From assembly GCF_009905605.1 (NCBI RefSeq), contig NZ_JAAAKZ010000002.1:1-64000 (forward strand): DNA of 64,000 nt, read 5' to 3'. Below the pieces are notes generated by a model. That model did no database searches. It was not told the origin of the DNA and saw only the letters and a program-made list of their open reading frames with translations. The position numbers were made by a program, and so were the translations under genes. Positions within the stretch are counted from its first letter, which is position 1. Each line of letters starts with the position of its first letter. Positions 1 through 64,000 of the stretch are shown one piece after another. The DNA is from Runella sp. CRIBMP. GTDB lineage: Bacteria; Bacteroidota; Bacteroidia; Cytophagales; Spirosomataceae.

Positions 1-18
1 GTAATCACGCTTCAATAC

Positions 19-27
19 TTATCCACA
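19..27 (+). promoter_or_regulatory. Consensus DnaA-box-like 9-mer
   Basis: The nonamer TTATCCACA matches the bacterial DnaA-box consensus exactly. It lies at the left edge of the window, just upstream of the phage-like genes. A single box can occur by chance, and whether it belongs to an island replication origin cannot be judged because the sequence to the left is missing. Confidence 0.3.
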
Positions 28-51
28 GCTGGCCTAATTATCCATCATTCA

Positions 52-330
52 ATGGCCTTCTTTAGCATCATTATACAGGTACGGAAAAAGTCGAAAGAAA
101 AGATATTTTATGAGTTCTTCTTGACTCATACAACAACCGTGTACGACTTTGAAAGACAAACAGGTATCTCACGTGCTGATGGTTGCCGATACAAGCGCAA
201 GTATGAAAAACTTGGATTATTGCAACAGGTACGTTTAGGTATTTGCCCTATCAGTCGAGAAAAAGACGTTCAATACGTCTCAACAGACAAAAGGAAGTTT
301 CCAACGCCCGTACAATTAACGCTGTTTTAG
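52..330 (+). CDS. Small winged-helix/HTH protein of the phage-like island
   Basis: A 92-residue basic protein. Residues about 28-57 read as a helix-turn-helix (TVYDFERQTGISRADGCRYK then YEKLGLL), followed by a short hydrophilic wing with two Thr/Asp-rich strands. This resembles small DNA-binding proteins common in Bacteroidota phages and integrative elements, where host typing or replication control is usually assumed but not shown. The stop codon lies 2 bp before the next start, so the two are probably co-transcribed. The promoter would lie at or beyond the window edge. The fold is inferred from the residue pattern; the function is unknown. Confidence 0.6.
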   Translation: MAFFSIIIQVRKKSKEKIFYEFFLTHTTTVYDFERQTGISRADGCRYKRKYEKLGLLQQVRLGICPISREKDVQYVSTDKRKFPTPVQLTLF

Positions 331-332
331 GT

Positions 333-1028
333 ATGGGCGAACATACACGTTTTTTCACGTTCCCCGTGGAGTTGCTACGGGGAGCGTTTACAGACATTGA
401 AGGCGTTTGCTCAAAAGCCATAGGTTACGCGGTCTTTGTCAGGTGCAAGGATTACGAAGAAAGCCCGGAGGAAGCGTTTGGATATTTCGGCATTAACGGC
501 AATTCCCATGCTACTGTAAAGCAGGGAAAGGAAGTTTACGAAAGCCTTTACAATCCCCCGCTAACAAGTATCAACAAGGACATTATCTTTGACTTCTACA
601 AGAACCCGAAATCCGACTTTGAGAAGGCCGTTTTTTGCGCGTTCTGTGGCCTTCGCTCAATCCTTGGTACAAAGTCCTATGTCAAGACAAATAACGGGCT
701 TCTAATGGCTAGAATGTTTGGTTACAGGTTAGCGGCTGAATTTACCGCAGTGAAGCAAAAACCCGCCTATTATAAACGTCATTTCTCAACGGTTCAAAAG
801 GTACGCTATCAACTAACGGAGAAAATCATTAAACGTGAATTGTCTTTGTCCTGGGGATTAAAATACTACTCGAATCAGTCTAAAGGCTTCTATGTATCTT
901 TTAGCATGGACTTTGAATCGTTGGTAACTCATGTCGAAAAGAGTCGTAAATCAACGCTTTTAAAGCAAAAGGAAGAAGCACAAAAGCAGATTATTGAACG
1001 CGTTAGGAAGCAAATACGGGGTAAATAA
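333..1028 (+). CDS. Hypothetical protein of the phage-like island
   Basis: A 231-residue protein with no recognised family. The open frame extends upstream to 243, but the ATG at 333, 2 bp after the previous stop, gives a more natural product and removes a frame overlap, so I chose it. The C-terminal 30 residues are a charged helix rich in Lys, Glu and Gln (KQKEEAQKQIIERVRKQ), a probable coiled coil or nucleic-acid-binding tail. There are no membrane segments or catalytic motifs. Its position between a winged-helix gene and terminase-like genes suggests a role in an integrated element; that is inference from neighbours only. Confidence 0.65.
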   Translation: MGEHTRFFTFPVELLRGAFTDIEGVCSKAIGYAVFVRCKDYEESPEEAFGYFGINGNSHATVKQGKEVYESLYNPPLTSINKDIIFDFYKNPKSDFEKAVFCAFCGLRSILGTKSYVKTNNGLLMARMFGYRLAAEFTAVKQKPAYYKRHFSTVQKVRYQLTEKIIKRELSLSWGLKYYSNQSKGFYVSFSMDFESLVTHVEKSRKSTLLKQKEEAQKQIIERVRKQIRGK

Positions 1029-1221
1029 CGGTACTAATACAAGGCGCAACACCACCGCAACACTTTGTAAAGTTTACAGCAATGCCACTGCAACCTTACC
1101 GCAACACTACCACAGCTTAAATAAGATAGTATAAATAAGATACTCTAATAAGACTGTTTAAAAAAGATATTTAATGTAGTCTTGTGTGTATTTTTTTTGA
1201 AAACAACAAATAAAAACAGCG
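1029..1221. other. Intergenic spacer with ACCGCAACA-type motifs
   Basis: A 193-bp gap. The left half repeats short motifs of the form (A)CCGCAACAC/ACCACAGC, and the right half repeats ATAAGATA-like runs before an AT-rich stretch ending at the next start. No tRNA, clear terminator or convincing gene is seen. The ATAAGATA repeats and T-rich run near 1190-1200 may be promoter-associated. Confidence 0.35.
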
Positions 1222-1506
1222 ATGAAAACAAATAACCCAAACGGTAGACCTAAGGGCGTACCTAATAAAATAAGCGCAGATTTACGCCAACGTATCAGCG
1301 ATTTTCTAAATAATAAATGGGCGTCGGTTGAAACTGACTTTGACACCTTAGAGCCGAAAGAAAGGCTTATGTTTTTTGAGCGTCTGCTTCAATATTCAAT
1401 CCCAAAACAAAAGGAAGTTACCAAGGTTGACATTGGTTCTTTGACAGATGAGGAAGTAGACCAGCTACTAGACAAAGCACTTAACAAGATGAGCAATGAG
1501 AAGTAA
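1222..1506 (+). CDS. GRPKG-motif phage protein (DUF5681-like)
   Basis: A 94-residue protein opening with NPNGRPKGVPNKISADLRQR, an AT-hook-like motif followed by a helical region (ISDFLNN...FERLLQYSIPKQ). This arrangement is common in Bacteroidota phage proteins placed near terminase genes and is often annotated as DUF5681. The C-terminus carries an acidic motif, LTDEEVDQLLDKAL, whose LTDEE-type core recurs in the gene two positions downstream. Its end overlaps the next start by 11 bp (ATG at 1496, stop at 1504-1506), indicating translational coupling. A DNA-binding or packaging role is plausible from the motif and context but unproven. Confidence 0.65.
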   Translation: MKTNNPNGRPKGVPNKISADLRQRISDFLNNKWASVETDFDTLEPKERLMFFERLLQYSIPKQKEVTKVDIGSLTDEEVDQLLDKALNKMSNEK

Positions 1507-1741
1507 GAGAGAAATTTTACAAGCTGTTATTAATGGCAATACAGCGGCATTAAATCAATTGCCACGAATCGTACTGTTTTGCATCACCGACAATAAGAGC
1601 AACGGCATTTACCTAGTAACGCCACCGAACGGGCAAACATTACCAACGTGGTGCAAGCCCGAAATGACGAAAGCAGAGATTGAAACCGTACAAGCCAAAA
1701 ACAACGTCCTACCTATTATCATTGAAAAAAATTATGAGTAA
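1496..1741 (+). CDS. Tiny overlapping gene with REIL..NGN motif
   Basis: An 81-residue protein of unknown function. It begins with MRSKREILQAVINGNTAAL, a motif shared with the next two genes (REIL..LLNGN and RRLLESLFNGT). Its middle contains a hydrophobic strand followed by a PPNG turn, comparable to the PDG turn of the gene at 1915. It overlaps its upstream neighbour by 11 bp and its downstream neighbour by 8 bp. The shared N-terminal motif and stop/start overlaps suggest a family that expanded by tandem duplication and is translated as one coupled cascade. Confidence 0.6.
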   Translation: MRSKREILQAVINGNTAALNQLPRIVLFCITDNKSNGIYLVTPPNGQTLPTWCKPEMTKAEIETVQAKNNVLPIIIEKNYE

Positions 1742-1931
1742 TAGAGAAATTTTAAACGAATTGCTTAACGGCAACCCCGCCCCGCTGCAAATGACCTTCG
1801 CATGGTTATCAAAGCCTGTTGAACTAATGACCGATGAGGAACTTTACAGAATCACAGGTATTAAGCCGCTTGAAATGTCTAAACTAACGGATGACGAACT
1901 AATAACAATTATCAATGAAAGCAAAGGATAA
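1734..1931 (+). CDS. Tiny overlapping gene with REIL..NGN and LTDDEL motifs
   Basis: A 65-residue protein starting at the ATG at 1734, which overlaps the previous stop by 8 bp. The same frame is open upstream to 1680, but the chosen start places the shared motif MSNREILNELLNGN at the N-terminus exactly as in its neighbours. It contains two copies of a T-D-[ED]-E-L motif (LMTDEELYRI and LTDDELITII), related to the C-terminal motif of the gene at 1222. It overlaps the next gene by 17 bp. Function unknown; it may be a short adaptor or an anti-host factor, but no evidence points to a specific role. Confidence 0.55.
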   Translation: MSNREILNELLNGNPAPLQMTFAWLSKPVELMTDEELYRITGIKPLEMSKLTDDELITIINESKG

Positions 1932-2169
1932 ACGCAGGTTGTTGGAATCACTGTTTAACGGGACAATGAAACCCTATGAACTTGCAGAGCATGAAGCCTT
2001 ACCAACGGTTATTATTTCCCTGCCTGACGGTTCTTTGGATGTTGGACACTCAAAGATGTTTAGTGATACTTGCGTCACACAGGAAGAGTTTAAACGGGTA
2101 TGTGCGAAAGTAGGTAGCAATCAGACTATTTTTATTCTTCCTGATAATGGGCGTAGTACCGAAGTATAG
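1915..2169 (+). CDS. Tiny overlapping gene with RLLESLFNG motif
   Basis: An 84-residue protein of unknown function and the last of the overlapping cascade. It begins with a basic stretch (MKAKDKRR) then LLESLFNGTMKP, a divergent copy of the REIL..LLNGN motif of the two preceding genes. The middle has VIISLPDGSLDV and the end has TIFILPDNGR, giving two hydrophobic-strand plus PDG/PDN-turn units. It starts 17 bp before the previous stop. A 109-bp gap separates it from the small-terminase gene. Confidence 0.55.
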   Translation: MKAKDKRRLLESLFNGTMKPYELAEHEALPTVIISLPDGSLDVGHSKMFSDTCVTQEEFKRVCAKVGSNQTIFILPDNGRSTEV

Positions 2170-2278
2170 CCACAGGAAGGGGGAGGTCGAAAGTTCGCAG
2201 CTTTTTGGCTCTTGACCCGTGACCACCTTCCACGTACGATATTGACCAAAAATAGTAAAAAAACCAAATACACAAATT

Positions 2279-2740
2279 ATGTTTAAAGGCAGACCACCAA
2301 AGCCCGAAAAGAGCGAGGCTCGTAACCGGCCAAACAGAGAAAAGAAGCGACTCACTAAGACAGTTGCTATTGCCGAACTGCATCCCGCGCCCGAATTAAT
2401 GAATGAGTACGGCCAACAGGAATGGGACAGGCTGATGCGTAACGTATCTAATCTGATACACCCACAGGATTTAGGACTACTCGAAATGGCTTGCAGAGCC
2501 TACGGAGTCTATACGGCAATAGAGGTAGAAATGCTTACTACCGGCAGGTTTTTTACTAATGAAAAAGGGGAGAATGTACTAACAGCAGCAGCGAGGGAGT
2601 CAAAGCGACAATTGGAAGTTTATCAAAAGATAGTCATTCAATTTGGAGTAACTCCACTATCAAGGGTAAAAGTAGCGATACCGAAAAAGCAAGACGAAGA
2701 AAAACCAGACCCAATGGAAAAGCTACTTTCAATGCTATAA
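2279..2740 (+). CDS. P27-family phage terminase small subunit
   Basis: A 153-residue protein matching the organisation of P27-type small terminases (Terminase_4): a basic Pro-rich N-terminus (FKGRPPKPEKSE), a helical core around PAPELMNEYGQQEWDRL and LGLLEMACRAYGVY, and a helix with TAAARESKRQLEVYQKIV followed by a Lys-rich tail. The small subunit recognises phage DNA for packaging and hands it to the large subunit. No large terminase, portal or capsid gene follows; a terminator and a tRNA come next. A lone small terminase at the edge of a tRNA-linked island is a hallmark of phage satellites, though a truncated prophage is equally possible from this window. Confidence 0.75.
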   Translation: MFKGRPPKPEKSEARNRPNREKKRLTKTVAIAELHPAPELMNEYGQQEWDRLMRNVSNLIHPQDLGLLEMACRAYGVYTAIEVEMLTTGRFFTNEKGENVLTAAARESKRQLEVYQKIVIQFGVTPLSRVKVAIPKKQDEEKPDPMEKLLSML

Positions 2741-2758
2741 TAAGGAATTTTTTTAAAG

Positions 2759-2783
2759 CAGCCTCAAAAATGGCTGTTTTTTT
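2759..2783 (+). terminator. Intrinsic terminator after small terminase gene
   Basis: The stem CAGCC (2759-2763) pairs with GGCTG (2772-2776) around an 8-base loop and is followed by seven T residues. It closes the island's rightward transcription unit. Confidence 0.75.
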
Positions 2784-2843
2784 GTGACCCCACTATCAAA
2801 CGCTTAACTAAACGCTTAACATTCGACTTTTTTAGGGGTATAG

Positions 2844-2884
2844 AAAAACACCTAACTATTTAACTGTCAGATAATTAGGTGTTT
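2844..2884 (-). terminator. Terminator of the tRNA gene
   Basis: The arms AAACACCTAA (2846-2855) and TTAGGTGTTT (2875-2884) form a perfect 10-bp stem. Read on the minus strand the hairpin sits 7 bp beyond the tRNA 3' end and is followed by U residues from the A-run at 2844-2848. Confidence 0.7.
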
Positions 2885-2891
2885 ACGTTTG

Positions 2892-2965
2892 TAGCGGGGA
2901 GCAGGATCGAACTGCCGACCTTAGGGTTATGAATCCTACGCTCTAACCATCTGAGCTACCCCGCC
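2892..2965 (-). tRNA. tRNA-Met (CAU anticodon)
   Basis: On the minus strand a full cloverleaf can be drawn: acceptor GGCGGGG/CCCCGCT with a G-U first pair, D arm GCTC/GAGC, anticodon loop TTCATAA (anticodon CAU), T arm GGCAG/CTGCT with loop TTCGATC, and discriminator A. One A-C mismatch closes the anticodon stem. The first pair is G-U rather than the C-A mismatch of initiators, so elongator Met is most likely; an Ile2 tRNA whose C34 is modified to lysidine is the alternative. No CCA is encoded. The phage-like island lies immediately past the 3' end, the usual side for tRNA-directed integration. Confidence 0.93.
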
Positions 2966-3190
2966 ATCGTTTTGGTGGTGCAAAAGTAGAAGAAAAAATT
3001 TTATTACGCAAACAGATTTTGAATAATTAAAGGAAGTTTCTATTTTGCCGTTGCCGTTGAGAGGGTTAGCAGTATTAAGTAATTTATTGGAAGATAAAAT
3101 AAATTGAAAATTTAGGAGGAAAACAACGGCTTACCCTACCAAAGCCAATTCAACCGACCTTTTTTTAACAAGTTAAACAAGCCAAACACT

Positions 3191-3583
3191 ATGCAAAAGT
3201 TTAAATACTCGAATGAATATGAACTAAGGGCTTCGCCAAAGATGCTTTTCCCTTACATAAGTTCCGCTTCTGGCCTGTCGGAATGGTTTTGTGATAAAGT
3301 CAATACTAAGCCTGACCATAACTTTGATTTTATCTGGGATAAAGAGAGTCATATTGCCGAACAAAGCTCTCTCCGCCTCAATAAAAGCGTCAAGTTTGAG
3401 TTTCTTAATACGAGCGAAAATAATCGGGATAACAATTATATTGAATTTAAAATTGATGTAAGTGACTTGACTGGCTCAACGTATTTACGGATTACGGACT
3501 ACTCCGCCAACGCCGACGTGGAAGAACTAAAAGACCTTTGGGACGGTTTAATAGAGAGTCTCAAGGAAATTGTGGGAAGTTGA
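3191..3583 (+). CDS. START-like domain protein (AHSA1/START_2 type)
   Basis: A 130-residue protein of the START-like/SRPBCC fold typical of Bacteroidota. The N-terminal strand KYSNEYELRASPKMLFPYIS is followed by the GLSEWFCD motif common to AHSA1-like proteins, and the C-terminal helix (ELKDLWDGLIESLKEIV) would close the hydrophobic pocket. It has no signal peptide, so it is cytoplasmic. In many Bacteroidota this gene sits directly upstream of an LptF/LptG permease, as here with a 10-bp gap, pointing to one transcription unit and a possible envelope-lipid role. The ligand is unknown. Confidence 0.85.
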   Translation: MQKFKYSNEYELRASPKMLFPYISSASGLSEWFCDKVNTKPDHNFDFIWDKESHIAEQSSLRLNKSVKFEFLNTSENNRDNNYIEFKIDVSDLTGSTYLRITDYSANADVEELKDLWDGLIESLKEIVGS

Positions 3584-3593
3584 GTAAATACGA

Positions 3594-5099
3594 ATGAAAA
3601 AAATTGATAAACTGGTATTACGGTCATTTTTAGGCCCGTTCGTCCTGACTTTGTGCATTGTCGTTTTTATATTTTTGATGCGACTTATCTCTCAGTATTT
3701 GAACGAACTCGTGGGTAAGGACATTGATTTCTTAAATTATGTTAAACTCCTCGGCTTTTTTAGCCTCATTACTGTCCCAGTAGCTTTACCTTTGGCTGTC
3801 CTGCTTTCTTCATTGATGACCTTCGGCAATTTGGGGGAGTTTTTTGAATTAACGGCCATCAAAAGCGCGGGAATCTCTACGTGGCGCGCCATGCGGTCTG
3901 TGATGGTCATGGTGGCGATGATTACGCTCTTCTCTTTTTGGTACAATAATGAGGTGGCCCCGTGGGCCAATCTTAAGGGATATAGCCTTCTCTATGACAT
4001 TAAAACTGCCAAGGCAACCCTAAATATTAAAGAAGGGATTTTCTACAATGATTTGCCGGGCTATAATATAAAAGTAGATAAAAAATTTGCTGACCAAAGG
4101 AGCCTAAAGGGATTGGTCATTTATCGACATCCGACCTCCGATTACAACGCTGGTAACCGCGAAGTGATTTTGGCCGATTCGGGCCTGATGTACACCATCA
4201 ATAATCAAAGCTATTTGGTTTTTGAATTGTATAAAGGAAATCAATACTCTGAAAATGGTCAAACAGGAGGGGGGAGCTATTCTCCGAGCGACAACCGACA
4301 ATTTACGCGCTCTTATTTTGACCATTATAAAATGGTGGTAAGTCTGGAGTCATTCGGTCTAAAACGTACCGATGAGAACCAATTCCAATACCACGAGTAC
4401 ATGAAAAATGCCAAAGAGTTGCAAAAAGTGGCCGATTCGCTCAAAAAGGAATATAAAAAGACCAAAGATGGGCTTTTCCCACAGTCGAAACAGTACTTTA
4501 GTTATGCCTTTCGGGCCGAAACCCTCCCAAAAGCAACGGCCCCCAAATACGGCAAATGGGTCGACTCACTGTTGAAGAAAAAACCAGTGGTGTCGCCATC
4601 CGAAAAAGAACAAGTACTCGCAAGTGCGCTGACGCAGGCCCAAAACGTAAAATCTTACGCCCAAAGCAACAAAACGTACCTGACAGATAAGGGAAAAACC
4701 TGGTATCGCTATGATTTGGAAATGCATCATAAATATACCCAGGCAGTTTCCTGTTTTGTGATGTTTCTGTTGGGGGCACCCTTGGGCGCCATCATCAAAA
4801 AGGGTGGCTTTGGTATTCCGGTGTTGGTGTCGGTTCTTTTCTTTATTTTATCGTATGTACTTACCTTGCAGGGCGACAAATGGGCCAAAGATGGCTTGGT
4901 TTGGGTGCCGTTTGGGGCTTGGTTTTCCAATACACTCCTGATATTTGTCGGAATCTATTTTGCCGACCGTGCTTTGAAGGATTCTCGCTTGTTTGACAAA
5001 GATGTATACATTATTTGGTGGGAAAGAATGACGAAAAAGTGGCAGCAAAACAATACCCTTAAAAAATGGCGCGGCAATAAGGCTATTTATTCAAACTAA
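3594..5099 (+). CDS. LptF/LptG-family permease (YjgP/YjgQ)
   Basis: A 501-residue inner-membrane protein of the LptF/G family, the permease part of the ABC machine that extracts lipopolysaccharide from the inner membrane and delivers it to the periplasmic bridge. Three membrane segments precede a long periplasmic domain (from the start KKIDKLVLRSFLGPFVLTLC to about residue 120), and three more follow near residues 385-460, including LGAPLGAIIKKGGFG, a typical family motif. The periplasmic jellyroll region (about 130-380) contains a Lys-rich coiled insertion. It follows the START-like gene by 10 bp. Bacteroidota often keep single LptF/G-like permeases apart from lptB. Confidence 0.9.
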   Translation: MKKIDKLVLRSFLGPFVLTLCIVVFIFLMRLISQYLNELVGKDIDFLNYVKLLGFFSLITVPVALPLAVLLSSLMTFGNLGEFFELTAIKSAGISTWRAMRSVMVMVAMITLFSFWYNNEVAPWANLKGYSLLYDIKTAKATLNIKEGIFYNDLPGYNIKVDKKFADQRSLKGLVIYRHPTSDYNAGNREVILADSGLMYTINNQSYLVFELYKGNQYSENGQTGGGSYSPSDNRQFTRSYFDHYKMVVSLESFGLKRTDENQFQYHEYMKNAKELQKVADSLKKEYKKTKDGLFPQSKQYFSYAFRAETLPKATAPKYGKWVDSLLKKKPVVSPSEKEQVLASALTQAQNVKSYAQSNKTYLTDKGKTWYRYDLEMHHKYTQAVSCFVMFLLGAPLGAIIKKGGFGIPVLVSVLFFILSYVLTLQGDKWAKDGLVWVPFGAWFSNTLLIFVGIYFADRALKDSRLFDKDVYIIWWERMTKKWQQNNTLKKWRGNKAIYSN

Positions 5100-5104
5100 T
5101 TGCA

Positions 5105-5112
5105 TACCTTTG
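5105..5112 (+). promoter_or_regulatory. Candidate -7 element for rpsO
   Basis: TACCTTTG matches the Bacteroidota -7 consensus TAnnTTTG, 51 bp upstream of the rpsO start. No good TTG -33 element is seen 17-23 bp further upstream, so only half of the promoter is supported. Confidence 0.5.
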
Positions 5113-5162
5113 CAGCCGTTTTTGTATATATGTTCCATCTAAATTAATCTGAGGTTACAATC

Positions 5163-5432
5163 ATGTATTTAACATCGGAAGTGAAAAAAGACTTGTTTCA
5201 AAAGTATGGCAAGTCTGAAAGCGATACGGGTTCTCCAGAATCACAAATTGCATTATTTACACACCGTATCAACCACCTGACCGAGCACTTGAAGCAGCAC
5301 AAACACGACAGTGCCACTCGTCTTGGTCTTTTGAAATTGGTAGGTAAGCGCAGACGATTGCTGAATTATCTTCAAAGAACTGAAATCAGTCGTTATCGTA
5401 CTATCATCGCCGAACTGAACATCAGAAAGTAA
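5163..5432 (+). CDS. rpsO: 30S ribosomal protein S15
   Basis: An 89-residue protein with the exact usual length of S15. It shows the family landmarks [20 protein letters not shown] near residues 22-42 and the 16S-binding [14 protein letters not shown] near residues 63-76. S15 binds the central domain of 16S rRNA early in small-subunit assembly. The order rpsO then pnp is conserved widely in bacteria and kept here, although a hairpin and a 228-bp gap separate the two genes. The leader is short, and no known S15-binding pseudoknot was confidently traced. Confidence 0.97.
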
Positions 5433-5445
5433 CGCGATACGCTCA

Positions 5446-5487
5446 AACAGGGAATTTCATTCAATTGAATTCCCTGTTTGTCATTTC
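5446..5487 (+). terminator. Hairpin downstream of rpsO
   Basis: AAACAGGGAATT (5446-5457) pairs perfectly with AATTCCCTGTTT (5469-5480). The downstream tract is only moderately T-rich, so partial read-through into pnp is possible. Confidence 0.6.
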
Positions 5488-5660
5488 TCTCCCTTTTAAA
5501 ATTAAGTACAAAATTTTTGCGGTTTATTCAATAAATAGCTTGCGTTGTTGTCTTTTAATGAAGTTAAGTGTAAACGTATTGTTCGATTCACATTTAATAG
5601 ATAACAAAATAACAGTCTTAAGCGGAAGCGCAGGCACAAAGCGGTTTTAATTCTTCTTTC

Positions 5661-7886
5661 ATGTTTAACATCATCACAAAGACCATTACACTTCCTGATG
5701 GTCGCACCATCACAATTGAGACGGGAAAACTAGCCAGACAGGCCCACGGGTCTGTTGTTGTGCGTATGGGTAACACCATGTTGCTAGCTACGGTGGTTTC
5801 CAATCCCGATGCCCGGCCCGGTACTGATTTTCTGCCGTTGTCGGTTGATTACCAAGAAAAATTCGCGTCAGCGGGACGTATTCCCGGAAGCTTTCAGAAG
5901 CGTGAAGGCAAATTATCGGATCACGAAGTGTTGGTCAGCCGTTTGGTTGACCGAGCCCTGCGCCCGATGTTTCCAGATGATTTCTACGCAGATACGCAGG
6001 TAAACGTATTTTTAATTTCGGCCGATGCTGAAGTATTGCCCGATGCCTTAGCCGCCTTGGCAGCATCATCAGCGTTGATGTTGACCGACGTGCCTTTCAA
6101 CGGCCCTATTTCGGAAGTGCGAGTGGCAAAAATCAATGGAGAATACGTTATTAACCCCATTTCTTCACAATTAAAAGCCGCTACTTTAGATCTTATCGTG
6201 GCGGGTTCTGCCAAAGATATTTGTATGGTAGAAGGAGAAATGAGCGAGGCATCGGAGCAGGATGTCATTGAGGCAATCAAAGCCGCTCACGAAATTATTA
6301 AATTGCAATGTGCGGTTCAGAAAGAACTTGAAGCAGAAGCAGGTAAAACAGAGAAACGTACGTTTGAGTATGTAGTTCACGATGAGGAACTTCGTCAAAA
6401 AGTTCGTGAAGCTTGTTACGATAAAATCTACGCCGTGGCCCGCCAAGGAAGTGCAAACAAGCAACTCCGTAAAGATGGTTTCAAAGGCGTTATTACCGAA
6501 TATTTAGAACAATACAAGGCCGAAAACCCTGAAGAATATGATGCCAAAGTAGGGCTTATCAAGCGCTATTATCATGATTTGGAATGGGAAGCTTCGCGCC
6601 GTTTGGTTTTGGATGAGCGCAGCCGCTTAGATGGACGTGCGCTGGACCAAATCCGCCCCATCATGTGTGAGGTTGATTTATTGCCATCACCCCACGGTTC
6701 GGCGTTGTTTACCCGTGGCGAAACGCAGTCGCTTACGACCGTTACGTTGGGTACTAAAATGGACGAGCAAATCATTGATACTACCATGTATTATGGTTAC
6801 AGCCGTTTCATGTTGCACTATAACTTTCCAGGTTTTTCAACGGGTGAAGTAAAACCAAATCGTGGACCTGGCCGTCGTGAAGTAGGACATGGAAACTTGG
6901 CCCACCGATCATTGAAAAAAGTATTGCCTCCAGATGACGAAAATCCATATACGATTCGTATCGTTTCAGATATTTTAGAATCAAATGGTTCGTCATCAAT
7001 GGCAACTGTTTGTGCAGGTACACTGGCATTGATGGATGCGGGGATTAAGATAAAAGCCCCCGTAGCAGGAATTGCAATGGGATTGATTACCGATAATTCT
7101 GGCAAATACGCCGTGCTTTCAGATATCTTAGGGGATGAAGATCACCTTGGTGATATGGACTTTAAGGTAACGGGTACTGAACAGGGAATTACGGCTTGCC
7201 AAATGGACCTCAAAGTAGACGGACTTTCGTACGAAGTACTCGCCGAAGCACTTGAACAGGCGCGTCGAGGACGTTTGCACATTTTGGGTGAGATGAAGAA
7301 AGCGATTGTTGAAAGTCGCGAAGACCTTAAACCTCATGCTCCTCGTGCGGTAGTTATTCAGATTGCGCAAGAGCAAATTGGTGCCGTAATCGGGCCAGGT
7401 GGTAAAGTAGTTCAGGAAATCCAACGCGTATCGGGTGCAACCGTAACCATCGAAGAACGTGAAGGTGCGGGTTATGTCAGCATTTTTGCCACCAACGGCA
7501 ACAGCATGGATATTGCGGTAAAACGCATCAAAGGTATTGTTGCCATTCCAGAAGTAAACGAAGTGTACACGGGAGTGGTAAAAACAATCCAGCCATTTGG
7601 CGCGTTTGTTGAATTCATGCCGGGTAAAGATGGTTTACTGCATATTTCAGAAATCACGTGGGAGCGACTAGAAACCATGGACGGAGTGCTGCAAGTGGGG
7701 GAAGAAATACAGGTAAAACTGGTAGAGCACGATAAAAAAACAGGTAAATATCGTCTTTCACGCAAGGCATTGTTGCCTAAACCAGAAGGCTACGTTGAAA
7801 AACCTCCACGTGAAGATCGCGGCGACCGTCGCGAACGCGGCAATGACAGAGGGGGAGAGCGTCGTAGAGACGATAACCGTCGATAA
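5661..7886 (+). CDS. pnp: Polynucleotide phosphorylase
   Basis: A 741-residue 3'-5' exoribonuclease that degrades RNA with phosphate, releasing nucleoside diphosphates. It has two RNase PH-like cores separated by a helical linker. The second core carries the catalytic stretch [16 protein letters not shown] with its conserved Asp residues. A KH domain with the GxxG loop GPGG ([13 protein letters not shown]) near residues 573-590 and an S1 domain ([15 protein letters not shown]) near residues 635-710 follow. The C-terminus is an unusual low-complexity tail rich in Arg, Asp and Gly, resembling an RGG-type RNA-binding extension. It follows rpsO, as in most bacteria. Confidence 0.97.
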
Positions 7887-7893
7887 AAAAGGG

Positions 7894-7965
7894 TATCAAA
7901 AAGGGCCAAAGCCGAAAAAATCAATTTGATTCTACGCCTAAATTGGCCCTTTTTGATAATTTTTA
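7894..7965 (+). terminator. Long-loop terminator after pnp
   Basis: Perfect 16-bp arms (7894-7909 and 7943-7958) enclose a 33-base loop, with T-rich sequence inside the 3' arm and after it. It ends the pnp transcript. Confidence 0.75.
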
Positions 7966-8086
7966 CTAAAAATCCAAGAAACTCAGTAGATTTTAGGTTT
8001 TTTAACTTAAAGTTGGTATGAAAATCAACTTTTGATACTCTTTTTTCGTTACCAAATAGTATTAAGATAGCACCAAAGTTTATAAA

Positions 8087-8950
8087 ATGAGACAGCTAAA
8101 AATCAGTAAGCAGATTACCAACCGAGAAAGCCAATCGCTTGATAAGTATTTACAGGAAATTGGAAAGGTAGATTTGCTGACTCCCGACGAGGAGGTGACT
8201 TTGGCGCAAAGAATTCGGGAAGGTGATCAACAGGCACTGGAGAGATTGACCAAAGCAAACTTACGTTTTGTGGTCTCCGTGGCTAAACAATATCAAAACC
8301 AAGGGTTATCACTTGGTGACCTTATCAATGAAGGTAACTTAGGATTAATTAAAGCCGCGCAACGTTTTGACGAAACGCGTGGTTTTAAATTTATCTCCTA
8401 TGCCGTATGGTGGATTCGTCAATCCATTTTACAGGCATTGGCCGAACAGTCCCGTATTGTGCGCCTTCCGCTCAACCGCGTAGGGTCTCTCAATAAAATT
8501 TCAAAAACATTTTCGGATCTCGAACAAAAATTCGAGCGTGAGCCCTCTCCCGAAGAATTAGCCGAAGTGTTGGACATCTCTGCCAATGAGGTGGTTGATA
8601 CGCTCAAAATATCGGGTCGTCATGTGTCGATGGATGCGCCTTTTGTACAAGGTGAAGAAAACAGCCTTTTGGATGTACTAGAAAACGACATGGAAGAGAA
8701 GCCCGACCAAGGGCTAATCAACGATTCGCTTCGCAAAGAAGTAGCGCGCGCACTTTCTACCCTGACCCAACGGGAATCGGATGTGATTGCGTTGTACTTC
8801 GGCCTGAACGGCGAACATCCCATGACGCTGGAAGAAATCGGTGAGAAGTTCAACCTGACCCGCGAACGTGTACGCCAAATCAAGGAAAAAGCCATCCGTC
8901 GTTTGCGCCATACGTCGCGCAGCAAAGCGTTGAAGACGTATTTGGGATAG
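8087..8950 (+). CDS. rpoD: Primary sigma factor (RpoD/SigA type)
   Basis: A 287-residue sigma-70 protein, short because it lacks the acidic region 1.1, as is normal for the primary sigma of Bacteroidota. Region 1.2 begins at [20 protein letters not shown]. Region 2 has [20 protein letters not shown] and the core-binding and -10 recognition helix [16 protein letters not shown]. Region 3 and region 4, with the helix-turn-helix [20 protein letters not shown], follow. It should direct transcription from TAnnTTTG-type promoters such as those seen in this window. The last 50 bp, coding for [15 protein letters not shown] and stop, recur at 10685-10734 with only synonymous changes, marking an insertion event. 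Confidence 0.96.
8900..8949 (+). repeat. rpoD 3'-end direct repeat, copy 1
   Basis: The last 50 bp of rpoD up to the first two bases of its stop. Identical to 10685-10734 except at 8914 (G against C) and 8917 (G against A), both third codon positions. The offset is 1785 bp. Confidence 0.95.
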
Positions 8951-8974
8951 ATAGATTCAAAAAAGTAAAGTTAC

Positions 8975-9006
8975 AAAGAGACTGTCTCACAAGGGCAGTC
9001 TCTTTT
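8975..9006 (+). terminator. Terminator after rpoD copy 1
   Basis: AAAGAGACTG (8975-8984) pairs with CAGTCTCTTT (8996-9005). It lies between convergent rpoD and the XRE gene and could serve both strands. Confidence 0.65.
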
Positions 9007-9011
9007 GCGTT

Positions 9012-9377
9012 TTAGGAGTGTAATTCGCCTTTCAATCTTTGGATTTCATCTCTTTGTAACCGAATTATTTCATCTTTGCTATCCAACAAATCCTTAAATA
9101 ATTGACTTCCATCTATTGTTATATCAAAACCTTTGACCAAATTATTTTTATTGTCTGTGTTATGTTCAATTTTGATGGGTGTTTTGGGGAGAAGCTCTAA
9201 GATATTTACTTTCAAAATTTCAGCTAACTTTGGTAAATATTCAACTTGAGGCGTTGATTTATCACTTTCCCATAAACTGATGGTACTTTGTGATATTTCT
9301 AAATAGTCCGCTATTTCTTGCTGAGATAAGCGTTGTTTTTCTCGAAGTTGTCGAAAATCTCCCCCATATGTAGCCAT
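9012..9377 (-). CDS. XRE-family HTH transcriptional regulator
   Basis: A 121-residue protein with a Cro/C1-type helix-turn-helix at about residues 9-63 (FRQLREKQRLSQQEIADYLE, then SQSTISLWESDKSTPQVEYL) and a C-terminal helix (about 92-119, KDEIIRLQRDEIQRLKGEL) that looks like a short coiled coil for dimerisation. Such single-domain regulators often repress their own element's genes. It lies inside the segment flanked by rpoD-end repeats, convergent with rpoD, and is transcribed away from the downstream lipoprotein gene, so the 225-bp divergent spacer would be its likely operator region. Target unknown. Confidence 0.88.
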   Translation of the reverse strand: MATYGGDFRQLREKQRLSQQEIADYLEISQSTISLWESDKSTPQVEYLPKLAEILKVNILELLPKTPIKIEHNTDNKNNLVKGFDITIDGSQLFKDLLDSKDEIIRLQRDEIQRLKGELHS

Positions 9378-9604
9378 AGATTTGTCATTCTAAAGTGGTG
9401 ATTCCCTGTGTTTTGTGTTTGTAGAACTAATTGATATAACAGTAATTAGTCTTAGGACGTACAAATTGCTATATAGTTGCTGAGAATAGTACAAATAAAT
9501 TTTATTGAAAAAATCATAGAAATTATTGAGAAAACAGAGAGGATTCATGTACAAAATAAGGATGTTTCGCAAAACTATTTTATCAACCTAAACATCTGTT
9601 AATT

Positions 9605-10329
9605 ATGAACTTTTCGAAAATTTTTGGAGTCTTTTTGGCTACTTGTGTCTCCTTGGTTGTTATTTTGCCTGTAAGAATGAGCAGGAAGATTTATACAATA
9701 AATCATTGCTAAATGATAACTTGATTAAAGAAATGCATCTAATGGGAGTAAACCAACTAAACTACTCTCAGAATAGTTTAACATTTAAAAAGTATAGTGT
9801 TAATGCTTCTGATTTCAGATATATCAACAAAAAATATTATAGTTTTCATAACGCTATTGTAGAAATTGATGGTGGGAATCATAAAATCCCTAAAATTTCA
9901 TTATCCTTAGAAAAGGAACAATACACTCTTTTGCTAAACTTTGAAACCAAAGAGTTAGTATTGTCAAAATCTGGTAATATCATTTTTTCTAATCTAGATA
10001 TTGAACTAAACAAGATAGATGAAGAAACCAAAGTAATCTTATCTTTTTTACTGGTAAATTATATCGAAGCAACTAACAAATCATTGCCACGTATCCAAAG
10101 TTCGAAATTTAAACTCAGTTCGGATTGTCGCTTATCGAGTTTTGGAGTTTCACTTACAAAAGGAGATGCTCAAGAGCAAGCGAAATCAGATCGACCAGAC
10201 AGTAGTTGTAGTAAATCAGGAGAACCGGGTTGTCTTTGTGCAACTGGTGTTTGGGGGGGAGATATTGCTTGTGTATGTATTCAAGTTTGGGTATGTAATG
10301 ACCCAGTAGCATGTTTAAACGTAGGGTAG
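9605..10329 (+). pseudogene. Cys-rich lipoprotein with apparent one-base frameshift in the signal peptide
   Basis: From the ATG at 9605 the frame encodes MNFSKIFGVFLATCVSLVVI, an ideal lipoprotein signal peptide, but then runs to a stop without a lipobox. The rest of the protein continues in the next frame (open from a TTG at 9643 to 10329) as FACKNEQEDLYNK. Adding one T to the four-T run at 9663-9666 would join them as VVIFAC followed by KNEQ, a good lipobox. The mature part has no recognised domain; its last 43 residues contain seven Cys, including CLC and CVC pairs. Either the gene is mutated or the run was miscounted in sequencing. If intact it would be an outer- or inner-membrane lipoprotein of unknown role. 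Confidence 0.6.
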
Positions 10330-10435
10330 GGACTAATAAATTAGTATTGTGTATATTAACTATGAGAATCATAAAACTATAGTTAGTCTTATATGACTCT
10401 ATTCATTTTGAGTAATTTTTTAATCCTTGATAATC

Positions 10436-10666
10436 ATGATAGGTTTTGCGTTTACCATCAGTTACACATCAAGTATAATACTTATCCTTGGTGTTCTTAT
10501 TCTGTTTTCACTGGCAGTTTACTCGCTTTTGAAAGATAGAGACTTAACGGATACACAGAAATTACTTTGGATTCTATTTATTTTTCTGACTCCTGTGGGT
10601 ATCTTTTTTGTTATTTTTGAACGAATTAAATGGTTGCTTGCGCGAAAGAAGCAGGATGTACAATAG
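10436..10666 (+). CDS. Small PLDc_N-type two-helix membrane protein
   Basis: A 76-residue protein with two membrane helices: residues about 8-30 and about 43-62 (LLWILFIFLTPVGIFFVIF). The W-x-L-x-x-x-x-T-P-x-G pattern in the second helix is characteristic of the PLDc_N family, small membrane domains also found at the front of cardiolipin synthases. Stand-alone copies have no defined function. I used the ATG at 10436 rather than an in-frame TTG 9 bases upstream. The basic C-terminus (RIKWLLARKK) should be cytoplasmic. It sits at the right end of the putative insertion, 18 bp before the second rpoD-end repeat. Confidence 0.75.
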   Translation: MIGFAFTISYTSSIILILGVLILFSLAVYSLLKDRDLTDTQKLLWILFIFLTPVGIFFVIFERIKWLLARKKQDVQ

Positions 10667-10684
10667 GAACACTAATGAACTTGC

Positions 10685-10734
10685 CGTTTGCGCCATACCT
10701 CACGCAGCAAAGCGTTGAAGACGTATTTGGGATA
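10685..10734 (+). repeat. rpoD 3'-end direct repeat, copy 2
   Basis: This copy matches 48 of 50 bases of 8900-8949. Translated in the rpoD frame it gives the same residues [15 protein letters not shown] followed by TAA. Both differences are silent (ACG to ACC, TCG to TCA). Confidence 0.95.
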
Positions 10735-10768
10735 ATATTTCTTTGAATTATTTTGACGATAATAAATG

Positions 10769-10796
10769 AAGCCGCCTTTTTAGGGCGGCTTTTTTG
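10769..10796 (+). terminator. Strong terminator past rpoD repeat copy 2
   Basis: AAGCCGCC (10769-10776) pairs with GGCGGCTT (10784-10791), followed by a T-run. It probably is the ancestral rpoD terminator displaced by the insertion. Confidence 0.85.
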
Positions 10797-10810
10797 TATT
10801 CTTAGGGGTG

Positions 10811-10853
10811 TTTTTATGTAAATCCACTTTTTATTCTTAGATTTACATAAAAA
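10811..10853. repeat. 14-bp perfect inverted repeat upstream of AAA/DUF4143 gene
   Basis: TTTTTATGTAAATC (10811-10824) and GATTTACATAAAAA (10840-10853) are perfect inverted copies with a 15-bp spacer, ending 12 bp before the ATPase gene start. It may be an operator or an RNA hairpin hiding the start; no protein was matched to it. Confidence 0.6.
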
Positions 10854-10865
10854 TCGTTCCAGAAA

Positions 10866-12026
10866 ATGATAAAGCGAACCTTGGCTTCTCGTCTTACGGA
10901 GCTTCTTACTAAATTCCCCATACTATCGCTTACTGGCCCGAGGCAGTCGGGGAAAACGACCCTGTTGCGTCAACTTTTGCCGAATTACCGATACGTGTCT
11001 TTAGAAAATCCCGATGAGTTGGATTTTGCACTTTCAGATCCACGCCGCTTTTTGGATACCTACTCTGGGCAGGTTATTTTTGATGAAGTACAACGTGCCC
11101 CAAAGTTGTTTAATTATCTACAACAGCGAGTAGATGAATCTCGACAGATGGGACAATATATACTGTCGGGTTCGCAGAACTTCCTATTGATGAAAGGTAT
11201 TACGCAAAGCTTGGCAGGGCGGGTTGCTATTTTTCGATTGTTCCCATTTTCATTTGGAGAGTTACAAACCGTTGATTTATTGGCAACGACTCCAGAACGT
11301 GCGATGTTTACGGGCTTTTATCCACCCATTTTTGACCGAGGATTGCATCCTTCTGACTTTTACGCCAACTATTTTGAAACTTACGTGCAGCGGGATGTTC
11401 GGGAGCTTCAGGCGGTGCAAAATCTGACGCTTTTTCGGACATTTGTTCGGTTGGCGGCAGGGCGGGTTGGACAACCGATTAATTACCAAAAATTGGCTTC
11501 AGATGTAGGCATAGCTTCTACAACTGCCCGTGAGTGGTTGAGCATTTTGGAAACGAGTCATTTAGTGTTTATGCTGCCACCTTATTACAAGAACTTTAAC
11601 AAACGCCTCATCAAATCCCCGAAATTATATTTTTATGACGTAGGTTTAGCCAGTTATCTTTTAGGAATTAAACAGGAAGAAGAGCTAATTACACATCATT
11701 TTCGAGGCAATTTGTTCGAGAATATGCTCGCGGCAGAGTTAGTTAAGCAAGGTTACAACCGCAATGACCCTGACGAGCTTTACTTTTGGCAAGAAAGTAA
11801 CGGACACGAAATTGATATTTTATTAGAAAAAAGTGGAGGAGTACTCATTGGCGAAATCAAATCGGCAGGGACCATCAATGCTTCATTTTTTGATAATTTA
11901 GCATGGTTTCAGCAGCAAACGGATGTGCCTGTACTGGAAGCTTATTTGTGGTATGCAGGGAATGAATCTCAAATTCGTCGTAGCGCAACAGTGATACCAT
12001 GGCACCAAGTAGGTCTAATAAAGTGA
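10866..12026 (+). CDS. AAA-family ATPase with DUF4143 domain
   Basis: A 386-residue cytoplasmic protein of the AAA_14 plus DUF4143 architecture. Walker A is GPRQSGKTT near residues 24-32, and Walker B is QVIFDEVQ near residues 69-76. A sensor-like LSGSQN follows near residues 100-105. The C-terminal DUF4143 region (about 190-345) contains the nuclease-like FWQESNGHEIDILLE and GEIKSAG stretch, similar to PD-(D/E)xK folds with the D-I-L and E-x-K residues. These proteins are common, variably distributed and of unknown function; mobile-element or defence links have been proposed only by context. A perfect inverted repeat sits just upstream. Confidence 0.88.
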   Translation: MIKRTLASRLTELLTKFPILSLTGPRQSGKTTLLRQLLPNYRYVSLENPDELDFALSDPRRFLDTYSGQVIFDEVQRAPKLFNYLQQRVDESRQMGQYILSGSQNFLLMKGITQSLAGRVAIFRLFPFSFGELQTVDLLATTPERAMFTGFYPPIFDRGLHPSDFYANYFETYVQRDVRELQAVQNLTLFRTFVRLAAGRVGQPINYQKLASDVGIASTTAREWLSILETSHLVFMLPPYYKNFNKRLIKSPKLYFYDVGLASYLLGIKQEEELITHHFRGNLFENMLAAELVKQGYNRNDPDELYFWQESNGHEIDILLEKSGGVLIGEIKSAGTINASFFDNLAWFQQQTDVPVLEAYLWYAGNESQIRRSATVIPWHQVGLIK

Positions 12027-12070
12027 GTTTATATCAATTTACTTTTGTGCAATGAGACTCATTACACAGT

Positions 12071-12097
12071 AAGCCCACGACAAATGCGGCTTTTTTG
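12071..12097 (+). terminator. Weak terminator after the ATPase gene
   Basis: AAGCC (12071-12075) can pair with GGCTT (12088-12092), followed by a T-run. The stem is short, so this is tentative. Confidence 0.4.
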
Positions 12098-12117
12098 TTA
12101 AACCCCGACTCCTTATC

Positions 12118-13194
12118 GTGAAAAAACTTATTCGCTACCAACGATGGACTGCCAGCTGTAAACTTCAAACAGTAAAACGGAACGCCGCCTGCTGCAAACT
12201 GTTAACTGCCTGCTGCCTACTGCTGACTGTCGCCTGTACCCGCCCTTCACCTCCCGTGTATAGCGGACAGAAAATGCGGGGAGTGAACTTGGTGGCTCCC
12301 TCAAAAGAGATTGATTCGTCGGTCTTTAGTCCTATTCGGCAAGTAAATGCCGAATGGGTGGCGGTCATTCCGTACGGTTTTTGTCGGGAAGGGGAGCCGC
12401 ATTTTCATTTCAACATGAACAAAATGTGGTGGGGAGAAACCAAAGATGGAACCGCCAAAACGATAGAACTCGCACACCAGAGCGGCCTGAAAGTAATGCT
12501 TAAGCCCCATGCTTGGGTTGGAAGAGGGATGTATACGGGAGATTTTGACCTCAAAACCGAAGCCGATTGGCAAACTTTTGAAAAAGATTTTGGCGATTAT
12601 ATCCTTACCAACGCCCGCATTGCGGATTCAATGAAAGTAGATTTGTTTTGCATTGCGACCGAAATGGACAATTTTGCCTTTAAACGTGCTCCTTTTTGGC
12701 GTTCGATGATTCGGCAAATACGAGAAATTTACAAAGGGCCGTTGACGTATGCCGATAACTGGAATAATTATCCGCGAAATCCCTTCTGGGCAGACTTGGA
12801 TTTTATTGGTGTAGATGCCTATTTCCCCCTTTCGTCCGAAAAACACCCTTCGATAGAGACCTTGCAAAAAGGTTGGCTGACGCATTTAGATGAGTTGGAG
12901 GCATTTGCGGCAAAACTTCAAAAACCCATTTTGTTTACGGAATTTGGCTATCGAAGTGTTGATTTTGCGACTGAAAAACCTTGGGAATCCCACGATACCA
13001 AAACCGATAATCCTGCATTACAGGCAGATGCTTACCGGGCTTTTTTTAAGGAAGTGTGGCCGCGAAAATGGTTGGCGGGGGCTTTTGCGTGGAAATGGTT
13101 TTTGCACCAACCGCGCGACTCCCGTAGGGACGCTTTTTCACCCCAACAAAAACCTGCCGAAGCGGTATTGAGGGAAGAATTTGGGAGAAAATAG
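12118..13194 (+). CDS. GH113-like glycoside hydrolase lipoprotein
   Basis: A 358-residue secreted lipoprotein with a TIM-barrel resembling GH113 beta-mannanases. The proposed acid/base Glu is E182 (CIATEMDNF) and the proposed nucleophile is E275 (FTEFGYRS), at the ends of strands 4 and 7 as in clan GH-A. The lipobox is LLTVAC with Cys at residue 40. The start is a GTG at 12118, and the stretch before the lipobox is oddly long and made of repetitive CTG-C-AAACTG-type DNA (about 12150-12235), which may be a low-complexity insertion or a misplaced start. Its substrate is unknown; non-catalytic relatives exist. Confidence 0.78.
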   Translation: MKKLIRYQRWTASCKLQTVKRNAACCKLLTACCLLLTVACTRPSPPVYSGQKMRGVNLVAPSKEIDSSVFSPIRQVNAEWVAVIPYGFCREGEPHFHFNMNKMWWGETKDGTAKTIELAHQSGLKVMLKPHAWVGRGMYTGDFDLKTEADWQTFEKDFGDYILTNARIADSMKVDLFCIATEMDNFAFKRAPFWRSMIRQIREIYKGPLTYADNWNNYPRNPFWADLDFIGVDAYFPLSSEKHPSIETLQKGWLTHLDELEAFAAKLQKPILFTEFGYRSVDFATEKPWESHDTKTDNPALQADAYRAFFKEVWPRKWLAGAFAWKWFLHQPRDSRRDAFSPQQKPAEAVLREEFGRK

Positions 13195-13200
13195 CGTTTA

Positions 13201-14298
13201 TTATTGCCAAACTCCCAACCTAAACGTTTTCTGAACTCCCGTCGGGTGAATTAAGCTTGTGGTATGCAGGTCAAGGTTGCCAATGATTAAAATATCACGA
13301 CCAGATTGATAGCCTGCTTTGGTGGCTTCCAATGCTAGATTGCGCATTAAAAGGGACGTTGGGCGTTCGGCTAACGTGTCGCACACGCAGGCATGGCCTT
13401 TATGTAATTGATGGAGGGCGGCAAGCAATGCTTTGGTATCTTCAACCTTGGCCGCTTTTCCAGCGGCGGTCATGGCCTGCACACGATTTTTGAAATAACG
13501 ACCATAGGCTTCATATTCAAAGCGTAGGGCGGGAATATTCGCTAAAAGTTCAGCACTGTTTGCAAAAAATTGAATGTGATTGGGGTCAACAAACCCTAAA
13601 AAATTACCACCCCAAGTAAGCGAATATTGTCGGCCTATTTGTCCCAAAAATGTTTTATAATGGGTGATATTTTGCAACTGCCTGCCTCTGCTGAGGATGG
13701 CAATGTCGGAGGCCAAGCCAAATTGATGCTGAGACAAAGGAGATACACTTTTGCCCATGGTCAGGTGGCGTTTTTGCTTTCCGCTTCCCCGCAAATCCGA
13801 CTGTACTCTAAGTTTATAGTGAGGGAATTGGCTTAAATAGGCCTGCATCATTGCGTCCCGTTTTACCAAAAAAGAATCTCTGACCGATTTTAAAATTGAC
13901 TCGTAGCGAAGGTAGGGATAATCGTAGCGGTCAGCCAAGGACCAAAGATAGGTGAGGTCGAGGTTCGAAAGGGTGTCGACTGTAAACGACGCCTGAGGAA
14001 GTTTCAGTTCATAAGGTTGGCCCTGAAACGACGGAGCTGTGAGGGCTTTCCAAGGCTGGACTTGCCCATTTTTGATGGTAGTTACAAAAATCTGTGGGAC
14101 GGAAGTGAGGGCTTCCTTGAGGGTATCGGCTTGCGAAAATGGCAACACTAAATCAAGTACGCTAAATGATTCGAGGCGCTGAGTTGTGTCACAATGTTCT
14201 TTTTCCCATGAACTTTCTTTCAATTCATCTACTGCACCGCAGGCAATGGACAGCAGCACGAGCGCTATACTGCCGATACAAAAAACGACTTTGCTCAT
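13201..14298 (-). CDS. M15-type metallopeptidase-like lipoprotein
   Basis: A 365-residue protein with lipobox LLSIAC (Cys 20). Residues 189-198 (SQHQFGLASD) fit the zinc-binding SxHxxGxAxD motif of M15 D-Ala-D-Ala carboxypeptidases and L-Ala-D-Glu endolysins, and LTWGGNFLGFVDPNHIQFFA supplies the third ligand His 241 and the WGG motif. It should therefore trim or remodel peptidoglycan peptides in the periplasm. The final 100 residues add a region rich in Leu and Ala that is not part of the usual M15 core. It lies 36 bp downstream of argC on the same strand. Substrate is inferred from the family. Confidence 0.75.
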   Translation of the reverse strand: MSKVVFCIGSIALVLLSIACGAVDELKESSWEKEHCDTTQRLESFSVLDLVLPFSQADTLKEALTSVPQIFVTTIKNGQVQPWKALTAPSFQGQPYELKLPQASFTVDTLSNLDLTYLWSLADRYDYPYLRYESILKSVRDSFLVKRDAMMQAYLSQFPHYKLRVQSDLRGSGKQKRHLTMGKSVSPLSQHQFGLASDIAILSRGRQLQNITHYKTFLGQIGRQYSLTWGGNFLGFVDPNHIQFFANSAELLANIPALRFEYEAYGRYFKNRVQAMTAAGKAAKVEDTKALLAALHQLHKGHACVCDTLAERPTSLLMRNLALEATKAGYQSGRDILIIGNLDLHTTSLIHPTGVQKTFRLGVWQ

Positions 14299-14334
14299 GC
14301 TGCTTTAACAGTTGAAAAATGAGAATGTTTCCCT

Positions 14335-15318
14335 CTAAAATGCAGCGGCTTTTAGGCGCAGGCCTGCATCTTCGGGCAAGCCAAAAAGTAAGTTTAAATT
14401 CTGTACCGCCTGTCCAGAAGCACCTTTGGTTAGGTTGTCTATTTCACTAGTAATCAGTAGATTGTCTCCGTGTTTCTGGAGTTGAATCAGACATTTATTG
14501 GTATTTACGACTTGTTTTAGGTCAAGATCTTGGGTACTAACATGCGTAAACGGATGCCCTGCATAATAGCTTTGGTAAAGCGAAAGGGCTTCCTCTAACG
14601 TACCCGAAAATTTGGTGTACACATTGGCCATAATCCCACGGGTAAAGTCTCCGCGATAGGGTATAAAATTCACCTCTTTGCTGAAATCAGCTTGCAAAGC
14701 TGCCAGACTCATTTTGATTTCTTTGAGGTGTTGGTGCGTAAACGCTTTATAAATAGACATGTTGTTGTTGCGCCACGTAAAGTGCGTTGTGGCGCTCAAC
14801 GCCTGACCCGCACCCGTAGAGCCTGTAATGGCACTTACGTGGACGTCGTCGGTTATTAAACCTGCCGCGGCCAAGGGCAACAATGCCAATTCGATACTGG
14901 TGGCGAAGCAACCGGGGTTGGCGATTTTCTCGGCAGTTTTGATGCGCTCGCGCTGCAATTCGGGCAAACCGTACACGAAGCCGTTTGATTGATCACGAAA
15001 ATCCGTACTCAAGTCAATGATTTTGAGGGAAGAAGGTACGGGATTACTTTCCAAAAACTTTTTGGATTCGTTGTGCCCCGCACAAAGAAAAATAGCATTT
15101 AAGCCTTCTATTGCCAATAAATCTGCGATTTCTTCCCCCGAAAAAGTTAACTCTGTATCTCCTAACAAGTCGGTATGAGTGGCATAAATGGGTTTGCCTG
15201 CTTGGCTTTTGGAGTGCGCCCAGGTAATTTCAACGCTTGGGTGATTGATTAAAATACGTAATAATTCGCCCCCGGTATATCCCGCTGCGCCGACGATTCC
15301 GATTTTTATTTCAGTCAT
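14335..15318 (-). CDS. argC: N-acetyl-gamma-glutamyl-phosphate reductase
   Basis: A 327-residue enzyme of arginine biosynthesis that reduces N-acetyl-glutamyl-phosphate with NADPH to the semialdehyde; Bacteroidota may use N-succinyl intermediates instead. The Rossmann motif IGIVGAAGYTGGELLRIL is at residues 6-23, the catalytic Cys is C137 in ANPGCFAT, and the conserved GSTGAGQ and FTHQHLKEI segments follow. The length fits the family. No other arg gene is nearby. The 86-bp spacer upstream holds a GGGTT/AACCC hairpin but no clear leader peptide. Confidence 0.95.
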   Translation of the reverse strand: MTEIKIGIVGAAGYTGGELLRILINHPSVEITWAHSKSQAGKPIYATHTDLLGDTELTFSGEEIADLLAIEGLNAIFLCAGHNESKKFLESNPVPSSLKIIDLSTDFRDQSNGFVYGLPELQRERIKTAEKIANPGCFATSIELALLPLAAAGLITDDVHVSAITGSTGAGQALSATTHFTWRNNNMSIYKAFTHQHLKEIKMSLAALQADFSKEVNFIPYRGDFTRGIMANVYTKFSGTLEEALSLYQSYYAGHPFTHVSTQDLDLKQVVNTNKCLIQLQKHGDNLLITSEIDNLTKGASGQAVQNLNLLFGLPEDAGLRLKAAAF

Positions 15319-15404
15319 TTTGTTTTTTGATCACTGGGTTAAAAGCAACCCTGTTTTGGCCGTGAAAAACCCAAAACACATTTCACAAGATAAATCTAAG
15401 CAAC

Positions 15405-15755
15405 TTATTGCCCTTGTTGTACGGCTTGCATTTCTTTTTGAAGACGTTTGCTCAACGCCATGCCAACTTCGTCAATTTCGGCGGCCATGATTTCGTCGCC
15501 CGTAGCATTGCGTAGTGTGTCGGCTACGCAGCCGAGCATTTCGATGCAAAAGCGCTTCATATCAAGTACTTCCATGTCTTTTGACCACAAGGGGATGAAA
15601 AGCGTCCCCCGGTGAAAATGATCCCAAACACCTACGGCAATCGCTTTGGTTTCTTCCAGTCCTTCGTTGGGGTTGTCGGTCGCTTCCCAATAAATTTTTT
15701 CGGGGATTTTCTCCTCGTCTTGCTCTATGGTAAATTTTATTTCTTTTTGTGTCAT
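15405..15755 (-). CDS. gldC: Gliding motility protein GldC
   Basis: A 116-residue soluble protein that matches GldC in length and in its core (IYWEATDNPNEG, AIAVGVWDHF and TLFIPLWSKDMEV). GldC is restricted to Bacteroidota and is needed for normal gliding motility and type IX secretion-linked movement, though its biochemical job is not settled. No signal peptide is seen. It lies upstream of argC on the same strand with an 86-bp gap. This gene is one of the clearest lineage markers in the window. Confidence 0.92.
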   Translation of the reverse strand: MTQKEIKFTIEQDEEKIPEKIYWEATDNPNEGLEETKAIAVGVWDHFHRGTLFIPLWSKDMEVLDMKRFCIEMLGCVADTLRNATGDEIMAAEIDEVGMALSKRLQKEMQAVQQGQ

Positions 15756-15874
15756 TGGTTTTGTTTCCTTATTAATCCTGCAAAGTTAAGGATTAGAACC
15801 TATGTATCCGAAAAATAGTTCTGTTTGCCCCCTTCTAAAAACGATTGAAATCTGGGTGAGGATGTTTTAAAATA

Positions 15875-16888
15875 CTAAATTTTCTTCAAACCTGCCGTTT
15901 CGGCTTTGGCATCTTTTCCTAAGATTTTAGCCTTTTTGGGGGTAAAAGCAACCGTTTTGTTTTTGATGGGTTTGAGTGATTGGAGATAACTATAAATGGC
16001 TCCGAGGTCTTCTTCGCTCATTCCGCTGTAAAAAAGCCACGGCATAGGCGTATTAAAACCGTTCTGTGTGGCAAAGGAATGGAAGGTTTTAGGATCAAAT
16101 GACTTAAAACGAGCAATAAATGCCTTTTTGGGCCACTGTCCAATTCCTGTGGCCAGGTCGGGGGTTAAATTGGCCGATTGCACGGTGCCAATGGGCAACG
16201 GAAAAGACATTCCGCCCGCAAGCGACTTCTTTTTAACAGGAATGCCCATATGCCGTTTGGTGTGGCAATCTGCACAGCCCGCAAATGTAACTAAATAGCG
16301 GCCGTACCCGACAGAATCCTGCAAGGCTGGTTTGGATTGAAAAGTGGCTTTTTGGGGCATTTTTTTGAGGATGGGCTTTAACCATAAATCGGGTTTAGCG
16401 GCAGGAACGGGGTTTTCGATGGGAGGAATGGTGCGCAAGTAAGCGATGATGGATATAATGTCCTCGCGGTCCATTTTGCCGTAGTTTTGGTAGGGCATCA
16501 TCGGTAATAAGGCGGTTCCGTCTTTGGAAATGCCCGTCGTAATGGCGCGGTAGAGTTCGCCGTCGGTCCATGATTTTAGGGCAGCAGGCGTTAAGTTTTT
16601 CCCATAAAAAGTGCCCGGTAGGCCCATTTTATGGTCAAAGACCTCGCCGCCTGCGCCTTGAGTGCCTGCTATCATGGGACCTGCAAACTTCGAATAATCG
16701 CGGCGGGAGTGGCAATCCATACAAACGGCGACATGGTTGGCCAAGTATTCTCCGCGTTGAACGCGCTCTGGGGTGATGTTTATGGTTAGTTGTTCGGGTG
16801 CCCCAATCCGGGCTTGGGGGCTTTTGCAACCGATGAAAGCAAGGCACGCAGTAGCCTGCGCAACGAGAATGGCGTGGGTAAATTTCAT
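15875..16888 (-). CDS. Di-haem c-type cytochrome lipoprotein
   Basis: From the ATG at 16888, a 337-residue protein starts MKFTHAILVA with a lipobox LAFIGC (Cys 21); the frame is open 24 bases further upstream, but this start gives the better signal. It has two haem c sites, CMDCH at 56-60 and CADCH at 205-209. Candidate axial Met residues are in LLPMMPYQ and NTPMPW. The layout resembles cytochromes that pass electrons from dehydrogenases or from sugar oxidation to a terminal oxidase. It would sit at the periplasmic face. No partner oxidoreductase is adjacent. Confidence 0.85.
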   Translation of the reverse strand: MKFTHAILVAQATACLAFIGCKSPQARIGAPEQLTINITPERVQRGEYLANHVAVCMDCHSRRDYSKFAGPMIAGTQGAGGEVFDHKMGLPGTFYGKNLTPAALKSWTDGELYRAITTGISKDGTALLPMMPYQNYGKMDREDIISIIAYLRTIPPIENPVPAAKPDLWLKPILKKMPQKATFQSKPALQDSVGYGRYLVTFAGCADCHTKRHMGIPVKKKSLAGGMSFPLPIGTVQSANLTPDLATGIGQWPKKAFIARFKSFDPKTFHSFATQNGFNTPMPWLFYSGMSEEDLGAIYSYLQSLKPIKNKTVAFTPKKAKILGKDAKAETAGLKKI

Positions 16889-17006
16889 TTTTAAATGGCT
16901 GTTTAAAATCAAACAACTAAATTAATGATTTCACCTATGTATCGCCTCTATTTTCTGCTTGATTTATTAAACGTTCTTTGCAGGAATGACACTATTGGCT
17001 GGTTTC

Positions 17007-18227
17007 TTACTTTTTAAACACCAATGCTTGAACGGGCCGAATTCGACTGATAATCATGGTGGGTAGGAGTAAAATGAGCGCAATGAGCAAAATGATACCC
17101 GCGTTGAGCAACAAAATTGCTTTCCAATCAAAGACGATTGGAACCGTATTCATAAAATAATTGGTGGCATCGAGGGGAATGATTTTAAAACGGGATTGAA
17201 CCCAGCAGAGGCCAATACCAATGAGGTTTCCGATGAGCAACCCTTTGACGGACAGTTGAATACCCACGAAAAAAAAGATGCGCCGTATTTGTGCATTGGG
17301 ACTGCCGAGTGTTTTGAGAAGGCCCACCATCGGTGTGCGCTCCATCATCATTACGAGCAGAACCGACGCAATGTTGAAACACGTAACAAACAGCACCAAG
17401 ACCAACAAAACACTCGTGTTTTGGTCCAATAATTGGAGCCATTCAAATAAAGGTCTGAAGCGGTCCGTGACCCGTTCCATGCGCATATCGGCGGGGAGTT
17501 GGCCGTATAAGGTTTTGGCAGAAGACTCCAATTGGTCAAAATCATTGACAAAATATTCGTAGGCTCCGACCGAATCTGCCCCCCAGCCGTTGAGACGCTG
17601 TACCAAGCCAATGTCTCCCAGAACCAACTGATTATCAAATTCTTCGAGGTTGGTTTCGTAAATGCCAACAATGTTAAGTTTGCGGACGCGTGGCGGATTC
17701 TGGACAAAATACATCACGACATTATCGCCTACTTTTAAGTTTAATTTTTGGGCAATCACCCGGCTCAGAATAATTTCTTCGGCGTAAGACGTGTCTGAAA
17801 ATTGAATGGGGCGGCCTTCAACCAAACTTTCTTTCAATAAATCCCAGTCGTAATCACGACCTACACCCTTAATGACGGCCCCTTGCAATTCGTCAGGGGT
17901 TTTGAGAATACCCGCCTTGTGCGCAACGGCCTGTCGGTGGCGAATCCCCGGGATTTTTTGCCATTGATCATAAACGGGCGTGTGGAGCAAAATCGGTGAT
18001 TCTTCAAATGATTGGTTGAGCGATAGTTTGGAGACCTGAATATGGGAGCCAAAAAGAAAAACCTTTTGATAAATGGTGTCTTTAAACCCAAATAAGACAG
18101 ACAGGGCCACAATACCCACGGCAACCCCTAAGGCGATGGAGGCAATACCTACTCGGGAAACCGTAGCCGAAAAAGTGGCTTGCTGGGGCTGACGTATGCG
18201 ACGAGCCACGAAAACGGGGAAATTCAC
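17007..18227 (-). CDS. FtsX-type ABC transporter permease (LolC/LolE-like)
   Basis: About 406 residues with four membrane segments in the FtsX/MacB_PCD arrangement: one at about residues 20-45 (SRVGIASIALGVAVGIVALS), a large periplasmic domain, and three after residue 260, including GLLKTLGSPNAQIRRIFFF, a family hallmark. It is probably part of a lipoprotein-releasing or efflux ABC complex; no ATPase gene adjoins. A TTG codon at 18305 opens the frame upstream, but the GTG at 18225-18227 begins NFPVFVARRI, the usual family N-terminus, and so was chosen. Both are non-ATG, so the start is uncertain. Confidence 0.82.
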   Translation of the reverse strand: MNFPVFVARRIRQPQQATFSATVSRVGIASIALGVAVGIVALSVLFGFKDTIYQKVFLFGSHIQVSKLSLNQSFEESPILLHTPVYDQWQKIPGIRHRQAVAHKAGILKTPDELQGAVIKGVGRDYDWDLLKESLVEGRPIQFSDTSYAEEIILSRVIAQKLNLKVGDNVVMYFVQNPPRVRKLNIVGIYETNLEEFDNQLVLGDIGLVQRLNGWGADSVGAYEYFVNDFDQLESSAKTLYGQLPADMRMERVTDRFRPLFEWLQLLDQNTSVLLVLVLFVTCFNIASVLLVMMMERTPMVGLLKTLGSPNAQIRRIFFFVGIQLSVKGLLIGNLIGIGLCWVQSRFKIIPLDATNYFMNTVPIVFDWKAILLLNAGIILLIALILLLPTMIISRIRPVQALVFKK

Positions 18228-18368
18228 AGCCTGCGTTTGGTTGAAAGATTGATAGTTTGTATGTTTGAAAAGTCCCCGCAAAGGAAACACATTCTTTTTA
18301 ATCAACCTAGTCTTACACCTAGTTGGGGGAGGTCATAAATTGTCCTAAAACACAAACTTTGAGAACCT

Positions 18369-19577
18369 ATGAGCCTTACGTTTCTCTGTATCACCTGTTA
18401 CTTTAAAGGAGGGGATTTTATGCGGGCCTGCAAGGAAGCTGGCAACACGGTCTATTTGCTGACGGCCAAAAGAACCGAAGGCAAAGCATGGCCTTACGAA
18501 TCAATCGACGAGATTTTTTATTTGGAAGATGATTCCAATACGCTTTCCAACTTTGAGAACATGATTAAAGGTATGGCCTACGTGATGCGTACTCGCAAAA
18601 TAGACCGGGTAGTGGCCTTGGATGATTTTGACGTAGAAAAAGCGGCAACGATACGGGAGCATTTTCGGATTCCGGGCATGGGTCAAACCACGGCTCGTTA
18701 TTTTCGTGATAAGCTCGCCATGCGGGTGCAAGCCCGTGATGCGGGTGTTAAAGTGCCCGTGTTTAGTGCTTTGTTTAATGATGTAGAAATTACGGATTAT
18801 TTGCGGGCGTCCACTCCGCCGTGGGTCATCAAACCGCGTGCAGAAGCCTCGGCCGCCGGTATAAAAAAAGTGTATAGTTTTGATGAAGCATGGCAGACCA
18901 TTCATAGCTTGGGCGAAGAAAGACACTTGTTTTTGATTGAACAATTTAAACCAGGTGCCGTCTACCACGTCGATGCGCTTACGCTGGGTGGGAAAGTTAT
19001 ATTTCATCGCAGTAGTGAGTACCTCAATACGCCGTTTGAAGTGGCACACGGGGGCGGAATCTTTCGCTCTGTGACGGTAGAATTTAATTCGAAAGATGCC
19101 AAAGCCCTCAAAAAAATGAATGAACAGGTACTGAAAGCATTTAATTTGAACTACAGCGCGTCGCATACAGAAGTTATCAAATGCCACGAAGACGGAGAGT
19201 TTTATTTTCTGGAAACGGCATCGCGGGTAGGAGGGGCGCACTTGGCCGAAATGGTAGAAATGTCATCGGGCATTAACTTATGGAAGGAATGGGCCAAAGT
19301 AGAAAATGCGTTGGCCAAGGGAGAAAGTTATTCGTTGCCCGATGTCAGAGATGATTATTCTGGCATCATCATTTCGTTGGCTCGTCAGCAATGGCCGGAT
19401 TCATCGCCGTTCAATGACCCTGAAATTGTGTGGAGAATGAACGAAGAATACCACGTCGGCCTCATTGTACAATCCACAAGCCGAGCGCGAGTACTTGAAT
19501 TAATGGAAAAGTACGCTCAGATGATACGGCATGACTACCATGCCTCTGCCCCCGCGCAGGATAAACCTACCCATTAG
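18369..19577 (+). CDS. ATP-grasp ligase-like protein
   Basis: A 402-residue cytoplasmic protein with an ATP-grasp fold. The N-terminal domain (1-105) is a Rossmann-like pre-ATP region. Residues about 115-330 carry the ATP-grasp signature elements: a Lys-containing VIKPRAEASAAG loop, HLFLIEQFKPGAVYHVDALT and a metal-binding ETASRVGGAHLAEM. The family joins carboxylates to amines through an acyl-phosphate; here the substrate is unknown. It starts 64 bp before the divergent permease gene is reached and is separated by 40 bp from the PatB-like gene downstream, so the two may be co-transcribed. Confidence 0.82.
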   Translation: MSLTFLCITCYFKGGDFMRACKEAGNTVYLLTAKRTEGKAWPYESIDEIFYLEDDSNTLSNFENMIKGMAYVMRTRKIDRVVALDDFDVEKAATIREHFRIPGMGQTTARYFRDKLAMRVQARDAGVKVPVFSALFNDVEITDYLRASTPPWVIKPRAEASAAGIKKVYSFDEAWQTIHSLGEERHLFLIEQFKPGAVYHVDALTLGGKVIFHRSSEYLNTPFEVAHGGGIFRSVTVEFNSKDAKALKKMNEQVLKAFNLNYSASHTEVIKCHEDGEFYFLETASRVGGAHLAEMVEMSSGINLWKEWAKVENALAKGESYSLPDVRDDYSGIIISLARQQWPDSSPFNDPEIVWRMNEEYHVGLIVQSTSRARVLELMEKYAQMIRHDYHASAPAQDKPTH

Positions 19578-19617
19578 ATTGGGGAGGTATTGCATATAAA
19601 ATCAATCTTTTTTAAAA

Positions 19618-20748
19618 ATGAGTATTTTCGATACAGAAATCAACCGTCGCCACACCAGTAGTTATAAATGGGATAAATATCCCGAAAATGTCCTGCCAGT
19701 GTGGGTGGCCGACATGGATTTTCAGGCCGCACCTCCCATTCTTGAAGCGTTAAATAAAGTTACTCAACATGGAGTTTTTGGCTATTCTCGCTGTCCTGAT
19801 GAACTGAATGAGGTTATGATTGAGCGTCTTCGTACGCGCCATGCGTGGGAAATTGATAAAAATTGGATGGTATGGCTGGGAGGTTTAGTGCCGGCCATTG
19901 GCCTTGCCATTAGGGCCTTCACGCAGGTGGGGGAAGGAGTGATGACGGCGGTGCCGGTGTATCATCCGTTTATGATTGAAATCGAAATGGCCGATCGTGA
20001 GTTGCAGAAAGTCCCTTTAAAATTAGAAAATGAGCGCTGGACGCTTGATTTTGAGGCGATTGAAGCGGCCATTATGCCCAAAACCAAATTGTTTTTGCTT
20101 TGTAATCCCCACAATCCTGTGGGTACAATGTTTACGCGGGATGAACTGCAACGCTTGCATGAGATTTGTCAACGTCATGGTATTGTGGTTTGTTCGGATG
20201 AAATCCATTGTGATTTGATATTGGACGATACAAAAAAACATATTTCCTATGCTACACTCAGTCCAGAAGCCGCCCAAAACAGCATAACCTTATTGGCCCC
20301 GAGCAAAACCTTCAATTTGGCGGGCTTGGGTTGTTCGCTGGTGGTGATTGCCAATGAGGAGTTGCGCGCTAAGTTTGTCCGTACCAAAGCAGGGTTGATG
20401 CCCATGCTTTCGGCGTATGCGTACGAAGCGGCGTTGGCGGCCTACCGTGATGGGGCTTCGTGGCATGAGGAGTTGTTGGAATATTTAAAAGCGAATCACG
20501 ATTTGCTTTTGGAGACGGTCAATCAAATGAAGGGGTTGAAAATGAGGTCATTGGAAGCTACATATTTGGCGTGGATTGATACTCGTGATACTGGCCTAAC
20601 CGACGTAGCCAAACGACTCGAAGAGGCAGGTGTTGGCATCAATGATGGTGCAATCTTTGGAGAACCAGGTTTTATCCGACTCAATTTTGCCTGTACCCGC
20701 GCTACACTTGAAGAAGTTTTGAGGAGAATGAAAACGGTTTTTGTGTAA
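19618..20748 (+). CDS. MalY/PatB-family PLP-dependent C-S lyase
   Basis: A 376-residue fold-type I PLP enzyme. K230 in the SKTFNLAG motif is the Schiff-base lysine, and CNPHNPVG and DEIHCDL are the other landmarks of the MalY/PatB branch, which cleaves cystathionine or other cysteine conjugates and is distinct from the homo-tetrameric MetC. The WVADMDFQAAPPI motif at residues 29-41 is typical. The role could be sulfur-amino-acid metabolism or detoxification of cysteine conjugates; the sequence alone cannot say which. It follows the ATP-grasp gene by 40 bp and ends in a strong terminator. Confidence 0.85.
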   Translation: MSIFDTEINRRHTSSYKWDKYPENVLPVWVADMDFQAAPPILEALNKVTQHGVFGYSRCPDELNEVMIERLRTRHAWEIDKNWMVWLGGLVPAIGLAIRAFTQVGEGVMTAVPVYHPFMIEIEMADRELQKVPLKLENERWTLDFEAIEAAIMPKTKLFLLCNPHNPVGTMFTRDELQRLHEICQRHGIVVCSDEIHCDLILDDTKKHISYATLSPEAAQNSITLLAPSKTFNLAGLGCSLVVIANEELRAKFVRTKAGLMPMLSAYAYEAALAAYRDGASWHEELLEYLKANHDLLLETVNQMKGLKMRSLEATYLAWIDTRDTGLTDVAKRLEEAGVGINDGAIFGEPGFIRLNFACTRATLEEVLRRMKTVFV

Positions 20749-20757
20749 AAATTAAGA

Positions 20758-20790
20758 AAGGTCTGGTATAACTACCAGACCTTCTCATTA
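20758..20790 (+). terminator. Terminator after the PatB-like gene
   Basis: AAGGTCTGGTA (20758-20768) pairs perfectly with TACCAGACCTT (20773-20783). The downstream tract is moderately T-rich. Confidence 0.7.
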
Positions 20791-20940
20791 CTATTTATCT
20801 CATACGTTAGGCAAGTGTTAATTCGTATTTGGGAGGCTGTGGCATCTAGGTCAACGATGGCAAAAATGATATAAAAGTTAGACTAGATTGTTGATTAAAT
20901 TGTCGAATACAAATGTACCTTTATGTCTTTTATGAATCAA

Positions 20941-20976
20941 ATCAATAATATTGATGTTTTGATAGATAAAACCTAT
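20941..20976 (+). promoter_or_regulatory. Tandem OxyR/LTTR operator overlapping the oxyR start codon
   Basis: Two adjacent palindromes sit 21 bp apart. The first, ATCAATaatATTGAT (20941-20955), is a T-N11-A LysR-type box. The second, ATAGATAAAACCTAT (20962-20976), matches the OxyR motif ATAGntnnnanCTAT at every fixed position, and the start codon at 20975 lies inside it. Binding there would be expected to repress or autoregulate oxyR. The motif is known from Proteobacteria, so the match is inference for this phylum. Confidence 0.6.
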
Positions 20977-21913
20977 GACATTCGTACAACTTGAATATTT
21001 GGTTGCTTTGGATACGTATCGGCATTTTGCAATGGCGGCCGAAAACTGCTGCGTCACGCAGCCGACCCTGAGTATGCAAGTCCAAAAATTGGAAGATGAG
21101 TTGGGCGTGAAACTTTTTGACCGCAGTAAACAACCCGTCGTCCCGACTGAAATAGGTCAGTTGATCATCAAACAAGCGCGACTCTTGCTGCGCGAGTCAG
21201 CCAAAATTAAGGACATTGTCGACGAACATCGCGGAACCGTAGCGGGGGAGATTCGTGTGGGAATCATCCCGACCCTGGCGCCGTACCTTTTACCGTTGTT
21301 TTTGGATAATTTTATTAAAAAATACCCGCAGGTAAAGCTGAAAGTAATCGAATTGACCACCGAACAGCTTATTTCTAAATTAAACAAGGATTTGCTCGAC
21401 GTGGGAATTGTGGTGACCCCCTTGCAAGATGATCGAATTACGGAGTACCCCCTTTTTTACGAGGAGTTTGTGGCCTACCTTTCAGAATCAGAAAAAGCCT
21501 ACCAAAAAGAATTCATCCTTTCTGAAGATATTGACCCCAACCATCTTTGGCTTTTGGAGGAAGGACATTGTATACGCGGACAAATCCTGAATATCTGTGA
21601 ACTGCGGAAGCAGAATTCGCACATGCGAAATTTTGAATACGAGGCAGGAAGTATCGAAACCCTCAAACGGATGGTGGAACATTACGGTGGTATAACGATT
21701 TTACCTGAATTGTCACTGCGGGATTTAACGGAAAAGCAACGGTTGCAGGTTCGTCATTTTCACGTTCCTACGCCCACCAGAGAGGTGAGCCTCGTAATGC
21801 TCCGGCATCACCTCAAAAAGAGCATCATTGAAGCAATGAAAACCGAAATCCTGAACGTTATTCCCGAAAAAATGAAACAGAACATTTCGGGAAAGGTGAT
21901 AGAACTAGGTTAA
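20975..21913 (+). CDS. oxyR: OxyR-type LysR-family peroxide regulator
   Basis: A 312-residue LysR regulator with an N-terminal winged HTH (LEYLVALDTYRHFAMAAENC, then PTLSMQVQKLEDELG). The effector domain holds C199 and C208 in GHCIRGQILNIC, the same spacing and numbers as the redox-sensing pair of Escherichia coli OxyR, so peroxide sensing by disulfide formation is well supported. It should activate peroxide-defence genes; a peroxiredoxin gene lies at 53.4-53.8 kb but no direct link is visible. Upstream is a 190-bp spacer with a tandem operator overlapping the start. Confidence 0.93.
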   Translation: MTFVQLEYLVALDTYRHFAMAAENCCVTQPTLSMQVQKLEDELGVKLFDRSKQPVVPTEIGQLIIKQARLLLRESAKIKDIVDEHRGTVAGEIRVGIIPTLAPYLLPLFLDNFIKKYPQVKLKVIELTTEQLISKLNKDLLDVGIVVTPLQDDRITEYPLFYEEFVAYLSESEKAYQKEFILSEDIDPNHLWLLEEGHCIRGQILNICELRKQNSHMRNFEYEAGSIETLKRMVEHYGGITILPELSLRDLTEKQRLQVRHFHVPTPTREVSLVMLRHHLKKSIIEAMKTEILNVIPEKMKQNISGKVIELG

Positions 21914-22099
21914 CGGCATTTACATTATTTTATGCCCTGATTATCCTCATCAGATGCATTTTCGTCTAAAAATTCTTACTAGATGTCGCTTCCTTTAAAT
22001 AGAGAAACCGTTATTTGCTAACTTTCAGCTAGAGCTTGATTAAAATTTTATTAAATTTATTGGCTCATCGACTCTTTTCCGAAATTAAATCGTATTGTT

Positions 22100-23179
22100 A
22101 TGTCGGCCCCAACTCTTACTTTGCCTGCTCCTCCCGGTAAAATACGCTGGCGGCAACTTCTGGTTGTCTTCACCCATATTTTCTTTTGGGCGTGTTTTAT
22201 CTTCTTGCCTTTTATCTTGATTCAGTCTCAACAACCCGCTGCGGATACGCCTTCTAAGCTAACGAATGAGGAAAAAGAACGAATTTGGCAAATGACATTC
22301 TATTTTAGTCAGTTTTTTTCGGTATTGATATTTTACGCTAATTCAGAAGTTTTGCTTCCCAAAGTCTTTAAAAAACATGGCTTGGGTATTTATTTACTTA
22401 TCATTCTGACTACCTTTATCGTTGTTCTGACGATAACCTATTTCTTTCGTTATTGGATGATGGGATTTGCGCCAAGGACTTGGTTTACGTATTCAACTTT
22501 TTATTCGCTTATTTCGGTCATTGGAGTTAGTACATGTTTTCAATTATTGAGTGATTACCAACGCGAGCATCGCCTCCAAAACGAACAGGAAAAAGTACGT
22601 TTACAATCGGAACTGTCGTTTTTGCGGTCGCAGATAAGCCCTCACTTTATGTTCAATCTAATGAACAGCTTGGCGGCATTGGCCCGTAAAAAGTCAGATT
22701 TATTGGAACCCATGATTGTCAAGATGTCGGATTTGCTCAGATATATGCTCTATGATTCTGATGATGCCAGAATACCGTTGGATAAAGAAATGAATTACCT
22801 CAAGAGCTACGTTGAACTGCAACAAATGCGTTTTGGTAATAAAGTTAAAGTGGAAATGGACTTCCAAACGCCCACCAATGGCTTAGCGCTTGAGCCTATG
22901 CTGTTGATTCCTTTTGTCGAAAATGCCTTTAAACATGGGACGGGTTTTATTAGAGAACCTTATATTCAAATAGCGCTGGCAACCAACAAACATAAGCTGC
23001 ATTTTAGAGTACAAAACCGATTCAACAGCGATTTTGTGGAATCCAAAGATGGAAGTTCGGGGATAGGCTTGGCCAATGTTCGTCGTAGATTGGAACTGCT
23101 TTATCCAGAACAACATACACTTAAAATATCTAAGGAGAAGGACATCTTCATTACGGAAGTGGAAATTACATTAAAGTAA
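22100..23179 (+). CDS. LytS-type sensor histidine kinase
   Basis: A 359-residue membrane histidine kinase. Four membrane helices occupy about residues 15-165, with short loops and no evident sensory domain. The His_kinase domain starts at the LRSQISPHFMFNLMNSL motif, containing the phospho-acceptor His, and ends in an HATPase with N-box FVENAFKHG and G-box GIGLANVRRRL. It is the LytS/YehU type, usually paired with a LytTR regulator, as here 47 bp downstream. The input signal cannot be read from the sequence. Confidence 0.93.
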   Translation: MSAPTLTLPAPPGKIRWRQLLVVFTHIFFWACFIFLPFILIQSQQPAADTPSKLTNEEKERIWQMTFYFSQFFSVLIFYANSEVLLPKVFKKHGLGIYLLIILTTFIVVLTITYFFRYWMMGFAPRTWFTYSTFYSLISVIGVSTCFQLLSDYQREHRLQNEQEKVRLQSELSFLRSQISPHFMFNLMNSLAALARKKSDLLEPMIVKMSDLLRYMLYDSDDARIPLDKEMNYLKSYVELQQMRFGNKVKVEMDFQTPTNGLALEPMLLIPFVENAFKHGTGFIREPYIQIALATNKHKLHFRVQNRFNSDFVESKDGSSGIGLANVRRRLELLYPEQHTLKISKEKDIFITEVEITLK

Positions 23180-23226
23180 CAGTCCGCCTTTTTGAAGCGT
23201 CTAGTATCAATTTTAACTACTGAGTT

Positions 23227-23946
23227 ATGCATAAACTACGCTGTATTGCGGTTGATGATGAACCTTTGGCGCTCGAACTTTTGGAAGATAATATCCGCCA
23301 GGTTCCCTTTTTGGAACTGGTGGCAAGCAGCCAAAACGCTTTTGAGGCAATGGATATACTGCACGAACAGAATGCGGATTTGATTTTTTTAGACATTCAA
23401 ATGCCCGGAATTACGGGTGTCCAATTTTTGAAATCGTTGCAGGGGCAATCGTCATCTCCCATGGTAATTTTCATCACTGCCTATGAGCAATACGCACTAG
23501 AAGGATTTGAATTGGATGTAGTTGACTATTTGCTTAAACCCGTTTCGTTTGAGCGGTTTTTGAAGGCAGCCAATAAAGCATTCGAACTTTTCAAATTACG
23601 TCAACAGACACCCGCTCCTGAGTTATTATCGACGCATTTTTTTGTTAACGCCAATTATGCACTTGTAAAAATTCGTTACGATGAAATCACCTACATCGAA
23701 GGGTTGAAGGATTACGTAAAAATCTACCTTACCTCGGCACGCCATCCGGTTATTACTCGAATGACCTTGAAAGGGATTGAGCAAAAATTGCCTTCGCACG
23801 AATTTATGCGGGTACATAAATCTTACATTGTTTCATTGGATAAAATTCAGTCGGTGCGTAACCTAAAAATTCACATCGGAGAAGCTATTATCCCCGTTGG
23901 CGAGCAATACGTAGAAGAGTTTATGAAATCAATCGGCGAAAACTAA
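23227..23946 (+). CDS. LytTR-family response regulator
   Basis: A 239-residue response regulator. Residues 1-120 form a receiver with acidic pair VDDEP near 9-13, phospho-acceptor Asp in LIFLDIQMPG, Thr in ITAYEQ and Lys in LLKPVSF. Residues about 137-236 form a LytTR DNA-binding domain (YIEGLKDYVKIYL, MTLKGIEQKL, FMRVHKSYIV). It forms an operon with the LytS-type kinase just upstream. LytTR proteins bind tandem direct repeats; candidate targets were not found in the window. Confidence 0.94.
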   Translation: MHKLRCIAVDDEPLALELLEDNIRQVPFLELVASSQNAFEAMDILHEQNADLIFLDIQMPGITGVQFLKSLQGQSSSPMVIFITAYEQYALEGFELDVVDYLLKPVSFERFLKAANKAFELFKLRQQTPAPELLSTHFFVNANYALVKIRYDEITYIEGLKDYVKIYLTSARHPVITRMTLKGIEQKLPSHEFMRVHKSYIVSLDKIQSVRNLKIHIGEAIIPVGEQYVEEFMKSIGEN

Positions 23947-23992
23947 ATATTTCCGTTTCTTTGAGGGGCCAATCGCCCGAATATACATAGAA

Positions 23993-24035
23993 ATAAAGGC
24001 TTTTTTGAGTATAAAAAAGCCTTTATCTTTTTTTA
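23993..24035 (+). terminator. Terminator after the two-component operon
   Basis: ATAAAGGCTTTTTT (23993-24006) pairs perfectly with AAAAAAGCCTTTAT (24013-24026), followed by a long T-run. Confidence 0.85.
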
Positions 24036-24057
24036 TGGCTATCATCCATTCTGCCGT

Positions 24058-26349
24058 ATGAACTATCTAAATTTAGCCCCAATTCTTCTTTTACCCTCCC
24101 TGTGTTTTGCCCAAAAAAGTCCCATTCAGTACGTTAACCCTTACATTGGGTCAGCTCCTGCAGTTACTGAAAGTGCCCGTAGGCACAGCGAGGGAGCCAG
24201 TGAATTGCGTGGACAAATCTCCCCAGTTATCGGTCATCCTCATGGAATGACCACTTGGACGCCCCAAACCCGGTCAACGGAAACCAAATGCATTGCTCCT
24301 TACTATTATAACGACCCTAAAATCAACGGATTCCGGGCTTCGCATTGGCTCAACGGCAGTTGCGTTCAGGATTACGGTAGTATGGCGGTTATGCCAGTTT
24401 CGGGAAAACTGAAAGTTTTGTCCGACGAAAGAGCTGCCAGTTTTACGCACACACAGGAGGTGGTTACGCCTGCTTATTATTCCGTAGAACTCCTTGAATC
24501 AAAAATCAAAGCTGAACTCACCGCTACCCAACGGGCAGGACTTTTAAGGTTTACCTTTCGTCAAAAAGAAGCTGCTTATTTAGTCATTGAGCCCAACAGC
24601 GATGAAGGTGAAGGCTACGTTGAAATTTTTCCTGAACGTAAAGAAATTGTGGTTTTCAATCCCGTCCATCGGATTTATCAAGGAGCAGGTCAACCCGCAG
24701 GATTCAGTGGGTTTTACGTGCTTACTTTCGATAAACCCTTTAAATCTTACGGAACGTGGAAATTTAACGGTGTTCAACAGGCTGAAAAACAGGCTAAAGG
24801 AGATGGGCGGCGTGACCACGTGGGGGCTTACGTAGAATTTGAACAAGAAAAAAATCTCATCATTGATGTACGCGTAGGATCATCATTTACTGATTTGGAA
24901 GGTGCGCGACGGAATCTTAATGCCGAACTTTCAACCCTGAATTTTGACCAAATAAAGCAGAAAGCCGAACAGGCCTGGAACCTCGAATTGGGCAAAGTAA
25001 AAGTGAAAGGAACTGAGCAGGACAAGACCGTTTTTTATACCGCTTTGTATCACGCCAAACACACACCGCGTCTCTTTTCTGATGTTGACGGACGCTATCC
25101 GGGTTTTGCGGACGACACTCAAATTTATACCGCCAACGGATTTGATTATTACTGTGATTTTAGTCTTTGGGATACCTTCCGGGCGGCCATGCCACTGCAC
25201 GCGTTGTTGGAGCCAAAACGTACTGGCCACATGATGCAGTCATTGACCAAAAAGGCTGAGCAGGGCGGATGGATGCCTATTTTCCCGTGTTGGAATCAAT
25301 ACACCGCTGCTATGATAGGCGACCATGTGGCTTCGGTCGTGGCCGATGCATACGCCAAAGGAATTCGGAATTTTGATGTGCAGTCGGCCTACCAGTATTT
25401 ACGTAAAAATGCTTTTGAGGCCAACAAAGACCCCAAAAGCTACGAGTCAGGCAAGGGGAGGAGGGCTATGGAAAGTTATCTAAAATACAACTACATTCCA
25501 CTCGAAGATTCGGTCTGGCAGGCTTTTCACAAGCGGGAGCAGACCTCCCGTACGCTCGAATATTCCTACGATGATTTTTGCCTCAGTACCCTTGCCAAGG
25601 CACTAGGCCATACCGAAGATCAAAAAACGTTGGCGTTGCGGGCGGCCAATTTTCGGAACGTCATTGATCCGCAAACTGGCTGGGCGCGCGGAAGGTATGC
25701 CGACGGTCGTTGGAGCCCTAATTTTAACCCATTTGCCTTAAGGGCTTCGTTTATCACCGAAGGTTCTCCTGCCCAATATACGTGGTTTGTGCCCCATGAT
25801 ATTGGGGGATTGATGAAAATAATGGGCGGCCGAGCGCCTTTTATCGCTAAATTGGATTCAATGTTTGAAAAAGGATACTACTGGCACGGCAACGAGCCGG
25901 GCCATCATACGGCTTATTTGTATTCCTACGGGGGCGCTCCTTGGAAAACCCAACGTTGGGTTCGTCAGCTAATCAAAGAGGAGTACACAGCTGACCCTGG
26001 TGGACTTAGCGGCAATGAAGATGGCGGACAGATGTCATCGTGGTTGGTATTTAGTATGATGGGTTTTTATCCCGTATGCCCCGGAAAACCCGTTTATATT
26101 CTGGGGAGCCCGAGTTTCAATGAGCTGTCGGTGACAATGCCGAATAGTAAATTGTTCAAAATAATTGCGACTGATAACTCACCTGCCAACGCCTACATAC
26201 AGTCGGCTTCGTTGAATGGAAAACCGTTTTCAAAGCCCTATTTAACCCATGATCAATTGATAAAAGGAGGAACGTTGGTGTTGAAAATGGGTCCGAAACC
26301 CAATGAGACATGGGGGAACAATGCGCCTGAGTTGTCATCTGATTTTTAA
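24058..26349 (+). CDS. GH92-family alpha-mannosidase
   Basis: A 763-residue secreted glycoside hydrolase with a cleavable signal peptide (first 19 residues, ending CFAQ). It shows the GH92 landmarks: NPYIGS and SPVIGHPHGMTTW near the N-terminus, YCDFSLWDTFRAAMPLH in the catalytic half, and NEPGHHTAYLYSYGGAPW and LSGNEDGGQMSSWLVFSMMG near the C-terminus. GH92 enzymes are calcium-dependent exo-mannosidases, mostly cutting alpha-1,2- or alpha-1,3-mannose from glycans, abundant in Bacteroidota. It is not next to SusC/SusD genes, so it is not in a typical polysaccharide-utilisation locus. Confidence 0.93.
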   Translation: MNYLNLAPILLLPSLCFAQKSPIQYVNPYIGSAPAVTESARRHSEGASELRGQISPVIGHPHGMTTWTPQTRSTETKCIAPYYYNDPKINGFRASHWLNGSCVQDYGSMAVMPVSGKLKVLSDERAASFTHTQEVVTPAYYSVELLESKIKAELTATQRAGLLRFTFRQKEAAYLVIEPNSDEGEGYVEIFPERKEIVVFNPVHRIYQGAGQPAGFSGFYVLTFDKPFKSYGTWKFNGVQQAEKQAKGDGRRDHVGAYVEFEQEKNLIIDVRVGSSFTDLEGARRNLNAELSTLNFDQIKQKAEQAWNLELGKVKVKGTEQDKTVFYTALYHAKHTPRLFSDVDGRYPGFADDTQIYTANGFDYYCDFSLWDTFRAAMPLHALLEPKRTGHMMQSLTKKAEQGGWMPIFPCWNQYTAAMIGDHVASVVADAYAKGIRNFDVQSAYQYLRKNAFEANKDPKSYESGKGRRAMESYLKYNYIPLEDSVWQAFHKREQTSRTLEYSYDDFCLSTLAKALGHTEDQKTLALRAANFRNVIDPQTGWARGRYADGRWSPNFNPFALRASFITEGSPAQYTWFVPHDIGGLMKIMGGRAPFIAKLDSMFEKGYYWHGNEPGHHTAYLYSYGGAPWKTQRWVRQLIKEEYTADPGGLSGNEDGGQMSSWLVFSMMGFYPVCPGKPVYILGSPSFNELSVTMPNSKLFKIIATDNSPANAYIQSASLNGKPFSKPYLTHDQLIKGGTLVLKMGPKPNETWGNNAPELSSDF

Positions 26350-26430
26350 AGGGAACATTCCTATTCTAGACGGACGTATTAAAAAATAATGTAAATTGTC
26401 CGGCAATAACTTACTTCCTTTTCTAACAAT

Positions 26431-27483
26431 ATGAACAACCTAATTAGTGGAATCCAGCAAGTGGGCATTGGCGTTCCGAACGCCAACGAAGTGTGGAAAT
26501 GGTATCGGAAAACGCTGGGATTGAACGTACCCATTTTTAATGATGAAGCAGATGCAAAATTAATGACGAGTTATACCTCAGGGGAGGTACGACGCCGTCA
26601 CGCCATTATGGCCCTAAATATGGCTGGTGGCGGTGGAGTTGAAATCTGGCAATACAAAAATAGAGTTCCTGTTGAGCCTTTGTTTGTTCCTGAATTAGGA
26701 GATTTAGGAATTTTTGCCATCAAAATCAAATGCCTCGATGTACCTAAGTTTTATGCACAATTGGCTGATTCTGAATATAAATCTTCTCCTGAAAACTCGC
26801 CTGAGCAACGGGCGAATTTTTGGCTGAAAGATTGCCGTGGCAACCTGTTGCAAATTGTACCAAATGAGTCTTGGTTTCGCCCCAACGGCTCGCTCACGGG
26901 TGGTGTGTGCGGAGCGGTGATTGGCGTGAGTAATATGGAAAAAGCCATTCAATTTTACGCCAATACCTTGCAGATTGACCAGATTGTGTACGATAAATCG
27001 GGCAAATTTGATGATTTTGATTTTGTAGACACCAAACAACAAAAATTCAGAAGAGTGTTACTTCGTAAAACCCTCGGAGAAACGGGCGCTTTTGGAAAAC
27101 TGTTGGGAGGTATTGAAATAGAATTGGTGCAGGCGCTTGACCGCTCTCCGCGCAAAATCTTTGAAGACCGTGATTGGGGCGATGCGGGTTTTATTCACTT
27201 ATGTTTTGATGCCCTTGATATGAATGCCCTCAAAACACGTTGTGAAGCCAACGGTTTTCCGTTTACGGTCGACAGCGCCGATTCGTTTGACATGGGCGAA
27301 GCGGCGGGGCGCTTTTCTTACGTCGAAGACCCTGATGGTACGCTCATTGAATTTGTGGAAACGCACCGCGTGCCGATTCTGAAAAAATTAGGAATTTATT
27401 TGAACCTCAAAAAGCGTAAAAAACAAACACATTTACCTGATTGGATGGTTGCTACGCTAGGTTGGGGCAAAGTGAAGGATTAA
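26431..27483 (+). CDS. Two-domain VOC-family protein
   Basis: A 350-residue cytoplasmic protein made of two vicinal-oxygen-chelate (glyoxalase/dioxygenase) repeats, starting about residues 7 (IQQVGIGVPNANEVWKWYRK) and 160 (TGGVCGAVIGVSNMEKAIQFY). The end of the second repeat (FSYVEDPDGTLIEFVETH) contains a metal-ligand Glu/His pair typical of the fold. The reaction is unknown: the fold serves glyoxalases, extradiol dioxygenases and antibiotic-binding proteins. It sits downstream of the GH92 gene by 81 bp and before a shared bidirectional terminator. Confidence 0.8.
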   Translation: MNNLISGIQQVGIGVPNANEVWKWYRKTLGLNVPIFNDEADAKLMTSYTSGEVRRRHAIMALNMAGGGGVEIWQYKNRVPVEPLFVPELGDLGIFAIKIKCLDVPKFYAQLADSEYKSSPENSPEQRANFWLKDCRGNLLQIVPNESWFRPNGSLTGGVCGAVIGVSNMEKAIQFYANTLQIDQIVYDKSGKFDDFDFVDTKQQKFRRVLLRKTLGETGAFGKLLGGIEIELVQALDRSPRKIFEDRDWGDAGFIHLCFDALDMNALKTRCEANGFPFTVDSADSFDMGEAAGRFSYVEDPDGTLIEFVETHRVPILKKLGIYLNLKKRKKQTHLPDWMVATLGWGKVKD

Positions 27484-27486
27484 AAA

Positions 27487-27529
27487 AAACGGCTGAGTCA
27501 TACTTGTTTTCAAGATAGCTCAGCCGTTT
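27487..27529. terminator. Bidirectional terminator between VOC gene and SnoaL-like gene
   Basis: AAACGGCTGAG (27487-27497) pairs perfectly with CTCAGCCGTTT (27519-27529) and ends in T-rich tracts on both strands, serving two convergent genes. Confidence 0.8.
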
Positions 27530-27544
27530 ACAATGTTGTTTATA

Positions 27545-28087
27545 TTATTTCATGTCTTCGATTGGAATGGGTTGATTGCGGTCCCATAAAGCCGTTACGT
27601 TAACAATTTTCCATTTTCCATCTTGCTTTTCCATGATGCGCGTTTCGGTGCTGTGGGTATAGTGTGTCATCTTTTGGTCACTGTTGTACTGGTTCCAAAT
27701 GAGATACGCTACATCGCTGCTAAAAAACTTTACAATCATGTCTTTGCGGACAACTTTGGGGTTGTTGCTTCCGCCAGCCCCTGGCTTGTTGTCTTCAATA
27801 TATCGTCCAATTTTGTCGTCTACTGCTTCCCACCCGATTTTTGGGTCAAAATAGCCATCTTTACTCCAAACTTGGAACGCATAGTTTGCCTGAACGAAGT
27901 TCTCTTTCCAGCAGTTGTAATCACCCTTGAAAAAGCACGAAGTCTCATTTTCAATGGTCTGCATGATAGCTTTTGTTTCCTTTTCTTCATCAATAGGAGT
28001 CATGGAAGAATTGGTTTTGCTATCGACATCATTGCAGGCGGTCAAAGCACAAAAAATAATTAACAGGGCAAAAAGTGTTGTTTTCAT
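27545..28087 (-). CDS. NTF2-like (SnoaL/DUF4440) lipoprotein
   Basis: From the ATG at 28087, a 180-residue protein begins MKTTLFALLIIFCALTAC, a lipoprotein signal with Cys 18; a frame open 54 bases further upstream gives a less natural N-terminus. Residues about 45-175 match an NTF2-like cone fold (EKETKAIMQTIENETSCFFK near the start and TRIMEKQDGKWKIVNV near the end). Such domains bind small ligands or act as adaptor or isomerase units; the activity here is unknown. It is convergent with the VOC gene. Confidence 0.78.
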   Translation of the reverse strand: MKTTLFALLIIFCALTACNDVDSKTNSSMTPIDEEKETKAIMQTIENETSCFFKGDYNCWKENFVQANYAFQVWSKDGYFDPKIGWEAVDDKIGRYIEDNKPGAGGSNNPKVVRKDMIVKFFSSDVAYLIWNQYNSDQKMTHYTHSTETRIMEKQDGKWKIVNVTALWDRNQPIPIEDMK

Positions 28088-28237
28088 AAATACATATTTT
28101 TTAAATGTAAAGATTATGCACTTACCCTTGTAGCCCGCCAAAGAGCCTTTTTAGTGGCGTTTGACGATGCAATGAATATCTCTTATTTTGTTAACAAATC
28201 CAAATAAAGTGCAAATTATTTTTGAATTAATACCTTT

Positions 28238-29122
28238 TTATTGATTGGCCAATAGAGCCATTCGCTGTTGGAATTTTTTAGGGGATTCGCCTACGTATTT
28301 TTTGAAGAGTCGGATAAAGTAGGAATAATCATCGTAGCCAAGTTCATCCGCCACGGCAGATACGGTGAGGTCGTTGTAAATCAGCATCCGTTGCGCTTCT
28401 ATCATTACCCTTTTCAAAATCAAATCTCCCGTGGTTTGATGAAGGGTTTCTTGACAGATTCGGTTTAGGTGTCGAGTGGTCATGTGCATCAAATCTGCGT
28501 ATTCGTTGGGGAGCTTTTTAGTTTTATAGTGTGTATCAATCAATTTCTCTAACTGCTTCGTTCGAGCATAGTTGCTGTGTTGATTGTTAACCTTTAAACT
28601 TTCTTGTTTATATAACCGCGCCAGTTGTATATACACCATGTCAATCAATGAAACCAGTTTGTCAAATTTATAAGCTAAGTTTCGTTGATGCTCCTCAAAA
28701 ATCGCCTTAAAAAGCGTTTCGAAACGCAATACTTCTTGTGATTCTAGATAAATAACCGGGTAATTGGTTTGCAGATAAAAGAAAGGAAAATGTTCTAACT
28801 TACGGGTAAGATATACGTCGTTGTAAAATGCCTGCGTATGAAAAAAGACGTATCCCTGCACATCTTCTGACAACTCCCAACTGTGGACTTGGCCTGGCGT
28901 GAGCAAAAAAACGCTACCCGCCCGTACTTCATAGGTATTGAAATCAATGTTGTGCAAACCGATGCCCGCGGTGAATAAGACGGTAATAAATGTGCTGTGT
29001 TTGTGCGGGGTGTTGACAAATCGGTGGCTTTCGAGGTGGGTTTTTAACTCATTGGCATAAAAAGAATGGACCATGCCTGATTCCAAAAAGGCATTAATAC
29101 CATAAATGGGTAGTTGTTTCAT
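28238..29122 (-). CDS. AraC-family transcriptional regulator
   Basis: A 294-residue regulator. The N-terminal cupin-like sensing domain occupies about residues 30-130 (HKHSTFITVLFTAGIGLHNI, RAGSVFLLTPGQVHSW). The C-terminal AraC HTH pair at about 195-290 includes DLMHMTTRHLNRICQETLHQ and VSAVADELGYDDYSYFIRLF followed by KKYVGESPKKFQQR. Such regulators usually answer to a small molecule such as a sugar; the ligand is unknown. It is divergent from the DUF983 gene with a 104-bp gap that should contain its operator. Confidence 0.92.
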   Translation of the reverse strand: MKQLPIYGINAFLESGMVHSFYANELKTHLESHRFVNTPHKHSTFITVLFTAGIGLHNIDFNTYEVRAGSVFLLTPGQVHSWELSEDVQGYVFFHTQAFYNDVYLTRKLEHFPFFYLQTNYPVIYLESQEVLRFETLFKAIFEEHQRNLAYKFDKLVSLIDMVYIQLARLYKQESLKVNNQHSNYARTKQLEKLIDTHYKTKKLPNEYADLMHMTTRHLNRICQETLHQTTGDLILKRVMIEAQRMLIYNDLTVSAVADELGYDDYSYFIRLFKKYVGESPKKFQQRMALLANQ

Positions 29123-29226
29123 ACTAAAACGAGAAATGTCTGAATAATCCTGTTTTTAGCCACAAATATGCGTCAATTAAAGTGATAAATGGCTTTAAAT
29201 TTGTATTATAAAAAAATACAATAACC

Positions 29227-29583
29227 ATGTCTCTCATCCATTTAATGCAAAATAAATGCCCCAAATGTCAGCAGGGGCAAGTGTTTAGTACCACAAACTT
29301 GTTTAGTTTCAGACCCGCAAAGATGCAGGAGGAGTGTTCGCATTGCCGTCAAAATTTCAGCAAAGAGCCTGGCTTTTATTGGGGTGCCATGTACGTAAGT
29401 TATGGATTGGCCACGCTGGAAATGGCGCTGACCTACGTTTTTTTGATTTTAATTGGGATTGATGCTTTTGATTTCTTAAATCTTGGGGTTTGTATTGCCC
29501 TTGTGCTGGTTCTTTTTCCGTTTAATTTCCGATTGGCACGACTGATATGGCTCTATCTTTTTACCAATTTGATAGAGTCATAA
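29227..29583 (+). CDS. DUF983 membrane protein
   Basis: A 118-residue protein of the DUF983 family, common in Bacteroidota and Alphaproteobacteria. Two CxxC pairs at its N-terminus (KCPKCQQG and CSHCRQNF) likely bind zinc. The second half has two membrane helices (TLEMALTYVFLILIGI and LGVCIALVLVLFPFNF) with the FYWGAMYVSYG motif typical of the family just before them. Its function is unknown. It is convergent with the RluD-type gene, with a 16-bp gap. Confidence 0.85.
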   Translation: MSLIHLMQNKCPKCQQGQVFSTTNLFSFRPAKMQEECSHCRQNFSKEPGFYWGAMYVSYGLATLEMALTYVFLILIGIDAFDFLNLGVCIALVLVLFPFNFRLARLIWLYLFTNLIES

Positions 29584-29599
29584 TAGTAGAAAAACGGCG

Positions 29600-30628
29600 T
29601 TATTCAGCCACGAATTTTTCCCATTTGGCCAAAACAGCCATAAAATCTTCTGGTAATTCTGATTCAAACTGCATCCATTGTTTGGTTCGGGGGTGTTCAA
29701 ATCCGAGGGATTTGGCGTGCAGTGCTTGGCGCGGCATGAGTTGAAAGCAATTCTCGACAAAGGCTCGGTAGCTGCCGCTCGTAGTGCCACGCAAAACCTT
29801 GTCGCCGCCGTAGACAGAATCACTAAAAAGCGGATGTCCAATGTGCTGAAAATGCGCCCTGATTTGGTGGGTACGGCCCGTTTCGAGGTTGCACTGAACC
29901 AGTGAAGTATACTTAAAAGATTTCAATACTTTGTAGTGCGTTATGGCGTGTTTTCCTTGGCTTCCATCCTCGTACACGTCCATTACTTTACGGTCCCGGG
30001 CGCTGCGGCCTACGTGCCCTACGATTGTTCCTGCGGTTTCTTTGGGTTCTCCCCATACCAACGCTTGGTAGGTACGTTCGGTGGTATGTTCAAAAAATTG
30101 ACGGGCAATGTGCGCCATGGCATATTCAGTTTTGGCAATGACCAACAGCCCCGAAGTATCTTTGTCGATTCGGTGAACCAGCCCGGGCCTTGCTTCCCCG
30201 TTTCTACCCGTGGGTAAATGTTGGAAATGGTACACCAGCGCGTTGACGACCGTTCCAGACCAGTTGCCATAAGCGGGGTGAACGACCATTCCAGCGGGTT
30301 TGTTAAGTACCAAAACCTCATCATCTTCGTAGACAATGTTTAGCGGTATATTTTCGGCCACAATGTCGGTTTCGCGCGGGGGATGCGGCATTGACACCGT
30401 TATGATGTCAAAGGGCTTGACTTTATAACTTGATTTTACCGCTTTCTCGTTTACCTTAACCGACTCAGTTTCAATGGCATTTTGGAGTTTGGTACGCGTA
30501 ACGTTTGAAAGATGATGTTTGAGGTATTGATCAATCCTCATCAAGGTTTGCCCACGGTCCACAACGATTCTGTGATGTTCATACAATTCATCTTCTTCGT
30601 CGGTTGTAAGCAATTGATTTTCCGTCAT
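29600..30628 (-). CDS. RluA/RluD-family pseudouridine synthase
   Basis: A 342-residue RNA-modifying enzyme that converts uridine to pseudouridine in rRNA. The N-terminal S4 domain (LMRIDQYLKHHLSNVTRTKL, about residues 29-75) binds RNA. The catalytic Asp is D155 in RPGLVHRIDKDTSG, and LETGRTHQIRAHFQHIGHPL is the conserved substrate-loop region. The combination of S4 and RluA core suggests RluD-type activity on the helix 69 loop of 23S rRNA. The exact target site cannot be decided from sequence alone, so no symbol is assigned. Confidence 0.92.
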   Translation of the reverse strand: MTENQLLTTDEEDELYEHHRIVVDRGQTLMRIDQYLKHHLSNVTRTKLQNAIETESVKVNEKAVKSSYKVKPFDIITVSMPHPPRETDIVAENIPLNIVYEDDEVLVLNKPAGMVVHPAYGNWSGTVVNALVYHFQHLPTGRNGEARPGLVHRIDKDTSGLLVIAKTEYAMAHIARQFFEHTTERTYQALVWGEPKETAGTIVGHVGRSARDRKVMDVYEDGSQGKHAITHYKVLKSFKYTSLVQCNLETGRTHQIRAHFQHIGHPLFSDSVYGGDKVLRGTTSGSYRAFVENCFQLMPRQALHAKSLGFEHPRTKQWMQFESELPEDFMAVLAKWEKFVAE

Positions 30629-30712
30629 TGAAATATTTTTTTAAATTTCGCAATAATTTCCTGAGAATTGCGTTTCTTGGGCTGATAACTACTCTTAATA
30701 ATTGATTAACTT

Positions 30713-31675
30713 ATGGACTATAACCAAGGACAAAAGAAAGATCGTAAAAGCCTACTTCTAGCTGCATTGGCAATTTTGGCCCTTCTAAACGTGGTTCTTA
30801 TCTATTTCTTTTACAAAGAACGGGAAAAGAACAAAGAACAAGAAACCGTAATTGCCGCCAAGACCGAAGAAGTGGTAGCTGCAAAAATGAAACTTGACTC
30901 CATTTCGGCCCAATTGGATGCAAAAATAGCTGAAATTCAGCAGTTAGGTGGCCAAGTTGATTCATTGGTATCATTGAAACAACAACTTGAAAAGGATAAA
31001 GCAGCTTTAAGAAATGCTTCAAGTGCCGCATCGGTAGATATTTCTAAATACAAACAGAAAATTGCCAACTATGAAGCTATTTTGGTCCAAAAAGACTCTG
31101 ATATTGCCAAATTGAAGGAGGAACTAGGGATTGTAACGGCCCAAAACCAAGAACTTAGTTCGAAAGTTACGGGGCTCGAAGGTGAAAAAGCAACGTTGCA
31201 GAGAACCTTCGAAGATTCGGTTGGTCAGTTGAGCAACAAAAACCGTGAATTGGCGGAGAAAGTAACGATTGCATCGGCCCTAAAAGCAGAAAAGATTGCG
31301 GTAAATGCGGTTTCTTCCAAAGGAAAAGAACGCGATGGTGGAGCTTACCGAGCCAAACGTATCGACAAACTCAAAGTTGATTTTGACCTTGCGGCCAATC
31401 CAATTTCACCCAACGGCGAGCGTGAAGTTTACCTCCGCATTCTTGACCCCGAAGGTGCTGTGATGGCCGATATGGCTACTGGTTCGGGTACTTTTGTGTA
31501 CTCAGGTCGGGAAACAGTCTATACTGCAAAACAAACCTTGAATTACAGCAACGAAGGCTCGCAGGGGTCTATCATCTACTCACGGGGTGGAATTCCGCTT
31601 AAAAAAGGCGAACATATCATTGAGTTGTATTGCCAAGGGTTTAGAATTGGTTCAACTACCTTCAAAGTCAAATAG
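30713..31675 (+). CDS. Coiled-coil membrane-anchored hypothetical protein
   Basis: A 320-residue protein. One membrane helix at about 13-34 (SLLLAALAILALLNVVLIYF) follows a charged N-terminus, so it is a type II inner-membrane protein with its bulk in the periplasm. Residues about 38-195 are a long coiled coil rich in Lys, Glu, Gln and Ala. The last 120 residues form a probable beta-rich domain (FDLAANPISPNGEREVYLRI, then GEHIIELYCQGFRIGSTTFK). This layout is frequent in Cytophagales, but no function is known to me. It is followed by a large terminator hairpin. Confidence 0.7.
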   Translation: MDYNQGQKKDRKSLLLAALAILALLNVVLIYFFYKEREKNKEQETVIAAKTEEVVAAKMKLDSISAQLDAKIAEIQQLGGQVDSLVSLKQQLEKDKAALRNASSAASVDISKYKQKIANYEAILVQKDSDIAKLKEELGIVTAQNQELSSKVTGLEGEKATLQRTFEDSVGQLSNKNRELAEKVTIASALKAEKIAVNAVSSKGKERDGGAYRAKRIDKLKVDFDLAANPISPNGEREVYLRILDPEGAVMADMATGSGTFVYSGRETVYTAKQTLNYSNEGSQGSIIYSRGGIPLKKGEHIIELYCQGFRIGSTTFKVK

Positions 31676-31702
31676 AATTATTATTGGTAAATAATAGTGC
31701 TG

Positions 31703-31769
31703 TAAGAGTTGATGGATAATGATTAAGCCCTGTTGCTTAACTCGTTATCCATTAACTCTTAACTTTTTT
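31703..31769 (+). terminator. Large terminator hairpin before infC
   Basis: A 17-bp outer stem (31703-31719 with 31745-31761, one G-U pair) encloses an inner TTAAGC/GCTTAA hairpin and is followed by a T-rich tract. Confidence 0.7.
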
Positions 31770-31802
31770 AGGACTAACCCCTTAATAATCACATTTAAAC
31801 GT

Positions 31803-31810
31803 TAATTTTG
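31803..31810 (+). promoter_or_regulatory. Candidate -7 element for infC
   Basis: TAATTTTG matches TAnnTTTG, 97 bp before the infC start. No TTG -33 partner was found at the expected distance. It leaves a leader of roughly 85 bases. Confidence 0.45.
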
Positions 31811-31906
31811 TAGATAAGTAAACTTTTTTGTGCGAAATCTTGTAGAACTTTCAACAATTCATTAGTTTTCGCATCAAACATAAAACTATCATAATTTAAG
31901 TACTGA

Positions 31907-32461
31907 ATGGCTCAACAACAACGCAGACCTTTTCGACCCGTTAGACAAGAAGAACCGTACCGCATCAATGAACGTATCCGCGTCCCCCAAGTTCGTTTAG
32001 TTGGTGAAAATGTCCCCCAAGGTATATATGACATTCAGCAAGCTATCAAGTTTGCCGAAGAGCAAAACCTTGATTTGGTAGAGATATCGCCCAATGCAGT
32101 TCCGCCCGTTTGTAAAGTAATTGACTATTCCAAGTTCAAATACGAACAAAAGAAAAAGCAGAAAGAAATCAAGGCCAACGCCCAAAAAGTGGTCATCAAA
32201 GAGATTCGTTTCAGCCCCACAACTGACGATCACGACTATGACTTCAAATTGAAGCACGCCATTAACTTTCTGAAAGAAGGAGCTAAAGTAAAGGCTTATG
32301 TGCAGTTTTCAGGTCGTGAAATTGTGTTCAAAGACCAAGGCTACAAGCTTTTGGAACGATTTGCCAAAGCATTGGAGGAAATGGGGAAAGTCGAACTTGA
32401 ACCCAAACTCGAAGGAAAACGCATGAGCATGATTTTGACTCCTAAGGCCATCAAAAAATAG
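31907..32461 (+). CDS. infC: Translation initiation factor IF-3
   Basis: A 184-residue IF-3, which keeps the 30S subunit free of 50S and checks start codons and initiator tRNA. The N domain ([20 protein letters not shown], then [17 protein letters not shown]), the linker ([20 protein letters not shown]) and the C domain ([32 protein letters not shown]) are intact. It uses a normal ATG, not the AUU/AUA start common to many infC genes. It stands alone: the usual downstream rpmI and rplT are absent and a terminator follows, while thrS lies 27 kb away. Confidence 0.96.
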
Positions 32462-32525
32462 TCTCTTGTGAATATAATTTTCAATTGTAGAAAGCTTTTT
32501 TGTTTTCACTTTTGAAAAGATAATA

Positions 32526-32568
32526 AAAAGCATTGACGACAGATTTTTCTGTCGTCAATGCTTTTCTT
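32526..32568 (+). terminator. Strong terminator after infC
   Basis: A perfect 17-bp stem (32526-32542 with 32549-32565) with a six-base loop, followed by T residues. It shows that infC transcription ends before any rpmI or rplT gene. Confidence 0.85.
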
Positions 32569-32624
32569 GTTTTTGATGTACGAATCTAATAGCCCAGATT
32601 TTAGTGTTGAAAAGTAGAAGGGTT

Positions 32625-33521
32625 TTACTTGAACAAGATAATCAAAACAGCCCCAACGACCATGACGGCGGCCCCAGCGAGTTTACGCCATAACTGTTTC
32701 TCATCAAAAAACTGTACGCCAAAAAACACACTCACCAAGGCTGATACTTGAAACAACGCCAAAGCGTAACTCACCTGAATTCCTTCAAATGCATAATTGG
32801 TTGAAAGTTGCATCAACCCCGATGAAAGCCCGAGGGCCAAGAAATACCATTTGTAATTTTTTAGAATACGAAAGTGAGGTCGAAAAGACGCGTTTTTTTG
32901 GGTATAAAGGAACGCCATTAAAGAAAACAAGAAACCACCGATGCACCAAGAAACAAAAGCAAGGTTGGCGCTGGTGGCAACAATGATTTTTTTGAGATAA
33001 AGTGCGTCGATGGCGGAAAAAAATAAGGCCAACAAGCGGTATTGCACATCCTTTTGTTTGAAAATAGCCCAACTGAGCCCCTTCGTTGAAGAAGGTTGAG
33101 TGATGACAAAGTAACTGCCAGCAATAATCAATGTCATCCCCCCAATACCCCACACATTGGGGATTTCACCCAATAAAAATAATCCAAATACGAGACTTAC
33201 TAGGGCTTTATAGGCATTGATAGGCCCCAGAACCGACAAGTCGCCTCGGTGAAGTGATTTGACCAGAAAATAGTTTCCAGCAACGCCTAATGTGTTAAAA
33301 ATGAATGAGTTGTACCAAAATGAAATGGGTAAGTTTTTTGGGAGATTAGGCAAAAGGTAAAATAAACAACCGATGCTCAAAATCCCGTAGGTGCTGGTAA
33401 CCACAAAAAGGGGATTGGCTTGGCGCTGGGTTAGGTACTTTTGGAAAACGTTAGATACTGGGTTTACCAAAATCCTAACCCCAATCGCCAAGGCGGTAGT
33501 AGATATTAAAAATAATAGCAT
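32625..33521 (-). CDS. EamA/DMT-superfamily transporter
   Basis: A 298-residue membrane protein with about ten predicted helices arranged as two EamA repeats (SVLGPINAYKALVSLVFGLF in the first and VSYALALFQVSALVSVFFGV in the second, both with the typical conserved segment around the fourth helix). Members export amino acids, nucleosides or other metabolites. The solute is unknown. It is transcribed toward infC and is 9 bp downstream of the Gfo/Idh gene, suggesting a shared transcript with that oxidoreductase. Confidence 0.85.
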   Translation of the reverse strand: MLLFLISTTALAIGVRILVNPVSNVFQKYLTQRQANPLFVVTSTYGILSIGCLFYLLPNLPKNLPISFWYNSFIFNTLGVAGNYFLVKSLHRGDLSVLGPINAYKALVSLVFGLFLLGEIPNVWGIGGMTLIIAGSYFVITQPSSTKGLSWAIFKQKDVQYRLLALFFSAIDALYLKKIIVATSANLAFVSWCIGGFLFSLMAFLYTQKNASFRPHFRILKNYKWYFLALGLSSGLMQLSTNYAFEGIQVSYALALFQVSALVSVFFGVQFFDEKQLWRKLAGAAVMVVGAVLIILFK

Positions 33522-33530
33522 TTGCTTTTT

Positions 33531-34874
33531 CTACGTCAATTTGAGGTTTTTGGGGTCCCAATTCACCACTTTTTTCTCAAAGTAGCTTTTGTTGCAGGCC
33601 AACACAGGAGCGGCCGCTCGGAATCCAAAAAGTGGATCTTCGACAACTGGGGTGTTATTTAATATCCCTTCGAAAAAGTTTGCAAAATGGTTTTTGTGCG
33701 CGTCATCTTCTTTAGGTGCGTCAAAAAGTACTTCTTTGATGGGTTCTGGCGTACGCGTTTCGGCGGGGTACTTGGCGTCATAAGCGGCGAGGTATTCCTG
33801 TTGCTGTGCGTTTGAAAACGTACCAAAGCTCTCACCGTTACCGTATCCGGGAGCGGCGGCGAGTTTGCGTTTGGTTAAAGTGAGAGAGTTGCCGCCAAAG
33901 GTAATTTCGCCTTCGTTACCCACAATACGGGTCACGTTTTTGATAGAGCCTGCGTTGGCAAAATTCACCCTCAGCACCATCTGAAAGGAGTCTAATTTGC
34001 CCATGGCGGGATATTCCATGGTGGCAACCATGACGTCGGGCACGTCGCGGCCGTCTTTCCAGTAGGAGAGTTGTCCTGACGAAAAAATACGATTAGGCCC
34101 CAACGAGCCCGTCACGAAGTGAACGCCCGTAATGAGGTGGATAAACAAATCGCCTGCTACACCCGTACCATAGTCGCGGTAGTTGCGCCAGCGGAAAAAG
34201 CGTACGGGGTCAAAAGCCCGTTTGGGGGCATCTCCCAAAAATGTCTCCCAATCAATGGTTTTGAGAGAGGCATCGGATGGGATGGAGTATTGCCACGCCC
34301 CAATGGCGTTGAAACGGTCGTTTGTTGATTCAATAAAATTAATCATACCGATGTCGCCCGCTTCTACGAGACGTTTGGCTTCTTTAAAAGCCGCCCCGCT
34401 GATGCGTTGACTGCCTACTTGCATCACTTTGCCAGCTGCTTTGGCTGCGGCAATGACCGCAGCTCCTTCTTCGATGTGTTGCACCATTGGTTTTTCACAA
34501 TAAACGTGCTTGCCCTTTTTGAGGGCCGCAATCGAAATACGGTCGTGCCAGTGGTCAGGCGTAACAATGAGTACCGCATCGACATCTTTGCGTTCGAGTA
34601 CTTCGCGATAATCTCGGGTCGTAACTACATGATTACCAAATACTTCTTTGGCATGGGTTAGGCGACCATCGTATAAGTCAGCCACGGCTACCAATTCACA
34701 CATTCCAGTGCGTAGTGCGGCGTTGGTATCCGAAAATCCCTGAATTCCCATCCCAATAGTGGCAATACGGATTTTATTGTCGTTCAGGCTTTTGATAATA
34801 TTAAAATGAGGAACAGCGGTTGAGGCAGTAACAGCACCTAATTGTTTGACGAAGGTGCGGCGGTCAGTTTTCAT
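33531..34874 (-). CDS. Tat-exported Gfo/Idh/MocA-family oxidoreductase
   Basis: A 447-residue NAD(P)-dependent sugar oxidoreductase with a twin-arginine N-terminus (MKTDRRTFVKQLGAVTAS), so it is probably exported folded with its cofactor to the periplasm. The Rossmann core (IRIATIGMGIQGFSD, then VDAVLIVTPDHWHD) and the EKPMVQHIEEG motif are typical. The family includes enzymes that oxidise C3 of sugars to 3-keto-glycosides. It is 9 bp upstream of the EamA transporter, with DUF4126, SMP-30-like and DUF1080 genes nearby; these form a plausible sugar-modification group. Confidence 0.9.
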   Translation of the reverse strand: MKTDRRTFVKQLGAVTASTAVPHFNIIKSLNDNKIRIATIGMGIQGFSDTNAALRTGMCELVAVADLYDGRLTHAKEVFGNHVVTTRDYREVLERKDVDAVLIVTPDHWHDRISIAALKKGKHVYCEKPMVQHIEEGAAVIAAAKAAGKVMQVGSQRISGAAFKEAKRLVEAGDIGMINFIESTNDRFNAIGAWQYSIPSDASLKTIDWETFLGDAPKRAFDPVRFFRWRNYRDYGTGVAGDLFIHLITGVHFVTGSLGPNRIFSSGQLSYWKDGRDVPDVMVATMEYPAMGKLDSFQMVLRVNFANAGSIKNVTRIVGNEGEITFGGNSLTLTKRKLAAAPGYGNGESFGTFSNAQQQEYLAAYDAKYPAETRTPEPIKEVLFDAPKEDDAHKNHFANFFEGILNNTPVVEDPLFGFRAAAPVLACNKSYFEKKVVNWDPKNLKLT

Positions 34875-34938
34875 ACTTCAAGGGGTCTAAAGGTGAATCG
34901 AGGGTTGGTAAAATAAATAGCTAGTAACTAAAAGGAAA

Positions 34939-35502
34939 TCATGTTGTTACCTTACTTTTTCGACGAGTGATTTTCCGGAAAAGCCATCCTATGAATAAAA
35001 CAACTACCACAAACGCAATGATGGGAAACCAGAACGTAAAAAAAGTGAACAAAACGGATAGAATATTTTCAAACGTAGCTACGACGGGATTGGCCATCCC
35101 GCCGCTAAACTTTGTGGAAGCCAGCCGAACCATGCTCGTGCCAGCCTGAATAAATCCCGCCGTACCACCGCCCATGATGAGCCCAAGTCCCCATTGCAAA
35201 ACGGGGTTGTCAATCTCCACAAACGAAGTAGTCAACAGCGTACCTGCGGCAAAAGCGGCGGGTGTAGCAATCGTATCTAGTAGGTTGTCGACCCAAGGAA
35301 TGTAATATCCCCCAATTTCGAGTACTGTGGCGGTAGCTAAAATCCCGATGGCGGTCCACGTACCCATCCATTCAAAGCCCGTGGTGACATTGGCCAAATC
35401 AAAGTGAACCGCCAAACTACTCAGCAGAAGTGGCACAAACACCCGAAATCCCGAACAGGCGGCTAAACCAACGCCCAAACAAAGGCTGAGGAAGATTTCC
35501 AT
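34939..35502 (-). CDS. DUF4126 membrane protein
   Basis: A 187-residue protein with about five membrane helices. The start MEIFLSLCLGVGLAACSGFR and the segment YYIPWVDNLLDTIATPAAFAAG are typical of the DUF4126 family, along with a Gly-rich GLIMGGGTAGFIQAG. Its C-terminus is a basic cytosolic tail (RKITRRKSK). Function is unknown. It follows the SMP-30-like gene by 4 bp, so the two are probably co-transcribed. Confidence 0.8.
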   Translation of the reverse strand: MEIFLSLCLGVGLAACSGFRVFVPLLLSSLAVHFDLANVTTGFEWMGTWTAIGILATATVLEIGGYYIPWVDNLLDTIATPAAFAAGTLLTTSFVEIDNPVLQWGLGLIMGGGTAGFIQAGTSMVRLASTKFSGGMANPVVATFENILSVLFTFFTFWFPIIAFVVVVLFIGWLFRKITRRKSKVTT

Positions 35503-35506
35503 ACTT

Positions 35507-36361
35507 TTACTTTATGGTATACGCCGTAACCGTATTCTTGTAAAAATTGGGAATAAGGACCGTTTTTGTTTGTGGAATATAGCCGAAGTCGGCGGTGTTG
35601 ACTTGGGGGTTTTTGCTGTCGATAAGTTTCCAGACTTTACCATCTGGTTTTACGTAATAAACCTCTCCGTGCCAGCACGAAATCAGGTAATCGTCGCCAT
35701 AGCGAAGGATGCCATCGGCGGTTTTGTTGGTCATGGCCCAAGAGGTATATTTTTTGGAGGCATAATCCATCTTCCAGAGGTTTCCTGAGCCCGCTGAAGC
35801 CACAATGAGCTGGTCTTTTTCGGCAAAAACCCCGTTGGGCCCCTGCAAATTGGGGTCATCTAGAAACAGTTCCATTTTGCCGTCGGCGTAGCGGTAGAGT
35901 TTATGGCCGCGCGAATCACTGACAAACACTTCGCCTTTCGGGCTTACGCTTACGTCGTTGAGCATGATTGAATTTACGGCGGCGTGTCGATTAAGAATTT
36001 TGCCCGTTTTTAAATCAATTTCTACCAAGTCTTTCAAGTCGGCAACAAACAGTGAATTTTTGAGAATGCCCATGCCTTTGGGGTCGTTGAGTCCCGTAGC
36101 CCATTGCAGGGTTTTGATTTTGCCATCGGTGCTCAAAACTGATATAAAACCATCACCATCAGGGTTTTCAACGTTGACTTTATTCATGTTAGCGACAAAA
36201 AGCCGTTTTCCTTGTGGATCATATTGTACAGATTCTGGCGTTCGCAATAACGTATCAGATTTCCATAGTTGATTCAAAATGACGGGGGCGCTGTCTTGAG
36301 AAAAAGCGGGAGTGAAGAGACAATAACTGAGAAGGCTAAGAATAAAAATGTAAGTTTTCAC
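35507..36361 (-). CDS. SMP-30/gluconolactonase-like beta-propeller protein
   Basis: A 284-residue protein with a signal peptide (first 21 residues, ending PAFS) and repeated blade-like segments (PESVQYDPQGKRLFVANMN, LNDVSVSPKGEVFVSDSRGH, DGILRYGDDYLISCWHGEVY). The blades resemble the SMP-30/gluconolactonase six-bladed fold, but the catalytic metal-binding residues of true lactonases were not all located, so it may be a non-enzymatic propeller. It is divergent from the DUF1080 gene by 30 bp and close to the Gfo/Idh gene, hinting at periplasmic sugar acid chemistry. Confidence 0.7.
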   Translation of the reverse strand: MKTYIFILSLLSYCLFTPAFSQDSAPVILNQLWKSDTLLRTPESVQYDPQGKRLFVANMNKVNVENPDGDGFISVLSTDGKIKTLQWATGLNDPKGMGILKNSLFVADLKDLVEIDLKTGKILNRHAAVNSIMLNDVSVSPKGEVFVSDSRGHKLYRYADGKMELFLDDPNLQGPNGVFAEKDQLIVASAGSGNLWKMDYASKKYTSWAMTNKTADGILRYGDDYLISCWHGEVYYVKPDGKVWKLIDSKNPQVNTADFGYIPQTKTVLIPNFYKNTVTAYTIK

Positions 36362-36391
36362 GGTAAATAACGTTTAGTGGTGACTTAATTT

Positions 36392-37042
36392 ATGAAATTA
36401 AACACTTTATTTTTAAAAGCAATGAAGTTATCTAAACTACGCGTCTATCTATTGTTAACGGTTCCATGCTGTTTGCTCGCTTTTTCAACCCTGGCTCAAA
36501 AGAAGGAAAAGCTTTTCAATGGTAAGGATTTGACAGGCTGGAAAATTTACGGAACCGAAAAATGGTTCGTTGAAAAGGGAGAATTGGTGTGCGAAAGCGG
36601 CCCCGACAAAGGCTACGGTTATTTGGCGACCGAAAAAACTTACAAAAACTTTGAGTTAAGTGTGGATTTCAAACAGGGAGCCAACGGTAACAGCGGTGTA
36701 TTCATCCGTTCGAATATCCCCGATGGTAGCACCAAAATTAGCGGATGGCAGGTAGAAGTGGCGCCGCCAAACCACGATACGGGCGGTATTTATGAATCCT
36801 ACGGCAGAGGCTGGATTATTCAAATCCCTGACGAAAAAGAAGGATTTTTGAAATTCGGCGAGTGGAATACCCTTAAAATTCGCGCCGAAGGAGCGCGGGT
36901 ACAAACTTGGCTCAACGGACACGAGATGGTCGACCTGACCGATGAAAAATTGGGTGCTGGAAATGGCTCCATCGCACTCCAAATCCACGATGGCGGTGGA
37001 ATAAAAGTAAACTGGAAAAACTTGGTAATTAAGCCGTTATAG
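36392..37042 (+). CDS. DUF1080 (3-keto-disaccharide hydrolase-like) protein
   Basis: A 216-residue secreted protein. It could start at 36392 or, more naturally, at the ATG at 36422, which opens a typical signal peptide (MKLSKLRVYLLLTVP through LAQ). The mature part shows the DUF1080 signature: LFNGKDLTGWKIYG, VEKGELVCESG, GVFIRSNIPDG, ESYGRG and NGHEMVDLTDE. DUF1080 domains are concanavalin-like folds; characterised members hydrolyse 3-keto-disaccharides made by Gfo/Idh-type oxidoreductases. The nearby Tat-exported Gfo/Idh gene supports such a pathway, but this is context-based. Confidence 0.88.
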   Translation: MKLNTLFLKAMKLSKLRVYLLLTVPCCLLAFSTLAQKKEKLFNGKDLTGWKIYGTEKWFVEKGELVCESGPDKGYGYLATEKTYKNFELSVDFKQGANGNSGVFIRSNIPDGSTKISGWQVEVAPPNHDTGGIYESYGRGWIIQIPDEKEGFLKFGEWNTLKIRAEGARVQTWLNGHEMVDLTDEKLGAGNGSIALQIHDGGGIKVNWKNLVIKPL

Positions 37043-37085
37043 TGTTTTAGGGGGGGATATATTTTTATCTCATCCCAAAAAGCGT

Positions 37086-37093
37086 TATCTTTG
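37086..37093 (+). promoter_or_regulatory. Candidate -7 element for the helicase leader
   Basis: TATCTTTG fits TAnnTTTG. Transcription starting about 6-8 bp downstream would yield a leader of roughly 130 bases that includes the terminator hairpin at 37112-37161. Confidence 0.5.
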
Positions 37094-37111
37094 AACGCAA
37101 TTCGCAGAAAG

Positions 37112-37161
37112 ACCTTCCATCTCCGGGTAACTTTGCCTGTAAGATATGGGAGGTTTTTTTT
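37112..37161 (+). terminator. Terminator-like hairpin in the helicase 5' leader
   Basis: ACCTTCC (37112-37118) pairs with GGGAGGT (37148-37154, one G-U pair), extended by two A-T pairs and followed by a T-run to 37161. It lies 70 bp upstream of the helicase ATG and about 20 bp downstream of the candidate promoter's start site. It is therefore either an attenuator controlling the helicase or the end of a small RNA. Confidence 0.6.
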
Positions 37162-37231
37162 ATAAAACAGTACCTAATGCTGATCTGCTCCGTCCTAACT
37201 TTTGATTTGGCAGGTCGTTTATCACATTCTT

Positions 37232-38524
37232 ATGACATTTGATTCATTAAATTTAATAGAGCCGATTCTGAGGTCAATAAAAACAGAAGGCTACACTACC
37301 CCCACACCCATACAAGAACAAGCTATTCCGATCGTACTTGAAGGAAAAGACCTGTTGGGATGCGCCCAAACAGGAACTGGCAAGACGGCGGCTTTTGCCA
37401 TTCCCATTCTTCAGTTGTTGGTGCAGCGCCAAACACACGCTACGCGCCGCGAAAAGCGCACCATTAAGGCACTTATTTTGACCCCCACCCGTGAGTTAGC
37501 CATTCAAATCGGTGAAAGCTTTGCGGCCTATGGCCGTCATACGGGATTGAAACATACCGTGATTTTTGGTGGGGTAAAACAATTACGCCAAACGGATTCT
37601 CTGCAAAATGGCGTAGATATTTTAATCGCAACCCCAGGTCGATTGATTGACCTGATGGCGCAGCGTTTTGTAAGTTTAAAGCACCTTGAAATCTTCGTAT
37701 TGGATGAAGCTGACCGGATGCTTGATATGGGTTTTGTCCACGATGTTCGGAGAATCATCGCCGTGATTCCTCCCCAACGCCAATCTTTGTTCTTTTCGGC
37801 AACAATGCCTCCCGAAATCGTAAAGCTCGCGGACACCATTTTGGTTAAACCCGAAAAAGTAGAAGTGACGCCCGTTTCTTCGACTGTTGATATCATTCAA
37901 CAATCCGTGTTTTTTGTCGATAAAGACAATAAAAACGCGTTGTTGCTCCATATTTTGGAGGATAAATCTATTGAAACAGCCTTGGTTTTTACGCGTACAA
38001 AGCACGGTGCCGACAAAGTAGTGAAAGTGCTATTACGTCATGAGATTAAGGCAGAAGCCATTCACGGTAATAAATCGCAGAATGCCCGTCAAAATGCGTT
38101 GAATAACTTCAAGGAAAAAACCACCCGGGTGTTGGTGGCAACCGATATTGCGGCCCGCGGAATAGACGTTGATGAATTGGCGTATGTGATTAATTTTGAG
38201 ATTCCTGAGATTCCCGAAACTTACGTGCACCGGATTGGACGCACGGGGAGGGCAGGAGCCAAAGGCACCGCCTATTCGTTTTGTGACAATGAAGAAAGAG
38301 GTTCGTTGAAAGATATTCAGAAACTGATTGCCAAGGTGATTCCGGTGGTGGAAGAGCATCCTTTTCCATTAAGTCAAAAGCCTGGTAACGAAGCGCCCAA
38401 GCCGCACAATGTGGCCCGAGGTAATCGACCGAGTCGACCGAATTCTCATTCACAAAATCAGTCGAAGCCTTCAGTCACAACGGCTGACCGGGATAAGAAG
38501 CCTTGGTTTAAGAGAAGCCGATAA
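37232..38524 (+). CDS. DEAD-box RNA helicase (RhlE-like)
   Basis: The start was placed at the ATG at 37232 (a TTG 30 bases upstream also opens the frame), giving 430 residues. All DEAD-box motifs are present: Q motif, Walker A AQTGTGKTAAF, PTRELAIQ, GG, TPGR, DEAD in VLDEADRMLDMG, SAT, and the C-terminal HRIGRTGRAG. The last 50 residues are a basic, low-complexity tail rich in Asn, Pro, Arg and Ser. Such helicases remodel rRNA and mRNA, often during cold growth. The leader carries a terminator-type hairpin, which suggests attenuation. Confidence 0.93.
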   Translation: MTFDSLNLIEPILRSIKTEGYTTPTPIQEQAIPIVLEGKDLLGCAQTGTGKTAAFAIPILQLLVQRQTHATRREKRTIKALILTPTRELAIQIGESFAAYGRHTGLKHTVIFGGVKQLRQTDSLQNGVDILIATPGRLIDLMAQRFVSLKHLEIFVLDEADRMLDMGFVHDVRRIIAVIPPQRQSLFFSATMPPEIVKLADTILVKPEKVEVTPVSSTVDIIQQSVFFVDKDNKNALLLHILEDKSIETALVFTRTKHGADKVVKVLLRHEIKAEAIHGNKSQNARQNALNNFKEKTTRVLVATDIAARGIDVDELAYVINFEIPEIPETYVHRIGRTGRAGAKGTAYSFCDNEERGSLKDIQKLIAKVIPVVEEHPFPLSQKPGNEAPKPHNVARGNRPSRPNSHSQNQSKPSVTTADRDKKPWFKRSR

Positions 38525-38543
38525 CTGAGCAATTTATAAGTAA

Positions 38544-38590
38544 GCCTCACTCCATACCGACAAAAAAGGAAACGAGTGAGGCATTTTTTT
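38544..38590 (+). terminator. Terminator after the helicase gene
   Basis: GCCTCACTC (38544-38552) pairs with GAGTGAGGC (38574-38582), followed by seven T residues. Confidence 0.8.
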
Positions 38591-38594
38591 GCCC

Positions 38595-39011
38595 TTATTT
38601 GCTACAAATGGGACAAACTCCCTGAATCAGCAGATTTACTTCTTTGGTTGCAAATCCCTGCGGAAGTTTTACGGAAGGAATATGCACTTGATCTAAGCAG
38701 GTTGTTTTTCCACAAAGTTCACACTTAAAATGGACGTGGTCGTGGTGGTGGTCGTGGTCATGACACACTTCTTTGCAAAGCGCGTAGCGGAGGCCATCTT
38801 CGTCCAATACCTTGTGAATGATGCCTTTATCAACAAACGTTTTAAGGGTACGATATATCGTCACGCGGTCGTAGCGGTCCTGCAAGCCGTTTTCTAAATC
38901 TCCGTGCGAAAGCGCCGAATCGCGGTTGTGCAGTATATCTAAAATGTCTTCACGGCAGCCCGTATGGCGCAATTCGTGTAAACGTAATGTATCTTTGGCG
39001 AATGTATTCAT
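38595..39011 (-). CDS. Fur-family metal-responsive regulator
   Basis: A 138-residue regulator with a winged HTH (GDLENGLQDRYDRVTIYRTL) and a C-terminal dimerisation region carrying a CxxC (CELCGKTTC) and a second CxxC (CPICSK) for structural zinc, with an unusually His-rich stretch (CHDHDHHHDHVHFKC) that could bind metal. The combination fits Fur, Zur or PerR; the His-rich loop makes zinc or iron sensing likely, but the metal cannot be assigned. It faces the helicase gene, with the terminator between them. Confidence 0.9.
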   Translation of the reverse strand: MNTFAKDTLRLHELRHTGCREDILDILHNRDSALSHGDLENGLQDRYDRVTIYRTLKTFVDKGIIHKVLDEDGLRYALCKEVCHDHDHHHDHVHFKCELCGKTTCLDQVHIPSVKLPQGFATKEVNLLIQGVCPICSK

Positions 39012-39119
39012 AGGATGGAATCCCTTAACCAGTGATTGGTGGCTGTAATGGGATTGGGAAATTTATACCAATAAACTTTCCAACGCCAGCCTTGTTACTG
39101 TTAAACTAATTTAAACCCT

Positions 39120-39140
39120 CCGAAAGTTCTCAACTTTCGG
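39120..39140. repeat. Small perfect inverted repeat upstream of mog
   Basis: CCGAAAGTT (39120-39128) and AACTTTCGG (39132-39140) are perfect inverted copies around CTC. It lies in the divergent Fur/mog spacer and could be an operator or a dispersed repeat; neither was shown. Confidence 0.45.
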
Positions 39141-39177
39141 GAAGTTATCAAAATTACCACGTTTAATTTCTGAATTC

Positions 39178-39702
39178 ATGATAAAAATCGGCATTATCAA
39201 TGTTTCTGACCGTGCCAGCGCAGGAGTGTACGAAGACATTCCGGGCAAGGCCATCGTTTCTACCCTTAATGAATATCTAACCAGCCAATGGGAGCCCGTA
39301 TACCGCGTTATTCCTGATGAGCAACATCTTATCAGTCAGGCGCTTGTGGAAATGGCTGACCGAGAAAACTGCTGTTTAGTAGTGACCTGCGGCGGCACGG
39401 GCCCCGCCCCGCGCGACGTAACTCCCGAAGCGACCGAAGCCGTTTGCCATAAAATGATGCCCGGTTTTGGCGAACTGATGCGGCAAGTGAGTTTGCAGTA
39501 CGTTCCTACTGCCATTTTGTCGCGCCAAACGGCGGGTATTCGTGGTAAAACCCTGATTGTGAACCTGCCCGGCAAACCATCGGCCATTCGGCAGTGCTTA
39601 GACGCCGTTTTTCCAGCCATTCCTTATTGCATTGATTTGATTGGGGGACCTTTTTTGGAAGCCAATGAGACGGTTATAAAGGTATTCAGGCCGAAATCAT
39701 AA
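39178..39702 (+). CDS. mog: Molybdopterin adenylyltransferase
   Basis: A 174-residue protein matching MogA along its length: IGIINVSDRASAGVYEDI at the start, the TCGGTGPAPRDVTPEAT substrate loop and MPGFGELMRQVSLQYVPTA, with IVNLPGKPSAIRQCLDAV near the end. Mog adenylylates molybdopterin before molybdenum insertion. No other molybdenum-cofactor gene or molybdoenzyme gene is in the window, so the role in a cofactor pathway is drawn from the family. It is divergent from the Fur-family gene. Confidence 0.92.
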   Translation: MIKIGIINVSDRASAGVYEDIPGKAIVSTLNEYLTSQWEPVYRVIPDEQHLISQALVEMADRENCCLVVTCGGTGPAPRDVTPEATEAVCHKMMPGFGELMRQVSLQYVPTAILSRQTAGIRGKTLIVNLPGKPSAIRQCLDAVFPAIPYCIDLIGGPFLEANETVIKVFRPKS

Positions 39703-39845
39703 TGTGTGAAATGGCACGAAGCTATAGTTGAGTCATAGTTTGAAAGTTATGCGTAATGAAATAGCCTAAATAAAGGTTGAATCAGTATTTTATGCACTAT
39801 TTGGCATTTTAGAGTCAATAAATACATAAATCATTACCTTAAACT

Positions 39846-41117
39846 ATGACTTCTGAAAAAATTGCGTCTCTCCGTCAGGAAATTGCAACGTATCTCACCA
39901 GTGGCTTACTGCCCTTTTGGATTACCCGTACCGTTGACAAAGAAAACGGGGGTTTCCTCACTCATTTTGACCAGTTTGGGCACGATTCGGGCGAAGATGA
40001 GAAATCGTTGATTGCGCAATCGCGCTCCGTTTTTACCTACTCTTCTGCGCACCGTGCCGGGTATGGAGATGGGGTTTTGGCCGAAATGGCCCGCCACGGG
40101 GTGGATTATTTAATCAACAACATGTGGGACAATGAGTACGGTGGGTTTTATTGGATGACCAACCGCAAGGGCGAAGTGACCATTGACCAAAAAATCGTCT
40201 ATGGACTCAGTTTTTGCATTTACTCATTGAGCGAATACACCCTCGCTACGGGTGACCCACGCGGACAAGAATACGCCGAAAAAACCTTTGATTTGCTCCA
40301 AAAATACGCCGTTGATACGCACTATGGTGGTTATTTTGAGATGTTTAACCGCGATTGGACGCTCAAAGGGCCAGGTGCCGCGGGCGGTGACCGCAAAACG
40401 CTCGATGTACACATGCACCTAATGGAGGCTTACACGACGCTGTATGAATGTACCGGCAAGGAAATTCATCGTCGTAAACTGCTGGAAACCATTGAGTTGC
40501 TTGTAAGCCGTGTCATGCATCCCGAATATGGAACGGGCATTCCGCAGTTTTGGGCAGATTGGAGCGTAGCTCCGCAAATCAAATTCGACATTGTTTGGGG
40601 CTGGGACCGCTTCAATCCCGATGGCCTTAAATCAGCCGCCGAAGACAATACCAGCTATGGGCACAATTCGGAATTTGCGTGGCTTCTGATGCACGCCTTA
40701 GATATTTTAGGATTGCCGTATGATACCTACCGCGATCAAATCACGAAATCGTACACCCACGCGGTAGAAAATGGCGTCGATTGGGAATTTGGCGGAGTAT
40801 ACGTAGAAGGCTCACACGCAGGACAGGTATATGATAAAGAAAAGGAGTTTTGGCAACAGGCCGAAATGCTCATCGGCATGTTGGATGCCTATCGTTTCCT
40901 CAAAGATGAAAAATACCTGCAAGCCTACGAAAATATCCACCGTTTTGTGTTCGACAAAATGATTAACCATTCCTTGGGCGAATGGTGGCCGCTGATGACC
41001 CGCGAAGGCGAACCCATCTGGAAGCATATGAGCCACTCTTGGAAAATCAATTACCACGATGTCCGCTCGATGGTGCAGTCCATTGTGCGGTTGGATAAGA
41101 TTGCCAAGGGAGTGTAG
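39846..41117 (+). CDS. AGE-family epimerase (N-acylglucosamine 2-epimerase-type)
   Basis: A 423-residue (alpha/alpha)6-barrel enzyme. Family landmarks include TVDKENGGFLTHFDQFG near the N-terminus, FCIYSLSEYTLATGDPRGQE, RKTLDVHMHLMEAYTTLYE and NTSYGHNSEFAWLLMHALD, and HSWKINYHDVRSMVQSI near the end. Members epimerise N-acylglucosamine or the reducing sugar of cellobiose at C2; the conserved His residues support one of these. Its position, apart from the sugar-oxidation group, does not settle the substrate. It is cytoplasmic, with no signal peptide. Confidence 0.9.
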   Translation: MTSEKIASLRQEIATYLTSGLLPFWITRTVDKENGGFLTHFDQFGHDSGEDEKSLIAQSRSVFTYSSAHRAGYGDGVLAEMARHGVDYLINNMWDNEYGGFYWMTNRKGEVTIDQKIVYGLSFCIYSLSEYTLATGDPRGQEYAEKTFDLLQKYAVDTHYGGYFEMFNRDWTLKGPGAAGGDRKTLDVHMHLMEAYTTLYECTGKEIHRRKLLETIELLVSRVMHPEYGTGIPQFWADWSVAPQIKFDIVWGWDRFNPDGLKSAAEDNTSYGHNSEFAWLLMHALDILGLPYDTYRDQITKSYTHAVENGVDWEFGGVYVEGSHAGQVYDKEKEFWQQAEMLIGMLDAYRFLKDEKYLQAYENIHRFVFDKMINHSLGEWWPLMTREGEPIWKHMSHSWKINYHDVRSMVQSIVRLDKIAKGV

Positions 41118-41131
41118 AGACTAAAATACCT

Positions 41132-41186
41132 AAACGGTTTTCTCTGGTCATAAGATAAAATCCAGTGACACGAGGAAACCGTTTTT
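41132..41186 (+). terminator. Bidirectional terminator between AGE gene and VioB-like gene
   Basis: AAACGGTTT and three further bases (41132-41144) pair with 41172-41184 (13 bp, one G-U), ending in a T-run. It serves two convergent genes. Confidence 0.7.
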
Positions 41187-41187
41187 G

Positions 41188-43254
41188 TTATTTATTATCT
41201 TTCAGCCATTTGCAAAACAGTAGCCATTGAGCCATCGACATATCTCTGCTTGATGGCATATACGTGGCATTGGCCCAATTTTCGGGAGCCATTCTTTGCT
41301 TGATAAACGCTCCTCCTTTTTTAAAATATGCCTCCGTAAACGGCGTAATCAGTGACGACATCGGAAAGATGAGGTCGGAGACTTGGAGCAATTCTTTGTA
41401 TAAAACCTCAAACGTGACGGGAGTTGGGTAGTTGATGTGAGTTGGGTCAAGGTACTTTCCAAATTCCTTTTTAGGCAATACCCGTAGACTGACGAAGAAA
41501 CCTGTACGCTGTATTTCTGTTACTAAATCTTCGGATATAACGGGCGGTGGCGTGGGATAAAACACGTACATCGCGTTGGCGGCCTGCTCTGTCGGGAAAG
41601 TCAGCGTTTGTTTGTCCCGAAAATGATGGGTAATCAAAAAAGGTTTTACGGTGGCCGACGCACTCACCCCCGTCATTTTTAGCGCCATGATTGTCATTGG
41701 CACGTCTCCAATGAATGGTTTCCCCCGTTGATATACCCTGACTTGACACGGCTCTTTCTGGAAATCATAACAACGGTAAGCTTCCTCTTTTTGTCCTTGA
41801 TCAGCATACATGCCAGCTTGGTCGGATGCTACCATAAACGGACTTTCTTTCATTAATAAAACTGTTGTTTCATACGAATCCTCGGAGGATTTTGAGGGCC
41901 CATACAGCAACAATGTCCCTTTTTCCAGTCTTTCGTCGGTCAAAAAATCCTTGTCTTTAAATGAAACTTCAATCAGGCCACTGTTGATTAACAGGTGATT
42001 ACGGTCAAAATAATGTGGGGAAAGGTGGAAGGTTCCCAGTGTGGTTTCTTGGTTGTTGTCTTCCAATAACTTCAACGTCAACTCCCCCAACGGATAGGTT
42101 TCATAGACGGGGGTGGGGTGTTCTTGCACCAATTGCTCAGGAATGCTTCCCGACATGTCTAATGCAACCATCCTGCGCTGGGTATCTATACGACAAACAA
42201 AAGAGGCAAGTTTTTTTTGATTGAGGAAAGGCATTTCGGGCAATAATTGTCTGCCCATCGCAATCGACATCATGTCGTCCTCATACCACGGCGTTATACA
42301 ACCCGTCAAAGTCGCCGTAGCAGGATTGGCTTTTTCTCCCGAAGTGATGTAGTCTATCGTGCGGTCTTCTTTCACTTCAAACAAAGTATATTGAATGAAT
42401 ACGCCTTTGATGGGTGTCGTTTTTAGTTGATACTTTTGAAAAAAGGAAAAAATAGGAGAGTGGACTCCATTAGTTAAATTTTCTAATGGAATAACGGAGA
42501 AAAATGTACCTGAAGCCCCAAAAACGCCTTCTTGGTTGAGGATTCTTTCCTTATTAAAAAAACGTAAAGAAGCTTTTTTGGGAGTGCCTTTAAGCAGAGA
42601 TGAACCGTCTTTTTGGACGTGAAAAGCATCGCAAAATACCTGAGAATAAAAGGCGAGTGTGGGAAGAATATCAATCATTACGGCGGAGTTTCGGCCTCGG
42701 TCGTTTTTTAAGTCAATTGTAGCCCCCAAAATAGCCGCCACGTCGGCGGGGCAATCGGGGTCATTAGACGTAAAAAGTTGATTTTCTGTTTTGGAAACAG
42801 GCACTGCGATACTTCCCACTTTCACGTTTTCAAAACCAAATTCCATCCCACCGTAGTAATTCCAGCCTGCGGGCAGGTTTCCCGTCAGAGGTTGTTGGTT
42901 ACGTTTTGTCTTTACCAATTGATACAGTTCATGGTAAGGCTCGTCCAAGGAGAATTTCCCCAAAGGGGTTTTTGCCCATGATTTGTATTTTTCAGGGGTA
43001 TCAATCGGCTGAATTTCGATGTAAGGTTGGGTACTGTCGTCATAATTAACAGGTGAATCTTCAGGTACTGGCAATCCCCCCAATTTATGCAGCAAAAGCA
43101 AATCAGGCGACAGGTAAATCCTAGGGGGTAAAATTGCTTTTACCTGAATGGGGTCGTAGGTGAGCAACGGAAGCAAAAGATTATTATTGGCCGTTGCTGG
43201 ATTGATGAAAGATTGACCGTAAAAATTAATACGCGGAAAGTCGAACTGACTCAT
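41188..43254 (-). CDS. VioB N-terminal-like protein without ferritin-like domain
   Basis: A 688-residue protein. Its opening (MSQFDFPRINFYGQSFINPA then TANN) closely recalls the start of VioB, which begins MSILDFPRIHFRGWARVNAPTAN, and its end (ENWANATYMPSSRDMSMAQW) recalls the VioB segment NKSYYMPSTRELSAPKARLF. VioB makes the imine dimer in violacein synthesis using a C-terminal ferritin-like domain; that domain is missing here, as are VioA, VioC, VioD and VioE. The match comes from memory of VioB, so alignment is needed. No signal peptide is evident. It is divergent from an unknown gene and convergent with the AGE gene. Function unknown. Confidence 0.6.
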   Translation of the reverse strand: MSQFDFPRINFYGQSFINPATANNNLLLPLLTYDPIQVKAILPPRIYLSPDLLLLHKLGGLPVPEDSPVNYDDSTQPYIEIQPIDTPEKYKSWAKTPLGKFSLDEPYHELYQLVKTKRNQQPLTGNLPAGWNYYGGMEFGFENVKVGSIAVPVSKTENQLFTSNDPDCPADVAAILGATIDLKNDRGRNSAVMIDILPTLAFYSQVFCDAFHVQKDGSSLLKGTPKKASLRFFNKERILNQEGVFGASGTFFSVIPLENLTNGVHSPIFSFFQKYQLKTTPIKGVFIQYTLFEVKEDRTIDYITSGEKANPATATLTGCITPWYEDDMMSIAMGRQLLPEMPFLNQKKLASFVCRIDTQRRMVALDMSGSIPEQLVQEHPTPVYETYPLGELTLKLLEDNNQETTLGTFHLSPHYFDRNHLLINSGLIEVSFKDKDFLTDERLEKGTLLLYGPSKSSEDSYETTVLLMKESPFMVASDQAGMYADQGQKEEAYRCYDFQKEPCQVRVYQRGKPFIGDVPMTIMALKMTGVSASATVKPFLITHHFRDKQTLTFPTEQAANAMYVFYPTPPPVISEDLVTEIQRTGFFVSLRVLPKKEFGKYLDPTHINYPTPVTFEVLYKELLQVSDLIFPMSSLITPFTEAYFKKGGAFIKQRMAPENWANATYMPSSRDMSMAQWLLFCKWLKDNK

Positions 43255-43359
43255 AAGTTTTGAGGATTGATGCTCTAAAGTAAAAAAAGAAATTAACCGT
43301 TGGGAGAATTTTGTCAGTCAAAGACAATTCTCTACTTTAGAAAGTAAAATACATCGCTA

Positions 43360-44439
43360 ATGAAACCAACCCTTGCCAATTACCTCGATTTCCTTACGCC
43401 GTGGATTTCTGCGGATTTGATATCGCCGCTTTATATGAATCGCATTCAAACCATTGCGGAGCGACTACCCATTTTATCGTTGGGGTCTTTTGAGTGTTGG
43501 TTGGATGACAATGAGCCGAGGGTTGATTTTAATGTTTGTATAAATCCAAGACTCAATGAGCAGGTAGCGATTAAAGATTGGCGGCAGGAAGCGAGTCTGT
43601 TGGAAAGTGACGAATTTTGCGAAATGCGCGAACGAATTCGCTACTTTTGCGGTCTTTGGAGCCAAAAAGGCTTTTTCCTCAACTCTCTCTTGGGTGAATT
43701 ATGGCAAGTCTACGATATTACCGACCCCACAGATTCGCAGCTGCCAGTTCCTTGGATTTACATTACCTTTTTAGAAAATATTTTTGATAGCGACCAATCA
43801 ATTAAGACTGAAATCATTGCAAAAACGCTTCCATTGCTCGATAGTAGCTTACCTTCTGAACTGACTAATATATTTTTTGCTCATTTAAGAAGCCTCCCTT
43901 CGTCGACCCGTATTGGCCCGATTGGTATTCAAAAACGAAATAACAAAACGTCACTTCGGCTTTTTTTGGAAATAAAAACGTTGGATGAAATCCTTGAAGT
44001 ATTGTTCTTACTTAAATGGCCAGGCAATCTTGATGAGTTAAGAGATAGCGTTGCTTTTTGGACCGACTCCCGCCTGTTTCTTGGCCTTGCCCTTGATTTT
44101 GACGGTACCTTTCAGCCAAAGATTGGCATAGAGTGCCATTTTCCCCGGGAGCGTTTGCAGCCAGAGTTGATTTCTTTCACACAGAGCCTTTGTGAGCGGG
44201 GGATGTGTTCCGAATCTAAAAAAAGGGCAATTATAGGCTGGAACGGTAGGTTTGACGTTGAAACGGAAACCGATTTCTGGTCTTGGCCCGACCGTATTCT
44301 TCAAACACCAGAAAGTATACCCAGCCAAGTAAGTATTCAACGAATAGCCAATTTTGTAAAACTGATCTTTGAGCCTAATAAATCCCTCATTGCCAAAGTA
44401 TATCCTATGTTTTTACGGCCTGTAATAAGAAACCGTTAA
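43360..44439 (+). CDS. Hypothetical protein divergent from VioB-like gene
   Basis: A 359-residue protein I do not recognise. It has no signal peptide or membrane helix. It is rich in aromatic and acidic residues and contains a region IGIECHFPRERLQPELI and a C-terminus with RIANFVKLIFEPNKSLIAKV. Its end overlaps the stop of the convergent kinase gene by 4 bp. A 105-bp divergent spacer separates it from the VioB-like gene, so the pair may share regulation, but no functional link is demonstrated. Confidence 0.55.
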   Translation: MKPTLANYLDFLTPWISADLISPLYMNRIQTIAERLPILSLGSFECWLDDNEPRVDFNVCINPRLNEQVAIKDWRQEASLLESDEFCEMRERIRYFCGLWSQKGFFLNSLLGELWQVYDITDPTDSQLPVPWIYITFLENIFDSDQSIKTEIIAKTLPLLDSSLPSELTNIFFAHLRSLPSSTRIGPIGIQKRNNKTSLRLFLEIKTLDEILEVLFLLKWPGNLDELRDSVAFWTDSRLFLGLALDFDGTFQPKIGIECHFPRERLQPELISFTQSLCERGMCSESKKRAIIGWNGRFDVETETDFWSWPDRILQTPESIPSQVSIQRIANFVKLIFEPNKSLIAKVYPMFLRPVIRNR

Positions 44440-46541
44440 CGGGGAAGCTTTACGATAAATTCCGTATAATTACCATTTTCACTTTCTACCGTTATTTCCC
44501 CGTGGTGCCCTTTTGTAATAATATCATAGCTTATCGATAAGCCCAAACCAGTACCCTCGCCTGTTGATTTGGTTGTAAAAAAAGGTTGAAAGATTTTATT
44601 GATTATCTCGGGCGAAATGCCAGTCCCGTTGTCTTTGATTCTTAGTTCAACTTTGTCGTTTTCAAATTGGGTACTCACTTGTATTTCAGGTTGATAAGGT
44701 CTCCCTAATTGCCTTAATTTTTCGTGGGTGGCATAAAATGCATTATTGAATAAATTGAGCAAAACCCGGCCCATCTCTTGGGGAACGATTTCGGTTTCGG
44801 GTAAATTGGGGTCAAATACAGTCTTCATTTCGATGTTAAAAGAAGCATCGCGGGCTCTTAGCCCTTGGTAAGCAATTTTCAAATACTCAAGAGCTAGGTT
44901 GTTGAGGTTTGTTAAACGCCGCTCTCCAGTCCCCGTTCTTGAATGTTCTAGCATCCCCTTGACAATGCTGCTTGCTCGTTGTCCGTGGTGATTGATTTTT
45001 TGTTGATTTTGACTCAAATCGGAGACTATATCACTAATTAGTTCTTTGTCAATTTTAGGTTTTGTTATTTCCTGTGTTAGTTCTTGGGCCAGTTCAATGC
45101 TAAGCTCCGAAAAGTTATTAACAAAATTGAGAGGGTTTTGAATTTCGTGGGCAATACCAGCTGTGAGTTCGCCCAATGAGGCGAGTTTCTCTTTCAATAT
45201 TAGTTGGTCTTGGGTAATCCGAAGACGATTCAGTGATAGATTGAGTTCAACCGTACGTTCCGCTACTTTTTGTTCCAGTTCACGGTTTACTTTTGTTTGA
45301 AGTTGTTGATTTTCAAGTAATTGTTCGATATTTTTCTTCTGTTTTTCTTCATTGTCTTTGCGGAGTATATTAATCATATTGGCAAGGGCAAAAGAAAACA
45401 AAATCACCTCTACCGTTAATCCGAGGGGGAGTGAATAATAGAATGTAAAATCGCTTTTGGGCAGGGCACCAGTTAGTACAAACATGATGCAGATTACTCC
45501 CATTAAATTGGCTATATAGCCTAAAAGTAGATAGCCAGCCGATGGGATTCGGTCTTTTATGCATCTGATTCCCAGTGTGATAATGATAAAAATAGTAGCG
45601 GTCGAAATGATATATAAAAGAACAAAAGCAACTTCAAAATGGATAAAAAATAGGATACTTATTACGATGTTTGATACGATTAACCCATTCAATACCTGAT
45701 GCCATTTTGGGTAATTATGTTGAGTATTCATCAAACTTTGAATAAATAGTAGGTAGGCAACTGCGTATAATTCTGAACCGACGAGCTCAAAATGTGAAGC
45801 CCAACTCGGAAAAGCTGAAAATGACCTGAAAAGGGTGATTAGATAGCCAGAGTTGTTGGAGGTGAAATAAAATGCAAAAAGTAAAACGAATAGATAATAG
45901 GCGTAGCTCTTCAGTCTAGTGACAAAAAAAATGATTAAATTGTATAAAAACATGACCGAAAATATACCCAAAAAGCCAAAAACAACATTGCCAACCGCAG
46001 CATCTCTTTCATCTACTTTGGACCTAGGAGAGATTTTAAAACTTAAGTATTGGGGAATTTTAGAGATATTTTGGCTATACTCTAACCTAACAAAACATTT
46101 TTTAGTCTCTCCTGATTTTAATGGAAATTTTATATAATTTTTGTTGGCTTTTGGGTAATCTCGCTTTTCGTAAGGGTAAAGATGCCCTGTCTTTTTTAAT
46201 TTTATATCTTGGTTTTCCTGATAGTAAAAGTCAACAAAAGCCCAATTTTCAAAGTCAAAAACCCATTCTTCGTCAAAGTTGGTATTGTTTTTAACCGAAA
46301 ATTGCAGCCAATACACATCAATGTTCTTTACTTTCAATGTTTTTTCATTGGCGGGCTGAAACTGAAGATTGGAAGTTTTACTAAAAACATCCCTAGGTTG
46401 GAGCTTTTTGGAGGAATCTGACAAATGATAAAAACCTTTTGTAACATCTACTTCTTTCAGATTTTGTAACGAAATCAATTGTGCATAACTAAAATGCGCA
46501 GTAAAAAACAGTACATATACTACAAATGTAGAAATCCTCAT
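44436..46541 (-). CDS. 7TM-DISM sensor histidine kinase (orphan)
   Basis: A 701-residue hybrid membrane kinase. A signal peptide (MRISTFVVYVLFFTAHFSYA) precedes an extracellular 7TMR-DISM-type domain (about 22-175), then seven membrane helices (about 180-395), a coiled coil, a HisKA domain with H-box LASLGELTAGIAHEIQNPLN, and an HATPase with FNNAFYATHEK, GTGISPEII and GEGTGLGLSISYDII. The extracellular part probably binds carbohydrate or another small ligand. No response regulator adjoins it, so its partner is elsewhere. It is convergent with the unknown gene at 43360. Confidence 0.88.
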   Translation of the reverse strand: MRISTFVVYVLFFTAHFSYAQLISLQNLKEVDVTKGFYHLSDSSKKLQPRDVFSKTSNLQFQPANEKTLKVKNIDVYWLQFSVKNNTNFDEEWVFDFENWAFVDFYYQENQDIKLKKTGHLYPYEKRDYPKANKNYIKFPLKSGETKKCFVRLEYSQNISKIPQYLSFKISPRSKVDERDAAVGNVVFGFLGIFSVMFLYNLIIFFVTRLKSYAYYLFVLLFAFYFTSNNSGYLITLFRSFSAFPSWASHFELVGSELYAVAYLLFIQSLMNTQHNYPKWHQVLNGLIVSNIVISILFFIHFEVAFVLLYIISTATIFIIITLGIRCIKDRIPSAGYLLLGYIANLMGVICIMFVLTGALPKSDFTFYYSLPLGLTVEVILFSFALANMINILRKDNEEKQKKNIEQLLENQQLQTKVNRELEQKVAERTVELNLSLNRLRITQDQLILKEKLASLGELTAGIAHEIQNPLNFVNNFSELSIELAQELTQEITKPKIDKELISDIVSDLSQNQQKINHHGQRASSIVKGMLEHSRTGTGERRLTNLNNLALEYLKIAYQGLRARDASFNIEMKTVFDPNLPETEIVPQEMGRVLLNLFNNAFYATHEKLRQLGRPYQPEIQVSTQFENDKVELRIKDNGTGISPEIINKIFQPFFTTKSTGEGTGLGLSISYDIITKGHHGEITVESENGNYTEFIVKLPR

Positions 46542-46580
46542 ATAAGCGAAATTTTTGGGTTGAATTTACAAAATTTAACC

Positions 46581-46608
46581 TTGCAAAAATTTAAATGGTA
46601 TAATTTTG
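46581..46608 (+). promoter_or_regulatory. Candidate promoter of the peptide-protease cluster
   Basis: TTG (46581-46583) is 17 bp upstream of TAATTTTG (46601-46608), a match to the Bacteroidota consensus TTG-N17-23-TAnnTTTG. It lies about 120 bp upstream of the 92-residue peptide gene. Confidence 0.6.
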
Positions 46609-46728
46609 GAAAACTACTTATTTTTTATGTCATTTACATACATCATATCACAACAACACTGCCTGATGTACAATTTGTGAATTTATGTCACTTATTTTAC
46701 CAAATTTCACCTTTTAAACCGCTCTACT

Positions 46729-47007
46729 ATGAAATCTTCAGAAAAACTAAAAGACGCACTTAAGCGTGTTGGTGATCATGAACATCTTGTTCATTTAAAC
46801 ACCCAAGCCAAAAACCTCACCAAAAAAGACATTACCGATTTTCTCAATAATAAAGTTGATAAAGACCTTACTATCGGGACAATTCACTCTTTGAAAAAGC
46901 TTGCAAAGCAGCGGATCATTGAGGGTAAAAGTGCGTTCCCCTTTGAATCTATGGAGGATGTACAGCACAATGAGGCAGACGATAATATGGGGGGGGGGAC
47001 TTGGTAG
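46729..47007 (+). CDS. 92-aa peptide with C-terminal GGGTW (possible precursor or immunity peptide)
   Basis: A small soluble protein with no signal peptide. Residues 1-70 are a highly charged helix-rich segment (KLKDALKRVGDHEHLVHLN, TIGTIHSLKKLAKQRI). The tail is acidic then glycine-rich, ending DDNMGGGTW. The next gene, 108 bp downstream, encodes a papain-like protease. A leader-plus-short-core shape is a feature of some ribosomally made, proteolytically processed peptides, but this is only a hypothesis; no homologue was recognised. A good promoter match is upstream. Confidence 0.55.
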   Translation: MKSSEKLKDALKRVGDHEHLVHLNTQAKNLTKKDITDFLNNKVDKDLTIGTIHSLKKLAKQRIIEGKSAFPFESMEDVQHNEADDNMGGGTW

Positions 47008-47115
47008 TTTATAACTAAACATTGTCAAGGCTTTACTTGAAAAAGGTTAATCTTACCGAAAAAGCATGTAAGCGCTTAATTGCGACCATGTTTTTTCGGT
47101 ATTTTGTAACACTTT

Positions 47116-47781
47116 ATGGCTACCAAAAAAAATAAAAAAAACGTACTGGATTTCATCATGCAGCCCCAGCAGCAATTTGCTTGGTGTTGGGCTGCGGTTG
47201 GGACAAGCTGTGCTCATTTTTATGACCCCGACAGTACCTGGACACAATGCAAATTGGCAAGTGCTTCTATCGAGCCCTCGCCAGGAAATTGCTGTGACGA
47301 CCCAGAGAGTCTTGATTGTGATAAACCTTGGTACTTGATTACGCCAAACAACCAAGGCTCTTTTGTAACTACCCATATTCCCAGCAGTTTTGTGACAGGA
47401 GCGCTCCCTGTTGCTAAATTAATGACTGAAATTGATGAGGGAAGATTGGTGGCATTTAAATTGGAAATAACGCTTGAACACGTGCTAGACTTTAGCATAG
47501 ATGGTCAAGAAATCAAAATTCCCAAATTTGGACATTTTGTAGTTATTGCGGGCTACGAATCTTCTACTTCTTCCCCCAATGACCAAAACGTTATGGTGTA
47601 TGTACACGACCCTTTCAGTCTTGAAAAAGGATTCTCCACCATGACCTATGAAATTTTTCAAACCAACTACAAATGTCACGGTGGTGTGGTTGCAGATGCT
47701 AATAGCCCAAATGGTACAGACAGCGTAACGGGTTGCAGAGTGACCCATAGCTTCTTTACATCTCCCCTTCAAAATACGTGA
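47116..47781 (+). CDS. Papain-like cysteine protease
   Basis: A 221-residue protein with the papain-fold signature. The oxyanion Gln and catalytic Cys lie in QPQQQFAWCWAAV, the catalytic His in GHFVVIAGY and the acid in YVHDPFS, all in the expected order and spacing. It has no signal peptide or transmembrane segment, so it acts in the cytoplasm or is exported by another route. It contains many Cys residues (CCDDPESLDC). It sits between the 92-aa peptide and an unknown gene starting 3 bp downstream. Relatives of this type are bacterial C39- or C70-like proteases; the exact family was not determined. Confidence 0.75.
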   Translation: MATKKNKKNVLDFIMQPQQQFAWCWAAVGTSCAHFYDPDSTWTQCKLASASIEPSPGNCCDDPESLDCDKPWYLITPNNQGSFVTTHIPSSFVTGALPVAKLMTEIDEGRLVAFKLEITLEHVLDFSIDGQEIKIPKFGHFVVIAGYESSTSSPNDQNVMVYVHDPFSLEKGFSTMTYEIFQTNYKCHGGVVADANSPNGTDSVTGCRVTHSFFTSPLQNT

Positions 47782-47784
47782 TTT

Positions 47785-48381
47785 ATGCCCATCAAAGAAG
47801 TTTATGCCCCTCTTAAGTCAGCCGAGCTATTTAAAGATTGGGCTTCGAAACAGAAAAAAGGGAGGCCCCGAAAACGTCCCCATTCCTTTGAAGAATCCGT
47901 TCCTCATAAAGTTTTTCATGCAGGACTGAATGATATTATTTCAGGAAAGGGATTAGAAAATGCCCAACTGGTTGCGTGGCGACACTTCCATGCCGATGCA
48001 AAAGGAAACCACGCCCTTGTTGAAATAAAAATTGGAGAAAAGGAAGATGAGCATGTTTTGCAAGAAGCCCATTTTGGGCCCATGGCCCATGACCATAAGT
48101 CATTGTTGCCTAAACTTAAGGAATTGGAAAAACTAAAAGATGAAGATTTTGAGCTTGCCTACCTCAGAATATTTGCCCTCAGAATAAATACCATTTGGCT
48201 TCGAGCTGACCAACGGGATAACGACTTTTTTATCCCAATTGCGCCATGTTTTAACGGGTTTGTAGCAGGACAACTTTATTCTTCCCCAGATTTTCTGAAG
48301 CTTGCTCAGGGAGCTGCCCAACGTTTTTTTCAAAATACTCAGGCAGGAAGTCTCGAAGATGATGATTTCAAAGGAGGGTAA
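47785..48381 (+). CDS. Hypothetical protein with C-terminal Gly-Gly
   Basis: A 198-residue protein of no recognised family, starting 3 bp after the protease stop and so almost certainly co-translated. It has a basic N-terminal stretch (KQKKGRPRKRPHS) and ends EDDDFKGG, a C-terminal Gly-Gly. A middle segment (EVKIGEKEDEHV-like, AHFGPMAHDHKSLL) is rich in His and acidic residues. A C-terminal GG next to a papain-like protease recalls processed, conjugated proteins, but no activating enzyme is present. It is convergent with the HTTM gene with a 4-bp gap. Confidence 0.55.
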   Translation: MPIKEVYAPLKSAELFKDWASKQKKGRPRKRPHSFEESVPHKVFHAGLNDIISGKGLENAQLVAWRHFHADAKGNHALVEIKIGEKEDEHVLQEAHFGPMAHDHKSLLPKLKELEKLKDEDFELAYLRIFALRINTIWLRADQRDNDFFIPIAPCFNGFVAGQLYSSPDFLKLAQGAAQRFFQNTQAGSLEDDDFKGG

Positions 48382-48385
48382 GCGT

Positions 48386-49285
48386 TTAAAAATGAGACAG
48401 CCATTCCAAAAAAAGGCGGTATTCCTTTGGCGTAATGAATGCTGATAAACCAAAAATCATCGTTAGCTGAAAGAATTCAAACCGCAAAAAAATCCAAAGG
48501 CCTATGTGGAGCAATACGCCCAATGCGAGTACAAAAAGCCTGAATTCTTCAATCCAAATCAGTGAAAAAAGCGCAGCCTCTATCACTAAGGTTCCGTAGG
48601 TTGTACACTTAAAAAACCATGTACGGTCCAAGGCTTTAGGTAGTTCGCGGCGATTCCAAATCCTTACCTTCAATACTTTTTGGGTAGCGGAGCCATCGCG
48701 CCACCATTCTCCCTTTAATTTAAACAGCACGTTTTTTGCGTAAATATTGGCCATAAAAAGCTGAATCATGATCAATGTCCAAGGCCAGCCTGTTGCTTCG
48801 GGTCGGAAAAAATGCTTAGTGTCTAAAATAGATAGTTCTGCGTCGGAAGGAGAGAAAATAAGAAACAAACAAAAAAAACGGTAGACTGTATCGCCCGAAC
48901 TCAACACGTAAATATTCCGATTGTGAATCGAAACAAGGGTAACAAAACAGACAAATGCGGCCAGATTTGGGAAGATTCCCAATGCCAAGCAAAGACCTGC
49001 TATAAACTGAATACCGAAAATCAGGTTAAGGGATGCAGTAGTTGGAGATAAATAATTGAGAAGTGAAAAGCGGAGATCTTTTTTGTTTTTTTTATAATCA
49101 TCGTAGCCAAACCAACCTGTGGGTTGCAATAGTATCTTGTTTTTTCCCTGCCAAACCCACGTTTCAATCAATACCAAAATACCCGTCAACAGGCGTAATA
49201 CGCTAATGGATAGCGTGGATTGATTGCTAAAAAAAAAGTCATTCCACGAATTTAACAGTTGGTTCAGGGTGATAAATTCTGTCAT
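48386..49285 (-). CDS. HTTM-domain membrane protein (SdpB-like)
   Basis: A 299-residue inner-membrane protein with about seven helices carrying the HTTM module found in bacterial vitamin-K-dependent carboxylase-like proteins and in SdpB of the Bacillus SdpABC toxin-production system. Landmarks are LSISVLRLLTGILVLIETWV near the start, IQFIAGLCLALGIFPNLAAF, VSIHNRNIYVLSSGDTVYRF and the FSPSDAELSIL segment. With the small anchored partner 15 bp upstream it resembles SdpA-SdpB. The true carboxylase catalytic residues were not identified. The pair may process or export the product of the facing genes. Confidence 0.7.
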   Translation of the reverse strand: MTEFITLNQLLNSWNDFFFSNQSTLSISVLRLLTGILVLIETWVWQGKNKILLQPTGWFGYDDYKKNKKDLRFSLLNYLSPTTASLNLIFGIQFIAGLCLALGIFPNLAAFVCFVTLVSIHNRNIYVLSSGDTVYRFFCLFLIFSPSDAELSILDTKHFFRPEATGWPWTLIMIQLFMANIYAKNVLFKLKGEWWRDGSATQKVLKVRIWNRRELPKALDRTWFFKCTTYGTLVIEAALFSLIWIEEFRLFVLALGVLLHIGLWIFLRFEFFQLTMIFGLSAFITPKEYRLFLEWLSHF

Positions 49286-49300
49286 TGATTTTATCGTGTC

Positions 49301-49825
49301 TTATTGTTGGGGAAGTTCGTAAGTGAACACTCGTTGACTTAACCAAGGAAACATCGCTCGTTGTTGGGGTTTTTGAGGTTCATAAAACCTGATAATGTGT
49401 ACTTTAAGGGGAGTTTTGGAGGAGGGGTTGGTCTTATAATACTCGCGTAAAATAAAATTACAAACGGCTTCTTTGGGAACATCATCCTTTTGAGAAAGCA
49501 ACTGATTATGCAGCTTAATAAATCTAAAATGAGGCGCCCATTGATAATCATTTTTTAGGGTATATTCAGGGAGTTTCCAAGGCTGAATGGTTCCGTCCGT
49601 AAATTCAATTTCAAAGCCAATCAAAAAGTTTTTGGAAACGGGCTGAGGAGCAAACAACGCCCAATAATTGTCAAGTCCTGCCCAACAAATGTACTTACTG
49701 AAATACTTGTGGAGAATTTGTCTAAAAAAATATCCTTCGGGTAGACACCAGAAAAGCAGCAAAATACTCATTAAAATAATGAAAATGCTAGCTCCAATTT
49801 TCTGAAGAATTTCTAAAGAATCCAT
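49301..49825 (-). CDS. Small membrane-anchored partner of HTTM protein (SdpA-like)
   Basis: A 174-residue protein with one N-terminal membrane helix (GASIFIILMSILLLFWCLP) and a soluble C-terminal domain containing NYWALFAPQPVSKNFLIGFE. The pattern of a single anchor followed by a W-x-L-F-x-P-x-P motif, next to an HTTM gene, recalls the SdpA partner of SdpB. The two genes are separated by 15 bp and transcribed together. Function is inferred from this resemblance; there is no SdpC-type precursor in the operon, and the candidate peptide lies on the opposite strand. Confidence 0.55.
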   Translation of the reverse strand: MDSLEILQKIGASIFIILMSILLLFWCLPEGYFFRQILHKYFSKYICWAGLDNYWALFAPQPVSKNFLIGFEIEFTDGTIQPWKLPEYTLKNDYQWAPHFRFIKLHNQLLSQKDDVPKEAVCNFILREYYKTNPSSKTPLKVHIIRFYEPQKPQQRAMFPWLSQRVFTYELPQQ

Positions 49826-50082
49826 TCTGATTGATTTGATAGGGCTAAAGTAACTTTAAAAGTTAAAACAAAAAATGATTTAATCTTTCTCGGCCTTGAC
49901 TCGGGAGGTTGGCGCGTCTGGGGTAGAAATAAAGTAATTTAGAAACGTTAAAATGAGCGATATTGAACCAAAAAAATGGATAGCTAGGTAAACCTAGAGG
50001 GGTGAAATGCTTTTTTTTAGTAAAAAAAGCATAATTTTTGAAATGATTTTAACCAATATAGCAATTATTGATTTTAAAAGGT
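49826..50082. other. Gap between SdpA-like gene and cold-shock gene
   Basis: About 250 bp without a convincing gene. It is strongly AT-rich after 49900, with A and T runs near 50010-50040, and should hold the promoters of both flanking, divergent genes. No RNA gene or repeat was recognised. Confidence 0.4.
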
Positions 50083-50090
50083 TACTTTTG
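50083..50090 (+). promoter_or_regulatory. Candidate -7 element for the cold-shock gene
   Basis: TACTTTTG matches TAnnTTTG 44 bp before the start. It overlaps a GTTAC/GTAAC hairpin (50082-50095), and a GGTAATTACC palindrome follows at 50095-50104. No TTG box is at the standard distance. Confidence 0.5.
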
Positions 50091-50133
50091 TAACGGTAAT
50101 TACCATTTTTTTCATTCTTTTATTTTTTTTTCA

Positions 50134-50325
50134 ATGAACACAGGAACAGTAAAGTTCTTCAATGAAACCAAAGGATTCGGTTTTATCGTAGACAGTAACA
50201 CAGGCGAAGAAATTTTTGTACACGTATCAGGTCTTATCGACAACGTACGTGAAGGTGACGTAGTTACTTTCGAGCCTGCACAAGGCAAGAAAGGCTTGAA
50301 CGCTACGAAAGTGAAACGTGCGTAA
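50134..50325 (+). CDS. Cold-shock domain protein (CspA family)
   Basis: A 63-residue protein, typical in length for this family. RNP1 is KGFGFIV and RNP2 is EIFVHVS, flanked by the GTVKFFNETK start. It is an RNA chaperone that melts secondary structure. The frame is open upstream to 50068, but the ATG at 50134 gives the canonical N-terminus. It lies 44 bp downstream of a candidate -7 element and ends in a strong terminator. It may be cold- or stress-induced, but the leader is too short for a long structured thermosensor. Confidence 0.95.
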   Translation: MNTGTVKFFNETKGFGFIVDSNTGEEIFVHVSGLIDNVREGDVVTFEPAQGKKGLNATKVKRA

Positions 50326-50389
50326 TACTCACGCAAACGAAATACATTTTGTTTAGAGTAACTTAGGGAGCTTAAAACGATGTAAGAAT

Positions 50390-50428
50390 CAAAAGGCAAA
50401 TCGGAAACGGTTTGCCTTTTGTATTTTT
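50390..50428 (+). terminator. Terminator after the cold-shock gene
   Basis: CAAAAGGCAAA (50390-50400) pairs with TTTGCCTTTTG (50411-50421), followed by T residues. It faces the end of the convergent apbE gene. Confidence 0.8.
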
Positions 50429-50440
50429 CGAACCAGCCTG

Positions 50441-51457
50441 CTAGAAATTAGTCGTTTTCCATTCAAGCCCATTTTGCTCCAAGAGCCAGATTCGAGCAAA
50501 TTTTATTTTTTTTGCCACTTTTTTCCCTTCTTTTATTCCCAATACGCTAAACGCCGTGGCTAGGGCGTCGGCCGCGGTTCCATTGGGGGCAATTACCGTG
50601 GTGCGTGTGTGTGTGGTGAGACCAACGCCCGTGCGCGGGTCTACGATGTGAGAATATTTGACTCCCTTATGCTCCATAAAACGGTAGGTATTGCCAGAAG
50701 TAGCCACCCCGCAATTTTTTAGTGTCAATACACGCTTGGCCGTACTGTCTTTTCCTCCCGAACTAACTTCAATCTCCCAACCCTCTTTTTGAGGAGGAGC
50801 CTCGCCAATGGCCAAATCTCCGCCAGCATCTAAAAAAGCAGCAGAAATGCCAAAATAGCGTAATATGCGTAAGGCATCATCGGCGGCGTAGCCTTTTCCG
50901 ATACCGCCAAAATCCAGCCGCATCCCTTTTTGGGTAAGTATCACGGTACTATTTTTAGCATTCAAACGGATTTTTCTGTACCCAACGCTTTGTTTTGCTT
51001 CCAGAATTTGGGCGCTGTCGGGGAAATAATTACGCCGCAAAGCGCGCCGCCAGAGTTGAATAATTGGCCCGACGCTCACATCAAAAGTACCCTTGGTTTG
51101 TTTACTGTAATGAACTGACTGCTGAAGAATATCAAAGAGTATTGGACCCGCTAAAAAGGCTTCACCCGAGCCAGCCGTTGCCGATAAACGATTGGTTTCG
51201 CTACCGTCTAAGTAATCACTCAAGATGGTATTTAGATACTCAATGCGTTTGAAAACACTATCGGAAGCCACTTTTGCGATTGAGTCATGGGGGGCATAAA
51301 AAACAAGATTGAATTCTGACCCCATCGCTTTCCAAGCGTATGAGTACCGACTCTGAGTATGACCCGAGAGGGCGGTACAGCAAGAGATAATACAAAAAAA
51401 GAATACGTATTGAAGCAAAACTAGAGAGGAGTGTACTTTGAACTTAAACATTATCAT
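50441..51457 (-). CDS. apbE: FAD:protein FMN transferase
   Basis: About 338 residues starting at the ATG at 51457 (a frame open to 51634 is not needed and gives a poor N-terminus). An N-terminal membrane segment (LVLLQYVFFFCIISCCTALS) anchors or exports it. The ApbE core includes KAMGSEFNLVFYA, the RLDFGGIGKGYAADDAL motif, AFLDAGGDLAIG and TAADALATAFSVLG. It attaches FMN covalently to Thr residues of flavoproteins such as NqrC and RnfG subunits. No such subunit gene is in the window. It is divergent from the cysE leader. Confidence 0.92.
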   Translation of the reverse strand: MIMFKFKVHSSLVLLQYVFFFCIISCCTALSGHTQSRYSYAWKAMGSEFNLVFYAPHDSIAKVASDSVFKRIEYLNTILSDYLDGSETNRLSATAGSGEAFLAGPILFDILQQSVHYSKQTKGTFDVSVGPIIQLWRRALRRNYFPDSAQILEAKQSVGYRKIRLNAKNSTVILTQKGMRLDFGGIGKGYAADDALRILRYFGISAAFLDAGGDLAIGEAPPQKEGWEIEVSSGGKDSTAKRVLTLKNCGVATSGNTYRFMEHKGVKYSHIVDPRTGVGLTTHTRTTVIAPNGTAADALATAFSVLGIKEGKKVAKKIKFARIWLLEQNGLEWKTTNF

Positions 51458-51466
51458 TCGGTGGAA

Positions 51467-51497
51467 TTGTACAATCTGCAAATAAATGGTAACTTTT
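51467..51497 (+). promoter_or_regulatory. Candidate promoter for the cysE leader
   Basis: TTG (51467-51469), a 20-bp spacer and TAACTTTT (51490-51497) give one mismatch to TTG-N17-23-TAnnTTTG. Transcription from about 51505 would place the leader peptide 50 bases into the RNA. Tentative. Confidence 0.4.
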
Positions 51498-51556
51498 TTA
51501 GGGATAATGAACCTTTTTGCACGGTTTTTGGTATCAAAATTATAAAAATCATTCCT

Positions 51557-51604
51557 GTGAAAACCAAACGTGCCGCTGTGTGTTGTTGCTGTATCCGTGA
51601 CTAA
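51557..51604 (+). CDS. Cysteine-rich attenuator leader peptide
   Basis: A 15-codon open frame GTG ... TAA that encodes MKTKRAAVCCCCIRD. Four consecutive Cys codons (TGT TGT TGC TGT, 51581-51592) precede the serine acetyltransferase gene by 105 bp. A ribosome lacking charged Cys-tRNA would stall on this run. The stop (51602-51604) is 5 bp before the antiterminator segment at 51610. It uses GTG, and no strong Shine-Dalgarno is seen, as is usual in Bacteroidota. The four-Cys run in a 15-residue peptide in front of a cysteine-synthesis gene is very unlikely to be chance. Confidence 0.85.
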   Translation: MKTKRAAVCCCCIRD

Positions 51605-51609
51605 GACAT

Positions 51610-51676
51610 GGAGAGGGAATAATTTACGCTTCAAAACTAAGAAATTGAGCCGCCCTTTCCTGAAGAAAGGGCTTTT
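51610..51676 (+). promoter_or_regulatory. Antiterminator/terminator switch of the cysE leader
   Basis: The terminator stem is GCCCTTTC (51652-51659) with GAAAGGGC (51665-51672), loop CTGAA, followed by T residues. The upstream segment GGAGAGGG (51610-51617) can instead pair with CCCTTTCC (51653-51660) in eight pairs, one of them G-U, and so blocks the terminator. A ribosome stalled at the Cys codons would leave 51610-51617 free and allow read-through; one that reaches the stop at 51602 would cover it and allow termination. This is a predicted cysteine-responsive transcription attenuator. Confidence 0.8.
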
Positions 51677-51697
51677 ATTTTGTAATCAATCAATGCC

Positions 51698-52525
51698 ATG
51701 ACATTAACTGAGCAAGAACTTTCGGTCTCCTTTTTAACGCGTCTTACCGAACAAAATGCCAAGTATCGGCATCGGCTACCTCCTCGCAGCAGTGTAGGGA
51801 AGTTTGTGGAAGAAATGATGTGTTTTCTGTTTCCCGTTACCCAAGACTGCGAACGGACATCGTTAGATTTACCCGAAGCCTATCGCCGTATTCAAAACCG
51901 GTTATCTTGCCTTTTGGACCCGCTTGCCAATCATCTTGACGCTGATAAAGACGTCATTATGGAACGATTCCTGGCTAAGCTCCCCGAGATTTATGAAAAT
52001 CTTTTGTTGGATGCGCAGGCAATTGCAGACAACGACCCCGCTTCGGTGGGCATTGAGGAGGTGATTTCTGTCTACCCAGGTTTTTATGCCATTGCGGTTT
52101 ACAGGGTGGCGCATTTATTGGTGGATTTGAACGTGCCTTTGCTGCCAAGAATGCTTACCGAACACGCTCATGGCCTGACTGGGATAGATATCCACCCCAA
52201 AGCTAATATTGGACAATCGTTTTTTATTGACCACGGAACTGGCGTCGTGATTGGTGAAACGACCGATATTGGTAATAACGTGAAAGTATACCAAGGCGTG
52301 ACGTTGGGGGCATTGAGTGTTTCTAAGTCGATGGCCGAAACCAAACGTCATCCTACCATTGAAGACAACGTAGTTATATACGCTAACGCTACCATTTTGG
52401 GAGGCAAAACGGTCATTGGCAGTGATTCTATCATCGGTGGCAATGCGTGGCTGACGACAAGCGTACCCGCGTTTTCGCAGGTGTATCATCAAAGCGAATT
52501 GAAAATTAGACAGAGTATCCTTTAA
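51698..52525 (+). CDS. cysE: Serine O-acetyltransferase
   Basis: A 275-residue enzyme that acetylates serine with acetyl-CoA, the committing step of cysteine synthesis. It has the N-terminal helical domain ([18 protein letters not shown]) and a left-handed beta-helix with the hexapeptide repeats ([40 protein letters not shown]). The catalytic DHGTG and downstream HPTIEDNV motifs are present. It resembles the EpsC/plastid-type CysE branch. No cysK follows; a terminator does. Its 5' leader carries a four-Cys-codon peptide and a terminator/antiterminator pair, indicating control by charged Cys-tRNA. Confidence 0.95.
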
Positions 52526-52533
52526 GATTTTGG

Positions 52534-52578
52534 CTAAGAACTGGCTTGGTATTCTGAACCAGTTCTTAGTTGCTTCTT
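52534..52578 (+). terminator. Terminator after cysE
   Basis: CTAAGAACTGG (52534-52544) pairs perfectly with CCAGTTCTTAG (52559-52569), followed by a T-containing tract. Confidence 0.75.
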
Positions 52579-52589
52579 AATGGTGAATA

Positions 52590-53186
52590 TCAAGCTAATC
52601 CCCGCACAAACCTTCGTACGGTTTCCATAAAAATAGCTTCGAAATTCGATAATGTTTGGCGAGGTTGGGTAACGGAGGTGACCACCAAAAAACCGTACGT
52701 AAGGCACCACCATTCATAAAAGGTTTTGGAAACGGCATCGGCGGAGCGCGGGCGTATCAAGGCCATAGCTTCCCAGACAGGATGATTGTTGAGCATGGCA
52801 AACTCAATTTGATACGCCTGTTTTGACTGACAAATCCCGCCTTCCATGTTAAACATCACCTGAAAAACTTCGGTTTGGGTATGCATGAATTTCCACTGAA
52901 TCTGGGCAAATTCAGTAATTAATTTCTCAGGGTTACGGTACAAAGTCCGCAGTTTCAGTAGTTCTTCGTGCAGAAAAGCAAAGCCATCGTTGCGGATGGT
53001 TTCCAAGAGTTTGTCTTTACTGTCAAAATATTCGTATAAAATAGGAGGGCTATATTCAATAACATCGGCAATTTTTCGAATGGAGACGGCCTGCCAGCCT
53101 TCCTCACGAGCAATGTCGCGGGCAGTTTTGAGGATGTCGTGACGGACTTGTTTCCGTAAACGCTCCCGACGTTCAACGATTCCCAT
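52590..53186 (-). CDS. TetR/AcrR-family transcriptional regulator
   Basis: A 198-residue regulator with an N-terminal TetR helix-turn-helix: ILKTARDIAREEGWQAVSIR followed by KIADVIEYSPPILYEYFDSK. The C-terminal ligand-binding domain (about 75-195) is all-helical. The ligand is unknown. It is convergent with the cysE gene, with the terminator between them. It may regulate neighbouring genes, but no palindromic operator was confidently seen upstream. Confidence 0.92.
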   Translation of the reverse strand: MGIVERRERLRKQVRHDILKTARDIAREEGWQAVSIRKIADVIEYSPPILYEYFDSKDKLLETIRNDGFAFLHEELLKLRTLYRNPEKLITEFAQIQWKFMHTQTEVFQVMFNMEGGICQSKQAYQIEFAMLNNHPVWEAMALIRPRSADAVSKTFYEWWCLTYGFLVVTSVTQPRQTLSNFEAIFMETVRRFVRGLA

Positions 53187-53276
53187 AAGATTAACGATGG
53201 ATTAGAGTAGACTTTACACTGTTAAATTATTTACAAGTAAAAAATAAATGGTGAAAGAACCAAAAAAAAAGACAAT

Positions 53277-53312
53277 AAAAAAGCCCAGTCAAACGTTTGA
53301 CTGGGCTTTTTT
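53277..53312 (-). terminator. Terminator after the peroxiredoxin gene
   Basis: AAAAAAGCCCAGTCAAA and its perfect complement TTTGACTGGGCTTTTTT enclose a CG loop. On the minus strand it ends the peroxiredoxin transcript. Confidence 0.85.
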
Positions 53313-53364
53313 ATGCTTGATAATAAATGCAATTTTCAGGCAAATACCTACGTGAATTTAAATG

Positions 53365-53832
53365 CTAAATCTGCTCAAGCGTTGATTTAATCGCCGCAAA
53401 ATTAGGTAGGTCGCCCGCACTTTCAAGTACTTCTGCATATTGGATAACTCCTTCTTTATCAATTACAAAAGCGGCACGTTTGGCTACGCCTTTCATGTCG
53501 AACGCAAATGTATCGTAGTAGGATTTAAAAGCCTGTGAAGTCTCCTTGTTGAAATCGGACAGTAAATCGAAATTGTATTTTTGTTCCTCCTTATATTTGT
53601 TTAGGGTAAAAAGTGAATCTACCGAAATACCCACTACTTCGGCACCGAGTTTGGTATAATAGCCTAAGTCATCGCGCATGGTGCAGAGCTGTGCGGTACA
53701 CACACCCGTAAAAGCCGCTGGAAAGAAATGAATGATGAGATTTTTTCCTTTAAAATCTTCGAGTGAAACCTTTTTTTTCTCGGTATTAAACAGGGTGAAT
53801 GAAGGGGCCTTATCGCCTTTTTTTAATGACAT
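53365..53832 (-). CDS. Thiol peroxidase / peroxiredoxin (BCP/AhpE-like)
   Basis: A 155-residue peroxiredoxin of the thioredoxin fold. The peroxidatic Cys is C45 in PAAFTGVCT and a likely resolving Cys is C50, five residues later, as in atypical two-Cys BCP-type enzymes. It reduces peroxides and alkyl hydroperoxides using a thiol partner. It starts MSLKKGDKAPSFTLFNTEKK. It is plausibly among the targets of the OxyR-type regulator in the window, but no operator was seen upstream. Confidence 0.92.
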   Translation of the reverse strand: MSLKKGDKAPSFTLFNTEKKKVSLEDFKGKNLIIHFFPAAFTGVCTAQLCTMRDDLGYYTKLGAEVVGISVDSLFTLNKYKEEQKYNFDLLSDFNKETSQAFKSYYDTFAFDMKGVAKRAAFVIDKEGVIQYAEVLESAGDLPNFAAIKSTLEQI

Positions 53833-54027
53833 GGTTGTTGAAGTTAATTTTGTTTTTGCAAAAATATAAATACAACTCGAAAACTTGCTAAATCATTAAA
53901 TGTTCGTAATTATGCCAAAAAAACTATCGTTGGCAGTAGTAGGATACTCAATAAGTAATCTATTACATCAATACCTAAACCCCGCAGCGGCGGTTTTTAC
54001 TTTTCACTAACACACATCATAATACCT

Positions 54028-54954
54028 ATGCAAACCATTTGGGGAATTGACCTCGGCGGAACAAAAATTGAAGGCGTTGTATTGTCGTCACCCTCGCCTG
54101 ATGCGGTGATTATCCGTAAAAGAATTGATACAGATGCTCATAAGGGATATGAGCACATTGCTGGCCGTATTGTTGAGCTGGTACGTGCACTGGAAGCAGA
54201 AACGGGCTTCAAAGCCCCAAGTATTGGGATTGGCACGCCCGGTACGGTCGAGCCGTCCAATGGTTTGATGAAAAACTGTAATACTACCTGCCTCAATGAT
54301 ATGCCTTTGCAGAGTGATTTAGCAAAAACCTTGGGGATTCCGGTCTTTATAGCCAACGATGCCAATTGCTTTGCGTTGGCCGAAGCAACAATGGGAATCG
54401 TTCCTGATGTTGTGCCAGATTATCAGTGTGTATTTGGCGTTATCATGGGTACTGGTGTTGGTGGCGGTGTTGTTATTAAAGGAAAAGACGGACAGTCATT
54501 TGTGTTGAATGGAACCCAGGGAATTGGTGGCGAATGGGGTCATAATGAACTGGAAACCAACGGATATGACTGCTATTGCGGTAAAAAAGGTTGTGTAGAG
54601 CAGGTACTTTCTGGCCCCGCATTGCAACGCTACTACGCTCAGATTAGTGGTCAAGAGTTAAAGATGAAAGACATTGTGGCGCGGCATTATGCCGGTACTG
54701 ATCCGTTTGCTACCCAAACCATCGACCGTATGTTAGAACATTTTGGGAAAGCCGTTTCTGTACTGATGAATATTCTTGACCCCGATGCAATTGTTTTGGG
54801 GGGTGGTGTTGGAAATATTGACTTACTTTACACTGAAGGTTTGGAACGGGCCAAAAAATACATTTTTAATAGCGGCCGGGTGGAAACAAAAATTCTTCGT
54901 CCAAAGTTAGGAGATAGTGCAGGAGTGTTTGGGGCGGCGATGTTGTCCATATAA
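54028..54954 (+). CDS. ROK-family sugar kinase
   Basis: A 308-residue ROK kinase. The N-terminal ATP-binding motif WGIDLGGTKIEGV is at residues 4-16. A zinc-binding motif CYCGKKGCVE and the G-H-x9-11-C pattern (GHNELETNGYDCYCGKKGC) are present, as is the catalytic DANCFALAEA Asp. The family phosphorylates glucose, fructose, N-acetylglucosamine or N-acetylmannosamine; which sugar cannot be told from sequence. It lacks a DNA-binding domain, so it is an enzyme and not a repressor. It is preceded by a 195-bp non-coding gap. Confidence 0.9.
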   Translation: MQTIWGIDLGGTKIEGVVLSSPSPDAVIIRKRIDTDAHKGYEHIAGRIVELVRALEAETGFKAPSIGIGTPGTVEPSNGLMKNCNTTCLNDMPLQSDLAKTLGIPVFIANDANCFALAEATMGIVPDVVPDYQCVFGVIMGTGVGGGVVIKGKDGQSFVLNGTQGIGGEWGHNELETNGYDCYCGKKGCVEQVLSGPALQRYYAQISGQELKMKDIVARHYAGTDPFATQTIDRMLEHFGKAVSVLMNILDPDAIVLGGGVGNIDLLYTEGLERAKKYIFNSGRVETKILRPKLGDSAGVFGAAMLSI

Positions 54955-55032
54955 TAAAAATATTAAGTTGAAAGGCTGCCAAAGATTGCGTCATTTTGAT
55001 GCGGTCTCAGCCTGAGAAATGAAAAATTAAGA

Positions 55033-55449
55033 ATGAATCATTGGTTAGTAAAGTCGGAACCGTTTGTTTATAGTTGGGATGATTTTGAGAAAGCGGGTAG
55101 GAGTGTATGGGATGGAGTTCGTAATTATCAGGCACGTAACAACCTCAGAGCCATGCAAAAAGGCGATTGGGTCTTCTTTTATCACAGCAATGAGGGGCTG
55201 TCCGTGGTGGGTATTGCACAGGTAGACCGCGAAGCGTATCCTGACCCAACCACCGACGACCCCCGCTGGGTAGTGGTTGAATTGGTGCCTGTTCAGAAGT
55301 TAAAACGACCGGTTTCATTGCAGGAAATTAAGTCAGATAATAGATTGCAGGAAATAGCGTTAATTAGGCAATCTCGTTTGTCGGTCATGCCGATTAAACG
55401 GGAGGAATTCGACCTAATCTTAAGTTTTAGCAACGATGAAAACACCTAA
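55033..55449 (+). CDS. EVE-domain protein
   Basis: A 138-residue protein of the EVE family, whose fold (PUA-like) binds modified bases in RNA or DNA. It starts MNHWLVKSEPFVYSWDDFEK and has VWDGVRNYQARNNLRAMQKG and GDWVFFYHSNEG, all landmarks of EVE proteins. Bacterial EVE proteins include ones in restriction systems, but this one stands alone, so a housekeeping role in nucleic acid handling is more likely. Its end overlaps the next gene by 14 bp. Confidence 0.93.
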   Translation: MNHWLVKSEPFVYSWDDFEKAGRSVWDGVRNYQARNNLRAMQKGDWVFFYHSNEGLSVVGIAQVDREAYPDPTTDDPRWVVVELVPVQKLKRPVSLQEIKSDNRLQEIALIRQSRLSVMPIKREEFDLILSFSNDENT

Positions 55450-57103
55450 TGAATTTATTGTCAATAGCCCACGGGCGCATTACCAATCTTTTGTAGTGCG
55501 CAGGGCTGGTGCGGCGCTTAGTGCCGTTTTGGTTTCTTTTTGTTACGTTTTGTTTTTGGTTATTGGTTTAGTAACCCCTGAGATAAAGGCACAGACTGTC
55601 AAGCGGATAGAGCTCCCTGTTCCAGGTGCCAATGAGTCGTATCACACGATTTCGTTGGGCGCAAAAGGCGTGGTGCTGGTTTCGCAGCTTTCAAAAAATG
55701 CGTTTAATATTCAGAAGTTTAACGTTGATTTGGACCGCGATTGGTCAATCAACGGCACGATTGAAGATAACCTTGATTTTGTAAAGTCTTCGTACGACGG
55801 CCAGTCCATTTATCTGTTATTTACGCGTAGCCGAACTGATTTTTATCAGGTCGTTAAGGTGGGGGTCGCGGGTTTTATGGAGACATTTTACCTTAGCTCC
55901 GTGGACCGTTTTCAAATTACCGATTTCCAGACAATTGGTTATTCGGTTTTTATGGCGGGGACAGTACGAGACGAGCCAATGCTGCTTTACACCAATTTGG
56001 CTTCCAAACAAAGTAAAATTCTGCCCGGAGTTACGCAACCCAACACCGTGATTCAATCCGTAGATATTGATACCACGCACCATTTGATAAATGTCTGTTA
56101 TGCCGCTCGCAAGGGGCGAGAAATCAAGCTTATTTCACGGACGTTTGATGAATATGGACAATCGGTGGGGCAGGTGATGGTAGAGCCAGAGCCTGATTAT
56201 TCATTGCTTAACGGACGCCTGTTTACGCTGAACGATTCCACCAAACTGATGATTGGAACCTACGGTTTTCGAAACATGCAGGGGAACAACAACAGCGCTT
56301 CGCAAGGGCTTTTTCTGAGTAAAATCGTTTACGACGAGGTTGAGTTTACGCAATATCACAGTTTTACCGATTTTAAGAATTTCTTCAACTTCATGAGCGA
56401 GCGCGAGCAAGAACGAATGCTGCGTAAGATAGAGCGAAAAAAAGAAAACGGAGACGAAGTAAAGCTTAATTATCGACTTTTGGTTCATGATATCATTGAA
56501 CAAAACGGCAACTACCTGATTTCGGGAGAGGTCTTTTATCCCGAATACCGTAACAACAACAACGGGATGTATGGTATGAGCTCGTGGTGGGGCTCGCCTA
56601 TCATGTCTCCTTGGGGAATTGGTGGCATGGGAATGTTTCCATCGTATGGACTTTACAATCCATACTATTGGGACCCATGGTTTGGCTCACGTAGGATGAA
56701 CAACGGGCAGATATTTAATGGTTTTGTGTATACCCACGCGATTGTGGCGGGCTTTAACCCCAAAGGTGATTTATTATGGGATAATTCGCTGCCTTTTGAA
56801 GGGCTGAAAAGCATGGAGCTCAAAGAAAAAGTAAGGGTAAAACCCAATGAGGACCAAACGGTTTCTATGTTTTACAGTAATAAAGGGGCTATCAAAGCCA
56901 AGGTTTTTGACAAAGACCGCGTATTGAATGACCGACAGCCGATTCCGATTATGACCGTTGATGCCAGTGATAAGGTGCGTCAAACCAACACCGACGAAGT
57001 GCTGTACTGGTTTGATAATTATTACTTGGCGTTTGGCTATCAGCGGATTACGGGTGATGATGGTCGCCGAAATGTTTTTTATCTGAATAAAATATCTTTT
57101 TAA
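55436..57103 (+). CDS. Secreted hypothetical protein
   Basis: A 555-residue protein with a long N-terminal segment and a hydrophobic helix (LSAVLVSFCYVLFLVIGLV, about residues 24-46) that fits a signal peptide ending at EIKA. The rest shows repeated strand-rich units and a region rich in Asn, Gly, Met, Trp and Tyr (NNNGMYGMSSWWG, NPYYWDPWF), which looks like a disordered or adhesive loop. I recognise no family; a beta-propeller is possible. It overlaps the EVE gene by 14 bp, so both are likely on one transcript. Confidence 0.6.
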   Translation: MKTPNEFIVNSPRAHYQSFVVRRAGAALSAVLVSFCYVLFLVIGLVTPEIKAQTVKRIELPVPGANESYHTISLGAKGVVLVSQLSKNAFNIQKFNVDLDRDWSINGTIEDNLDFVKSSYDGQSIYLLFTRSRTDFYQVVKVGVAGFMETFYLSSVDRFQITDFQTIGYSVFMAGTVRDEPMLLYTNLASKQSKILPGVTQPNTVIQSVDIDTTHHLINVCYAARKGREIKLISRTFDEYGQSVGQVMVEPEPDYSLLNGRLFTLNDSTKLMIGTYGFRNMQGNNNSASQGLFLSKIVYDEVEFTQYHSFTDFKNFFNFMSEREQERMLRKIERKKENGDEVKLNYRLLVHDIIEQNGNYLISGEVFYPEYRNNNNGMYGMSSWWGSPIMSPWGIGGMGMFPSYGLYNPYYWDPWFGSRRMNNGQIFNGFVYTHAIVAGFNPKGDLLWDNSLPFEGLKSMELKEKVRVKPNEDQTVSMFYSNKGAIKAKVFDKDRVLNDRQPIPIMTVDASDKVRQTNTDEVLYWFDNYYLAFGYQRITGDDGRRNVFYLNKISF

Positions 57104-57185
57104 TAACATAGGATAGAGGGTCAATCGCTGGTCAATTAGGTTTTTCCTGAATGTACCAGCGGTTGACTTTCGCCTTAACGTACAA

Positions 57186-58067
57186 ATGCAACTTCTCACT
57201 CCTCTCCACTGGCAAGATTACGAACTGATTGATAGCGGTAATTTCGAAAAATTAGAACGATTTGGTGACTATATACTTGCGCGTCCTGAGCCTCAGGCTA
57301 TTTGGGATAAATCTCTTTCCGACGCTGATTGGAAAAAAAAGGCCCATGCTACTTTTGTGCGTGATAAGCAGGCTACCGAACGCGGCGAGTGGCAATTGAC
57401 GAAAGGGATGGCCGAAAAATGGTGGATAAACTACCGACATGCGGGGCTGTCGTTGCGCCTAAAATGCTCGCTTACTTCCTTCAAGCACGTGGGGATTTTC
57501 CCTGAGCAGGCCGTTAACTGGGATTATTTAGACCAAAAACTCCGCGCGCTGCCCATTGAGAAACCCTCCGTTTTAAATCTTTTTGCGTACACAGGGGCAG
57601 CGTCGGTGGCAGCCCGACAAGCAGGGGCCGATGTAACACACGTGGATTCAATTAAACCAGTTGTCACGTGGGCGCGGGAGAATATGGAAGCAAGCGAAGC
57701 CGACAATATCCGATGGATGGTGGAAGATGCTTTCAAATTTGTTCAGCGTGAAGTGCGTCGTGGGAAAAAATACAATTGCATCATTCTCGACCCACCTGCT
57801 TATGGCCGTGGGCCTGCGGGTGAAAAGTGGATTCTTGAAGAACAGTTGAATGAGCTACTCAAATCCTGTGCTGAGTTGTTGGACCCTGTTCACCATGTAT
57901 TCATTTTGAATTTGTACTCGTTGGGTTTTTCGGCTTTGATGGCCGAAAATTTGGTACTGGACCGATTTGGTAAAATGACGAATGCCCAATGCGGTGAACT
58001 CTACCTTGCCGACCATAAACAACGCAAACTTCCCTTGGGTATATTTTATCGTTTCGCTTCCGTTTAA
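57186..58067 (+). CDS. Class I SAM-dependent RNA methyltransferase (RlmI/RlmK-like)
   Basis: A 293-residue methyltransferase. The N-terminal part (1-110) precedes a Rossmann-like catalytic core with SAM-binding VLNLFAYTGAASVAA and the motif CIILDPPAYGRGP, which corresponds to the NPP/DPP catalytic-loop motif of rRNA methyltransferases. It resembles the RlmI/RlmK type that modifies 23S rRNA. The PUA domain found in larger members is absent or reduced. The target base is unknown. Confidence 0.85.
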   Translation: MQLLTPLHWQDYELIDSGNFEKLERFGDYILARPEPQAIWDKSLSDADWKKKAHATFVRDKQATERGEWQLTKGMAEKWWINYRHAGLSLRLKCSLTSFKHVGIFPEQAVNWDYLDQKLRALPIEKPSVLNLFAYTGAASVAARQAGADVTHVDSIKPVVTWARENMEASEADNIRWMVEDAFKFVQREVRRGKKYNCIILDPPAYGRGPAGEKWILEEQLNELLKSCAELLDPVHHVFILNLYSLGFSALMAENLVLDRFGKMTNAQCGELYLADHKQRKLPLGIFYRFASV

Positions 58068-58205
58068 GCGGTGGTTAATCGTGCATTTCCCCAAAACTTT
58101 CCCGTACTTTGCATCAATGAGTGAGTCAACGGTCAGGATGATGTGCCGTTGTAACTTGCTGATTTTAATAATGCATTCATTGTCAGGTGTTTTTGAAGCA
58201 ATAAA

Positions 58206-59462
58206 ATGATTTTTTTAAAAACATCAATAACAGTACAGAGCAACTTGAAAGCCCTAACGTATATAGTAAGTATTTGTCTGGCAATATGGCTGGGCGGGTG
58301 CAGCAGCGACGAACGTCAGAGCACCCGTATTCCTCCGCTCCCCTCCGACGATGCTCTTAAACGGGCGGAAGTCGGCGTTGAGTACCTGAGTGCCATCATT
58401 CGGCGTAGTCCGCGTAACGCTTTAAATTACCACAAAAGAGCCGAGTTGTATATCGTCCTTAAGGATTTCCCTGCGGCTTTGACGGACATAAATGACGCCC
58501 TTGAAATCAGCCCCAGTAATGGGCTTTTTCTGCTGACTAAAGCTCGAATTTTGCGGCAGATTAAGCGTTATGATGAAGCGCTGGCGGCGGCACGGCAGGC
58601 AGAAGTGTTGCAACAAGATACGCCCGAGTTGTATATTTTACTGGGAGATTTGACCCAACAAAAAAAGCAATACCGTCAGGCAAAGTTGTATTTATCGAAA
58701 GCCTTGCAAATGGCTCCTTACGAAGGCGAAGCCTATTTTTATAATGGACTTTTGGATGCTCGTCAGGGAGATACCCTGTCGGGGATTGCGCTGATGCAGC
58801 GGGCAGTGGAATTAAAACCGCGCTTTGTGCCTGCATATGTGGAGCTGACCAACATCCATACCCGTTTGCACGATTATATTCAGGCAAAAGACATTAACGA
58901 CCAGGGCTTGCGTTATTTTCCCAAAGAGTCGATGCTTTATTATTCGCGCGGGGTAATGTACCACAGTCAAAAACGGCTAGACAGCGCGCTGATTGCGTAT
59001 CGGGCGGCTATTAAATTTGACTCGACCAATTACGCGGCTGATTTTCAGGCAGGTACTATTTATTTAAAGTGGAACAGTTTACCTTTGGCCATTAAAAGCT
59101 TTGAGAAAGTTTTGCGCTATAACCCCAAATATCCGCAGATTAATTTTTTGCTGGGAAGTGCTTACGACAAACATGGGAACATCGAAGGGGCCATTGAACA
59201 ATATTCGCGGGCTACGCAGATAGATGCGGCTGATTGGCGTTCGCGCGGGCGTCTTTACCGGGCGCAACAGCGAAAATATTACCTTGACACCTACGGTACC
59301 CTACCGCCGGCTTCTCCCGAAATAGCTTCTGATGCTGATAATGAGAAGGATGTTTCTCCAATTGCTCCCGACCGTGAAAGGGTTCAGGTCAATATTCTAA
59401 CTCCTCGACTTGAATTGAAAACGAAAAGTGATACCGTTCGAAGCTTGAAAATCAGGCAATAG
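58206..59462 (+). CDS. TPR-repeat lipoprotein
   Basis: A 418-residue lipoprotein with signal MIFLKTSITVQSNLKALTYI ending in lipobox LGGC (Cys 32). About eight tetratricopeptide repeats run from residue 55 to 345, with repeats such as FPAALTDINDALEISPSN and YRQAKLYLSKALQMAPYE. The C-terminal 60 residues are disordered and acidic. TPR lipoproteins act as scaffolds; several are part of gliding and type IX secretion machinery in this phylum, but I cannot assign this one. Confidence 0.8.
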   Translation: MIFLKTSITVQSNLKALTYIVSICLAIWLGGCSSDERQSTRIPPLPSDDALKRAEVGVEYLSAIIRRSPRNALNYHKRAELYIVLKDFPAALTDINDALEISPSNGLFLLTKARILRQIKRYDEALAAARQAEVLQQDTPELYILLGDLTQQKKQYRQAKLYLSKALQMAPYEGEAYFYNGLLDARQGDTLSGIALMQRAVELKPRFVPAYVELTNIHTRLHDYIQAKDINDQGLRYFPKESMLYYSRGVMYHSQKRLDSALIAYRAAIKFDSTNYAADFQAGTIYLKWNSLPLAIKSFEKVLRYNPKYPQINFLLGSAYDKHGNIEGAIEQYSRATQIDAADWRSRGRLYRAQQRKYYLDTYGTLPPASPEIASDADNEKDVSPIAPDRERVQVNILTPRLELKTKSDTVRSLKIRQ

Positions 59463-59570
59463 TTGGCAGTAACGTTTAAAACAACCATTTTTGCAGAAAA
59501 TTTATCAACGATTCATGCTAGTTTGTAATAGCAGATGTTGATGAAGCGTGACTAAACATAACTAATTAAC

Positions 59571-61523
59571 ATGAGTAACATTAAAATCACCCTACCTGAT
59601 GGCAGTGTGCGCGAGTACCCTCAAGGCTCGTCAAGTATGGACATTGCGCTGAGTATCAGCGAAGGACTAGCGCGAAATGTATTGGCGGCTAAAGTCAATG
59701 GACAGGTGTGGGATGCCACCCGACCCATTGATACGGATGCCAACCTTCAACTCTTGACTTGGAACGATACCGATGGAAAAGCTACTTTTTGGCATTCCTC
59801 CGCGCACTTATTGGCCGAAGCCATTGAAGCGTTGTACCCTGGTACAAAATTTGGCATCGGACCTGCCATCGAGACAGGTTTTTATTACGATATTGATTTG
59901 GGTGGTAAGCCTTTTTCGCAGGAAGATTTTAAAAAAGTAGAAGATAAAATGCTTGAGCTTGCGCGACAGAAGAGCGAGTACAAGCGAACGTCGGTGAGTA
60001 AAGCCGATGCCATTGAATATTTTACCCAAAAAGCGGATGAATACAAGCTTGAACTGATTGATGGACTAGAAGATGGTCAAATTACGTTTTATTCGCAGGG
60101 TAATTTTACGGACTTATGCCGAGGGCCGCACATCCCCAATACAGGATTTATTAAGGCCATCAAAATTATGAATGTGGCAGGAGCCTACTGGCGCGGTGAC
60201 GAAAAACGCCCCATGCTCACGCGGGTATATGCCGTGACGTTTCCAAAACAGAAAGAACTGGACGACTATTTGCACGTACTGGAAGAAGCAAAACGTCGCG
60301 ACCACCGCAAGCTCGGCAAAGAACTGGAATTGTTTACTTTTTCTGAAAAAGTAGGCGCTGGTTTGCCGCTTTGGCTGCCAAAAGGCGCTTTGTTGCGCGA
60401 ACGCCTCGAAAGCTTTTTGCGCAGGGCGCAGGTGCGCGCGGGGTATTCACCCGTAGTGACGCCCCACATCGGTAGCAAACAATTGTACGTAACCTCAGGA
60501 CACTGGGAAAAATACGGTAAAGATTCCTTCCAGCCGATTCATACCCCCGAAGAAGGGGAGGAGTTTATGCTTAAACCCATGAATTGCCCTCATCACTGCG
60601 AAATCTACAAAGCACGTCCACGGTCGTATCGTGAATTGCCGTTGCGTTTGGCCGAATTTGGCACCGTGTACCGTTACGAACAAAGCGGAGAGCTTCATGG
60701 GCTGACCCGGGTACGTGGTTTTACGCAGGACGACGCCCACATTTTCTGCCGTAACGACCAAGTGAAAGACGAATTCAAACGCGTTATTGATTTAGTTCAG
60801 TATGTGTTTCGGTCGTTGGGATTTGAGAATTACAGTGCGCAAATATCGCTCCGTGACCCCGCAAAACCCGAGAAATATTTCGGAACAGACGAAGACTGGA
60901 ACCGCGCCGAATCGGCGATTATTGAAGCCTCGGCCGAAAAGGGGTTAAATACCGTTACCGAACTAGGAGAAGCCGCCTTTTATGGCCCCAAACTCGATTT
61001 TATGGTTCGGGATGCCTTGGGCCGTAAGTGGCAATTGGGTACGATTCAGGTGGATTACCAACTGCCGCAACGCTTTGACCTTGAATACATGGGTAGCGAT
61101 GGTACCAAACACCGCCCCGTGATGATTCACCGCGCGCCGTTTGGTTCATTGGAGCGCTTCATTGCGATATTGATTGAGAACACCGCGGGTAATTTCCCCT
61201 TGTGGCTTTCGCCCGACCAAATTGCGGTATTGCCAATCTCCGAAAAGTATATGGATTACGCCAATGACATATTTCTTCAATTGCAGGAAGCCGACGTACG
61301 CGGGTATGTTGACCACCGTGACGAAAAAATTGGCCGTAAAATCCGCGATGCGGAAGTTCATAAATTGCCTTACATGTTGATTGTGGGCGACAAAGAACAG
61401 GCCGAAGGAACCATCTCTGTACGTCGCAAAGGCCATCCTGATATGGGCTCCATGAAGTTGGAAGACTTTGTGACCTATTTCAAAACCGAAATACAGAGCG
61501 GTATTGCCACGTTTGGCGCTTGA
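59571..61523 (+). CDS. thrS: Threonyl-tRNA synthetase
   Basis: A 650-residue class II synthetase that charges tRNA-Thr. It has the N-terminal TGS domain ([16 protein letters not shown]), an editing domain with the [10 protein letters not shown] motif, the catalytic core with [11 protein letters not shown] (zinc ligand Cys) and the class II motif 2 ([20 protein letters not shown]), and a C-terminal anticodon-binding domain. The usual downstream infC-rpmI-rplT genes are absent, and a terminator follows. The 108-bp upstream spacer shows no obvious leader peptide. Confidence 0.97.
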
Positions 61524-61550
61524 TTTTGTTTCAAATAGTACATTAACCGT

Positions 61551-61592
61551 AACAAACAATCCCGCGCTGTACAGTGCGGGATTGTTTGTTAA
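61551..61592 (+). terminator. Terminator after thrS
   Basis: AACAAACAATCCCGC (61551-61565) pairs perfectly with GCGGGATTGTTTGTT (61576-61590); the loop contains the palindrome CTGTACAG. A T-rich arm ends it. Confidence 0.8.
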
Positions 61593-61599
61593 ATATAGC

Positions 61600-61639
61600 T
61601 TTCCAAACTGGTTTTTATGTCAAAAAACCAGTTTGGAAA
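61600..61639. repeat. 17-bp perfect inverted repeat between thrS and aroB
   Basis: TTTCCAAACTGGTTTTT (61600-61616) and AAAAACCAGTTTGGAAA (61623-61639) are perfect inverted copies with a 6-base loop. No T-run follows on either strand, so it is not a standard terminator; it may be a dispersed repeat or a leader structure. Confidence 0.65.
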
Positions 61640-61682
61640 AACCTCAAAGAATATCCTAAGCACGTTTTTACCGTAAAAGTTT

Positions 61683-61690
61683 TACATTTG
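61683..61690 (+). promoter_or_regulatory. Candidate -7 element for aroB
   Basis: TACATTTG matches TAnnTTTG 24 bp upstream of aroB. No TTG box is at the standard distance. Confidence 0.45.
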
Positions 61691-61713
61691 AATTTCTAAT
61701 TTAACACGCACGT

Positions 61714-62742
61714 ATGTCTGTAACCATCGCTCCAATTCAGGAAGGGCTCGCGGCTTTTTTAGCGACCAAAGAGTATTCGAAATATGTGGTCATTGCCGAT
61801 GTCAACACCCGTAAACACTGTTATCCTCGCCTAAAACCGTATTTGCCAAAGCACCATCTCATCGTTGTTCCAGCGGGTGAACAACATAAAAACCTAACCA
61901 CCTGCGAACAAATATGGAGTGAGATGACGCGCTTGGAACTTGACCGACACGCGGTCGTTTTTAATCTCGGTGGCGGCGTAATCGGTGACATGGGCGGGTT
62001 TTGTGCGGCTACCTATAAACGGGGAATTGATTTTGTGCAGATTCCTACCACCCTGCTTTCTCAGGTGGATGCCAGTGTTGGCGGGAAGCTAGGAATAGAC
62101 TTTCAGGGATTTAAAAACCACTTGGGCGTTTTTACCCAACCAAAAAATGTTTTAATCGACGCATCCTTTTTGCAATCCTTATCGTATATCGAACTAAGGT
62201 CTGGATTTGCCGAGATTGTGAAGCACTGTTTGATTGCCGATGCGGCTAAGTGGGAAGAAATTCGCAAAAAAGATTTTGAGGAACAGAGTTGGCCCGACCT
62301 GATTGCGCATTCTGTAGAAATCAAGAAAAAAGTGGTGGCCGAAGATCCAACGGAGAAAGGCTTACGCAAGATTTTGAATTTTGGTCATACCATTGGGCAC
62401 GCGGTAGAAACTTATTTTCTCAACAAGCCCCCCAAAGAACGTCTACTGCACGGAGAAGCTATTGCGGCGGGTATGGTAATGGAGGCTTACGTGGCGTACC
62501 GAAAAAAAATGATTGATTTACAAACATTAGAACAGATTGAGGAGTTTATATTCTCGGTATACGGCAAAGTAGCGTTGCAAATGTCGGATGTGGCTACGGT
62601 GATTCAGTTGGCGCAGCAGGATAAAAAGAACAAAGGTGGGGAGCTGCGTTTTTCATTGTTGACTGGTGTGGGGAGTTGTGGGTTTGATATTAAAGTAACA
62701 CCTAGTGAAATTCAGCAGGCCATCGCGTATTACGTAGGATAA
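61714..62742 (+). CDS. aroB: 3-dehydroquinate synthase
   Basis: A 342-residue enzyme that cyclises DAHP to 3-dehydroquinate in the shikimate pathway. The NAD-binding FNLGGGVIGDMGGF and substrate PTTLLSQVDASVGGK motifs, and the metal-ligand LNFGHTIGHAVET and HGEAIAAG segments, are intact. The length fits. No other aro gene is nearby. It follows thrS and a large hairpin. Confidence 0.95.
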   Translation: MSVTIAPIQEGLAAFLATKEYSKYVVIADVNTRKHCYPRLKPYLPKHHLIVVPAGEQHKNLTTCEQIWSEMTRLELDRHAVVFNLGGGVIGDMGGFCAATYKRGIDFVQIPTTLLSQVDASVGGKLGIDFQGFKNHLGVFTQPKNVLIDASFLQSLSYIELRSGFAEIVKHCLIADAAKWEEIRKKDFEEQSWPDLIAHSVEIKKKVVAEDPTEKGLRKILNFGHTIGHAVETYFLNKPPKERLLHGEAIAAGMVMEAYVAYRKKMIDLQTLEQIEEFIFSVYGKVALQMSDVATVIQLAQQDKKNKGGELRFSLLTGVGSCGFDIKVTPSEIQQAIAYYVG

Positions 62743-62843
62743 TTTATAATTGCTAAGATTTACAATAAATAATTTGCTTTTGTAGAAAATTTCGTATTTT
62801 TATCCAAACAAAAATGGTATAACACCAAACTCTAACATCCATC

Positions 62844-63413
62844 ATGAAGCTTGCTAAACTTTTACCTTTTGTGTGCGTCGTTGTGTGGGCGGCGGGTTGC
62901 AATACCAATCGTCGAATTTTTGTGGAGCACGATTACAGTTATGAAACTAACTTTAAAGCCTACAGCACATACGCCTTTTTGGAATGTGAACGTGATACGG
63001 GTAACGTATGTACTGAAGTATACAATGCCATCCACCGACAAATGCAGGCACGCGGTTATCGCCTCAGCACAAGCAAGCCCACGCTTCTGGTAAACTACGG
63101 AATTTTCTACGACAACTTACGCTATCAGGGATACATGCAGCCCGTTATCAAAAACTGGGTTGATACAGAAGATGATTCTTTTAAATACGAGCCGATTCGC
63201 TACTCATTAGACAAAGGGACGATTATTATTTCTCTGATAGACGCCGACACCGATCAGGTGGTTTGGAGAGGTTATGCCGCGGGTATTTTCAAAAACCCCA
63301 ATGCTGCCAACAGCTACTACCGAAACGTAGTTCGGTCTATTTTTGATCAATATCCCCTCTTTGCTTCTGGCTATGACCCCCGTGGTGGTGGCCCTCAAGA
63401 AAGCGGAAGATAA
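62844..63413 (+). CDS. DUF4136 lipoprotein
   Basis: A 189-residue lipoprotein. The signal ends with lipobox VWAAGC (Cys 19). The DUF4136 core has the DYSYETNFKAYSTYAFLE start and the RQMQARGYRLSTSKPTLLVN segment, then GTIIISLIDADTDQVVWRGY. Members are common in Bacteroidota and Proteobacteria and have no known function. The end shows a Tyr-rich region then GGGPQESG. It is convergent with the GroES-family gene through a strong terminator. Confidence 0.88.
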   Translation: MKLAKLLPFVCVVVWAAGCNTNRRIFVEHDYSYETNFKAYSTYAFLECERDTGNVCTEVYNAIHRQMQARGYRLSTSKPTLLVNYGIFYDNLRYQGYMQPVIKNWVDTEDDSFKYEPIRYSLDKGTIIISLIDADTDQVVWRGYAAGIFKNPNAANSYYRNVVRSIFDQYPLFASGYDPRGGGPQESGR

Positions 63414-63443
63414 AAATTACATCCCCATATTCATCAAAATAGT

Positions 63444-63489
63444 AATTCCCTGCGTTGATTTTATCAAAATCAACGCAGGGAATTTTTTT
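63444..63489. terminator. Bidirectional terminator between DUF4136 and GroES-family genes
   Basis: AATTCCCTGCGTTGATTTT (63444-63462) pairs perfectly with 63466-63484 around a short loop, with T-runs on both strands. Confidence 0.9.
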
Positions 63490-63500
63490 GTTGCCCCATT

Positions 63501-63881
63501 CTAATTGAACAAATCTTCGATGCGTTCGAGCATCAGGATGGCTGATTGAGGAACGATGACGTATTTCTCGTCTCCGTACATGACGTCGATGGCGTTGCGT
63601 TGCAGATATATGGCCACATCGCCTTCCTGCGCTTGCAGCGGCATGTATTTTACCTTTTCCTCAGTTTCTTTCCAAGGCTCGTCTTCGGTAGGGGCAGGAA
63701 TCGGAAATCCAGGCCCTACTTTAATGACATACCCGGTCTGTACTTGTTCTTTTTCGGTAACGGTAGGAGGGAGATACAACCCCGTTGGCGTTTGGTCTAC
63801 GGGATTTTTGGGTTTAATCAGAACGCGGTCGCCTACCACGATGAGGCGTTTAAGCTTATTGTCTGAGGTTACTTCTAACAT
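63501..63881 (-). CDS. GroES-family co-chaperonin-like protein
   Basis: A 126-residue protein longer than classical GroES (about 97). It has the GroES start IVVGDRVLIKPKNPVDQTPT and the end KYVIVPQSAILMLE, with an insertion (PIPAPTEDEPWKETEEKVKY) in place of the usual mobile loop's neighbourhood. It likely caps a chaperonin ring or is a specialised paralogue. No groEL gene is adjacent in the window. The start is the ATG at 63881. Confidence 0.85.
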   Translation of the reverse strand: MLEVTSDNKLKRLIVVGDRVLIKPKNPVDQTPTGLYLPPTVTEKEQVQTGYVIKVGPGFPIPAPTEDEPWKETEEKVKYMPLQAQEGDVAIYLQRNAIDVMYGDEKYVIVPQSAILMLERIEDLFN

Positions 63882-64000
63882 GTTTTAAATGATTACTGAT
63901 GATAAACCTTAGGGTTCGCCATCCTTTAACGCAAACTTTTGAAAAAAAGTTGAGCAATTAAAGAATCACTTTGCGACGGAAGGGGGGCAGACTAAGTACG

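Follow-up and report, generated by a model that had tools for sequence, protein, structure and literature searches.

A predicted cysteine-responsive attenuator with a four-cysteine leader peptide before the serine acetyltransferase gene of Runella

The window that we analysed, a stretch of 64,000 nucleotides from Runella sp. CRIBMP (Bacteroidota, Cytophagales, family Spirosomataceae), carries on its forward strand a gene for a serine O-acetyltransferase of the cysE/epsC type. The gene product matches the profiles NF041874 (150.9 bits, cut-off 150) and TIGR01172 (159.3 bits, below the cut-off of 210.65), in agreement with the assignment made in the initial annotation, and it is the only serine acetyltransferase match at E≤1e-20 in its own genome. 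Upstream lies a divergent apbE-like gene, whose start is probably the ATG near 51454. The gap of 243 nt between the apbE-like gene and cysE holds a promoter-like block, a leader ORF, an antiterminator strand, and a terminator. Because the apbE-like gene is divergent from cysE, this terminator closes no co-directional upstream gene. The features are as follows, with the evidence for each in parentheses:

51509-51533, forward strand: conserved promoter-like block GAACCTTTTTGCACGGTTTTTGGTA (alignment of Runella leaders)
51557-51604, forward strand: leader ORF with GTG start, peptide (M)KTKRAAVCCCCIRD, and TAA stop (direct reading)
51581-51592, forward strand: putative sensor codons, four consecutive Cys codons TGT TGT TGC TGT (direct reading and Runella comparison)
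51594-51612, forward strand: small hairpin TCCGTG/CATGGA, 51594-51599 with 51607-51612, overlapping the antiterminator strand (minimum free energy fold of 51540-51690)
51610-51617, forward strand: predicted antiterminator strand GGAGAGGG, partner 51653-51660 (direct reading, comparison, and folding)
51652-51681, forward strand: predicted intrinsic terminator, 8-bp stem 51652-51659/51665-51672, loop CTGAA, T-rich tail 51673-51681 (hairpin scan, fold, and comparison)
51698-52525, forward strand: serine O-acetyltransferase gene (cysE/epsC type), the presumed regulated gene (profile matches)

Reading the letters directly, we found that the leader ORF is 15 codons long and starts with GTG, not ATG (GTG AAA ACC AAA CGT GCC GCT GTG TGT TGT TGC TGT ATC CGT GAC TAA, 51557-51604), and that its Cys codons occupy leader positions 9-12. 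The terminator consists of GCCCTTTC-CTGAA-GAAAGGGC at 51652-51672, then TTTTATTTT at 51673-51681, and the end of its hairpin lies 25 nt from the cysE ATG. GGAGAGGG (51610-51617) is complementary to CCCTTTCC (51653-51660) over 8 bp, one of which is a G-U pair; because this pairing takes the 5′ arm of the terminator, the two structures are mutually exclusive. These elements had been pointed out in the initial annotation, and its coordinates proved correct when the letters were reread: the 15-codon frame with four adjacent Cys codons at 51581-51592, the 8-bp stem from 51652 with its T-run, and the pairing of 51610-51617 with 51653-51660 at the expense of the terminator are all there as it described them. 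A search of 51300-51900 against Rfam 15 gave four matches at E≤5, all under their gathering scores, and the sole match in an Rfam search of 12 relatives was a tRNA (in L335). A known Rfam leader or riboswitch at cysE was rejected because no family of this kind reached its gathering score.

We compared these elements with what chance would supply. When the 243 nt between the two genes were shuffled 20,000 times with their dinucleotides preserved, 4 of the shuffled sequences contained a short frame (≤40 codons) with four Cys codons side by side, and 133 contained one with three. Across the genome, TGYTGYTGYTGY by itself shows no enrichment (32 + 30 matches versus 39 + 27 for the reversed pattern), and the one terminator-like hairpin found in the 801 bases scanned compares with a shuffle mean of 0.9. 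Thus, the case rests on position and conservation. The complementarity of the window's antiterminator was equalled by 2.2% of 500 composition-shuffled segments; for the other Runella leaders the corresponding figure was 0.4 to 21%. For four-Cys-codon (TGY4) runs we surveyed the window's own genome, inspecting all 62 matches (30 loci, 29 regions, some with two matches). Besides the cysE leader, there are 17 distinct short frames (≤60 codons) with CCCC, 15 of which overlie an open frame of at least 120 aa on either strand. L394 and L405, which have no overlapping long frame, were rejected as second Cys leaders because they precede no recognisable sulfur gene in the stretch read.

Comparison of 13 Runella genomes, the window's own included, showed cysE in all 13 and a leader with four or five adjacent Cys codons before it in 10 (CCCC in eight, CCCCC in two). 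These ten leaders end 90 to 96 nt upstream of the cysE ATG, in genomes whose CysE identity to that of the window goes down to 76%. One leader peptide is common to the window, R. aurantiaca, G050, and one MAG, and there are seven distinct peptides among the ten leaders. Their N-terminal residues vary (VKTKRAAV, VNIKPAAG, MKSIRIAA, METIRTFA, MKTATLLV, MISLYSVSAVG, and MTFLYCIFAVG), the residues flanking the Cys run are not constant, GTG is the start codon in some and ATG in others, and a single synonymous change falls inside the run. On the minus strand, the apbE-like frame reads through the leader in three of the ten genomes, those of the window and two near relatives, but is closed in the other seven Runella leaders. 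All ten leaders have a terminator predicted from sequence, with a stem of 8 to 9 bp and a T-rich tail. In eight of the ten, the antiterminator octamer lies exactly 5 nt past the stop codon and forms 7 or 8 of 8 pairs; in R. zeae and MFBS21, the antiterminator forms only 5 of 8 pairs and is weak.

The initial annotation had looked to related genomes for common conservation and covariation of the Cys codons, the stop position, and both stems. Within the genus, the Cys run and the terminator position are kept in 10 of 13 genomes; covariation is nearly absent (complementarity −12.42 for self versus −12.50 for cross combinations) because the 5′ arm of the terminator hardly changes, which leaves little variation to judge it by. 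The two partners of this arm alternate A/G against U, and in G095 a two-sided change from G-C to A-U keeps the antiterminator pair and turns the terminator pair at that position into a wobble. The leader ORF, the mutually exclusive pairings, their conserved positions, and the gene family can all be read from the letters of these genomes.

Three Runella genomes (L045, L047 of R. defluvii, and L048) retain the promoter-like block with neither leader nor terminator between it and cysE, and we read them as natural losses. In L047 and L048, a TTG codon a short distance downstream of the block seems to be the start of cysE. Relatives that have cysE and lack both the Cys run and the competing stems had been named in the initial annotation as evidence against an attenuator; such relatives exist, namely the three just named and the majority of the remaining genera that we read, and we take them as cases of loss or absence, which do not contradict the attenuator in the group that has retained it. 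The promoter-like block itself is invariant at 24 of its 25 positions among the 10 aligned Runella leaders, the remaining position being the same in nine of ten, and in the three leaderless genomes it stands directly before cysE (with one change in L045). Its end is 23 nt from the leader GTG, and TATAAAA, which follows it at 51541-51547, is 9 nt from the same codon. Related blocks of the form GAACTTT..TTTTGTTT precede cysE in other genera. A scan of the cysE upstream region for a sigma-70-type promoter found none; the block may belong to the ECF-like GAAC class or to the Bacteroidota −33/−7 class.

In the mechanism that we propose, transcription would start downstream of the block at 51509-51533, and a ribosome would trail RNA polymerase into the 15-codon leader. 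Under scarcity of Cys-tRNA, the ribosome would stall at 51581-51592 and leave GGAGAGGG (51610-51617) free, and the free strand could capture CCCTTTCC (51653-51660) before the second terminator arm is made. With the antiterminator formed, polymerase would continue into cysE, and more O-acetylserine, hence more cysteine, would result. With ample Cys-tRNA, the ribosome would reach the stop codon at 51602-51604 and cover GGAGAGGG, so that the terminator at 51652-51681 would halt transcription.

We modelled this choice in the ten Runella leaders by folding the RNA ahead of a ribosome placed at the first Cys codon, the last Cys codon, or the stop codon, with the 3′ end of the transcript set either just past the terminator 5′ arm or past its loop. 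The mean predicted probability that the 5′ arm pairs with the antiterminator was 0.49 to 0.96 with the ribosome stalled at Cys versus 0.00 to 0.66 with the ribosome at the stop codon, and it was higher in the stalled state in all ten leaders, although the contrast is barely present in L044 (0.66-0.70 at the first Cys versus 0.65 at the stop). The initial annotation had argued from spacing that a stalled ribosome frees 51610-51617 and a ribosome at the stop codon covers it. The direction of this argument is borne out by the model in ten of ten leaders; complete masking is not, as the value for the window falls from 0.88-0.92 in the stalled state to 0.42 at the stop codon and is thus lowered without reaching zero. 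Of 200 spacer shuffles, 5% matched the stalled-minus-stop difference of the window, and 41.5% reached its stalled-minus-free contrast. Ribosome-free RNA has no uniform default state, with probabilities from 0.03 to 0.92 across the leaders (0.71-0.72 in the window). Once completed, the terminator is favored at equilibrium, with a probability of at least 0.73 in 38 of the 40 modelled states (the exceptions are 0.36 and 0.41) and of 0.96 to 1.00 in the window. We therefore rejected equilibrium folding as the deciding step: since the finished terminator wins in most states, the choice would have to be kinetic and made while the arm emerges. In classical attenuators the choice is likewise made while the arm is emerging.

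Beyond the genus, we searched 150 genomes of the family, found cysE at E≤1e-40 in 147, and read the upstream regions of all 13 Runella genomes and of 77 of the 134 other family members. In genus g17, cysE is preceded in all nine genomes by a Cys-run leader with a terminator after it (CCC in eight, CC in the ninth); the same holds for one of two genomes of genus g27. CCC short frames (≤40 codons) occur in 8 of the 77 non-Runella regions, all of them in g17 or g27, against 0.45 expected; one g17 CCC frame has 46 codons and is above the 40-codon limit of this count. Covariation of the two pairings over the nine g17 leaders and the one g27 leader fell short of significance when tested by permutation (equalled by 2139 of 20,000), and the complementarity in L065 of g17 was reached by 73% of composition shuffles.

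Genera g3, g5, g9, g17, g19, g27, and g30 share an ungapped element of approximately the form TGTTG-N8-CCNCA-N3-YGGGG-N8-CYAC, which lies mostly 95 to 99 nt downstream of GAAC in a related promoter-like block before cysE (for example in L069, L079, and L118). When 34 genomes were scanned for its core, 18 of them yielded a total of 30 matches, against 5 for the reversed pattern; of the 30, 17 lie before cysE, 9 stand about 200 nt upstream of a gene with a sigma-70 region 2 domain, and 4 are elsewhere. The copies before the sigma factor gene are those of L302, L304, L306, L307, L310, L293, L286, L309, and L284; the gene that follows the sigma factor gene is presumably phytoene-desaturase-like. 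In Runella, the element is missing upstream of this sigma gene in all eight genomes inspected there, and it has no match in the two genomes scanned whole. Upstream of the Runella sigma gene we saw by eye, in L447-L454, inverted repeats TTTGTTTAA...TTAAACAAA, often more than one, which are perhaps autoregulatory sites. We rejected the shared element as a leader peptide because its frame is often without a start or with stops and its third codon positions are not freer; an RNA hairpin is not supported, the stem, judged by eye, being mismatched in many sequences. In our reading, the shared element may be the operator of some regulator that Runella has dropped.

In the other families of the order, a CCC short frame upstream of cysE was found in 0 of 61 regions (0.28 expected from shuffles). 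For the remainder of the phylum, sampled regions gave 8 of 67 against 0.47 expected, some of these regions being longer and the shuffles length-matched, and more distant named loci, many of them outside the phylum, gave 2 of 71 against 0.25 expected. Six of the eight rest-of-phylum cases belong to family f35, which lies outside the window's class and contributed nine regions to the sample. Of 57 f35 genomes searched, 28 have cysE, and 12 of the 28 carry a Cys-rich short frame upstream of it (CCC or at least four Cys), a count made without a shuffle control. Eleven of these 12 frames end in Cys or one residue later, and in other respects the peptides are dissimilar; folding the RNA downstream of the Cys run in the 12 leaders showed no hairpin that recurs across the set (z between −2.49 and 2.54). 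Strong single cases elsewhere are L364 (NGNCCCCLCCCCSFQA) and L150, a Bacteroidales MAG (LCCYCCCCIC), where a terminator scan found none; L146 and L368 are doubtful as poly-Cys leaders.

Two other arrangements were seen in these surveys. Four of the 16 f35 regions that have no poly-Cys leader (L327, L330, L335, and L429) contain CCTGCATATGTT upstream of cysE, with no Rfam match in any of the three regions tested, and this is possibly another cis-regulatory element. In L224 (G308, of the same order), a frame MQIFVSKKYCCPYCCY lies on the reverse strand about 100 to 150 nt before the cysE match, and its end is overlapped by a 9-bp inverted repeat GTTATTGAG/CTCAATAAC followed by a T-rich stretch (by eye); a frame of this type is absent from 13 other cysE-bearing members of its family.

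Tentatively, and as a view that could readily turn out either way, we suggest that poly-Cys leaders of cysE arose repeatedly in Bacteroidota, with or without a terminator, that the Runella attenuator displaced the operator-like element, and that stalling at Cys codons is a recurrent form of cysE control. Two forms would then be distinguished, one bearing a terminator (Runella and two genera of the family) and one lacking it, with a C-terminal Cys run (f35 and scattered others).

We conclude that ribosome-mediated, cysteine-responsive transcription attenuation is the best reading of the Runella cysE leader and a likely one. From the arrangement of the leader we infer that it is translated, that ribosomes stall on it, that the terminator acts in vivo, and that the switch responds to cysteine. 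The alternative that deserves most attention, although we consider it improbable, is that the leader ribosome mainly governs access to the cysE start site at the level of translation, a mode of control proposed for the polycysteine short ORFs of mycobacteria, the hairpin at 51652 not being decisive. Poly-Cys frames without an obvious terminator do precede cysE in 12 of 28 f35 genomes and in L150, Cys leaders probably function without terminators somewhere in the phylum, and 25 nt separate the Runella hairpin from the cysE ATG; in ten of ten Runella leaders, however, the hairpin of 8 to 9 bp is directly followed by a T-rich tail, which is the hallmark of termination.

The remaining readings fare worse. 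That the short frame yields a functional Cys-rich peptide, for example one that binds metals or thiols, with the terminator as a constitutive partial stop, would accord with the capacity of four adjacent cysteines to bind metal and with the prediction of a finished terminator in most equilibrium states. It is nevertheless very unlikely, as the peptide is unconserved outside the Cys run among Runella species, and leader and terminator are jointly absent from three genomes, as would be expected of a leader rather than of a product. Least credible of all is a fortuitous poly-Cys frame beside an ordinary hairpin. TGY4 tracts are common in the genome and unenriched relative to the reversed pattern, one terminator-like hairpin is expected in a region of this size, and the minus-strand apbE-like frame is open across the leader in 3 of 10 genomes, but against these stand the rarity of a four-Cys short frame in shuffles (4 of 20,000), the retention of the leader in 10 of 13 Runella genomes, across CysE identities as low as 76%, and the reappearance of such frames upstream of cysE in other parts of the phylum (8 of 67 regions, with 0.47 expected).

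The trp, his, and leu attenuators are the classical leader-peptide transcription attenuators of amino acid operons. The Runella candidate resembles them in having a short ORF with consecutive codons for the end product of the pathway, a competing antiterminator and intrinsic terminator, a pathway gene downstream, and a stop codon sited so that a finishing ribosome would mask the antiterminator strand; it differs from them in that it is predicted only, would sense cysteine, precedes a serine acetyltransferase gene, and belongs to Bacteroidota. Mycobacterial ilvB1 is cited as a further example of a leader-peptide attenuator in the available part of PMC13236596. Closest in its use of Cys codons with a terminator is uORFC-8-2 before cysS, which the accessible text of PMC8632094 confines to Rhodobacterales and describes as having two tandem Cys codons, usually at positions 14-15, and an intrinsic terminator. 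There, too, ribosome-mediated attenuation through Cys codons in a short upstream ORF, followed by an intrinsic terminator, is the prediction; not matched are the gene, which in Runella encodes serine acetyltransferase, and the four Cys codons at positions 9-12.

In Actinobacteria, leader peptides with Cys runs precede cys operons and cbs, and the part of PMC1262725 consulted reports no terminators for them. Like the Runella leaders, they are short ORFs with consecutive Cys codons upstream of genes of cysteine metabolism, but their Cys run lies near the stop codon and no terminator is reported, whereas all ten Runella leaders have a predicted one. The f35 leaders are closer to this terminator-less type than the Runella leaders are. 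Mycobacterial polycysteine leaderless short ORFs, studied in 2020 by Canestrari and colleagues, reportedly act with the ribosome-binding site of the next gene sequestered and with no intrinsic terminator. Translation-level control by such polycysteine ORFs in M. smegmatis is also described in PMC13236596, which cites Canestrari et al. 2020. Within the phylum, leader-peptide attenuation of amino acid operons has been proposed from transcript data in Flavobacterium psychrophilum, an instance of the same general mechanism for which no cysteine case is named in the available portion of PMC9723704, and leader-peptide-like short ORFs are noted for B. thetaiotaomicron in the sections seen of PMC7366714. 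In the open-licence literature covered (titles, abstract openings, and some passages), we recognised no description of a Bacteroidota cysteine leader. For Bacteroidetes, a Trp motif is known.

If our reading is true, cysteine-sensing attenuation would reach Bacteroidota, at cysE, the first step of cysteine synthesis. Natural variants exist in Runella genomes with and without the leader, in leaders with four versus five Cys codons, and in a distant family with terminator-less leaders. The locus also illustrates that an unannotated 15-codon frame, spotted by eye, can gain backing through comparison. In our best reading, the kind of switch is one already known, and the attenuator predicted from sequence at Runella cysE would be new within it.
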